Part shown: one piece after another, positions 1-39,267 of the stretch
Position numbering within the stretch: the stretch's first letter is position 1
Layout: each line of letters begins with the position of its first letter
Assembly (NCBI GenBank): GCA_016206505.1
Contig: JACQRJ010000047.1
Location: forward strand, 1 to 39,267
Direction: 5' to 3'
Source: Candidatus Peregrinibacteria bacterium
Lineage (GTDB): Bacteria > Patescibacteriota > Gracilibacteria > UBA1369 > LOWO2-01-FULL-3
DNA length: 39,267 bases
Made by a program: the position numbers and the translations under genes
Notes under the pieces: model-generated
Seen by the model: only the letters and a program-made list of their open reading frames with translations
Database searches by the model: none
Told to the model about the DNA's origin: nothing

Positions 1-1368
1 AAGCGACTCTTTGGCGATAAAGTTGTAAAAAAAACTATCCAAACAATAGTTGCGCTGGCAAATACAGACGGGGGCAGTATTATTTTTGGCGTTGATGATC
101 CGGAAAAAACACAATTTAAGGGGTTTGACAGAATTTTTGGAATTGAAGAAAACAAGGAGTTATTTGATGAAATTTTTCAGGAAATAAAAAGAATTATCCC
201 GCCAATTTCTAATTTAAAGCCCGATTTAATCGAAGTAGCAAAAGGTAAAACAATTGCAATTCTGCATGTCCCAAAGGCAACAGAGGCTTTTTATTCAATT
301 GATGACCGTGTTTGGATTCGGTTGCATAAAAGCAATAAAAAACTTACCCCGCAGGAAATTGTTAAACTGAGCTATGCAAAGGGTTTTGAAAAAGCGGATA
401 AAGAATTGGTCGATGTCGATTTTGATCTTCTTAAGACCTCTTATTTTGAAGACTGGCGTAAAAAGAGGGGTATAGAAGGCAGTACAATAGAAGATATTCT
501 ATTCCAAGTTGGACTTGCCCGAAAAAACGATATAGGGAAACTCCAACCCACAAGAGCGGCTGTTTTATTATTTTCAAAATTCCCGACAAATTTAATGGAA
601 ACAAAGTGCGCGATTCGTGTTTTTAAGTATAAGGGTACACTGGAAAAATTTGAAAAAACACCAAATCTAATTGGTAAGCCAAAGACAATAGATGGTCCAA
701 TTTCAGTATTGATCAAAGGCGCACATGAATACATTTTAGGAATTTTGGAGTCCGGAATAGAAATTCATTCTGGGTTTGTAACCAAATATAAAATTCCAGA
801 ACGAGCTGTAAAGGAGGTAATAACCAATGCAGTTATACATCGGGATTACCATCTGAAAAGAGATATCGAGGTGAAAATATTTGAAGACAGAATGGAAGTA
901 TTAAGCCCTGGCCTCTTTCCATATAATATAACCAAAAGAAACATCGGGTATGTAAGAGCTGATGGGTATAGAAATGATTTGCTTGTTAAACATTTGCGTG
1001 AGTTTCCTGACCCGCCGAATCTTGATAGGAATGAAGGTGTGCGTGCAATGCGCAGTGAAATGAATAAACAAAATTTATTTCCGCCGATTTTTTTCACCTA
1101 TCCAAATTTGGAAGATTCAATAGAAGTTATTTTGATCAATGAAGAACGGCCAAATGAATGGGAAATAGTTTATACATATTTAAAAAAGAATAAGTATATA
1201 AACAACAGCAAAGCAAGAGAAATAACAAGTATTGTTCAGATCGATAAAATGTCTAAGCTGTTCAAGAAGTGGGTGCGGCAAGGTTTGCTGGAAATGATTA
1301 TATCTAAAGGAAATGCACCAAAATATACGAAATATACTTTACCCAATAGTAATGAATTAAATGCATAG
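1..1368 (+). CDS. AlbA_2 / RecG-like ATP-binding protein, 5' partial
   Basis: The reading frame is open from base 1, so the start lies outside the window. The first visible codons (KRLFGDKVVKK..., then ANTDGGSIIFGVDD near bases 58-102) are the core of the AlbA_2 (Schlafen AlbA_2) nucleic-acid-binding domain. The middle part (VKEVITNAVIHRDYH, bases 811-855, then VLSPGLFP) matches the HATPase_c_4 region found in proteins labelled RecG-like helicase. No helicase motifs are present, so this is not RecG; the family usually acts as a regulator or in defence. The last 80 residues look like a winged helix. It lies 91 bp upstream of a type III Res-like helicase-nuclease on the same strand and probably belongs with it. 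An ATG at 322 exists but would delete AlbA_2, so it is not the start. Exact function is unknown. Confidence 0.8.
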   Translation, partial: KRLFGDKVVKKTIQTIVALANTDGGSIIFGVDDPEKTQFKGFDRIFGIEENKELFDEIFQEIKRIIPPISNLKPDLIEVAKGKTIAILHVPKATEAFYSIDDRVWIRLHKSNKKLTPQEIVKLSYAKGFEKADKELVDVDFDLLKTSYFEDWRKKRGIEGSTIEDILFQVGLARKNDIGKLQPTRAAVLLFSKFPTNLMETKCAIRVFKYKGTLEKFEKTPNLIGKPKTIDGPISVLIKGAHEYILGILESGIEIHSGFVTKYKIPERAVKEVITNAVIHRDYHLKRDIEVKIFEDRMEVLSPGLFPYNITKRNIGYVRADGYRNDLLVKHLREFPDPPNLDRNEGVRAMRSEMNKQNLFPPIFFTYPNLEDSIEVILINEERPNEWEIVYTYLKKNKYINNSKAREITSIVQIDKMSKLFKKWVRQGLLEMIISKGNAPKYTKYTLPNSNELNA

Positions 1369-1370
1369 GG

Positions 1371-1446
1371 TTACTTGCAATAGCAAAAGCAAGTAAGGCG
1401 GAAAAACCCTATTTTAGGAGGGGAAAACACGATTTTACTTGCAAAA
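1371..1446. repeat. Inverted and direct repeat block between the two large defence-like genes
   Basis: TTACTTGC (1371-1378) is followed after 10 nt by its complement GCAAGTAA (1389-1396). The motif TTACTTGCAA recurs directly at 1436-1445. A second short palindrome, CCTA-TTT-TAGG, sits at 1408-1418, followed by GGAGGGG. The block fills the gap between the AlbA_2 gene and the helicase gene. It may be an operator or an mRNA structure; there is no U-tract, so a simple terminator is unlikely. Confidence 0.45.
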
Positions 1447-1459
1447 CAACTAAAAAGCT

Positions 1460-4138
1460 ATGGCTCTACACCCCAATTTCCCAAAATCACCTCATGAAAT
1501 ATTAGATCCACGTTATCGTTGGTTTCCCGCCGATGAAGCCTTGCGCGAAAAAGGCTACGATAAGTTATTACCCCCTCTAGTCGCTCAATTACGGAAAAAG
1601 GTTAAGGAGTGGCGAGATTCAAATTATAAAGGTGCAAGTGACACGAGCCTGACACTTTTAAGATGGTGGTTTCAAAAAGAACACCCAATTGAAAATAAAA
1701 ATGGCGAGATGGTTCTTTTTAAATATTATTTTGCTCAGAGAGAAGCCGTTGAAACTATCATTTACCTTTATGAAATTGCGAAAGTTAAAGACAGATATGA
1801 TTTACTCCGTTTTGATAGCTCGGAAGCCGTTTCCGCCGGAATGTTTGAGGAAACATGGTTGCGTTTTGTAATAAAAATGGCTACGGGAAGCGGGAAAACC
1901 AAAGTTTTAAGTCTGATTTTGGCTTGGAGCTATTTTCATAAACTCTATGAGGAGAATTCCACCCTTTCAAGAAATTTTTTGGTTATCACTCCAAATATAA
2001 TTGTTCTTGATCGTATTCGGACCGATTTTGACGGACTTAAAATATTTTTTGAAGACCCTATTTTACCGGATAATGGCTTTGAAGGGCAAAATTGGAGAAA
2101 TGATTTTCAACTCACTTTACACATTCAGGACGACGTAGCCATTACTAGAAAAACTGGGAATATTTTTCTTACAAATATTCACCGTGTTTATGATAGCAAT
2201 GATCGCGTCGCCAGTTTTAGCGATGGTGATACCAGTGATTATTTTCTTGGAACAAGACCAAACGGGAAAACGAATGACTCAAAAACCGATTTAGGCGAGA
2301 TTGTGAGGGATATCGATGAGCTCATGGTTCTTAATGACGAAGCGCACCATATTCATGATGGAAAATTGGCATGGTTTAAATCTATCGAGGACATACACAA
2401 TAGGCTAAAAATGAAGGGTAAGGAATTATCTTTGCAAATTGATGTTACTGCGACTCCGAGACATAACAACGGGGCAATTTTTGTTCAGACCGTTAGTGAT
2501 TATCCTCTTGTAGAAGCTATTTATCAGGATGTCGTGAAACATCCGGTTTTACCTGATTCCGCAAGCAGGGCTAAACTTCGGGAACATCAAAGTTCAAAAT
2601 TCTCAGAGAGGTACAAGGACTATATCCATCTTGGCTATTTGGAGTGGAAAAAAGTTTACGATGAACATACTAAGCTGGATAAAAAAGCAGTTCTCTTTCT
2701 AATGACCGATGATACGAAAAATTGCGACGAAGTGGCTGAATATTTAGAAAACACTTATCCTGAATTAAAGGGTGCCGTTCTAGTTATTCATACGAAAAAT
2801 AATGGTGAAATTGCAGAGAGCGTTACCGGAAAAAAGGAAGAGGAATTGAAGTTATTAAGACAAGCGGCGCACGATATTGATATGTCCGATAGTCCATATA
2901 AGGCGATTGTTTCCGTTTTGATGCTTAAAGAAGGTTGGGATGTTAAAAATGTTACTACTATAGTGGGATTGCGAGCTTATACTGCTCAAAGCAATATTTT
3001 GCCTGAACAAACTTTAGGACGCGGCCTTCGCCTTATGTATAGAGATCCCGGCTTGCAAGAGATGGTAAGCGTTGTCGGTACTGATGCTTTTATGGATTTT
3101 GTTGAGTCTATAAAAAATGAAGGAGTCGAACTTGAGCACCAAAGCATGGGAGAAGGCTCTAAGCCAAAGGCTCCTCTTGTAGTTGAGGTTGATAACGAAA
3201 ATGTCAAAAAGGATATTGAAAAACTCGATATTGAAATACCTGTTTTAAGTCCACGCATATACCGAGAATATAAGAATCTTTCAAATTTGAATGTTGCCAA
3301 TTTTGATCACAAAAAAGTTGAACTGAAAGATTTTCCGGAATCTGAACAAAGGGAAATTGTTTTTAGAGATATTACGAGTGGCGAAATAACCCATAAAACA
3401 GAGCTTGATAGTAATTTCGTGCCAAACTATGAAAATGTCATAAGATATTTTTCTCAAATCATAATGAAAGAATTACGCCTGGTGAGTGGATATGATGTTT
3501 TGTATGGGAAAGTGAAGGAATTTATACAGAAATACCTTTTCAATAAGCCAATAGACCTTGATAATTTGAATTCTCTGCGAAATTTATCTGAACTTGAGAC
3601 AAGCAAAACTGTTATTGAGACTTTTAAGCGAAAAATAAATGACCTTACAATTCAGGATAAAGGTGAGGCTGAGATTAGAAATTATATAAAAGTTAGCAAT
3701 AGTAGACCGTTTGTAGTGAAGGATCAGGGCTACATTGTTCCAAAAAAGAGCGTATTTAATAAAGTTGTGGGAGACAGTCATTTCGAGTTGGAGGTGGCCA
3801 ATTTTTTAGAGGGCTGTGAGGATGTTATTTCGTATGTAAAAAATTATTTTGCGGTTCACTTCAAAATTGATTATCGAAACGCCGATGGTGATATTCGTGA
3901 TTATTATCCTGATTTTGTAGTGAAAGTTTCAACAAAGGAAATCTATATAATTGAAACAAAAGGGCGCGAGGACTTGGATGATGTTGAAAAAATCGCTAGA
4001 CTAAGGCAATGGTGCGATGATGTAAATAAAGTTCAAAAAGAAAAAGTTTATAAAATGCTTTATGTTAAGCAGGAAGCTTGGGAGAAACTTGAAAGGAAGC
4101 CTGGATCTTTTCAAGAAGTGGTAAATCTATTTAAGTAA
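1460..4138 (+). CDS. Type III restriction Res-like SF2 helicase-nuclease
   Basis: An 892-residue protein with SF2 motifs: Walker A ATGSGKT (141-147), DEAH box NDEAHH (292-297), motif III TATPR (about 330-334), and motif V-VI EGWDVKN... QTLGRGLRLM. A PD-(D/E)xK nuclease follows near the C-terminus (YYPDFVV ... IIETKGRED, about 830-855), as in Res subunits of type III restriction enzymes. Family length is usually 850-1000. No Mod methyltransferase is visible; it could lie upstream of base 1. Start: an in-frame TAA at 1451 makes the ATG at 1460 the first possible start. It lacks a Shine-Dalgarno site; GGAGGGG is 35 nt upstream. Neighbours are an AlbA_2 protein and a 64-residue HTH protein. The likely job is ATP-driven restriction of foreign DNA. 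Base composition differs from genes after 4.4 kb, which suggests transfer. Confidence 0.85.
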   Translation: MALHPNFPKSPHEILDPRYRWFPADEALREKGYDKLLPPLVAQLRKKVKEWRDSNYKGASDTSLTLLRWWFQKEHPIENKNGEMVLFKYYFAQREAVETIIYLYEIAKVKDRYDLLRFDSSEAVSAGMFEETWLRFVIKMATGSGKTKVLSLILAWSYFHKLYEENSTLSRNFLVITPNIIVLDRIRTDFDGLKIFFEDPILPDNGFEGQNWRNDFQLTLHIQDDVAITRKTGNIFLTNIHRVYDSNDRVASFSDGDTSDYFLGTRPNGKTNDSKTDLGEIVRDIDELMVLNDEAHHIHDGKLAWFKSIEDIHNRLKMKGKELSLQIDVTATPRHNNGAIFVQTVSDYPLVEAIYQDVVKHPVLPDSASRAKLREHQSSKFSERYKDYIHLGYLEWKKVYDEHTKLDKKAVLFLMTDDTKNCDEVAEYLENTYPELKGAVLVIHTKNNGEIAESVTGKKEEELKLLRQAAHDIDMSDSPYKAIVSVLMLKEGWDVKNVTTIVGLRAYTAQSNILPEQTLGRGLRLMYRDPGLQEMVSVVGTDAFMDFVESIKNEGVELEHQSMGEGSKPKAPLVVEVDNENVKKDIEKLDIEIPVLSPRIYREYKNLSNLNVANFDHKKVELKDFPESEQREIVFRDITSGEITHKTELDSNFVPNYENVIRYFSQIIMKELRLVSGYDVLYGKVKEFIQKYLFNKPIDLDNLNSLRNLSELETSKTVIETFKRKINDLTIQDKGEAEIRNYIKVSNSRPFVVKDQGYIVPKKSVFNKVVGDSHFELEVANFLEGCEDVISYVKNYFAVHFKIDYRNADGDIRDYYPDFVVKVSTKEIYIIETKGREDLDDVEKIARLRQWCDDVNKVQKEKVYKMLYVKQEAWEKLERKPGSFQEVVNLFK

Positions 4139-4148
4139 AAACTATCTT

Positions 4149-4343
4149 ATGACTACGATTGCAGAGCTTAGAAAGCGAAAGAAAAAATGGCTGGAAGATA
4201 CCCTTAGCGCCAATCAGCTAAAGAAGGAGTTGAAGTTATCCCGGAACGAGATCGACAAAATTAAGCCTGAAACTAAATGCGGCAAAACTCGATATCAAAA
4301 GAATGAAGTATCGTGGTTTTTAAAAATAAACAAGCAAGATTAA
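4149..4343 (+). CDS. Small helix-turn-helix protein (excisionase/MerR-like fold)
   Basis: A 64-residue basic protein starting 10 nt after the helicase-nuclease stop, so probably co-transcribed. Residues 17-60 (TLSANQLKKELKLSRNEI, then KTRYQKNEVSWFLK) fit the short winged-HTH pattern of excisionase-type domains: a helix-turn-helix, then a basic-aromatic wing and an E-V-x-x-F-L helix. It could be the module's transcriptional regulator, an accessory DNA-binding subunit, or a directionality factor of a lost mobile element. The assignment rests on pattern only. Confidence 0.55.
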   Translation: MTTIAELRKRKKKWLEDTLSANQLKKELKLSRNEIDKIKPETKCGKTRYQKNEVSWFLKINKQD

Positions 4344-4394
4344 ATATTTAGCAATTTTTAGCCAAAAAGTCAAATCCCCAAAACCCCTCACCAC

Positions 4395-4946
4395 ATGCCC
4401 CCAAAAACTCTCACCACCGAAATCATCCTCGAAAACGACCTTTTTCGCCTGAAAAAAGACCGTCTTCAAAAAGAAAACGGCGAAATCATCGAAGAATATT
4501 ATACGATTGATCGCCCGGACGTAGCCATTATCGTCACTATAACCAAAGACGGCAGGCTCGTCCTCCTCGATCAATACCGACACCCGATCAAAAAATCCGG
4601 CATCGAAGTACCCGCAGGACATATAAACAAAGGTGAGCCGATAGAAGAAGGCGCCAAGCGCGAACTACTCGAAGAAACCGGCTACAGCGCAGCAAAATTC
4701 ACAAAAATTTACGAAAACTACGCCTCTATCGGACTGCTCAACCAAAAACTGCATTTTTTCCTCGCCACCGAAGCCGAAAAAAACCACGACCAAAACCTCG
4801 ACAAAGACGAAGAACTCACCGTCACTCTAAAAACCTGGGAAGAAACGGAAAAATTGCTTGTAGAAGGACATATTCAGGATATAGACTCTGTTGCGGCAAT
4901 TCTGCTGGCCAAAAAATATCTGCAAAATCCGACCGGCCACCCTTAA
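4395..4946 (+). CDS. NUDIX hydrolase, ADP-ribose pyrophosphatase type
   Basis: A 183-residue protein with a perfect Nudix box G-x5-E-x7-REUxEExGU from G75 to Y97 (GHINKGE ... RELLEETGY). The layout, an N-terminal beta domain followed by the box and an E-rich C-terminus, fits the ADP-ribose/nucleoside diphosphate sugar pyrophosphatase subgroup (NudF-like), which hydrolyses ADP-ribose to AMP and ribose-5-phosphate using Mg2+. Substrate is inferred from subgroup only. It begins the C-rich, host-like part of the window 51 bp after the HTH gene. The cysteine desulfurase starts 10 nt after its stop. Confidence 0.85.
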   Translation: MPPKTLTTEIILENDLFRLKKDRLQKENGEIIEEYYTIDRPDVAIIVTITKDGRLVLLDQYRHPIKKSGIEVPAGHINKGEPIEEGAKRELLEETGYSAAKFTKIYENYASIGLLNQKLHFFLATEAEKNHDQNLDKDEELTVTLKTWEETEKLLVEGHIQDIDSVAAILLAKKYLQNPTGHP

Positions 4947-4956
4947 ACAAGTAAAA

Positions 4957-6102
4957 ATGGAGGGAATTTATCTTGATCACGCCGCCACAACTTATCTAGC
5001 TCCGGAGGTTTTACAAGCAATGCTCCCCTATTTCACCGAACTTTACGGCAACGCCGAATCGGTCCATTTCCAGGGCAAAAAAGCCAAAATCGCCATCGAC
5101 TCCGCGCGCGAAGAAATTGCAAAACATCTAAACTGCAAATCATCAGAAATCATCTTCACCTCCGGCGGCACAGAATCCAATAATCTCGCGATTTTCGGCA
5201 CAGCTTACGCCAATAAAGGAAGGGGCCGCCACCTCGTCACCTCCAAAATCGAACACTCATCAGTCACAAACTGCTTCAAGGAACTTGAAAAAAAAGGTTT
5301 TGAAGTAACCTGGCTGGAAGTCGATAACGAAGGCTTCATTTCGCTGGGAGACCTAAAAAAAGCGCTGCGAAAAGACACAATGCTCGTGTCCATCATGTAC
5401 GCAAACAACGAAATCGGTACCATATTGCCGGTCAAAGAAATCGGCGAAATCTGCAAAGAACAAAACATTCCATTCCATACCGATGCCTGCCAAGCCGCAG
5501 GAGCGCTATCGCTCGATACGCAAGACTTAAACCTCACCTTACTCACCCTAAACGCCAGCAAAATTTACGGCCCCAAAGGCATCGGCGCTCTCTACATAAA
5601 AACCGGCCACGAAATCAAACCCACGCAATTTGGCGGTTCGCACGAAAGAAACATCCGCGCCGGCACACACAATGTTCCGGGAATCGTCGGACTGGCAAAA
5701 GCTCTACAACTAGCCCAGGAAAACCGCGAAAAAGAAAATGCCCGACTAATAGCGCTAAGAAACAAACTGATCACAGGCCTGACAACAATGATTCCCGAAT
5801 GCACATTAAACGGCCCAAAAAATCTGCGCCTGCCTAACAATGTCAATATTTCAATCCGCGCCGTACATTCCGCCGACAGTGTCCTACAGCTCGACGAACT
5901 GGGAATTTATGCCTCGCCAGGCTCAGCCTGCAAAGCCGGATCCAGCCAGCCGTCACATGTTCTTGAAGCCATAAATCTACCCAGAAATCTCCGCCACACC
6001 GCAATTCGCTTAACACTCGGCCACAAAACCACTGAAGAAGATATTGACTACGTTTTACAAAATGTCCCTCCACTTATTGAAAAAATGCGAAAATGCGCAT
6101 AA
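4957..6102 (+). CDS. iscS: Cysteine desulfurase (NifS/IscS family)
   Basis: A 381-residue PLP enzyme that takes sulfur from L-cysteine as a protein persulfide for tRNA thiolation and Fe-S assembly. Visible catalytic positions: H100 (IEHSS), D176 and Q179 (HTDACQ), the PLP lysine K202 (ASKIYGPKG) and the persulfide cysteine C325 in GSACKAGSS. The start at 4957 (MEGIYLDHAATT) is chosen because the family begins at this motif; a longer frame from 4891 would add 22 non-family residues overlapping the NUDIX gene. No IscU scaffold is nearby, so tRNA thiolation is as likely a role as Fe-S assembly. The last 10 bases overlap the transporter gene. The choice between IscS and other NifS-type paralogues is not resolvable here. 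Confidence 0.9.
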   Translation: MEGIYLDHAATTYLAPEVLQAMLPYFTELYGNAESVHFQGKKAKIAIDSAREEIAKHLNCKSSEIIFTSGGTESNNLAIFGTAYANKGRGRHLVTSKIEHSSVTNCFKELEKKGFEVTWLEVDNEGFISLGDLKKALRKDTMLVSIMYANNEIGTILPVKEIGEICKEQNIPFHTDACQAAGALSLDTQDLNLTLLTLNASKIYGPKGIGALYIKTGHEIKPTQFGGSHERNIRAGTHNVPGIVGLAKALQLAQENREKENARLIALRNKLITGLTTMIPECTLNGPKNLRLPNNVNISIRAVHSADSVLQLDELGIYASPGSACKAGSSQPSHVLEAINLPRNLRHTAIRLTLGHKTTEEDIDYVLQNVPPLIEKMRKCA

Positions 6103-6992
6103 CAAACAAAAAAGAACTTGCAGGAGAAACTTTCGTCTTCATCTCAATCCTTTTTAATGCCCTGGAACCCATCGCAATCAACTATTCCGTAAAGTTGATT
6201 CAGCCAATTCTTTTCGCGGGCTTATATGTTTTTCTTTGCTCGATTCTCTTCCTGATTTACGTACTTGCCACAAAAACTTTCCATGAAATTTTCAACAAAA
6301 AAGCCTTCAAATATATTCTGGGCGTCACAGCCTTTATCGTCATCATCCCCTCAATCCTGATTTTCACCGGCTCAAAAATGACTTCGGGCATCAACACCGC
6401 CTTGCTTTTGCAAATTGAAGTATTTTTCACCCTTCTGATCTGCGGCGCCTTTTACAAGGAAAAAATCACCTCAAAAAAAGTCATCAGCTCACTGCTAATC
6501 GCCATCGGCGCAATTTTGATCCTTTACAACGGCAATTTAAATTTAAATCTCGGCGGACTACTGATAATCGCCGCGACAATTTTTTATCCCTTTGGCAACA
6601 TGTGCGCCAAAGAAGCGCTAAAGCTTTCCTCTCCGGCACCGATACTTTTTCTGCGAACATTTCTGGGCGGCATCACACTACTTACAATCAGCTTCATATT
6701 TGAAAATAGCGCGCAACAATTCCTCCCTGACATAAAAACCATCTTCTTTTCCGTCATCATCTTGAGCATTTTAACAGTTGTCGTCGCAAAAATCTTCTGG
6801 TACAAGGGCCTAAAAAAACTGGAAATCGGCAAGGCAATAGCCATTTCCACCGCCTCCCCGGCCATCAGTCTTATTTTTGCAATGATCTTTCTCCGCGAAA
6901 TTCCCACCATTTATCAAATCGCCGGCCTTACAGTCATCATCTTTGGCGTTTACCTTTTGACCAAAAAAACAAAGCTCGAAACAATTACCTAA
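6093..6992 (+). CDS. EamA/DMT-family transporter
   Basis: A 299-residue, very hydrophobic protein with about ten membrane helices in two homologous halves, each ending in a GAILILYNG/FGVYLLTKK-type segment, as in EamA (drug/metabolite transporter) proteins. Typical family features include FLREIPTIYQIAGLTVIIFGVYLL at its end and ASPAISLIFAMIFL in the second repeat. Substrate is unknown; DMT members export amino acids or other metabolites. It starts inside the last codons of the cysteine desulfurase gene (10-bp overlap), indicating one transcript. Confidence 0.8.
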   Translation: MRITNKKELAGETFVFISILFNALEPIAINYSVKLIQPILFAGLYVFLCSILFLIYVLATKTFHEIFNKKAFKYILGVTAFIVIIPSILIFTGSKMTSGINTALLLQIEVFFTLLICGAFYKEKITSKKVISSLLIAIGAILILYNGNLNLNLGGLLIIAATIFYPFGNMCAKEALKLSSPAPILFLRTFLGGITLLTISFIFENSAQQFLPDIKTIFFSVIILSILTVVVAKIFWYKGLKKLEIGKAIAISTASPAISLIFAMIFLREIPTIYQIAGLTVIIFGVYLLTKKTKLETIT

Positions 6993-7203
6993 ACGATGTC
7001 AACTTCTTTTACCGATTTGCTCTTTCAAAGAAATCTTTGTACTGCTAATATAGCAATTACCCACTAGATATTGTGTGTTAAGCATAGCACATAATACTAA
7101 GGATTGAAAAGCCGGCAAAATCCCTCATTTTGCCCCGTACGTCTTCTTCCTCTCATTCCTGTGAAAAAGCTCTAAGAAACCTATTATATAATTTCCTCAC
7201 ATT
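6993..7203. other. Regulatory intergenic region upstream of nrdJ
   Basis: This 211-bp gap holds a short hairpin CAAAG-aaat-CTTTG (7026-7039), a palindrome TGCTA-ATA-TAGCA (7043-7055), an NrdR-box-like palindrome (7061-7076), and a perfect hairpin GGCAAAAT-ccctc-ATTTTGCC (7114-7134). A TATAAT lies at 7187-7192, only 11 nt before the nrdJ start codon. If that TATAAT is the -10 element the transcript would be almost leaderless. If a promoter near the NrdR box is used instead, the 7114-7134 hairpin would be in the leader. No B12-box of a cobalamin riboswitch is visible. Confidence 0.5.
7061..7076. promoter_or_regulatory. Putative NrdR box
   Basis: The 16-mer CCACTAGATATTGTGT closely follows the NrdR operator consensus aCaCwAtATaTwGtgt. 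NrdR represses ribonucleotide reductase genes in most bacteria, and the next gene downstream is the class II reductase nrdJ. NrdR boxes normally occur as pairs; the best second candidate here is the palindrome at 7043-7055, which is degenerate and about 20 bp away centre to centre, so the pair is not fully convincing. Confidence 0.5.
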
Positions 7204-9663
7204 ATGTCCCCGATTCAAAAAATCAAAAAGCGCAGTGGAGAAATCGCTGACTTCAACCAAACAAAAATAGCTGAAGCGATCTGGAAAGCGGCAAAAGCAG
7301 TTGGTGGAGCCGACAAAGAACTGGCAAATCAGATCGCCAATCAGGTCACAGCAGTCATCGAAGTTTTTTTCAAAGATGAAAGCAATATTCCAAACGTCGA
7401 ACAAATTCAGGACCTTGTCGAAAAAATCCTTATTGAAGGGGGTCATGCCAAAACCGCAAAAGCCTACATTCTTTACCGCGAACAACACAAAAAAATCAGA
7501 GACAGCCAGGAAGACATCCTCAATGGCAAAACTACAAAATTGCCCTTCTCCATCAATGCTTTGAGAGTTCTGGCAGGTCGCTATCTGATGCGTGATGATG
7601 AAGGAAATGTCTGTGAAAATCCCGAAGAAATGTTTGGCAGAGTGGCAAAGGCACTAGCCTCCGTGGAAAAAAACTATGGAAAAAAAGAAGAAGAAATTTC
7701 CAAAATCGAAAATGATTTTCGCGAAGTAATGGAAAATTTCAAATTCATCCCCGCCGGCAGAACACTGGCCAATGCCGGAAGCAAAACAAGACTCGTGGCA
7801 AATTGTATCGTACTGCATGCGACAGACAGCATGGATGGCATTTTTTCAACTCTGCATCAGGCCGCATTATTGCAACAAGCCGGATCCGGACTTGGCTTTC
7901 CCTGGCATCTGCTTCGACCGGCCGGACTGAAAACAAAAACGACCCAGGGCGTTTCTTCGGGACCTGTTTCTTTCCTCAAAGCCTACAACGAAGCCTTCAG
8001 CGTCATCAAGCAACAAGGCCGCCACGGCGCCAACATGGGCGTAATGCGCATCGATCATCCGGATATTTTAGAATTCATCGAATGCAAATGGGAAGAAGGA
8101 ACACTGGTAAATTTCAATATTTCCGTGGGCCTTACAGATGAATTCATGCAACAAGTGAAAGAAAAAAGCCCTCACCCATGGCTTTGCGAATGGAACGGCA
8201 AAAAAATGAAACCGCGCCGCATCGTCAGAAACGATCGTGGAGTCTTTGTGGAAGCCATCGACGAAAACATCACAGCCTCTGAATTGATGGATAAAATAAT
8301 CAATGCCGCCTGGCGCAACGGTGAACCGGGAGTACTTTTCCCGGACGCTGCAAACAAAACAAATCCAGTACCGGCTCTTGGCCGCCTGGAAGCCACAAAT
8401 CCTTGCGGTGAACAATGGCTGCACGATGGAGATGTCTGCAATCTGGGTTCCATCAACCTCGCCAAATTTGTCAAAGACGGCAAAATCGATGAAGCAGGAC
8501 TGATCCACGCCATAGAAATCTCCACCCGCCTACTCGACAATGTCATTGATCTTTCAAATTTTCCTGTGGAAAAAGTGAATTCTACTTTCAGAAACAATCG
8601 CCGTTTAGGACTGGGCATTATGGGCTTTGCGGACATGCTGTATCAACTACGCATTCCTTACAACAGCCAAGAAGGCCTTGCCGCAGCAGAAAAAGTGATG
8701 AAAATAATCAATGAAGCTTCACATAATTATTCCGAGAAACTGGCAGCAGAAAAAGGCTGTTTTCCAAACTGGGAAATCTCCATCTTCGGCCCAAAAGGCA
8801 AAAACAGAAAACAAAGAAACGCGGCAAAAACCACAGTTGCACCAACAGGTTCAATCTCAATGTTGTTCGACTGCAGTTCAGGAGTAGAACCATTTTTCGC
8901 CCTCGCTTATTACAAAGAAGTGATGGGCGGCCAAAAATTGCTCTACCTAAATTCTTTCCTTGAAGCGGAACTAAAAAAACTTAATCTGTACAAAGATCAG
9001 ATCATCCAGGAAATACATAAAACCGGCAGCGTCCAGAATATCAAGGAAATACCTCAGGAAGTTCGCCGCGTATTTGTAACCGCTATGGATATCAGCGCAG
9101 AAGATCATATAAAAATGCAAGCGGCCTTTCAGAAATACGTAGACAACTCAATCAGTAAAACTATCAATTTCCCACATTCCGCCACGCGCGAAGATGTCCG
9201 CAAGGGCTACCTAATGGCTTGGGAAAGGGAACTGAAAGGTTGCACCGTCTATCGTGACGGCAGCCGCCAGGAACAAGTTTTAAATTTGAATAAAGAACCG
9301 CACGAAGAAATCCAGGCAACAATCCCCATGGAAACGGCTGAAATAGAAGAAGAAATGCTTGAAGCAGTTGGTGTTTCACAGCAGTTGCGCAATTTTGAAG
9401 AAGTCACCCCTCCTCCAATCAACGAAGAACTTTCGACGCAGACGTATGAAACTATACAACGAGGCGGAAGTTCCGAAGTTGACGCCGCAGGGCACGTTTT
9501 GCAACAAGTCCCCAAAGAGCGCGAACACAAGAACATCAATATTTCCTACAACAAAAAAGACGTCATAAAATCCAGGAAATGTCCAGAGTGCTCAAACACC
9601 ATTCAGGTGGCTGAAGGATGCATGCTCTGCTTGAGTTGTGGCTTCTCCGCCTGCAGCGCTTGA
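7204..9663 (+). CDS. nrdJ: Adenosylcobalamin-dependent (class II) ribonucleoside-diphosphate reductase
   Basis: An 819-residue reductase that makes deoxyribonucleotides. It has an N-terminal ATP-cone (about 1-95, allosteric control), GRTLANAG (about 185), the active-site NPCGE (399-403, radical-site Cys and Glu), the class II signature VYRDGSR (about 682-688), and a C-terminal CxxC-type zinc-ribbon tail (CPECSNTI ... [12 protein letters not shown]) that re-reduces the active site. No NrdB or NrdG partner is nearby, consistent with a B12 enzyme. The window shows no B12 synthesis or uptake genes, so the cofactor is probably scavenged. The gene stops with TGA, showing UGA is a stop here. It is monocistronic, with a putative NrdR box upstream and a strong hairpin directly after the stop. 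Confidence 0.93.
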
Positions 9664-9665
9664 GC

Positions 9666-9693
9666 AGGCAAAAAGCCGAATGGCTTTTTGCCT
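9666..9693 (+). terminator. Hairpin terminator after nrdJ
   Basis: A perfect 12-bp stem starts 2 nt after the nrdJ TGA: AGGCAAAAAGCC (9666-9677), loop GAAT, GGCTTTTTGCCT (9682-9693). The T-run lies in the descending arm of the stem. The symmetrical A and T runs could allow function on both strands, but no gene converges here. Confidence 0.75.
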
Positions 9694-9783
9694 ATGCCCT
9701 CACACTGCACTTGACTTTTCTGTAAAAATATTGTACCTTTCATCGCATTCAAATTTTAATTTTTTAACCCCAAACAATTAGAA

Positions 9784-12375
9784 TTGAATACTAAAATCAC
9801 TTTCAAAAATTCTCGATTAATATATTTCAGAGGACAGGAAAACATTCAGATCACAGACGCTTCAGAAATGGTAAAAAAACCGGAAGTTCCCTTTAAGAGT
9901 GCCGACAAAAATGTGCCCAAAATGAGCCAGGCCGAGCGCAATAAAATGGACAAAGAAAACTATAGCATTGAAGAAATCGCGGAAGAACGAAGAGACTTAA
10001 GGCACAAAGCAGACTCCAGACTCAACGACTACTACAAACAAAATACGCGTGAAAATACAGTAGTTGAAGAAAGCAGATACCTGGAACTGCAAAAACAATT
10101 GAAAGAATCTGAAACAGATGAAGAAATAGATAAAGTATTACTGGAAATAGACAAAATCCCTGCGGAAAACGATAAACTGAAAGAACAGGAAGTAGACGAA
10201 AACAAGGAAATTCCGGCAAACCACGAAAGATTAAAACCGCTGAAGCAAAAATGGCTGAAACTTTGTGATGACAACCTGCATTTGATTGGTCTAAATCAGC
10301 AGGAATCTTTCAAAAGATTTTTTGATGACCAGATGGAAAAAGGCGCCACCATAAAAAAAGCCAAAACCTTGATAAAAGACTTCGAAGGCGTTTATTCGCA
10401 GCATCCGGATGGACTTTTTCCCAGACGCGAAGTTTACGCAGATTTTAGAAAACTTTTTAACGAATACCATCTCGGCAATCCATTTAAAAGTTCGGATTAC
10501 ATCAAAAAAGAAGGCCTAAGCGAACGCCGCCCGTTTTTGGAAAATGCCAAAGAAGCCGACAAAATCCTCAGAACCACAAACGACCAGCTCTACACACCGG
10601 AAACCCGCAAACAAATAATGGGGCAAATCCTTGGGGTCCGGGGACTAAAAGGAGGGCTTAGCCCCTGCAAAAGCCCGAGTGAGCAAAAAGATCAGATCAA
10701 ATTGCTCGAACAAGTCAAAGATCAGGAAAGTCAAAATTTTGTTCTCTTTAACCCGGGCAGCAACAGCATCAAAATCGGCAATCAAACAATCGAAAGAATG
10801 TCCAAGGCCACGCAGGACACCATCATGGCCGGATACAAAGGGAACACCGATCTCAAAATGCGTCTGGCTGCAGTACAGGATTGGCCAAAGCTGATGGAGA
10901 AAGAAGCAAAACTTTCCGAAGAACTCGGCGAACTTTACAAAGATGATTCCGCAGGCCTCGAAGAAGCGCTGACAACCTGGGTAAAAATGGACTATTTCGA
11001 AAAGCAGAAAGCCATAGAGAAACACAAAAAAATGGTCAAAGAGGAAACGGATAAAGATACGACCGAACGTGAAATGCTGCGCGACACCGCTTTTGAAAAA
11101 ATCGATAAAGCCATCGACAAAGAGGATATTTCCAAATCAACAGCAATCAAATATCGCGCCTGGTTTGAAGATCCGACAAAAAAAACACCGCGCGAACTTG
11201 TGGAGCTGAAAAAAGCTTTCAAAACTTTGACAAGCACGGCGGAAACAAAATACAGTTTGAAAGCATTTGAAATACGTCACGAAGCATTCGATAAAAAAAT
11301 AGACTATCTCAAAGACCTGAATCCCGAATTTCCCGAAGCGGAAATCAAAGACTTTGAGGATCGCTACCATAATGCAGGCTGGACACCGCGTGAAGAAATT
11401 CAAAAAGAACTGGACGAGGAAGTTTTGAAACAGGAAAAAGAAGCGGATGAAATAAAGAAAGTGGAAAAACAGTCAGCGCAAGCTTCAAAAAAAGAAGTGG
11501 ATACGGAATATCTGAAAGATGGAGATAAGGCACTGGAACGAGCCAAAAATCTGATGGTAAAAAGTCCGGCGGAAGCCATGGGAATTTTAACTGAATTTTT
11601 GAAGCAACAACAAAGAGATAAAAAAGAAATTCCGGAATTATTACGATCAAAAATCACCAGTCTGATGAGAGCAATCAGTCATTTGATCGACGCTTTCGGA
11701 CCGGGAGAACTGCTCGAAAAAGATACTGGAAAAGAACTCGAGGAGAGCGTTACAAAAATAATACAAACTGATGAATATCTGAAGCAAAGAACAGAAGAAC
11801 ATCAGGTTATAAGCCAAAATCTTGAAGGTGTAAGGCAAAGCGAAAGGCACCATCAGGGACAAACCGATACGCGTGAACGTGCAGAAAAGGAATCTGTTGA
11901 ATTTTTTGAATCGGACCCTGAAGAACGACAAATTGCACAGTCATACTGGGAAGGCACAGACGATGGACATATTCTTCAGGAAAACGATCATGGAGAAGTC
12001 GTCAGTGATGAAGTCACAACTATCGTTATGGATGATGAAGATTACACTCGTGAAGAATTAACCGATCTTAGATCCGAAACTTACAGAAAAAATGAAGAAT
12101 TACGAAACAAACAAGGCCTCACCGATGTTGAAATTCTGAGTAAATCAGGACAAACCATGTCATTTGATGCAGCGGAAGCAAAAAATGAACAAGACAAAGA
12201 AAGCCTGGCAAAAGAAATTCAGGAAGCAGCAGCACAAGATGCCGCGCCAAAACTTGGAAAACTTCTGGGCATGGATGACTTCGGCGCTTTTGAAGAACAT
12301 GAACGCGTAGCCCTACACCGCGCCGCTATACAAAAAATCGAAGAACAGGACAAACAAAGAGTGGAAAAAACCTAA
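9784..12375 (+). CDS. Large charged coiled-coil protein of unknown function
   Basis: I do not recognise a family. The 863 residues are dominated by Lys/Glu/Asp-rich helices with long heptad-like stretches (for example residues 95-150, 395-470 and 545-600); no signal peptide or membrane segment is visible. The frame opens with TTG at 9784; the first ATG is at 9868 (MVKKPEVPF) and could be the real start, since neither has a Shine-Dalgarno site. Residues about 283-301 (GVRGLKGGLSPCKSPSEQ) break the helical pattern. They are encoded by an unusually GC-rich, hairpin-forming stretch (10631-10680) that looks like an in-frame insert. The gene is followed 13 nt later by a membrane-anchored methyltransferase. 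It may be a structural or lineage-specific protein. Confidence 0.75.
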   Translation: MNTKITFKNSRLIYFRGQENIQITDASEMVKKPEVPFKSADKNVPKMSQAERNKMDKENYSIEEIAEERRDLRHKADSRLNDYYKQNTRENTVVEESRYLELQKQLKESETDEEIDKVLLEIDKIPAENDKLKEQEVDENKEIPANHERLKPLKQKWLKLCDDNLHLIGLNQQESFKRFFDDQMEKGATIKKAKTLIKDFEGVYSQHPDGLFPRREVYADFRKLFNEYHLGNPFKSSDYIKKEGLSERRPFLENAKEADKILRTTNDQLYTPETRKQIMGQILGVRGLKGGLSPCKSPSEQKDQIKLLEQVKDQESQNFVLFNPGSNSIKIGNQTIERMSKATQDTIMAGYKGNTDLKMRLAAVQDWPKLMEKEAKLSEELGELYKDDSAGLEEALTTWVKMDYFEKQKAIEKHKKMVKEETDKDTTEREMLRDTAFEKIDKAIDKEDISKSTAIKYRAWFEDPTKKTPRELVELKKAFKTLTSTAETKYSLKAFEIRHEAFDKKIDYLKDLNPEFPEAEIKDFEDRYHNAGWTPREEIQKELDEEVLKQEKEADEIKKVEKQSAQASKKEVDTEYLKDGDKALERAKNLMVKSPAEAMGILTEFLKQQQRDKKEIPELLRSKITSLMRAISHLIDAFGPGELLEKDTGKELEESVTKIIQTDEYLKQRTEEHQVISQNLEGVRQSERHHQGQTDTRERAEKESVEFFESDPEERQIAQSYWEGTDDGHILQENDHGEVVSDEVTTIVMDDEDYTREELTDLRSETYRKNEELRNKQGLTDVEILSKSGQTMSFDAAEAKNEQDKESLAKEIQEAAAQDAAPKLGKLLGMDDFGAFEEHERVALHRAAIQKIEEQDKQRVEKT
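10631..10680. repeat. GC-rich structured stretch inside the coiled-coil gene
   Basis: Within an A-rich gene this segment is strikingly G/C-rich and can fold: GGGGaCTAA (10640-10648) pairs with TTAGCCCC (10658-10665) apart from one bulge. GGGCTT (10654-10659) can alternatively pair with AAGCCC (10671-10676), and GTCC-GG-GGAC occupies 10636-10645. The two larger foldings are mutually exclusive. The encoded peptide is Gly/Ser/Pro-rich in an otherwise helical protein, consistent with an inserted palindromic repeat kept in frame. Origin is inferred. Confidence 0.4.
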
Positions 12376-12388
12376 ATCCAATTTCCCA

Positions 12389-12916
12389 ATGGTTCTGGGT
12401 ATCATCACAATCATAGTAGTCTGCCTGGTAATCATTTTTTTAAGCATCTCTTTTTACATCACCATTTTCGGCGGCGGCCCTTTTGTTCCAACACCAATGG
12501 AGGCTGTACACAAAATTCTGAAAGCGGCACAAATCAAAAAAAATCAGCAAATTATCGATATCGGAGCCGGAGACGGGCGATTCCTGCACTTTGCCGAAAA
12601 AGATTATGGCGCAAAAACTTTGGGCTTTGAACGCGACCCTTTTGTATATTTCATCGCAAAATTCCGTCAATTTTTCTTCGGCTGGAAAGGCAAAATAATC
12701 CGCGCAAATTTATTTAAACAAAATTTGAAAAAAGCAGACATAATTCTCTGCTACATGCTGCCAAGAACCCTCAAACGCTGTTTGCCGAAATTTCGCAAAG
12801 AACTGAAGAAAGGATCAAAAATAATTTCCTATACTTTTCAAGTTCCCGATTTAAAAGCGGCAAAAATCATCCCAAAAACAGACAAAATCGGCCGCATTTT
12901 AATCTACAAATTCTAA
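12389..12916 (+). CDS. Membrane-anchored class I SAM methyltransferase (FAM173/ATPSCKMT-like)
   Basis: A 175-residue protein. Residues 2-27 form one membrane helix, followed by FVPTPMEAVHKILKAA and the SAM-binding motif I IDIGAGDGRFL (about 56-66), then LGFERDP and an AD-IILCYMLPRTLK strand. The order membrane helix, V-P-T-P, acidic-glycine loop and D-x-x-x-x-Y-x-L-P resembles the FAM173/ATPSCKMT lysine methyltransferases, which in eukaryotes modify ATP synthase subunit c. Substrate here is unknown. It follows the coiled-coil gene by 13 nt, and its stop codon overlaps the stop of the convergent comEC. Confidence 0.7.
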   Translation: MVLGIITIIVVCLVIIFLSISFYITIFGGGPFVPTPMEAVHKILKAAQIKKNQQIIDIGAGDGRFLHFAEKDYGAKTLGFERDPFVYFIAKFRQFFFGWKGKIIRANLFKQNLKKADIILCYMLPRTLKRCLPKFRKELKKGSKIISYTFQVPDLKAAKIIPKTDKIGRILIYKF

Positions 12917-14472
12917 GTCGCCGCCTTTCTTATCCACAAAATTAATAAAAAATACCACAAAACCGCCAGATAAAAATTCATCCAACCGACATCAAGCGAC
13001 GCAAAAGGCACAGCCGCAAAAAATTTCACCAGAAAAATCACAATCCACAAAAGAATATAAGCAAAAAACCCAATAAAAATACCTAAAAAATCAGCAACAT
13101 AACTGGCCAAAACAGCCAAAAAACCAAAAAGCATCGCCAAAGGTATCAAAGGTAAAACAAAAATATTTGCCACAAGAGAAACAATGCTCAATCTTCCGAA
13201 ATTCAGCAGAATAATCGGCAAAGCGCATATCTGAGCGGCAAGGCTCATAGAAAAAGACTCGCGTATCGCAAAACGCTCAGGCAAAATTTTTGCCAAAAAA
13301 CTTCCGGAACGACCGATAAAAGCTTTTAAAATCCCGCCGAAATACACCAGCCCCATGGTAGCCAACACGGACAATTGAAAACCGACATCATAAACAAGCA
13401 CCTTCGGATTCCATAAATTCATCAAAAATGCCGCCAAAACAAGCGCAATTTCAACAAAATACGCCCTGCCAAACATCACAGCCATTAGAGAAATCACGCC
13501 CATCACTGCTGCCCGCACCACCGAAGCGCTCGCTCCCACGAATAAAACAAATAAAACAACGCCGGCAAAAGAAGCCAAAACCTTCGCCCGCCGCGACAAA
13601 AATTTCAACAAAAATCCCATCACCAAAATCACCATCGTAATATTCCAGCCCGAAATCGCAATGATATGCGTCAAACCGGTAATATTGAATTTCTCCATCA
13701 ATACATCATCAATCCCCCGCCGACTCCCCAAAAGAAGCCCCTGAAGTAACCCGCCATACGGCTCCCCAAAAATCCTCGAAATCCGTAAACTGAAATCGCC
13801 CTTTGCCTTATATAAATAATAAAAAAAACCACTTTTTAAATCATAATCCGCCTCTCCATCAACCCACTTCGAAACTTCCGCCCTGAAAATCACCCTGTAA
13901 ATATCATATCTGGCCAAATACTTCCCATAATCAAAATCCCTAAAACCGCTTTCACTCTCAATAATCCCCGGCTCCTCCAAATTTCCGCTCACTTGCAAAC
14001 AATCACCATATCCAAAAACCGGATAACGCGGCGCATTGACCAAAACTTTGCCGGAAACTTTCTGAAAATTTCTAAGCTCGCTCAAAACATCATGACTTTT
14101 CCAAATCATGATTTCTCTCATCTCAAGCACATACTTCACCTTATCCTCGCGCACATCGACCTCGTCCTTTATACAACCGCGCAAAGTTGCTTCACCCGAA
14201 AATCGCCGTACATCATCCTCAAGCAAAGCAAAAGACCAGAAAAACCTGAAAATCCCACAAACAAAAATCAACAAAAAAGCGCATAAAAATTTCCTCACCT
14301 CAAAAACATCCTTCAAAAGAATTTTCCAAAGAAAAAAAACCGTCAAAATCAGGACAAGAAAAATCCTGAAAAACTCCCCGGCCATAAACATTTCCCCCAC
14401 AAAAATCCCCAGCAAAAAATCCCCTAGAAACACCAAAAAAAATTTCTTCAACAAACCGGCCATAAAAGCCAC
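12913..14472 (-). CDS. comEC: ComEC/Rec2-family DNA uptake channel, short form
   Basis: A 519-residue polytopic membrane protein. The N-terminus has two or more helices and a soluble DUF4131-like domain (about 90-200). The Competence domain follows, with LTHIIAISGWNITMV (about 270) and GASASVVRAAVMG (about 310), both diagnostic of ComEC. The C-terminal metallo-beta-lactamase nuclease domain of full-length ComEC (700-800 residues) is absent; the protein ends soon after the last membrane helices (LWYFLLILWIRKAAT). ComEC moves single-stranded DNA across the inner membrane during natural uptake. The ATG at 14472 and a second at 14463 (MAGLLKK) are both plausible. It is divergent from the SLH gene, and its stop overlaps the methyltransferase stop. 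Confidence 0.88.
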   Translation of the reverse strand: MAFMAGLLKKFFLVFLGDFLLGIFVGEMFMAGEFFRIFLVLILTVFFLWKILLKDVFEVRKFLCAFLLIFVCGIFRFFWSFALLEDDVRRFSGEATLRGCIKDEVDVREDKVKYVLEMREIMIWKSHDVLSELRNFQKVSGKVLVNAPRYPVFGYGDCLQVSGNLEEPGIIESESGFRDFDYGKYLARYDIYRVIFRAEVSKWVDGEADYDLKSGFFYYLYKAKGDFSLRISRIFGEPYGGLLQGLLLGSRRGIDDVLMEKFNITGLTHIIAISGWNITMVILVMGFLLKFLSRRAKVLASFAGVVLFVLFVGASASVVRAAVMGVISLMAVMFGRAYFVEIALVLAAFLMNLWNPKVLVYDVGFQLSVLATMGLVYFGGILKAFIGRSGSFLAKILPERFAIRESFSMSLAAQICALPIILLNFGRLSIVSLVANIFVLPLIPLAMLFGFLAVLASYVADFLGIFIGFFAYILLWIVIFLVKFFAAVPFASLDVGWMNFYLAVLWYFLLILWIRKAAT

Positions 14473-14530
14473 GCTAGCACTAAATCTTAAAATTTTCTTA
14501 AATTCTTTAAACTACCATGGCTCTTACCAA

Positions 14531-14559
14531 TTGCACAGAAGCGACAAAATAAGTAAAAT
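14531..14559 (+). promoter_or_regulatory. Sigma70-type promoter for the envelope operon
   Basis: TTGCAC (14531-14536) is followed by a 17-nt spacer and TAAAAT (14554-14559), about 50 nt before the SLH-CAP gene start. It lies in the 136-bp divergent gap between comEC and the SLH gene. Confidence 0.55.
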
Positions 14560-14608
14560 TCCCAAAGCAAGTTCTTTATTTTCCCTCAACACTTCAATCA
14601 ATAAAAAA

Positions 14609-17128
14609 ATGCTTAAAAAAACCATCAAAAAATCGATTTCACTCTTATTAATTACCCTTGTTCTAAGCCAGCTTACCCAATCAGCCTTCGCCAACTTCAC
14701 CGACGTAAAGACCAGCCATAAAAATTTTGAAGCCATCAATTTTCTCCAGGAAGCGGGGATTTTAAATGGCTACACTGATGGCTCTTTCAGACCTGACAAA
14801 GAAGTCACCCGTGCCGAATTTCTGAAAATCGTCATTGAAGGATCGAACCTTGAAACCGACAATACCGAAGAAATTCCTTTCGAAGATGTTCATGAAACAG
14901 CTTGGTACTACCCTTACATCCAAAAAGCCTATCACGAACATTTCGTTATCGGCTACTCGGACGGCACTTTCAAACCTGAACAAACGATAAATAAAGTCGA
15001 GGCGCTAAAAATTCTGGCACTGGTCCAAAACTGGGAACTCTCCAAAAAATTAACCAAAAATCCTTTCAAAGACGTCCCCCGCCTAAGCTGGTTCGCCGAA
15101 TACGTTGCCTACGCCAAAGATCACAGTTTACTTGAAGAAACGGGTGAAAATTTTGAACCATCAAGCCTCATGAGCCGTGCCAATATCAGTGAAATTATTT
15201 TCCGCACTATTGATAACACAAACGCCACTAAAGATGTTGAAGATACCACAGAGGATTCGACGGCAGATGAAACACAAGACACGGCCACCAATGCGCCTCC
15301 AGCAAACACCAATACAACGCCAAAAACTCAAACCAAGCTCGACTTCAAACCTGTCAATTTTGAAACTATCGAAGAGGATTTTTACTCAAAAATCATTCTC
15401 GATGAAAAAGCTCCCAACACCTTTTATCAGGGCGAAGTTTATATTTTCGAGGGCACGATCACTGCGGAAAACTACAAAACCGCCACTGTTTTTTTGGAAG
15501 ACGACAATTCAAACACTGCCAAATATACAATTTTCAATGAAGCGACAAATGATTCATCTTTTGCAATTCCAGTTTTCTTCTCAAATCCCGGAAACTATTT
15601 CATGGGAATTTTACCGGGCGAAACGGGAAAAACAGCCGTAGCTGAAATTGCCGTTTTACCTTCATTACCGAAACCAACAGGCAAAGCGGAAAAACCTTCA
15701 AAAGCTCTAAACCCGGAACTGAAATTTAAAAATGACAAAACAAAAATCACTTTCAACGCAGACACCTCCACTTTGAAGAAAATCAATTTCACTCAAAATT
15801 CTCTTACCCATACTGTAATTTCCCGCCAAAATTTCGAAGAAATTCCGCTAAACTATGCCGATTTTGAAGATTTCACCAAGTCCAACATCAGCTACAACAT
15901 CGAAACGGCACACCTCGAAAACACTTTACCGCTAACAATCGAAAGCGAATTTAGCGCAAGCGAAAGCAAAAGTTTCAAACCTCTCAATCACACTTTTTCC
16001 TACATCGACAGCAGTAAAATTTCAGCCACACCACCGGAAACGCTTTCAAGTATTGGCGAAATCAGCTTTTCCGGAACCTTAAAAGCCGATGCCAAAGAAA
16101 AAGCCTATGTCATAAAACCGGACGGCATGGTGGAAAGTTTCAGTCTTGAAACAACCGGCCAGACAGCAACAAGTTTTGGCAATACAATAATAAAATCCGG
16201 CGGAAAATTCACCTTCAATTATGTTCCCGAAGAAACCGGAACCTACATCATCGAAATCAATGACACGGAAGGTATCGCACTGATCAATCACCCGGTCTAT
16301 ATCGGCAAAGGCACACCGCTGCTCCCCGATTTCGGAGATTTAATGGAAAGAAGTTTTTTTGAAGGCACTTTAAGCCTTACCGGAGCCAGAAACGAAATGC
16401 TCAAAGCGATCAACAAAAGCCGCAAAGAAACCGGCCTCAATGAAATAAAATTGAAGGATGATTTAAACGATCTCGCACAAGGTCACAGCGATGACATGGC
16501 GACACACAATTTTTTCAGCCACATCAATCTCGAAGGAGAAAGCCCCGATGACCGCAGAAAAAAAGCCGGCATCAAAACTCCTGTAGGCGAAAATCTCGCC
16601 AAAGACGTTTCCATAGATTTTGCACATTACGGCTTGATGCGCTCAGCAGCTCACAGACAACTGATTCTCGACAAAACCTGGGAAACGGTCGGCATCGGCA
16701 TATCTTTAAAAAATGGCTATTTGTACGTGGCGGAGGAATTTTCCCTCGCACCGATAAATATAGATGACTTGGAAGATTTCCGTGACGAATTACTGGAAAA
16801 AATCAATGAAGAAAGACAAAAAGCAAACATCGCCCAGCTCATTTACAGTACAAATTTGCAAAACGCCAGCGAATATCTCAATACAAAAATCATCGAAGAA
16901 GATACCACCGTTACCAATGAACTTTTGGGAGAAGCCTTAAAAACATACGGCATAACTGGAAATTCCCAATCCATCGGACGCAATTTCAACATCTGGAGCG
17001 AAATTCTCTCTTCAATCATTTCCGAAGAGGATCAGATCACAAATGATGCCTGGACCAGCATAGGAATCGACATCGCAATAGATACGGAAGGCAGAATTCA
17101 AGCCACAATCATTTTTAATCAACAATAA
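14609..17128 (+). CDS. SLH- and CAP-domain surface protein
   Basis: An 839-residue secreted protein. The start at 14609 gives a classical signal peptide (MLKKTIKKSISLLLITLVL ... AFA); the upstream extension of this frame runs antisense to comEC and is discarded. Three S-layer homology repeats follow (NFTDV ... GYTDGSFRPDKEVTRAEF; PFEDV ... GYSDGTFKPEQTINKVEA; PFKDV ... FEPSSLMSRANISE), then an acidic Thr-rich linker and beta-rich domains. A CAP/SCP domain begins near 595 (AINKSRKETGL, HSDDMATHNFFSH, VGENLA). The last 110 residues repeat the CAP pattern (LLEKINEERQKANI ... AWTSIGIDIAI) but lack the key His residues, so this copy is probably degenerate. SLH domains bind cell-wall polymers, so the protein likely coats the cell. 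It is first in the envelope operon. Confidence 0.88.
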   Translation: MLKKTIKKSISLLLITLVLSQLTQSAFANFTDVKTSHKNFEAINFLQEAGILNGYTDGSFRPDKEVTRAEFLKIVIEGSNLETDNTEEIPFEDVHETAWYYPYIQKAYHEHFVIGYSDGTFKPEQTINKVEALKILALVQNWELSKKLTKNPFKDVPRLSWFAEYVAYAKDHSLLEETGENFEPSSLMSRANISEIIFRTIDNTNATKDVEDTTEDSTADETQDTATNAPPANTNTTPKTQTKLDFKPVNFETIEEDFYSKIILDEKAPNTFYQGEVYIFEGTITAENYKTATVFLEDDNSNTAKYTIFNEATNDSSFAIPVFFSNPGNYFMGILPGETGKTAVAEIAVLPSLPKPTGKAEKPSKALNPELKFKNDKTKITFNADTSTLKKINFTQNSLTHTVISRQNFEEIPLNYADFEDFTKSNISYNIETAHLENTLPLTIESEFSASESKSFKPLNHTFSYIDSSKISATPPETLSSIGEISFSGTLKADAKEKAYVIKPDGMVESFSLETTGQTATSFGNTIIKSGGKFTFNYVPEETGTYIIEINDTEGIALINHPVYIGKGTPLLPDFGDLMERSFFEGTLSLTGARNEMLKAINKSRKETGLNEIKLKDDLNDLAQGHSDDMATHNFFSHINLEGESPDDRRKKAGIKTPVGENLAKDVSIDFAHYGLMRSAAHRQLILDKTWETVGIGISLKNGYLYVAEEFSLAPINIDDLEDFRDELLEKINEERQKANIAQLIYSTNLQNASEYLNTKIIEEDTTVTNELLGEALKTYGITGNSQSIGRNFNIWSEILSSIISEEDQITNDAWTSIGIDIAIDTEGRIQATIIFNQQ

Positions 17129-17141
17129 ACAAAAATTCTGA

Positions 17142-18656
17142 ATGGATTTTCAAATTCAAAAATTAAAAAATCTGGGAAAAAAATACACCATCACTATCCC
17201 AATTTTGGCCTCTCTGATCATCATTTTGATCCTTGGATACGGAATCGTAAAAGCCCTGAACAGTATCGATCTGGGAGTGCTTTTAAAAGTTGCCGGTGAA
17301 GAATTACAGCAGGACAATTACGGCCATACAAATTTTCTTCTGCTCGGAACAGGCGGAAAATTTCATGAAGGAGGCAATCTGACGGATTCGATCATTGTCG
17401 CCAGCCTGGACAATGAAAATAAACTTTTGACCATGCTTTCGATTCCGCGCGACCTCTACGTGGAAAACACGGAAATTGTCGATTCGCGTATCAATGAAAT
17501 TTATTTCAACGCCAAAACAAAACTTGGAAGTTCAGCGCAAGGCCTCGAATATATGAAGAAAAAGGTCGAAGAAATCGTAGGCATACCAATCCATTACTGG
17601 ATAAAAATCAACTTTCAGGGTTTCAAAGATCTCGTAGATGCACTGGGCGGAATTGACATCGAAGTCAAAGAAGCCATTTATGACCCTTTTTATCCGAAAG
17701 ACGGAACTTTTCTTTATGAACCTTTCAGCATTTCCCCGGGACTGCACCACATGGACGGCGAAGTTGCGCTAAAATACGCGCGCAGCCGCAAAACCACTTC
17801 AGATTTCGACAGAGCGGAAAGACAGCAGCAAATTCTTTATGCCATCAAAGATCAGGCGCTCAAAACAGATACTATTTTTAGCAAAGACAAGATCAAAAAC
17901 ATCTTAACGGCACTCAAGGAAAATATTGAAACAAACATCAAAGTTCAGGAAATCCTGACTCTCGGCTCCTTTGCAAAAGATTTTTCACCCAATCAACTCG
18001 TCCATCGCCTAATTCACGACGATCCAACCAAATGCGGTGGCTTCGTCTATACACCAATGCGTGAAGCCTACAACGGGATGTTTGTACTGATACCGGCCGG
18101 CGGATTTAAATTTCTGCATCTCTATGCCGATTTGAATTTCAACACTCCAAAAATCATTCCGGCAAGCGACAAAATCCACATTTTAAACGGTACGGGAAGC
18201 GCTGGCACTGCCGGCGAAGCCAAACAGATTTTCCAGCGTTTTTGTTTCGACATCACCCGTTTTAGCAATGCCAGATCAAAAGAACTCAAGGAAACAACTT
18301 ATTATTATCAAATACGCCTGGATGAAAACGGCGAAGCCACAGAAACACCGGAACCTCTCTCAATTCAATTTTTACAAAAACTGATACCCGGAAAAGTAAG
18401 CACGGAAATTCCTCAAGAGTACATCACCGAAGGCTATTTCAATAGCGCAAATGTGCTACTGGAAATCGGCGAAGATTACATCAATTCGCCAGATTATTTA
18501 AACGATCCTTTCTATTATTTACCAGCCGCGCCCGCAACGCCATCAAAACCGGTAGCACCTGAAGTCGCCACCGAAGCCACAGACGCATCAGACACACCGG
18601 CCACAGATGCAACTTCATCAACAACTCCCCTCTTCGATGCAGCAACGACTGAATAA
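17142..18656 (+). CDS. LytR-CpsA-Psr (LCP) family protein
   Basis: A 504-residue membrane-anchored phosphotransferase that attaches glycopolymers from lipid carriers to peptidoglycan. One N-terminal membrane helix (residues 17-40) is followed by the LCP domain: NFLLLGTGG, LTDSIIVASLD, SIPRDLYVE with the conserved Arg, GIPIHYWIKINFQGFKDLVDALGGI, and KYARSRKTTSDFDRAERQQQI. A C-terminal LytR_C domain follows (KIHILNGTGSAGTAGEA). The last 40 residues are Pro/Ala/Thr-rich. It starts 13 nt after the SLH-CAP protein, so it may attach the polymer that SLH domains bind; that link is inference. The pseudouridine synthase starts inside its last codons. Confidence 0.92.
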   Translation: MDFQIQKLKNLGKKYTITIPILASLIIILILGYGIVKALNSIDLGVLLKVAGEELQQDNYGHTNFLLLGTGGKFHEGGNLTDSIIVASLDNENKLLTMLSIPRDLYVENTEIVDSRINEIYFNAKTKLGSSAQGLEYMKKKVEEIVGIPIHYWIKINFQGFKDLVDALGGIDIEVKEAIYDPFYPKDGTFLYEPFSISPGLHHMDGEVALKYARSRKTTSDFDRAERQQQILYAIKDQALKTDTIFSKDKIKNILTALKENIETNIKVQEILTLGSFAKDFSPNQLVHRLIHDDPTKCGGFVYTPMREAYNGMFVLIPAGGFKFLHLYADLNFNTPKIIPASDKIHILNGTGSAGTAGEAKQIFQRFCFDITRFSNARSKELKETTYYYQIRLDENGEATETPEPLSIQFLQKLIPGKVSTEIPQEYITEGYFNSANVLLEIGEDYINSPDYLNDPFYYLPAAPATPSKPVAPEVATEATDASDTPATDATSSTTPLFDAATTE

Positions 18657-19365
18657 ATTTATCGCATCAAATAGCGCTCTCTCGCGACGAAAAGCCGATG
18701 AGTTGATCAAAAACGGCCTGGTTAAAATCAACGGGAAACAAATCAATACTCTGGGAATCACCATCGATCCTGAAAAAGATGAAATAGTTATTGACGGCAA
18801 AAAAATCACAGCGGCAAAAGAAAGCGAAAAAGTATATTTTGCCTTAAACAAGCCGGCAAATTTCATTACATCACGGGCGGATGAACTCAATAGGCAAACA
18901 ATCATGTCACTGCTGCCACAAATACCAAATCTGAAACCTGTTGGCAGACTGGACGCCAAAACCGAAGGTCTGATTCTTTTGAGCAATGACGGCGACTTTA
19001 TCAATCGCCTAAGCCATCCGCGCTTTGAATGTGAAAAAGAATATCTGGTCAAAATAGCCGGCCGTTTAACCGAAGAGGAAAAACAAAAACTTCAAACCGG
19101 AATTTTAATAAAAGAAGAAAATGGTTACAAAAAAACTTCCACGGCCAAAATAAACATTGTGGAAGAGTCAAAAAAAGCCTCAACACTCAGAATAACAATT
19201 CATGAAGGACGCAATAGACAAATTAGAAAAATGTTTGCCGAAAGCTTACATGCTGTGAAATACTTGAAACGCCTTCGCATAGGCAAAATTTATTTGGGAT
19301 CACTCAAAATCGGATCCTATCGCAAACTAACACAAGCCGAAATCGATGCTTACAAGTCTGCTTAG
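18637..19365 (+). CDS. RsuA/RluB-type rRNA pseudouridine synthase
   Basis: A 242-residue protein with an N-terminal S4 RNA-binding domain (MQQRLNKFIASNSALSRRKA ... VKINGK) and a synthase domain with the catalytic Asp106 in GRLDAKTEGLILLSNDGDF. The C-terminal segment EGRNRQIRKMF is typical of RsuA/RluB/RluE/RluF. The reaction is isomerisation of a specific uridine in rRNA; which rRNA is not determined, although RluB-like 23S modification is common in this size class. Start 18637 is preferred over 18607 because the S4 domain begins there. It overlaps the LCP gene by 20 bp and the next gene by 20 bp. Confidence 0.88.
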   Translation: MQQRLNKFIASNSALSRRKADELIKNGLVKINGKQINTLGITIDPEKDEIVIDGKKITAAKESEKVYFALNKPANFITSRADELNRQTIMSLLPQIPNLKPVGRLDAKTEGLILLSNDGDFINRLSHPRFECEKEYLVKIAGRLTEEEKQKLQTGILIKEENGYKKTSTAKINIVEESKKASTLRITIHEGRNRQIRKMFAESLHAVKYLKRLRIGKIYLGSLKIGSYRKLTQAEIDAYKSA

Positions 19366-20257
19366 CCTTTACATTACGAGTTTGATCAGCCCACAGCTGC
19401 CCAAAATCACTCCAAAAACGTTCGACAATAAAGTTGTCACCATCAAAAGTGCCGCTTTGAATCTGGAAAATCTGATCAACGGAAAAAAAATTCCCGTCAA
19501 AAATCCCTATTTTATAGCTCCGGTGATTGAGGCCGCGGGAGTAATTTCAGTTGATAGTGAAACAGGTACAGTTTTATATGAAAAAAACGCCCACCAAAAG
19601 CTGGCTTTTGCCAGTATCACAAAGTTAATGACAATACTGATCGTTCTGGAAGAAAATAATCTAAGCGACACGGTCAAAATCTCCGGCAACGCGGCAAACA
19701 CCGAAGGTTCCAAGATGTTTTTAAGAGCCGGAGAAGAAATCGCTCTGGAAAACTTGATTTATGGCGCAATTATCGGCTCAGCCAATGACGCGGCAACCGC
19801 TCTGGCGGAACACAATGCCGGCACGGTCTCGGCTTTTGTAGAGAAAATGAATACAAAAGCCAAAGAACTCGGACTTTTAAATACGCATTTCAGCAATCCT
19901 GTAGGGCTGGATGATAAAAATAATTACTCCTCCGCCTATGATGTGGCAAAAATGGCGCAATATATCTATAAACACAGCTTTATCAGACACGCCGCCCAGC
20001 TCAAATCTCTGGAAGTAAAATCAATTTCCGGGAATTTTACTCATAAGCTTGAAACCACCAACGATCTCTTGAGCGATGAACTTTTCAAATTTGAAGGGTT
20101 AAAAACAGGAAGTACCAACCTTGCTGGCCTTTGTCTAGTCTCTTATGTTGAAAATGACAATGGCAATGAAATCTTAACCGTAGTGTTAAACTCACCGGCA
20201 CGCTTCACCGAAACCAAAATTTTGACCGATTGGACTTTTAGAGCCTACAAATGGTAA
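19346..20257 (+). CDS. D-alanyl-D-alanine carboxypeptidase (PBP5/DacA-like, S11 family)
   Basis: A 303-residue serine peptidase with the penicillin-binding triad: SxxK at S90-K93 (ASITKLMT), SxN at S145-N147 (GSANDAA), and KTG near residue 250 (EGLKTGSTN). It trims the terminal D-Ala of peptidoglycan stem peptides. The N-terminus MLTSLLSLYITSLIS is a short hydrophobic signal or anchor. The extra C-terminal beta domain and amphipathic anchor helix of E. coli PBP5 are absent. The start lies inside the last codons of the pseudouridine synthase (20-bp overlap), and mraY follows after 24 nt. Confidence 0.9.
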   Translation: MLTSLLSLYITSLISPQLPKITPKTFDNKVVTIKSAALNLENLINGKKIPVKNPYFIAPVIEAAGVISVDSETGTVLYEKNAHQKLAFASITKLMTILIVLEENNLSDTVKISGNAANTEGSKMFLRAGEEIALENLIYGAIIGSANDAATALAEHNAGTVSAFVEKMNTKAKELGLLNTHFSNPVGLDDKNNYSSAYDVAKMAQYIYKHSFIRHAAQLKSLEVKSISGNFTHKLETTNDLLSDELFKFEGLKTGSTNLAGLCLVSYVENDNGNEILTVVLNSPARFTETKILTDWTFRAYKW

Positions 20258-20281
20258 ATCTCAAAATATTCACACTTCAAT

Positions 20282-21349
20282 ATGCAACTTGAAGCACTGA
20301 CAAAAGCGGTTGAAAACCTCTCATTGATCTTGGGCTCCGGAACATTAGCTTTCGCAATTTTTGTGGGACTTACTCCTTTTTTCCATAAACAATTGATCCG
20401 TTTCCGTATAGGCAAACAAATCCGTGAAGATGCGCTAAGCGGCGAAAAGGCAAGCCTTTTCGCCGCCCTTCATGCCAAAAAATCCGGCACCCCAACCATG
20501 GGCGGTTTGCTCATCTGGGGCACGGTTTTAATAGTAGTGGCGATCTCAAGACTACTATCCGCCATGGGTTATTTTGATCATTCTCTCCTAAATCGCAAGG
20601 AAACCTGGATTCCAATATTTACACTCGTCACCTGCGGCATTCTTGGAGCAATTGACGATTACATCAACGTCCGTGGCATCGGCAAAAACAAAGGCCTAAG
20701 CGCCAAATTCAAGTTATTCTGGCTGATACTCTTCTCTAGCGTAGGGGCTTATTGGTTTCATTATAAACTCGGATTCAATGAAATCGCCATTCCGATTCCC
20801 GGAGCTGAAGCGCTTCAGCTCGGCATTTGGTACATTCCAGTATTTATCTTTGTAATTGTATCAACAGCAAACGCCGTGAATTTCACAGACGGACTGGACG
20901 GGCTCGCCGGAGGTCTTCTCATCATGGCTTTTGGCGCTTTCGGCATCATCGCTTACATCAAAATGATGTTTATTTTGGCAGCCCTTTGTGCAGTTATAAG
21001 CGGCGCGTTATTGGCATTTCTGTGGTTCAATGTGCCGCCAGCAAAATTTTACATGGGCGACACAGGTTCGATGGCGCTGGGAGCAACCCTAGGCGTCATC
21101 GCAATGCTAACGCAACAAACCCTGATCTTGCCTATAATCGGCTTCATCTTCGTAATTGAAACCATTTCAGTAATTATCCAGCTTACATCCAAAAAAATCT
21201 TCAAACGCAAAGTTTTCAAAATCGCGCCAATCCATCATCATTTCGAACAATGCGGCTGGCCGGAATTTACAGTCGTTATGCGCTTCTGGATCATTGGCGG
21301 AATTTTCACAGCCTTCGGCCTCTTATTAGGACTCATAAATTTATTATAG
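20282..21349 (+). CDS. mraY: Phospho-N-acetylmuramoyl-pentapeptide transferase
   Basis: A 355-residue polytopic enzyme that moves phospho-MurNAc-pentapeptide onto undecaprenyl phosphate to make lipid I at the inner membrane. The signature sites are KKSGTPTMGG (Mg/UDP-sugar side), LGAIDDYINV (the DD pair), NAVNFTDGLDGLAGG, FYMGDTGSMALG, and APIHHHFEQCGWPE, the family's histidine motif. About ten membrane helices are present. It is the last gene of the envelope operon; the rest of the dcw cluster is not adjacent, although rsmH-ftsL lies 6 kb away on the other strand. Confidence 0.96.
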   Translation: MQLEALTKAVENLSLILGSGTLAFAIFVGLTPFFHKQLIRFRIGKQIREDALSGEKASLFAALHAKKSGTPTMGGLLIWGTVLIVVAISRLLSAMGYFDHSLLNRKETWIPIFTLVTCGILGAIDDYINVRGIGKNKGLSAKFKLFWLILFSSVGAYWFHYKLGFNEIAIPIPGAEALQLGIWYIPVFIFVIVSTANAVNFTDGLDGLAGGLLIMAFGAFGIIAYIKMMFILAALCAVISGALLAFLWFNVPPAKFYMGDTGSMALGATLGVIAMLTQQTLILPIIGFIFVIETISVIIQLTSKKIFKRKVFKIAPIHHHFEQCGWPEFTVVMRFWIIGGIFTAFGLLLGLINLL

Positions 21350-21407
21350 AAAGCCGAAAATTTCTGAAAATCGCTATAATACTATGAAGCTATACTGCGA
21401 TGAGGAA

Positions 21408-21423
21408 GTGTCGAAATCGACAC
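21408..21423. terminator. Palindrome in the mraY/FecR convergent gap
   Basis: GTGTCGA-AA-TCGACAC is a perfect palindrome midway between two convergent genes, so it may act as a bidirectional terminator. There is no adjacent T-run on either side, so this is tentative. A TATAAT occurs at 21375-21380, and a 22-codon frame runs from 21384 to 21452 across the palindrome. Confidence 0.35.
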
Positions 21424-21448
21424 CGTATTACACTATTTTCAAAATTTT

Positions 21449-23143
21449 CTAATGTAAAAGCGGGTCCAAAAGCTTATCGCCCTCTATCTCCACTCCATAC
21501 TCTTCCACAAGCGGAAAAACATTTTCATCAACCAAAGAAGAAGCAGACGGCAAATCAGTTGCCTCAACCGAATCCGAAACTACGGCTTCACTCTGTAGAT
21601 TCACCTGGGAAACCTCCAGAAAATCAGGTGTAATATTTGTTGCCTCAAACCTTGCAATATCCGCAATCACATCGACAAATTTATCATCATACTGATACTC
21701 ATTCACAACATTGGTAATTTCCTTCAAAGCTTCACTATCGCCCTCAAAATACCTATCCAAAGCCTGTTTCGCCTTGATTTCAACTAATTCCTTATCATTC
21801 CTGGCAGACAAGAGTTCAAGCTCTTCAACAACTTCTTTCGCCTTAAAAGTACGCTGCTCCTTCGTAACAAGACTCAGAACCTTTTTCTGCGATAAAACCT
21901 TATCCTCCACATACCTCTCAAGCTCTGATCCATAATCAGCATCAGTAACCTTTACTTCAGCAACCAAATCATAAAAAACACGAACCTTGTCAGCAAAATC
22001 GGCAAGAGCAGATAAAGCCTGCGCTTCTCTTTCAGTTGTTAAATCAGGATTTCCCAGTTCAATCTGAGCCGCAACAAAATTTTTCTCAGCCAGGTCCAAT
22101 TCTATTTTGCTTTGCTTTACATCATCAATTGTCAAAAACAATAAAGTTTTTTCACCCAAAGTCTTGGAAAAAGACAGTTCATCGTAGCCACTCATTCCCA
22201 GGCTTTCCATTTTGGCCGCAAGAAGCCTTTCTTCCACTTCAAGCAAATATTCCTGATCGGAACTCAAATTATCAACTACCCAACTTGCCATCTTATCCTC
22301 CTCGCCCACTTCCTCAATTTGCAAAGTTTTATCAGCATTTAAGATCACTTTTTCACCGCTCAAAACCTTGTCCTCTGCCCTTGGAGTGCTGTAATGAAGA
22401 GTATGCTTATAAACATCAACCGTCACCTCATTTGCCGAAACTTTGACATTAAAAGCTCCTTTTTGCGTAGAAAGCCTCAAGTCCTGAGCATCAACGACAA
22501 AAGAAGATTGCTGTAAAGGCAAATTCACCACCCTTGACCATACCTCGCCCTCAAAAACTTCAACCTCAACATAAGTCTTGGCAGCGCTATCTTCAGGCCT
22601 AAACAATTTTTCAACACTCAATTCTGTCAAATCCCTAAGACGGGAAACAGTATCATCAAAAAATTTAATCGTCGCAAAACCGCCACTCTTAGTAACCACA
22701 CGATCCTTTTCAAAAATCTGCATTCCCATATAAGGCTTGATACTTTTACCATCACGCAAAACCTCCACATCACCGACAAACTCATCAAGAGTCGTAAATG
22801 CTTTCGCCAAGACAATCTTTGTGGAAACATTGAAATAACTCACCAAGGTAAACATCAACAAAAAAAGCATAAAAGCAGCAACAAACCGTTTTTGCCAGGC
22901 AAAGAAATTGGACCAGAAAAACCTCTTCTGACTTTGATTTTCAATATAGGCAAAAACACGCTCTTTGATGCGCATTTTCACAACAGGATCAACAAAAAAT
23001 TCGGGAGTTTTTAAGCTGACCTGATTTAAAATTCTATTTTTCAAAAAATCGCGCCTCTCTTCGGGCAATTTTATTTCTTCAATCTTATACAATGCTTTTT
23101 GAAGTTCACAGATCTCGGATGATAATTTTTCTTTTTCAGTCAT
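21449..23143 (-). CDS. FecR-domain membrane protein, likely partner of the ECF sigma factor
   Basis: A 564-residue protein. Residues 1-85 are cytosolic and helical (MTEKEKLSSEICELQKALYKIEE); a membrane helix follows at about 90-110 (FVAAFMLFLLMFTLVSYF). A FecR-type beta domain comes next (VGDVEVLRDGKSIKPYMGMQIFEKDRVVTKSGGFATIKFFDDTVSRLRDLTELSV). The remaining 300 residues are helical and acidic, similar in style to DUF5667 regions. FecR proteins relay an envelope signal to a cytoplasmic ECF sigma factor; the gene lies 38 nt downstream of one, in the same operon. An anti-sigma role for the N-terminal region is inferred from position and topology. Confidence 0.75.
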   Translation of the reverse strand: MTEKEKLSSEICELQKALYKIEEIKLPEERRDFLKNRILNQVSLKTPEFFVDPVVKMRIKERVFAYIENQSQKRFFWSNFFAWQKRFVAAFMLFLLMFTLVSYFNVSTKIVLAKAFTTLDEFVGDVEVLRDGKSIKPYMGMQIFEKDRVVTKSGGFATIKFFDDTVSRLRDLTELSVEKLFRPEDSAAKTYVEVEVFEGEVWSRVVNLPLQQSSFVVDAQDLRLSTQKGAFNVKVSANEVTVDVYKHTLHYSTPRAEDKVLSGEKVILNADKTLQIEEVGEEDKMASWVVDNLSSDQEYLLEVEERLLAAKMESLGMSGYDELSFSKTLGEKTLLFLTIDDVKQSKIELDLAEKNFVAAQIELGNPDLTTEREAQALSALADFADKVRVFYDLVAEVKVTDADYGSELERYVEDKVLSQKKVLSLVTKEQRTFKAKEVVEELELLSARNDKELVEIKAKQALDRYFEGDSEALKEITNVVNEYQYDDKFVDVIADIARFEATNITPDFLEVSQVNLQSEAVVSDSVEATDLPSASSLVDENVFPLVEEYGVEIEGDKLLDPLLH

Positions 23144-23181
23144 GCAATACTTTTAACGCTAATTGTTTGGCCTTGTTACAG

Positions 23182-23823
23182 CTAAAAACTATACTTAATA
23201 CCTAAACTTTTCAGTTCATCTTTCAGAATTTTCAAAGCTCTGAATTGCAAAATTCGCACGCTTCCTTCGCTGCGTTTCATAATTTCGGCTATTTCCGCAT
23301 TGGAAAAACCATTAATAAATTTATGAATAACAACATCCTGATAAGGCTTTTTCAAAACCCTCAAAGCCTTTTTCAAATTGGTGCTGTCAAGAAACTGCGC
23401 AACGGAATGAATCGGATTATGCTCGCGCCTGACATCGGGAATATTGGAACTCAATTCCTCAACAGCCTGATTTTTTGATTTCCGATAATAATCAACAATC
23501 AAATTATGGGCTATACGAAAAACCCAGGCCGAAAAAGTCTTCCCTTCACGATTTTTATAGCTATGAATATTAACCCACACTTTCACAAAAACATTTTCCA
23601 CCAAATCTTCCGCATCCTGACGACTTACACGATAAAAAATATAGCGGTAAATCGGCCCGATCAAAATGTCATAAAGCGTAGAAAAAGCATCCTGATCACC
23701 TTTTTTCACGGCATCAACAAGATGTTCCATTTCCCCTTTTTTATTGCTCAAATCCAAACCGTCCATAAATTTTTTAAGTTTAGGGCACAAACTGTACAAC
23801 AAATCAGCAAAAAATGGAAGCAT
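23182..23823 (-). CDS. ECF-type sigma-70 family RNA polymerase sigma factor
   Basis: A sigma factor of about 213 residues with region 2 (DAFSTLYDILIGPIYRYIFYRV ... DAEDLVENVFVKVW ... FSAWVFRIAHNLIVDYYR) and region 4 (YQDVVIHKFINGFSNAEIAEIMKRSEGSVRILQFRALKIL, a helix-turn-helix). Regions 1 and 3 are missing, as in ECF factors. The ATG at 23823 overlaps the FBPase stop as TGATG, implying translational coupling; a GTG one codon earlier also exists. Residues 1-32 precede the usual start of ECF proteins, so an internal start such as MEHLVDAV is possible. The next gene encodes a FecR-domain protein. The position in a gluconeogenesis operon is odd. Confidence 0.88.
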   Translation of the reverse strand: MLPFFADLLYSLCPKLKKFMDGLDLSNKKGEMEHLVDAVKKGDQDAFSTLYDILIGPIYRYIFYRVSRQDAEDLVENVFVKVWVNIHSYKNREGKTFSAWVFRIAHNLIVDYYRKSKNQAVEELSSNIPDVRREHNPIHSVAQFLDSTNLKKALRVLKKPYQDVVIHKFINGFSNAEIAEIMKRSEGSVRILQFRALKILKDELKSLGIKYSF

Positions 23824-24728
23824 CACCCGTTTTGAAGCATGTCCATCGCTCTTTGCACTTCCTCGCTGCTACCAATCAAAATCGGCGTTCTCTGAGATAA
23901 GCTTTCAACGTCTTTTTGAAGAATTCTTAAATTTCCATCAGTCGCCATACCGCTGCATTCTTCCATCAACAAAGCCATCGGCGCACATTCATACAATAAT
24001 CTCAACTTCCCATCAGGCTGCTCATCATAACCCGGATAAGTAAAAATTCCCTTTCCTTTGAGCATAATCTGAGCAACATCAGGAGTCATTGCACCACTGT
24101 ATCGAAGCGTATAATTATTCTCTGCCCAAAAATCAAGCAACTTCAAATAATCTTTTCGTTTACTGCAAGCCCTCAAATTACCAGGCGCAAACATTTTACC
24201 CGGCCCAACTTGCAAGTTCTCTCTCGTCAAAACAAATTCCCCGTCACTTCTTAGCAAAAACTCACAAACGCCATGACGCACTGTTAATAAAATTGTCGTT
24301 TTCGGACCATAAACCGCAATCATAGAAGCCAGCTGATTGTCACCACGCACTCCAAAAAAAGTTTTGGTCTTATAAATGCCAAAAATACTGCCAACACTCA
24401 AATTCACGTCCACCAAAGATGAACCGTCCAAAGGATCAAAACAGACACCATATTCGCCTTCCCCAACACTTTTCTCCTCCTCCATTTCTTCAGAAGCGAC
24501 AATGCCAACGTGCTTATTTTGCTCCATTTCATAAACAATGATTTCATTTGCAATCAAATCCAAAGCCAGCTGTTCCTCGCCAAAAACATTTTGACTGCCC
24601 GCCTTACCATCATGTGATTTATCCATACTATCCGCAATTTTCTTCACACAATCGGCAAGACTGATGACAACATGAGTCAATTCTTCACCGACACCACTTT
24701 CCTCCAGATAATTCAACAATGTTTTCAT
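23823..24728 (-). CDS. fbp: Class I fructose-1,6-bisphosphatase
   Basis: A 301-residue enzyme that hydrolyses fructose-1,6-bisphosphate to fructose-6-phosphate, the committed gluconeogenic step. The metal site FDPLDGSSLVDVNLSVGSIFG and the substrate-binding RYSGAMTPDVAQIMLKGKGIFTYPG segment identify class I. Length is slightly under the usual 330. It lies 16 nt after the NADP-type GAPDH gene and ends overlapping the sigma factor start. Together with fbaB and that GAPDH it forms a set that runs triose phosphates upward to hexose phosphate. Confidence 0.94.
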   Translation of the reverse strand: MKTLLNYLEESGVGEELTHVVISLADCVKKIADSMDKSHDGKAGSQNVFGEEQLALDLIANEIIVYEMEQNKHVGIVASEEMEEEKSVGEGEYGVCFDPLDGSSLVDVNLSVGSIFGIYKTKTFFGVRGDNQLASMIAVYGPKTTILLTVRHGVCEFLLRSDGEFVLTRENLQVGPGKMFAPGNLRACSKRKDYLKLLDFWAENNYTLRYSGAMTPDVAQIMLKGKGIFTYPGYDEQPDGKLRLLYECAPMALLMEECSGMATDGNLRILQKDVESLSQRTPILIGSSEEVQRAMDMLQNG

Positions 24729-24744
24729 GAAAATCGCTTAAAAT

Positions 24745-25746
24745 TTACACAAACCAGCGTATCAAATCCAAAATTCGGCTTACATAAGCCCACTCATTGT
24801 CATACCAGGCCATTACCTGCAAAAAACCTCCGGGCAAAACCTTCGTACTTAAAGTATCAATAACAGCTGACCTCTTATCTCCACGAAAATCGATGGAAAC
24901 CAAAGGTTCATCACAAGTCCCCAGAATACCTTTCAATTTTGAAGCCTCGTATTTTTTAAACATTTTATTGAGTTGTTCGGCAGAAACATGCTTCTTGAGC
25001 TTCGCGACCACATCAATACAGGAAACAGTTGGAATAGGAACGCGAAAAGCCATGCCGTCAACTTTACCTTTCAGGCTCGGAATAACGCGATAAATCGCTT
25101 TCATGGCGCCGGTTGTTGTCGGAATAATAGACTCAGTTGTAGCCCTGGCGCGACGAAAATCTTCCGGATTGGAATTGTCCAGTAAATTTTGGGTATAGGT
25201 AAAAGCATGAACGGTAGTGACAAAAGCCATTTCAACTACATATTCACTATGTAAAACCTGCAAAACAGGCGCCAAACAATTTGTAGTACAGGAAGCGTTG
25301 GAAACCACATCATATTCACCGGATTTAAAATCGGCATTATTCACTCCCATCACAATATTTGGCACACCCAAGTCATCACATGGCGCGGTAATAATCACTT
25401 TCTTGACACCAGCATCCAGATGATTTTTCACATCCGCTCTGGAAGTGAATTTACCCGTAGCTTCAATCAAAACATCCACATCATACTTTCGGAAGTCCAG
25501 ATCGGCGGGATCATGAACCTGATAAACAAAAACTTTCTTGCCGTCAATTACCAAATCCGAACCTTCAACTTTAATATCATGATTGCATTTGCCGTAAAGC
25601 GAATCATGCTTCAGCAAATGAGCATGGCTCAAAGCATCCGCCCTGCTATTTATAGCCACAACTTCAATATCTTTCGTTTCCAAAATCTGACGATGGAGAT
25701 TACGGCCGATCCTGCCATAACCGTTAATCGCAATTCTCACAGACAT
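24745..25746 (-). CDS. gapB: Glyceraldehyde-3-phosphate dehydrogenase, NADP-type (GapB-like)
   Basis: A 333-residue GAPDH with Rossmann start INGYGRIGR, catalytic C153 in SNASCTTNC, and H180. At the end of beta strand 2 it has S34-R35 (AINSRAD) where NAD enzymes carry Asp-Leu. In the S-loop region it has N191-S192 (LLDNSNPEDF) where NAD enzymes have Leu-Pro. Loss of that Asp and replacement of Leu-Pro by small polar residues are the known changes giving NADP use in GapB and plastid GAPDH. Predicted role: reduction of 1,3-bisphosphoglycerate with NADPH in gluconeogenesis. It sits between fbaB (2-nt gap) and fbp (16-nt gap). A second GAPDH at 29723 has the NAD residues. Confidence 0.9.
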   Translation of the reverse strand: MSVRIAINGYGRIGRNLHRQILETKDIEVVAINSRADALSHAHLLKHDSLYGKCNHDIKVEGSDLVIDGKKVFVYQVHDPADLDFRKYDVDVLIEATGKFTSRADVKNHLDAGVKKVIITAPCDDLGVPNIVMGVNNADFKSGEYDVVSNASCTTNCLAPVLQVLHSEYVVEMAFVTTVHAFTYTQNLLDNSNPEDFRRARATTESIIPTTTGAMKAIYRVIPSLKGKVDGMAFRVPIPTVSCIDVVAKLKKHVSAEQLNKMFKKYEASKLKGILGTCDEPLVSIDFRGDKRSAVIDTLSTKVLPGGFLQVMAWYDNEWAYVSRILDLIRWFV

Positions 25747-25748
25747 AA

Positions 25749-26744
25749 TTATTGTTTATCGAGCATTTGTTGAAACTGACGAGTCAAAGCCAATGCAGCG
25801 GGAGTTTTTCTCTTCCACATATTACGTCCGAAAATAAATCCAAAACAGCCCGCATCCACACAGGCCTGAGCATTTCCCGTCAAATCATCATCATCTATTT
25901 CACTGCCGCCGCTAAACAAAACCGGAGTACCCTGAGCCGCAATCACCGCGCGCTTCGCGCGCTGCAGCCTCTGTTCATCCACGGACAAAGCCAGCAACTC
26001 TTTTTCAACACTTCTGTAATAACTCGGAACTTTATCGTTATCCACAATCGAACCTGTCGCCACCGGCAAATTTGCTTTAATCACGGTTGCTCCCATTTCC
26101 GTGGCCATACGGACAGCGGATTCAACCATGTAAGAACTCTCCTTGCCACCTTTGGCATCTACAAACTCTCCTCGTGGATAAGCCCAAACAATCAAAGGCA
26201 TACCATAACGATCACATTCTTTGCGAACACTTGCCAACTGCGGCAAATCAACATCCTGGCGCGAACTGCCATAATACATCGTGTAACCGACAGCCACCGC
26301 CCCCAAAGCAACTGCATCCTCTACATAAGAAGTATGAACCGACAAAGGATTTGATTGTGAAGGAATCGAAGTTTTTCCGTTTATTTTAAGCACCAAAGGC
26401 ACACTACCTGCAAGTTTTGTCCAATATCGCTTTGCCAAACCATAATGAATCGCCACAGCATTGTAGCCACCGCAAGCCGCCAATTCACAAATATAATCTG
26501 GATTTGCGCTGTCAGACTCGGCCTCTGCATGACGATTATCATGTTCCATAAACTGGTCATAAGGCAAAATCAAAGTCGTACCGCTTTCCCTAACCATTTG
26601 TCTCATCCGTGACATCTCACCGGGAGAATAATAATTCCTACGAAAAAATCTCATCGGATCATTTACACAGTCTTCTGAAACCGGCCTTTCGTGCGACTTT
26701 AGAGCATCTTTTTTCATATTTACGGTTTTTAAAATAGTTTCCAT
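25749..26744 (-). CDS. fbaB: Class I fructose-bisphosphate aldolase (FbaB/DhnA family)
   Basis: A 331-residue Schiff-base aldolase joining dihydroxyacetone phosphate and glyceraldehyde-3-phosphate. Visible family marks: ILPYDQFMEHDNRH, YNAVAIHYGLAKRY, PLVLKINGKTS, MPLIVWAYPRGEF, the catalytic lysine in ATVIKANLP, and the phosphate-binding FSGG and FIFGRNMWKR. It is first in the minus-strand gluconeogenic operon. The first 33 residues are an extension before the family core. A small GC-only hairpin (25948-25962) lies inside the gene. Confidence 0.92.
   Translation of the reverse strand: METILKTVNMKKDALKSHERPVSEDCVNDPMRFFRRNYYSPGEMSRMRQMVRESGTTLILPYDQFMEHDNRHAEAESDSANPDYICELAACGGYNAVAIHYGLAKRYWTKLAGSVPLVLKINGKTSIPSQSNPLSVHTSYVEDAVALGAVAVGYTMYYGSSRQDVDLPQLASVRKECDRYGMPLIVWAYPRGEFVDAKGGKESSYMVESAVRMATEMGATVIKANLPVATGSIVDNDKVPSYYRSVEKELLALSVDEQRLQRAKRAVIAAQGTPVLFSGGSEIDDDDLTGNAQACVDAGCFGFIFGRNMWKRKTPAALALTRQFQQMLDKQ
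25948..25962. repeat. GC-only hairpin inside fbaB
   Basis: GCGCGC (25948-25953), loop TTC, GCGCGC (25957-25962): a 15-base perfect hairpin made only of G and C in its stem, within A-rich surroundings. It encodes part of LQRAKRAVIAA on the minus strand, so it may simply reflect Arg/Ala codons. Confidence 0.35.
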
Positions 26745-26776
26745 GGCAGTAAAAATTAAATGCCTTTTATTACCTG

Positions 26777-26805
26777 CACCTTAAATGAAAAAGATGAAAA
26801 TTTCA
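26777..26805 (-). promoter_or_regulatory. Candidate promoter for the gluconeogenic operon
   Basis: Read on the minus strand, TTGAAA is followed by a 17-nt spacer and TAAGGT, ending about 30 nt upstream of the fbaB start. The -10 hexamer is weak. Read-through from rsmH-ftsL, which lies directly upstream on the same strand, is an alternative. Confidence 0.35.
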
Positions 26806-26807
26806 AT

Positions 26808-27158
26808 TTAATTCTTGGCAATTGTCGACTCCGCATGAAAATAAGAAACCCGCGAAGGATTTCTCATAGACCTTACCTTGGAAGATTTTTCGATATAATT
26901 CAATGATCTGACTGTGGAAATTTCCATATCTTTACGTTCATTCACGCGCAATAGTTCCTGATGTTTTGCCTCCAATGCATTCAAAACATAACCTTTCGTA
27001 ACCTGCCTGGCGGAAAACATTAAGGTAATTATCGTTATCAAAGCCACGAAAACCACTAATGAAAATAGCAGAAAATATGGACCCATTTGAATTTGAGGCA
27101 AAAATCTTTTCAACCAATTTTTGGATACGACACCACGTGACAATACAAGCTGAGACAT
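26808..27158 (-). CDS. ftsL: FtsL-like cell division protein
   Basis: A 116-residue bitopic protein: a cytosolic N-terminus of about 27 residues, one membrane helix (about 28-50, YFLLFSLVVFVALITIITLMF), then a short coiled coil (ALEAKHQELLRVNERKDMEISTVRSL). This topology and its position 35 nt after rsmH match the conserved rsmH-ftsL pair of the dcw cluster. FtsL scaffolds FtsB/FtsQ at the divisome. Sequence similarity among FtsL proteins is low, so position is the main argument. Confidence 0.65.
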   Translation of the reverse strand: MSQLVLSRGVVSKNWLKRFLPQIQMGPYFLLFSLVVFVALITIITLMFSARQVTKGYVLNALEAKHQELLRVNERKDMEISTVRSLNYIEKSSKVRSMRNPSRVSYFHAESTIAKN

Positions 27159-27193
27159 TTTTGAATGAGGTAAGGAATTTGGGGTAAGAGCTT

Positions 27194-28258
27194 TTATTTT
27201 AATTTTTGATAGGCGCGCAATTTTGCGCTTCTGGATCTGTTGTTTTCTTCAATTTCTTTTTGAGTGGGTATTACCGGTTTTTTGGTTAGAGCCTTCACGA
27301 TTGGTTCTCCAAAGTTGCTATATATGGCATCTTGCCCCTCTGCCTTTGGACGCTCTAATCCTTTGAAAAATTGTTTTACAATGCGATCTTCAAGAGAATG
27401 ATAAGAAATAATCACAATTCTGCCATTAGGTTTCAAAATCTCCATCGCCTGGGGCAAAACTTCCTTAAGCGCGGAAAGCTCATCATTAACTTCTATACGT
27501 AACGCTTGAAAAATTTTCGTGGCAGGATGGCCTTTCATGGCCTTCGAATACTTTTTCGGCACGATCTCCTCAATATAGTCTGCCAGCTCCTTCGTTGAAC
27601 TAAATTTTTTCTCAAGACGGCGGGTACAAATATCTCGGGCAATTTTTTTCGCCAATCTCTCTTCGCCATATTCAAAAAAAATTTTTACCAAGCGACTTTC
27701 AGGATAAACATTGATCACATCGCCTGCGGTTAAAACATTTCTCTGATCAAAGCGCATATCGAGCGGCCCATCAGCCATGAAAGAAAAGCCACTTTCAGCA
27801 ATATCCACATGAGGAGAAGAAAGCCCTAAATCAAGCAAAATCGCATCTACATTACCGGTAGAAGCCTCTGGAAAATGGCCAGATGCAAGGCATCCGGAAA
27901 ATGTCGACCGCAGTGTACTGGAACGTACATGAGGATCGATATTTTTCGGCAACGCAGCAGATGGCCGTTTTCCAGAGGCTTCAGTAACCCTACTTTTCAA
28001 ATATCGAAAATTGTCGTGTACATAAGTTATTTGATTCTTATATGCACTAAGGCCAATTTTAGCCTCTTTAAGATTGCGAGCATCCTGTTCAAAAGCGTAT
28101 AAATACCCATTTTTTCCAATTTTTTTAAGAATAATTTCAGCGTGACCTCCAAGCCCCAAAGTCAAATCCGCAACCACTCCACCTTCTTTTAAATCCAAAA
28201 ACTTTTCAACATCCTCCTTTAAAACTGGTATATGCCTCTTTTTCGATCTTGAGTTCAA
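27194..28258 (-). CDS. rsmH: 16S rRNA (cytosine-1402 N4)-methyltransferase with in-frame insert
   Basis: A 354-residue methyltransferase for C1402 of 16S rRNA. Family marks: HIPVLKEDV at the start, VADLTLGLGGHAE (SAM motif), ILLDLGLSSPHVD, GPLDMRFD, PATKIFQALRIEVNDEL and ISYHSLEDRIVKQFF. The start codon is TTG at 28258, since a TGA lies in frame upstream and no ATG precedes the conserved HIPVL. Residues about 93-133 (from EASGKRPSAALP to SGHFPEAS) are not part of the family and are encoded by a palindromic element (27861-27982), so the protein is about 40 residues longer than its core. Whether the enzyme tolerates the insert is unknown, but the frame is intact on both sides. Confidence 0.92.
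   Translation of the reverse strand: MNSRSKKRHIPVLKEDVEKFLDLKEGGVVADLTLGLGGHAEIILKKIGKNGYLYAFEQDARNLKEAKIGLSAYKNQITYVHDNFRYLKSRVTEASGKRPSAALPKNIDPHVRSSTLRSTFSGCLASGHFPEASTGNVDAILLDLGLSSPHVDIAESGFSFMADGPLDMRFDQRNVLTAGDVINVYPESRLVKIFFEYGEERLAKKIARDICTRRLEKKFSSTKELADYIEEIVPKKYSKAMKGHPATKIFQALRIEVNDELSALKEVLPQAMEILKPNGRIVIISYHSLEDRIVKQFFKGLERPKAEGQDAIYSNFGEPIVKALTKKPVIPTQKEIEENNRSRSAKLRAYQKLK
27861..27982. mobile_element. Palindromic repeat element inserted in frame within rsmH
   Basis: The 20-bp end GAAGCCTCTGGAAAATGGCC (27861-27880) is matched by its complement at 27963-27982 with a single mismatch. The interior also folds: on the minus strand GATGC-CTT-GCATC and GTAC-gttcca-GTAC. The element is richer in G and C than flanking DNA, lies exactly where family members have a short surface loop, and adds about 42 codons without breaking the frame. 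It contains no transposase, so it would be a non-autonomous palindromic element comparable in behaviour to the Rickettsia palindromic elements. No clear target duplication is seen; a duplication of a few bases would bring the addition to a multiple of three. Confidence 0.7.
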
Positions 28259-28525
28259 AACTTGTGTACAAATTGTGTATAACTTTTTTCAACTAAAAAC
28301 TACATTCTACTTTATAAATAAAGCAAAGCGCCGTCAACAAAATATAAACACCAAGAGTACACAAAAGATGATCGAAAATGCGCTAAAAACAAAAGGAATG
28401 GCTTAAAATAAACATTTACAAAATCGCGCAATTCTCATTGAACAAATTTAAGCCTATTGTCTACCTCAATTCTGCGCCAATTATTTATACTTTCAATTAA
28501 CCCTTTAATATAGTTAAATTGCAGC
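28259..28525. other. Divergent intergenic region with DnaA-box-like sites
   Basis: This 267-bp gap separates rsmH (minus) from the small exporter (plus). Two similar 9-mers occur in the same orientation 11 bp apart. On the minus strand, TTATACACA (28274-28282) fits the DnaA box TTWTNCACA, and TTGTACACA (28263-28271) is one mismatch off. The rest is A/T-rich with no gene, no mraZ and no clear terminator. Confidence 0.4.
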
Positions 28526-28996
28526 ATGCAAAATGAACTAACCGTCTTTTTTACCGCAATGATTCCGTTTCTTGACCTTAAACTCGCCATTCCACTGGGA
28601 ACTGGCCTCGGACTTTCAGCTACATCAAGCCTGATCTTCGCTACCGCCGGCACAATAATTCCAGGAGCATTAATTCTCTGGCTCATAGGACCAATAACCA
28701 ATTTTCTCTGCAAAAAATCAAAAACAATCAACAACTTTTTCAAAAAACTTTTCCATAAAACCAGAAAAGAACATAGTAAAAACTTTACAAGATATGGCGC
28801 ACTCTTTCTAATCCTTTTTGTTGCTATTCCGATACCCGGCAGCTCTGCAGGCGCAGGAGCACTCTTAGCCTTTCTATTTGGAGTAGATTATTGGAAAGCT
28901 CTAAGCCTGATTTTTATCGGAGTTGTGCTGTCGGGAATCATCGTCACAGCCGGCACAGAATCAGTCATCGCTCTTGCAAGCCTTTTTAATTGGTAG
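28526..28996 (+). CDS. Small multidrug-export family membrane protein (COG2426-like)
   Basis: A 156-residue protein with about four membrane helices. MIPFLDLKLAIPLG near the start and LFVAIPIPGSSAGAGALLAFLFGVDYWKA in the second half are the two repeated P-x-x-x-x-x-x-I-P-G-type loops of the Sm_multidrug_ex family. Despite the name, function is poorly known. It stands alone on the plus strand and its end overlaps the convergent tsaC by 11 bp. Confidence 0.75.
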   Translation: MQNELTVFFTAMIPFLDLKLAIPLGTGLGLSATSSLIFATAGTIIPGALILWLIGPITNFLCKKSKTINNFFKKLFHKTRKEHSKNFTRYGALFLILFVAIPIPGSSAGAGALLAFLFGVDYWKALSLIFIGVVLSGIIVTAGTESVIALASLFNW

Positions 28997-29609
28997 AAAC
29001 AGGGACTATCAAATCTCCTTGGCGCAAAACTTCCAAATTATCACCATTTACTTTTACAATAGTGGAAGGCTTATTGTGCAAAAGCTTGCCGCCGTCAACA
29101 ATCAAAGAAGGAGAAGCGGCCAAAAAATCAGCAAAAGGTTTTTCGGAAATTTCATAACATTCCTTCTCCCCCGCCTTATTTGCGCTTGTCGTAATCAAAG
29201 GAGAACCGAAATTCTTGACCATTTCCTGACAAAAAGCATTGCTTGACCATCTTAAAGCCACAAACTCTTCACCAGAATTGAAAAAATCCGGCAATTTCTT
29301 TTTACAAGGCACAAGAATCGAAAGCGGTCCCGGCCAATATTTCTTTGCCAGATCAAGAGCCAAATCCGAAAAAAAACCATATTCCTGAGCCATATAAAGA
29401 CCGTCCACCAAAATACTCAGAGGCTTCTTGAAATCGCGCCCTTTCAAAGCATAAACTCTTTCCACAGCTTTTTTATTGGAAATATCCGCACAAAGACCGT
29501 AACAGGTTTCAGTCGGATGCATCACCACTCCTCCAGACTGCAGAACAGCAATAACGCCGCCCATAAGCCGCCAATCACTCAATTTGATTTTTTGCAATGA
29601 CATTCGCAT
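28986..29609 (-). CDS. tsaC: L-threonylcarbamoyladenylate synthase (Sua5/YrdC family)
   Basis: An enzyme of about 207 residues making threonylcarbamoyl-AMP from threonine, bicarbonate and ATP for t6A37 tRNA modification. Marks: GGVVMHPTETCYGLCADISNKKAVERVYALKGRDFKKPLSILV, then WPGPLSILVP, ALRWSSN, PLITTSANKAGE and IVDGG. It lacks the extra C-terminal Sua5 domain, so it is the short TsaC/YrdC form. The frame can open with TTG at 29624; the ATG at 29609 (or 29603) is a more usual start and still precedes the domain. Confidence 0.9.
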   Translation of the reverse strand: MRMSLQKIKLSDWRLMGGVIAVLQSGGVVMHPTETCYGLCADISNKKAVERVYALKGRDFKKPLSILVDGLYMAQEYGFFSDLALDLAKKYWPGPLSILVPCKKKLPDFFNSGEEFVALRWSSNAFCQEMVKNFGSPLITTSANKAGEKECYEISEKPFADFLAASPSLIVDGGKLLHNKPSTIVKVNGDNLEVLRQGDLIVPVSTN

Positions 29610-29722
29610 AACGGCATTGGACAATATTAACCCACAAAAAGCAAACTTTTTCCTGAGAAAATTTGGGGATTTTCAACTATACTGCCGGCACTTTTTAACA
29701 CCAACATCTAACCCCACAAAAA

Positions 29723-30727
29723 ATGAAACTCAAAGTTGCAATCAACGGCTTTGGCCGCATCGGACGCCAGATTTTTCGCATCAACCTGGCAAAGCAATAC
29801 TTCGATGTTGTAGCCATAAACGATCTGACAGACTCAAAAACTCTGGCCCATTTGCTGAAATATGATTCAAACTACGGCACAATCGAAAATGAAATAAGCA
29901 ATACGGAAGATAGCATCGTAGTCGACACCAAAAGTTACAAAGTTCTAAAAGAAAGAGATCCCGAAAAACTGCCCTGGAAAGACCTTGGCGTGGATCTTGT
30001 GATTGAATCGACTGGTTTTTTTACAGACCGAGCAGGAGCGGCCAAACACCTGACAGCGGGAGCTAAAAAAGTGATTATATCCGCACCGGGCAAAGATGCT
30101 GATTTCACAGTTGTTTTGGGCGTAAATGAAGAAAAATACGACAGCGCAAACCATCACATTATTTCCAACGGTTCCTGCACTACCAACTGCCTGGCGCCGG
30201 TTGCAAAAGTGCTAAACGACAATTTTGAAATCGAAAAAGGCTTGATGACAACCATTCATTCTTACACAAACGATCAGCGCATTTTGGATTTACCTCATGA
30301 AGACTTACGCCGGACCCGTGCCGCCGCACTTTCCATGATCCCAACCTCAACCGGCGCCGCCAAAGCCATAGGACTCGTCCTGCCGGAACTGAACGGTAAA
30401 CTCAACGGCATCGCGATCAGAGTCCCGACTCCGACAGTTTCCATAACCGACCTGACATGCGTGGTAAAAAAAGAAACCACAAAAGAAGAAGTCAACGCCA
30501 AAATGAAAGAAGCTGCAGAAGGCAGAATGAAAGGCTTTTTGGCTTACAACGAACTACCGCTGGTTTCCATGGATTACAAGCATTCCCCCCTATCTTCAAT
30601 TGTGGATGGTTTATCCACCGAAGTCATCGGCGGAAATCTGGTCAAAGTGCTTTCTTGGTACGACAACGAATGGGGCTACAGCAACCGCGTTGTTGATCTT
30701 GTACAGATGGTCAGCGAGAAGTTTTAA
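29723..30727 (+). CDS. gap: Glyceraldehyde-3-phosphate dehydrogenase, NAD-type (GapA-like)
   Basis: A 334-residue GAPDH with INGFGRIGR, catalytic C152 in NGSCTTNC, and H179. It keeps the NAD determinants: D34-L35 (AINDLTD) after beta strand 2, and L190-P191 (ILDLPHEDL). The predicted role is catabolic: oxidation of glyceraldehyde-3-phosphate to 1,3-bisphosphoglycerate with NAD. It aligns almost without gaps to the NADP-type paralogue at 24745-25746. It stands alone before hrcA, divergent from tsaC; a possible -10 TATACT lies at 29678-29683. Confidence 0.93.
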
Positions 30728-30741
30728 GCTGTTAGTCCCGC

Positions 30742-30770
30742 TTGATTTCAAGCACTTAGCACTATATATT
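30742..30770 (+). promoter_or_regulatory. Sigma70-type promoter of hrcA-grpE
   Basis: TTGATT (30742-30747), a 17-nt spacer and TATATT (30765-30770) lie directly upstream of hrcA. The -10 falls inside a CIRCE operator. A perfect palindrome GCTTGA-TT-TCAAGC (30740-30753) overlaps the -35. Confidence 0.65.
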
Positions 30771-30782
30771 TCCAGGTGCTAA
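30756..30782. promoter_or_regulatory. CIRCE operator upstream of hrcA
   Basis: TTAGCACTA, nine bases, AGGTGCTAA: 15 of 18 arm positions match the CIRCE consensus TTAGCACTC-N9-GAGTGCTAA bound by HrcA. It ends 13 nt before the hrcA start codon and covers the -10, so HrcA would repress its own operon. It is less perfect than the copy at dnaK. Confidence 0.85.
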
Positions 30783-30795
30783 TAATAGCCAAAAA

Positions 30796-31509
30796 ATGTC
30801 CGAAGAAAGAAAACGCCTGGTGCTACAAGCCATCATCAAACATTTCGTCGAAACCGCGGAACCTGTAGGCTCACAGACGATTTTGGTTAGTTATAATTTT
30901 CATGTATCCCCTGCCACAATCCGCAACGACATGATGACTCTTGAAAAAGAAGGCTATATTTTGCAACCTCATACTTCGGCCGGCAGAATCCCTACAGACA
31001 AGGGCTACAGGCTCTATGTTGACGAAATGGCCGACTACAAAAGCGCCCGTATGCAAGCGCTGAAGGCTCTCAAAGAAATCAGCACCGAGCATGCAATCGT
31101 TAAAGTCCGGGAAAAATTATATGATGCCGTTTCATTGCTCGCAAAAGCCACAAATTGCGTATCATTTGCAACCACGCCCGATAATCCCCGCACTTTTTTC
31201 CTTGGCATGTCAAATGTCCTACGTCAGCCGGAATTTGCCCGCGACACCGTGCGGGCATCGGAAGTGATCGAAGTTCTGGAAAAACACGACAATTTTGTAA
31301 ATACATTAAATGAATTGAACACTTCGACATCTGTTCGCGCTTTTATCGGCGATGAAAATATTTTGCCCCAAACCCAGAGCTGCAGCATCATTGTTGCGGA
31401 ATATGAAAAAGACGGATTTAAAGGGTACCTCGGCGTACTTGGGCCTAAACGCATGGACTACGCTTACAACATTGTCCTTGTCGAAGAAATCAAAAAATTA
31501 CTTGAATAA
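30796..31509 (+). CDS. hrcA: Heat-inducible transcription repressor HrcA, short form
   Basis: A 237-residue repressor. The winged-helix N-terminus is complete (MSEERKRLVLQAIIKHFVETAEPVGSQTI ... SPATIRNDMMTLEKEGYI ... PHTSAGRIPTDKGYRLYVD). The C-terminal GAF-like part ends with GYLGVLGPKRMDYAYNIVLVEEI, the usual HrcA ending. Typical HrcA is about 340 residues; about 100 are missing from the middle, probably the inserted dimerising domain. HrcA binds CIRCE and needs GroEL for activity in model species. Two CIRCE sites in this window, here and at dnaK, are its likely targets. grpE follows after 15 nt. Confidence 0.93.
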   Translation: MSEERKRLVLQAIIKHFVETAEPVGSQTILVSYNFHVSPATIRNDMMTLEKEGYILQPHTSAGRIPTDKGYRLYVDEMADYKSARMQALKALKEISTEHAIVKVREKLYDAVSLLAKATNCVSFATTPDNPRTFFLGMSNVLRQPEFARDTVRASEVIEVLEKHDNFVNTLNELNTSTSVRAFIGDENILPQTQSCSIIVAEYEKDGFKGYLGVLGPKRMDYAYNIVLVEEIKKLLE

Positions 31510-31524
31510 TAATTTTTAAAAAAT

Positions 31525-32103
31525 ATGTCAGCAAAAAAAGACGACTCTGCAAAGCAGCAAACAAACCAAGAAGAAACGCTCGAAGATAAACTGAAAAAAG
31601 CCCAGGAGCAGGCCGATCAATCTGCCGCACAGTCCGGCGAAAACAGCGACGACACAGCAAAACTTCAGGAAGAGCTTACAAACATGACCGAGATGGCCCG
31701 TCGTGCCATGGCGGATCTGCAAAATCTGAAACGCCGCCACGAAGATGAACGCGGCCAGATAGTCACTATGGCCAACAGCCGCCTTATTGCGGATATTTTA
31801 CCGATTCTGGATAATTTACAACGTGCAAAACAACACATTCCGGCAGAGATAACTGAGATGGAAAGCATCAAAGAATGGCTCAAAGGTCTGGAAATTTCCA
31901 TCAATCAACTGGAGCAGGTTTTAATCAGCGCAGGAATAAAACAAATAGAAACCGTAGGTCAAAAATTCAATCCCGACTCTCACGAAGCGGTTGCACAGGA
32001 CAAAGGTGAAAAAGACACGATCATCGAAGAATTTGAAAAAGGCTATACCTTAAGCGGTAGAGTGCTCAGGCACGCAAAAGTAAAGGTTGGAAACGGGGAA
32101 TAA
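31525..32103 (+). CDS. grpE: Nucleotide exchange factor GrpE
   Basis: A 192-residue co-chaperone that releases ADP from DnaK. An acidic, disordered N-terminus (about 1-45) is followed by a long coiled coil (ELTNMTEMARRAMADLQNLKRRHEDE) and the C-terminal beta domain with KFNPDSHEAVA and GYTLSGRVLRHAKVKVG. It is in the CIRCE-controlled hrcA operon. In the usual order dnaK follows directly; here a toxin-antitoxin pair intervenes and dnaK has its own promoter. Confidence 0.93.
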   Translation: MSAKKDDSAKQQTNQEETLEDKLKKAQEQADQSAAQSGENSDDTAKLQEELTNMTEMARRAMADLQNLKRRHEDERGQIVTMANSRLIADILPILDNLQRAKQHIPAEITEMESIKEWLKGLEISINQLEQVLISAGIKQIETVGQKFNPDSHEAVAQDKGEKDTIIEEFEKGYTLSGRVLRHAKVKVGNGE

Positions 32104-32146
32104 AAAGCGTACGTACGTTGACAAAAAAGCGTACGCGGTGTACAAT
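32102..32146 (+). promoter_or_regulatory. Promoter and operator of the toxin-antitoxin pair
   Basis: TTGACA (32118-32123), 17-nt spacer, TACAAT (32141-32146) is the best sigma70 promoter match in the window apart from dnaK. AAAAAGCGTACG occurs twice, at 32102-32113 and 32124-32135, 22 bp or two helical turns apart, each within a CGTACG-centred palindrome that flanks the -35. This is the expected arrangement for autorepression by the antitoxin. The -10 is about 25 nt before the antitoxin start. Confidence 0.75.
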
Positions 32147-32169
32147 TGGATTGTTTTTAACAAATCAAC

Positions 32170-32391
32170 ATGCAAATAACCGCATCGGGACTAAGACAAA
32201 ACGTTTACAAAATACTGGATCAATCCCTTAAAACCGGCAAGGATGTGGAAATTATAAGAAAGGGTATGATTTTTAAAATAGTACCTCCGAAAAAAAGAGA
32301 CAAACTAAAAAATTTACAAAAAAAGAAGATCATGCAATGCAAACCTGAATATCTGATACATCTTGACTGGTCATCCGAATGGAAAACCTGA
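32170..32391 (+). CDS. Phd/YefM-like antitoxin
   Basis: A 73-residue protein. Residues 1-42 (MQITASGLRQNVYKILDQSL ... GKDVEIIRKGMIFKIVPP) show the Phd/YefM DNA-binding fold: an N-terminal strand, a helix with R-x-N, and strands V-x-I-x-R-x-G-x-x-x-x-I. The remaining basic tail likely wraps the toxin. It overlaps the PIN toxin by 13 bp. A perfect promoter with repeated operator sites precedes it. The pairing with a downstream PIN-domain gene supports the call more than the sequence alone. Confidence 0.8.
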   Translation: MQITASGLRQNVYKILDQSLKTGKDVEIIRKGMIFKIVPPKKRDKLKNLQKKKIMQCKPEYLIHLDWSSEWKT

Positions 32392-32765
32392 TTTTAATTG
32401 ATACACACGTCGTTATCTGGCTTTATTCCGGAGAAATAGAGTTGTTTTCAGAGAAAGCAAAAAGAGAGATACAAGAAAACGAACTGGTAACATCACCAAT
32501 TATAAAGCTGGAACTGCAATATCTCTTTGAAATCAAAAAAATCAGTAGAAAACCAAATGAAATTCTTGCAGAACTGCATAAAAAAACCGGCTTAAGAATT
32601 TTAAAATGCGACTTCGCAGAGTTGATAGAGGAATCATTAAAATTAAATTGGACACGCGACCCATTCGATCGCCTAATCGTAGCCCAATCTCTACTAACCA
32701 ACATCAGACTGCTAACAAAAGACCAGACTATTTTGAAAAATCACAAACTAAGCTTCTGGGAATGA
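32379..32765 (+). CDS. PIN-domain (VapC-family) toxin
   Basis: A 128-residue probable Mg-dependent endoribonuclease. The PIN acidic residues are visible: D8 (LIDTHVVIWLY), the Glu in SPIIKLELQYL, and the Asp in TRDPFDRLIVAQS, followed by LLTKDQTI. VapC toxins cleave tRNA or rRNA when freed from the antitoxin. It ends about 97 bp before dnaK and lies in the middle of the heat-shock cluster. Confidence 0.88.
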   Translation: MENLILIDTHVVIWLYSGEIELFSEKAKREIQENELVTSPIIKLELQYLFEIKKISRKPNEILAELHKKTGLRILKCDFAELIEESLKLNWTRDPFDRLIVAQSLLTNIRLLTKDQTILKNHKLSFWE

Positions 32766-32806
32766 TTAAAATTCTTCTCTCCATATAAATCCGCTTTTAA
32801 AATTAC

Positions 32807-32835
32807 TTGACCCTTTACTTTTAGCACTCTATAAT
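32807..32835 (+). promoter_or_regulatory. Consensus promoter of dnaK
   Basis: TTGACC (32807-32812), a 17-nt spacer and a perfect TATAAT (32830-32835). The -10 sits exactly in the CIRCE loop, so HrcA binding would block RNA polymerase. Confidence 0.88.
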
Positions 32836-32847
32836 TCCGAGTGCTAA
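32821..32847. promoter_or_regulatory. CIRCE operator upstream of dnaK
   Basis: TTAGCACTC, nine bases (TATAATTCC), GAGTGCTAA: a perfect CIRCE. It ends 15 nt before the dnaK start codon and overlaps the promoter -10. Confidence 0.95.
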
Positions 32848-34851
<2,004 letters not shown>

Positions 34852-34860
34852 AAGTTTCTA

Positions 34861-34895
34861 AAAAGTATCCCCGGTGACAGCGAGGATACTTTTTT
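34861..34895 (+). terminator. Rho-independent terminator of dnaK
   Basis: AAAAGTATCC (34861-34870) pairs with GGATACTTTT (34884-34893) across a 13-nt loop, followed by further T residues to 34895. It starts 9 nt after the dnaK stop. Confidence 0.88.
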
Positions 34896-34916
34896 GCAAG
34901 TGCCACAGTCATGATC

Positions 34917-34945
34917 TTGCGACAAAAAATCAAATAATCTATTAT
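34917..34945 (+). promoter_or_regulatory. Promoter of tal-pgi-tkt
   Basis: TTGCGA (34917-34922), 17-nt spacer, TATTAT (34940-34945), 26 nt before the tal start and just after the dnaK terminator. Confidence 0.55.
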
Positions 34946-34971
34946 TCAGCCCGACATTAAAAAAATCTCAC

Positions 34972-35619
34972 ATGCAATTCTTCCTCGACACCGCCAACAT
35001 CGATGAAATCAAAAAATATGCCAAATGGGGAATGATCGACGGCATCACTACAAACCCCAGCCTGATGGCCAAAGAAGGCGTCTCTTTGGAAAAACGCATC
35101 AAAGAAATAGCCGCGGTTATCGACGGCCCGATAAGCTCCGAAGTTATCAGTACAGATCTCAAAGGCATGATCGAAGAAGGCAAAAAAATGTCCAAATGGC
35201 ATCCAAATGTCTACATAAAAGTCCCCATGACTCCAAACGGCTTGATGGCCTGCAAAGCTTTGCGTTCAGAGGGAATCAATGTAAATGTCACTCTGATTTT
35301 TAGTGCCAGTCAGGCGATTTTGGCGGCAAAAGCCGGTGCAACTTTTGTTAGCCCTTTTATCGGGCGGCTCGACGATATTTCCGAAGACGGCATGTCACTC
35401 ATAGCCGACATCATGCAGATTTTTGAAAATTATGAATTTGAAACCAAGGTTTTGGTCGCATCGGTAAGGCATCCGCGCCATGTTGTGGATTCCATGCTAA
35501 TCGGCGCTGATATCTGCACCATGCCGGAAACGGTTTTCAGTAAATTGATTCAACATCCTTTGACCGATATCGGAGTTGAAAGATTTTTGAGCGACTGGAA
35601 AAACGCCAAGAAAAAGTAG
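34972..35619 (+). CDS. tal: Transaldolase (short TalC/FSA-like subfamily)
   Basis: A 215-residue Schiff-base enzyme with LDTANIDEIKKY, GITTNPSLMAKEG, the catalytic K83 in YIKVPMT, and FVSPFIGRLDDIS. This short subfamily includes true transaldolases and fructose-6-phosphate aldolases, which sequence alone does not separate cleanly; the adjacent pgi and tkt favour a transaldolase in the non-oxidative pentose phosphate pathway. It is first in the tal-pgi-tkt operon, 16 nt before pgi. Confidence 0.9.
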   Translation: MQFFLDTANIDEIKKYAKWGMIDGITTNPSLMAKEGVSLEKRIKEIAAVIDGPISSEVISTDLKGMIEEGKKMSKWHPNVYIKVPMTPNGLMACKALRSEGINVNVTLIFSASQAILAAKAGATFVSPFIGRLDDISEDGMSLIADIMQIFENYEFETKVLVASVRHPRHVVDSMLIGADICTMPETVFSKLIQHPLTDIGVERFLSDWKNAKKK

Positions 35620-35635
35620 GGCATTAAAAATCATC

Positions 35636-36943
35636 ATGATTAGTTTGAATTTCGAAAATCTTGTTTCCGTAACCAAAAAACACGGTTTATCTTTGGCGGA
35701 AATAAAAAAAGATTCAGAAAAAATTCCAAAACTTCTTGAGCAGATAAAAAAACGTAATCAGGGGTTTTACGAAATCCTCGACGACCGCGAAACAGTCAAA
35801 AAAATCGCCACTTTCGCCAAAAAAATAAAAGGAAAATACAAATCCATTGTTGTCCTGGGAATCGGCGGCTCGGCACTGGGAACAATTTGCCTGCAACAAA
35901 GCCTAAAACATTGCTTTGAAAATGAACTGAAAAATTCAAAAACGCGCGAAAATACGCCAAAACTTTACGTCCTGGATAATATCGATCCACAACTCATCAG
36001 CGAAATCGAAGACATTATCGACTACGGCAAAACCCTTTTTATCGTAGTAACAAAATCCGGCACGACACCTGAAACTTTGAGCCAATATTTTTATTTCCGT
36101 GACAAAATACGAACAAAAAGTTCGCATAAGTTAAACGCCCATTTCGTCTTCATCACCGACAGGCAAAAAGGTCGATTGCGACAAATCGCCAACGAAGAAA
36201 AAATAACAACTTTTGAAATTCCGGAAAATGTTGGGGGCAGATTTTCCGTACTGACTACAGTCGGACTGCTGCCTGCAGCACTTATCGGCATCAATATCGG
36301 AAAACTGATCGAAGGCGCAAAAACAATGTGCAAGAAATTTTTCAGCAAAAACTTTACGGAAAATCTGCCTTATCAAATCGCAACAATCCAATATTTGCTC
36401 AATAAAAAGGGCAAAACGATAAACGTCCTAATGCCCTACAGCCAAAAATTAATCCGCTTTGCCGACTGGTACAGACAGTTACTTGCCGAAAGCATCGGCA
36501 AAAAACTAAACAACAAAGGCAAAGAAATTTTCGCAGGGATAACACCAATAAACGCCCTCGGCGTCACCGACCAGCATTCACAATTGCAACTCTATAGCGA
36601 AGGCCCGAACGACAAATTAATCATTTTCATTGAAGTGGGAGCTTATGCGAACAAAAAGTTCGCAAAACTGGAAATCCCAAGCGCTTTTATGGGCAAAAAA
36701 ATCACCTTCCATCACCTCCTGCAAACCGAAAAAAACGCCACAGTCCAAGCACTGACACAAACCAATCGCCCAAACATCACTCTAAAAATAAATCAGATCG
36801 ACGAAAACACTTTAGGCGAACTCTTCCTGCTTTTCGAAGCCTCCATCGCTTTCCTCGGCGAACTTTTCGACATCAACGCCTACGACCAGCCAGGAGTGGA
36901 ACTTAGCAAAACGCTGACAAAAAAGTACCTCGCGCAAAATTGA
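35636..36943 (+). CDS. pgi: Glucose-6-phosphate isomerase
   Basis: A 435-residue isomerase between glucose-6-phosphate and fructose-6-phosphate. Marks: VLGIGGSALGT (phosphate loop), VTKSGTTPET, GGRFSVLTTVGLLPAAL, LLAESIGKK with the catalytic Glu, and VTDQHSQLQLYSEGP. Length fits the compact bacterial form. The gene contains two copies of a small hairpin repeat (36110-36124 and 36642-36663), read as IRTKSSHKL and AYANKKFAK respectively. It lies between tal (16-nt gap) and tkt (25-nt gap). Confidence 0.96.
   Translation: MISLNFENLVSVTKKHGLSLAEIKKDSEKIPKLLEQIKKRNQGFYEILDDRETVKKIATFAKKIKGKYKSIVVLGIGGSALGTICLQQSLKHCFENELKNSKTRENTPKLYVLDNIDPQLISEIEDIIDYGKTLFIVVTKSGTTPETLSQYFYFRDKIRTKSSHKLNAHFVFITDRQKGRLRQIANEEKITTFEIPENVGGRFSVLTTVGLLPAALIGINIGKLIEGAKTMCKKFFSKNFTENLPYQIATIQYLLNKKGKTINVLMPYSQKLIRFADWYRQLLAESIGKKLNNKGKEIFAGITPINALGVTDQHSQLQLYSEGPNDKLIIFIEVGAYANKKFAKLEIPSAFMGKKITFHHLLQTEKNATVQALTQTNRPNITLKINQIDENTLGELFLLFEASIAFLGELFDINAYDQPGVELSKTLTKKYLAQN
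36110..36130. repeat. Small palindromic repeat, copy A (in pgi)
   Basis: CGAAC-AAAAA-GTTCG (36110-36124), with the right arm continuing as CATAAG (36125-36130). Compared with copies B and C, the complete outer arm is on the right here, so the unit seems to be CTTATGCGAAC, AAAAA, GTTCGCATAAG, with each copy keeping a different outer arm. Confidence 0.6.
36642..36663. repeat. Small palindromic repeat, copy B (in pgi)
   Basis: CTTATGCGAAC (36642-36652), loop AAAAA, GTTCGC (36658-36663). It is identical to copy C over 22 bases but is read in a different codon frame (AYANKKFAK here, LMRTKSSQK there). Confidence 0.65.
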
Positions 36944-36968
36944 AAATTCGATTAAAATTCCGCCATCA

Positions 36969-38948
36969 ATGCTCACTTCCCTGCCAAAATTCGGCGAAAA
37001 TCTTGAAATAAATCACCTCGATTTCCTCAAAGCCATAACAAAATCGGCCAGAAGTTCCATCCTGCAAATGGTCACAAACGCGCAAAGCGGCCACCCTGGC
37101 GGATCGCTTTCCTGCATCGACTATCTCGCGGTTCTTTACTCTTTTTTGATCAGCCAGACCGGTGAAAAAGTTGTCGTCAGCAACGGCCACATCTCCCCCG
37201 GAGTCTACAGCATTCTCGCCGAAATGGGCTATCACGACAGAGAAGAAATTATACGAACTTTTCGCCAATTCGGCTCAATCTATGAAGGACACGTTACGCG
37301 CCATGTCCGCGGTGTGGAATATGGGACGGGACCGCTCGGAATCGGAGTTTCAGTGGCATCGGCTTTTGCAATCGGCGAAAAGCTTATGCGAACAAAAAGT
37401 TCGCAAAAAAACGATGAGCAAAAAGTCTATGCATTAGTCGGCGACGGCGAATGCCAGGAGGGGCAAGTTCATGAGATGATCAATTTTGCAAAACATCACA
37501 ATTTAAATAATCTGGTAATTTTTGTCGACTACAACAAAGTTCAATTAACCGCCAGCCTAAAAGAAACTCTCAACATCGATATTGCAAAAATCTTCGCCGC
37601 AGGGGGTTTTGAAATTATCGATATCAACGCCCACGATTACAACGAAATCTGGTCGGGCTTGAGCAAAGCGCAAACAAGCAAAAAACCGGTGGTAATCATG
37701 GGAAACAGTATCATGGGCTATGGAGTTGATTTTATGCAATCGGCAGGTGAAAATCATCTTTCTGACTGGCATGGGAAAGCGCCAAAACCCGAACAAATCA
37801 CCGATGATTTAAAAAAACTAGAACTCACCGCTGAAGAAAAACAAACGCTCGAAAACTTCCGCAAAAATTTCGTAAAATGGCAGCCGAAAGAAGCTCGTTT
37901 TCCAAAATCACTCAGCAAAATAGGCAAAGAAACCGGACACGATTTCACAGTCGACATAGGAAAACCGCAACTCTACGGCCCGGAAGTCGACACCGATTGT
38001 CGCAGCGCCTACGGCAAAGCATTGCTCGACCTCGCCACCAAAAATCCGCAAATCGTCGCCCTCACCGCCGACCTCAAAGGTTCGGTCATGACCAGTTTTG
38101 TTTCGGAAAAATTACCGGATCAGTACATCGAATGCGGCATCGCCGAACAGCAAATGGTTTCCGCCTCTGGCGGCCTCAGCATCAGCGGCTTTATCCCCTT
38201 CTGTTCAACCTTCGGCGCCTTTATGAGTAGTCGCGCAAAAGATCAGGCCAGAGTCAACGACATCAATTATTGTAATGTGAAAATGGTGGCTACGCACTGC
38301 GGTCTTTCCGTTGGCGAAGACGGCCCGACTCACCAGGCCATTGATGACAAAAGTTCGTTTTTGGGATTTTTCAACACCATGGTCATCGAACCCGCCGACC
38401 CAAATCAAACCGATCACATTATACGATATATCAGTTCACATTACGGAAATTTTTATGTGCGCATGGGCCGCCATAAATATCCGGTAATTTTAAAAGAAAA
38501 CGGCAGCATTTTTTACGATGAAAATTATGTTTACAAATACGGCAAATGCGACCTACTCCGGAAAGGAAATGCGCTTACCATAGCCGTAACCGGCGCCTGT
38601 ATCAATGAAGCGCTAAAAGCCCTGGCGCTTTTATCAGAGGGCAAAAGCGGCACCTATGCGCCCGACATCGAGCTCATCGCCGTATCCTCGATCAAACAAT
38701 TCGACGACACTCTTCTCGATTCAATTCGCAAAACCCGCAAAGTCCTCACGGTCGAAGATCACAACAAAATCTCAGGACTCAGTTCACAGCTGGGATTTGC
38801 TTTACTGCAAAAAAACATTCAAATCGACGCTTTCGAAAACCTCGGCACAGATCATTACCAGCTCTCCGGCAAAGCGCCGGAACTTTACCACTCAGCCAAA
38901 ATCGACGCCTCTGCCATCGCGGAAAAAATCCAACAAATGCTTGGATAA
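36969..38948 (+). CDS. tkt: Transketolase
   Basis: A 659-residue thiamine-diphosphate enzyme moving two-carbon units between sugar phosphates. Marks: QSGHPGGSLSCIDYLAVLY near the N-terminus, YGTGPLGIGVSVASAFAIG, the ThDP/Mg motif VGDGECQEGQVHEMINFA, the pyrimidine domain with ECGIAEQQMVSASGGL and HCGLSVGEDGPTHQAIDD, and a C-terminal domain. It is one full-length chain, not the split form. It carries one copy of the small hairpin repeat at 37383-37404. It is last in the tal-pgi-tkt operon. Confidence 0.95.
   Translation: MLTSLPKFGENLEINHLDFLKAITKSARSSILQMVTNAQSGHPGGSLSCIDYLAVLYSFLISQTGEKVVVSNGHISPGVYSILAEMGYHDREEIIRTFRQFGSIYEGHVTRHVRGVEYGTGPLGIGVSVASAFAIGEKLMRTKSSQKNDEQKVYALVGDGECQEGQVHEMINFAKHHNLNNLVIFVDYNKVQLTASLKETLNIDIAKIFAAGGFEIIDINAHDYNEIWSGLSKAQTSKKPVVIMGNSIMGYGVDFMQSAGENHLSDWHGKAPKPEQITDDLKKLELTAEEKQTLENFRKNFVKWQPKEARFPKSLSKIGKETGHDFTVDIGKPQLYGPEVDTDCRSAYGKALLDLATKNPQIVALTADLKGSVMTSFVSEKLPDQYIECGIAEQQMVSASGGLSISGFIPFCSTFGAFMSSRAKDQARVNDINYCNVKMVATHCGLSVGEDGPTHQAIDDKSSFLGFFNTMVIEPADPNQTDHIIRYISSHYGNFYVRMGRHKYPVILKENGSIFYDENYVYKYGKCDLLRKGNALTIAVTGACINEALKALALLSEGKSGTYAPDIELIAVSSIKQFDDTLLDSIRKTRKVLTVEDHNKISGLSSQLGFALLQKNIQIDAFENLGTDHYQLSGKAPELYHSAKIDASAIAEKIQQMLG
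37383..37404. repeat. Small palindromic repeat, copy C (in tkt)
   Basis: CTTATGCGAAC (37383-37393), loop AAAAA, GTTCGC (37399-37404). It encodes LMRTKSSQ right after a conserved helix, in a region where a length-variable loop is plausible. Confidence 0.65.
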
Positions 38949-38960
38949 TGATGCGCCCAC

Positions 38961-39140
38961 TCACAACGGACTTCTAATTCCACTCAGTACATTGCAACTG
39001 ACATGCGTATAAATCTGCGTGGTTCTGATATTGCTATGCCCCAAAAGCTCCTGAATAAAGCGCAGATCAACACCACCCTCCAGCAAATGCGTCGCAAAAC
39101 TATGGCGCAAAGAATGAAAAGTCGCATCCTGACTTTCGCG
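38961..39140 (-). pseudogene. C-terminal fragment of a tyrosine recombinase (XerC/D or integron-integrase type)
   Basis: The minus strand reads [15 protein letters not shown], then [18 protein letters not shown], then QIYTHVS and a stop at 38961-38963. This is catalytic box II of tyrosine recombinases: HxxR (H at 39114-39116), the later GH and the nucleophile Tyr. Family similarity stops just before HSLRHS (DATF, about 39117-39128). The upstream frame continues with unrelated codons to a stop near 39224, and the catalytic box I Arg and the core-binding domain are absent. Base composition flips at about the same point, suggesting a real junction rather than a sequencing gap. It is a remnant, or a gene split by rearrangement. 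It is convergent with tkt, with a 12-bp gap. Confidence 0.75.
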
Positions 39141-39267
39141 ATTTAGTGAAAAGTTGATAATTAAGGTCGTGTTTTTGTTTGCTGTAAGAGAAATTGAGTT
39201 TTTTTGGGGGTGTGCATAGAATGTTTCTGATGAGTTATGTTAGACAATACAAACGCGGTGGTTCAAC
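39141..39267. other. Right-end segment of different base composition
   Basis: In 39181-39240 I count 19 G and 3 C on the plus strand, the reverse of the C-rich host DNA before it. No gene is recognisable. GTTAGAC (39230-39236 region) and a terminal GTTCAAC are present but not informative on their own. Confidence 0.4.

Follow-up and report, generated by a model that had tools for sequence, protein, structure and literature searches.

The rsmH gene of a Candidatus Peregrinibacteria bacterium carries, within the 39,267-nucleotide stretch of DNA analysed here (the window), a 122-bp near-perfect palindrome at positions 27861-27982 that adds 42 codons and keeps the reading frame. Very probably this insert is a copy of a MITE that was moved by an IS5-type transposase and that resembles the Rickettsia palindromic elements (RPE) in its working. 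In contrast to RPE, it has an identified target duplication and a likely mover. The dispersal of the copies, their clean insertion, filled and empty sites, the duplication, ends shared with the IS5 family, open frames and paired arms can all be read from the sequences themselves. In the proposed mechanism, an IS5-family (NF033581 group) DDE transposase supplied in trans would recognise the inverted-repeat ends and drive the putative insertion of the 122-bp MITE together with a 4-bp target duplication. In rsmH the element would have landed in the short loop that links the NFRxLK segment to the VDAILLDLG strand, and the added sequence would be kept as a tolerated peptide. An insertion can lengthen a protein by 42 residues without breaking it because 122 + 4 = 126 is divisible by three and because some copies are free of stop codons in several frames.

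The gene rsmH (16S rRNA m4C1402 methyltransferase) occupies positions 27194-28258 on the minus strand, has 354 codons with the insert, and matches PF01795 (Methyltransf_5) at E=1.2e-104. It is present as a single copy in the host genome, and orthologues were found in 58 of the 60 genomes searched, the host included. The family orientation of the element is likewise that of the minus strand. Two 58-nt arms (27861-27918 and 27925-27982) are 72% complementary and enclose a 6-nt loop, and the outer 20 bp, GAAGCCTCTGGAAAATGGCC and GGCCGTTTTCCAGAGGCTTC, differ by a single mismatch. These terminal inverted repeats lie at 27861-27880 (plus strand; family form GAGGACTCTGCAAAAGTACC) and, as located by arm comparison, at 27963-27982 (minus strand). 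Further inwards the conserved outer core motif CATCTGCTGCGTTG (27950-27963, minus strand), which also occurs in at least 120 stretches of named genomes from many phyla, pairs via a conserved TC/TC mismatch with a second conserved motif, CTTGCATCTG (27880-27889, minus strand). The apical hairpin GTAC-N6-GTAC is found at 27915-27928 (minus strand; helix 4), with 97% of cells paired across 72 copies. The DNA fold of the element strand reaches -33.5 kcal/mol, compared with -15.3 +/- 2.7 for shuffled sequences (z = -6.8). An earlier note, made from the letters of the window, had described a palindrome with 20-bp terminal inverted repeats and one mismatch lying inside rsmH, with the frame kept through about 40 extra residues; arm comparison and fold bear out the first part, and the second is borne out by a frame (28258-27194, minus strand) that is open throughout its length, the 42 added codons included.

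The peptide contributed by the element, EASGKRPSAALPKNIDPHVRSSTLRSTFSGCLASGHFPEAS, is flanked by NFRYLKSRVT and VDAILLDLGLSS. It is absent from all 28 aligned rsmH orthologues of relatives, in which the corresponding loop measures 2-12 residues. Alignment to the solved RsmH structures 1WG8 and 3TKA places the insert in the loop that precedes the ILxDLG-bearing strand; both this placement and the orthologue alignment had been proposed as checks in the earlier note. The net gain of rsmH is 126 bp, comprising the 122-bp element and a 4-bp target duplication that reads TACT/TACC on the coding strand (one mismatch), with coding-strand flanks GTTACT-[element]-TACCGGT. In window coordinates the duplicated copies are GGTA at 27857-27860 and AGTA at 27983-27986 (both given on the plus strand). 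Deletion of the element and one 4-bp repeat restores AGG GTT ACC GGT AAT GTA GAT GCG, that is RVTGNVDA, which aligns without a gap to the RVTGEVDA of the relative G006 (L293). Judged from these alignments, rsmH acquired the insert late. The peptide is presumably translated and tolerated, and would have no function of its own.

Duplications of the same size are associated with copies elsewhere. In the host genome exact 4-bp flank duplications accompany 6 of 14 copies at the boundaries set by the model, and 39 of 56 flank bases agree where 21.5 are expected (permutation P < 1/2000). In the relative G004 three of 14 copies are exactly duplicated (P=0.0035). Among the copies of G027, the most numerous of any genome, no target duplications were seen, and these copies are therefore either old or of other origin.

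The claim of the earlier note that the palindrome could be a dispersed, non-autonomous element is supported by its distribution. A BLAST search of the host genome with the element recovered eight other places at E<=5.5e-13, its own reverse strand, and two weak matches. A covariance model (R1) built from nine host-genome copies, the rsmH copy among them, matched that copy over its full length (1-122, E=1.2e-27) and located 14 distinct places in the host draft, the 13 others all outside rsmH. Owing to the palindromic structure, many of these places were hit on both strands. The covariance model detected copies in 17 of 60 genomes (the host and near relatives), in 23 of the 89 searched across the order and, at a strict threshold, in 5 of the 380 searched across the phylum; the scores in relatives are non-circular because relatives were left out of the model. 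The distribution is patchy within genera, as seen in the copies per genome of genera g3 (4, 0, 4, 0) and g13 (31, 0, 0, 2). Genome sizes in this set, 0.7-1.5 Mb, are in keeping with the CPR. The plasmid and phage collections had no match to the window element or to the consensus of the deltaproteobacterial form, and a search of viral contigs for the element found none. The ends vary between copies of one genome more than is usual for a MITE, which counts against the MITE reading. The earlier note had named, as the mark of an ordinary family insertion, identical residues in distant orthologues combined with an absence of other genomic copies; both parts came out the opposite way.

Several other arrangements were encountered among these loci. 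Genome G027 (L232-L251) contains 31 model matches within 1.4 Mb, nearly all intergenic and with ends like GAGAGTGTTnAATTAATGCC. The 16-bp element end, at three mismatches or fewer, occurs at 60 places in the host genome versus 9 for a reversed control. Short end-only palindromes such as GAGGACTCTGCAAAAGTCCTC are found in the host genome at L053:1408-1428 and at similar single sites in L058, L062 and L063, some with 4-bp flank repeats (CATA/CATA), and could represent footprints or the remnants of deletions. In L055:1300-1422 and L111:1501-1592 of the host genome and in L157 of a Desulfobacterales genome, CCGCCTnAGGCGG takes the place of the apical hairpin, as if tips had been exchanged.

The arms of the element are kept complementary as the sequence diverges. 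Among 72 copies, 93.9% of cells pair compared with 73.4% in shuffled controls, and 38 of 42 pairs show changes on both sides. Quasi-palindromes are known to undergo template switching, and the arms appear to be kept paired by processes at the level of DNA, either hairpin-templated correction or recognition of the palindrome. A strong hairpin with compensatory changes would also be expected of a functional structured RNA (an attenuator, a processing site or a small RNA) that disperses and is retained for the sake of its transcript, and similar repeats of Geobacter have been called predicted short RNA elements (PMC2700814). At variable pairs, however, G.T mismatches (51) are not preferred to A.C mismatches (75); an RNA constraint would have enriched G.U, so that this speaks against it, and a DNA palindrome need not favour G.U. 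Rfam was unmatched both in the window and in 12 loci of other phyla, and copies occur within coding sequence and, relative to genes, in either orientation, so that a structured RNA is an unlikely explanation.

With respect to the mover, the MITE reading draws on the ends of insertion sequences in relatives. The element is 122 bp long, with no transposase gene and with open frames of about 40 codons at most. The DDE_Tnp_1 transposases of the relatives G017 and G019 and, from an order-wide search, of G074 fall in the NF033581 group (IS5 family), and the inverted ends of these insertion sequences are GGAAGCTCTGAAAAAC, GAGGCCTCTGCAAAAG and GGACTCTCTGAAAAAA. When a weight matrix of the element ends was applied, the top two matches at each of the three loci were exactly the two IS ends; IS4, IS1634 and IS982 elements of relatives have ends that scored at background level. 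The element end of the host genome, GAGGACTCTGCAAAAG, differs from the IS end of G019 at one of 16 bases. TTAG bounds the IS of G017 on both sides, and likewise the element copy C49 of the host. The element is mechanistically not an orphan, since its ends are those of the IS5 family. G019, whose IS ends match best, has no element above threshold, which counts against this assignment. The host draft (84% complete) yielded no PF01609 or NF033581 transposase, and the mover is therefore identified only in relatives; the incompleteness of the assembly, or loss, can explain the missing transposase. Co-occurrence of PF01609 with the element (7/10 genomes, P=0.0035) was dropped as proof of the mover; it is weak because it is driven mostly by other families, the transposases being mostly IS4-like, IS1634 or IS982.

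Large palindromes are also a feature of REP/REPIN-type elements, of which some are known in frame within genes (PMC3733652), and these are moved by IS200-like Y1 (RAYT) transposases, which are encoded in 12 of the 60 relatives. The element occurs in only 2 of those 12 Y1-bearing genomes, however, where 3.4 are expected (P=0.92), Y1 genes are missing from the host draft, and neither a GTAG nor a CGTC tag is present at the ends. The 4-bp target duplications and IS5-type ends are instead hallmarks of DDE transposition. A REP/REPIN origin is accordingly very improbable, and RAYT was rejected as mover on the lack of association between Y1 genes and the element.

Additional conserved genes have been entered in frame by the same element. 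In mnmA, where a pair of sister species repeats the pattern of rsmH, a copy is present in G025 and G002 between the middle and C-terminal domains of MnmA, and the site is empty in G020, which belongs to the same genus; here the DNA alignment is interrupted by a single gap of exactly 126 bp, equal to 122 bp plus one TGAA, with 87% identity upstream. A full in-frame copy in recX splits HTH1 at profile position 25 of 40, and further full in-frame copies are found in a Wzy_C protein (O-antigen-ligase-like gene) of G004, in a methyltransferase-domain gene and in an unassigned 512-aa ORF. In-frame occurrence of one element in several unrelated conserved genes is what defines a protein-invading palindrome, the kind that RPE typify, and it is what was found. 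Genic copies lie in both orientations. All full in-frame copies are 122 bp long, and among copies outside that set this length is found in 35 of 72, with most falling between 120 and 126 bp, a contrast that is partly circular because open frames defined the genic set. As the set was chosen in this way, it speaks to what is tolerated and not to any preference in targeting, frame-breaking insertions falling outside it. Two partial copies were also noted: one, half an element, lies in frame within the TRAM domain encoded by a tRNA/rRNA uracil methyltransferase gene (L021:1714-1755; G000:C29, the host genome), and the other, shortened to 92 bp, at the N-terminal end of a frame for an FAD-dependent oxidoreductase (L111:1501-1592; G000:C8:8004-8095). 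A scan of genes of other phyla for copies yielded only two spanning frames, both probably spurious.

A strong hairpin between short repeats could in principle be skipped, so that RsmH would be made without the insert after removal from the RNA or bypass in translation. There is little prospect that this is the case, as the rsmH insert and the other genic copies alike are in frame and stop-free, and the mnmA copies of the two species have diverged by substitutions with the frame kept. The remaining reading, an ordinary lineage-specific RsmH loop in which the palindrome is incidental, draws on the 2-12 aa variation of this loop but has next to no probability and is refuted by the BLAST and model copies at 13 other places, none in rsmH, by the orthologue alignment and by the gap-free ancestral site that the 4-bp duplication yields.

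The element found in rsmH shares its interior with palindromes of distant bacteria. The shared core consists of CATCTRCKGCGTTG...CTTGYATCTG at fixed spacing with an apical GTAC hairpin, and is found in about ten phyla with differing ends. A scan with the two outer motifs at a gap of 45 to 75, covering one genome per species for 84,980 species, recovered at least 120 matching stretches where, by our own estimate, about 0.5 are expected by chance. Among the matches listed, lengths cluster at 82-90 bp, and the apical TAC/GTA hairpin is shared although it was absent from the search pattern. The matches listed come from deltaproteobacteria (Desulfobacterales, Geobacteraceae and others), Nitrospirota, Selenomonadales, Peptococcaceae, Bacteroidota, Chlorobiota, Methylomirabilota, Gallionella, Sideroxydans, Gammaproteobacteria, Scalindua, Gemmatimonadota and Chitinivibrionales; the carriers listed are mostly metagenome bins, with Geothermobacter hydrogeniphilus HR-1 and Geomobilimonas luticola as isolates. 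The ends differ between lineages (for example, GCAGGCTGCTGAAAAAGGCC and GACGGCTTCGTAAAAAGTCC). In other phyla GGCTGTTGAAAAA-like ends occur on some transposase loci, and an exact pair with a co-resident element was not found there. With regard to the tip (L112-L231 compared with alignment A3), CCTCA stands on the 5′ and CTGCGG on the 3′ side in the host and in some Nitrospirota, Bacteroidota and Gallionella copies, and in most deltaproteobacterial copies the two have changed places.

Common descent is the likely source of the core as judged from its sequence, convergence on a recognised structure being a possible alternative. It is tentatively suggested, at slightly less than even confidence, that a single lineage spans about ten phyla, keeping its core while the arms turn over as matched pairs and the ends follow the resident IS5-type transposase, and that it invades proteins in the small-genome relatives of the host. 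This raises the question of why the core but not the ends should be kept in a non-coding palindrome, and whether some host factor might recognise that core. The earlier note knew of no such element described for this group; any confinement of the element to the group does not hold, as its core is found in many phyla. A description of the superfamily was not found in the open-licence literature, and searching the text of open-licence papers for the element sequence returned only primers or similarities by chance.

Protein-invading palindromes have been known since those of Rickettsia, yet their mode of movement had stayed open; with a likely mover family, a target duplication and natural empty sites in hand, the question of movement becomes testable. 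The findings are also a warning for annotation, as core genes such as rsmH, recX and mnmA can contain transposon-derived peptides.

The protein-invading palindrome is a kind of element already known, and RPE, ERIC and NEMIS fusions as well as REPs in genes have been recorded (PMC2229807, PMC10969869, PMC3733652). RPE are likewise dispersed palindromes (105-150 bp) of a reduced genome, found between genes and in frame in conserved genes, where about 40 residues are added to host proteins (PMC2229807, PMC10969869); this likeness is one of description. The RPE literature lists the target duplication as unknown and does no more than hypothesise about movers (PMC2229807, PMC10969869), whereas for the present element IS5-family ends, a 4-bp duplication and both filled and empty sites were found. 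IS-derived MITEs (Correia/NEMIS, ERIC) have in common with it terminal inverted repeats, a short target duplication, a non-coding nature and some in-frame fusions, but the present element is palindromic over its whole length, shares only about 16 outer bp with an IS, and has a core conserved over phyla with ends that change. REP/REPIN elements with RAYT are also palindromic, numerous and in part in frame in genes, but consist of units of 20-40 bp tagged with GTAG or CGTC, those with GTAG having a Y1 transposase (PMC3733652), none of which was seen here. Similar intergenic palindromes occur in several Geobacter species and Desulfotalea according to PMC2700814, and L168 of Geomobilimonas luticola has the centre GACGTAGCGCTGCTACGCC; the probable identity with the present family is drawn from the published centre. 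The text of that paper treats the repeats as RNA elements of one lineage and does not give ends, target duplication, mover or protein insertion; a portion of the core superfamily was probably seen earlier in Geobacter as predicted short RNA elements (PMC2700814). What is new is the occurrence of this family in the lineage, together with its 4-bp duplication, its IS5-type ends, its filled and empty sites, and its link to a core shared across phyla.
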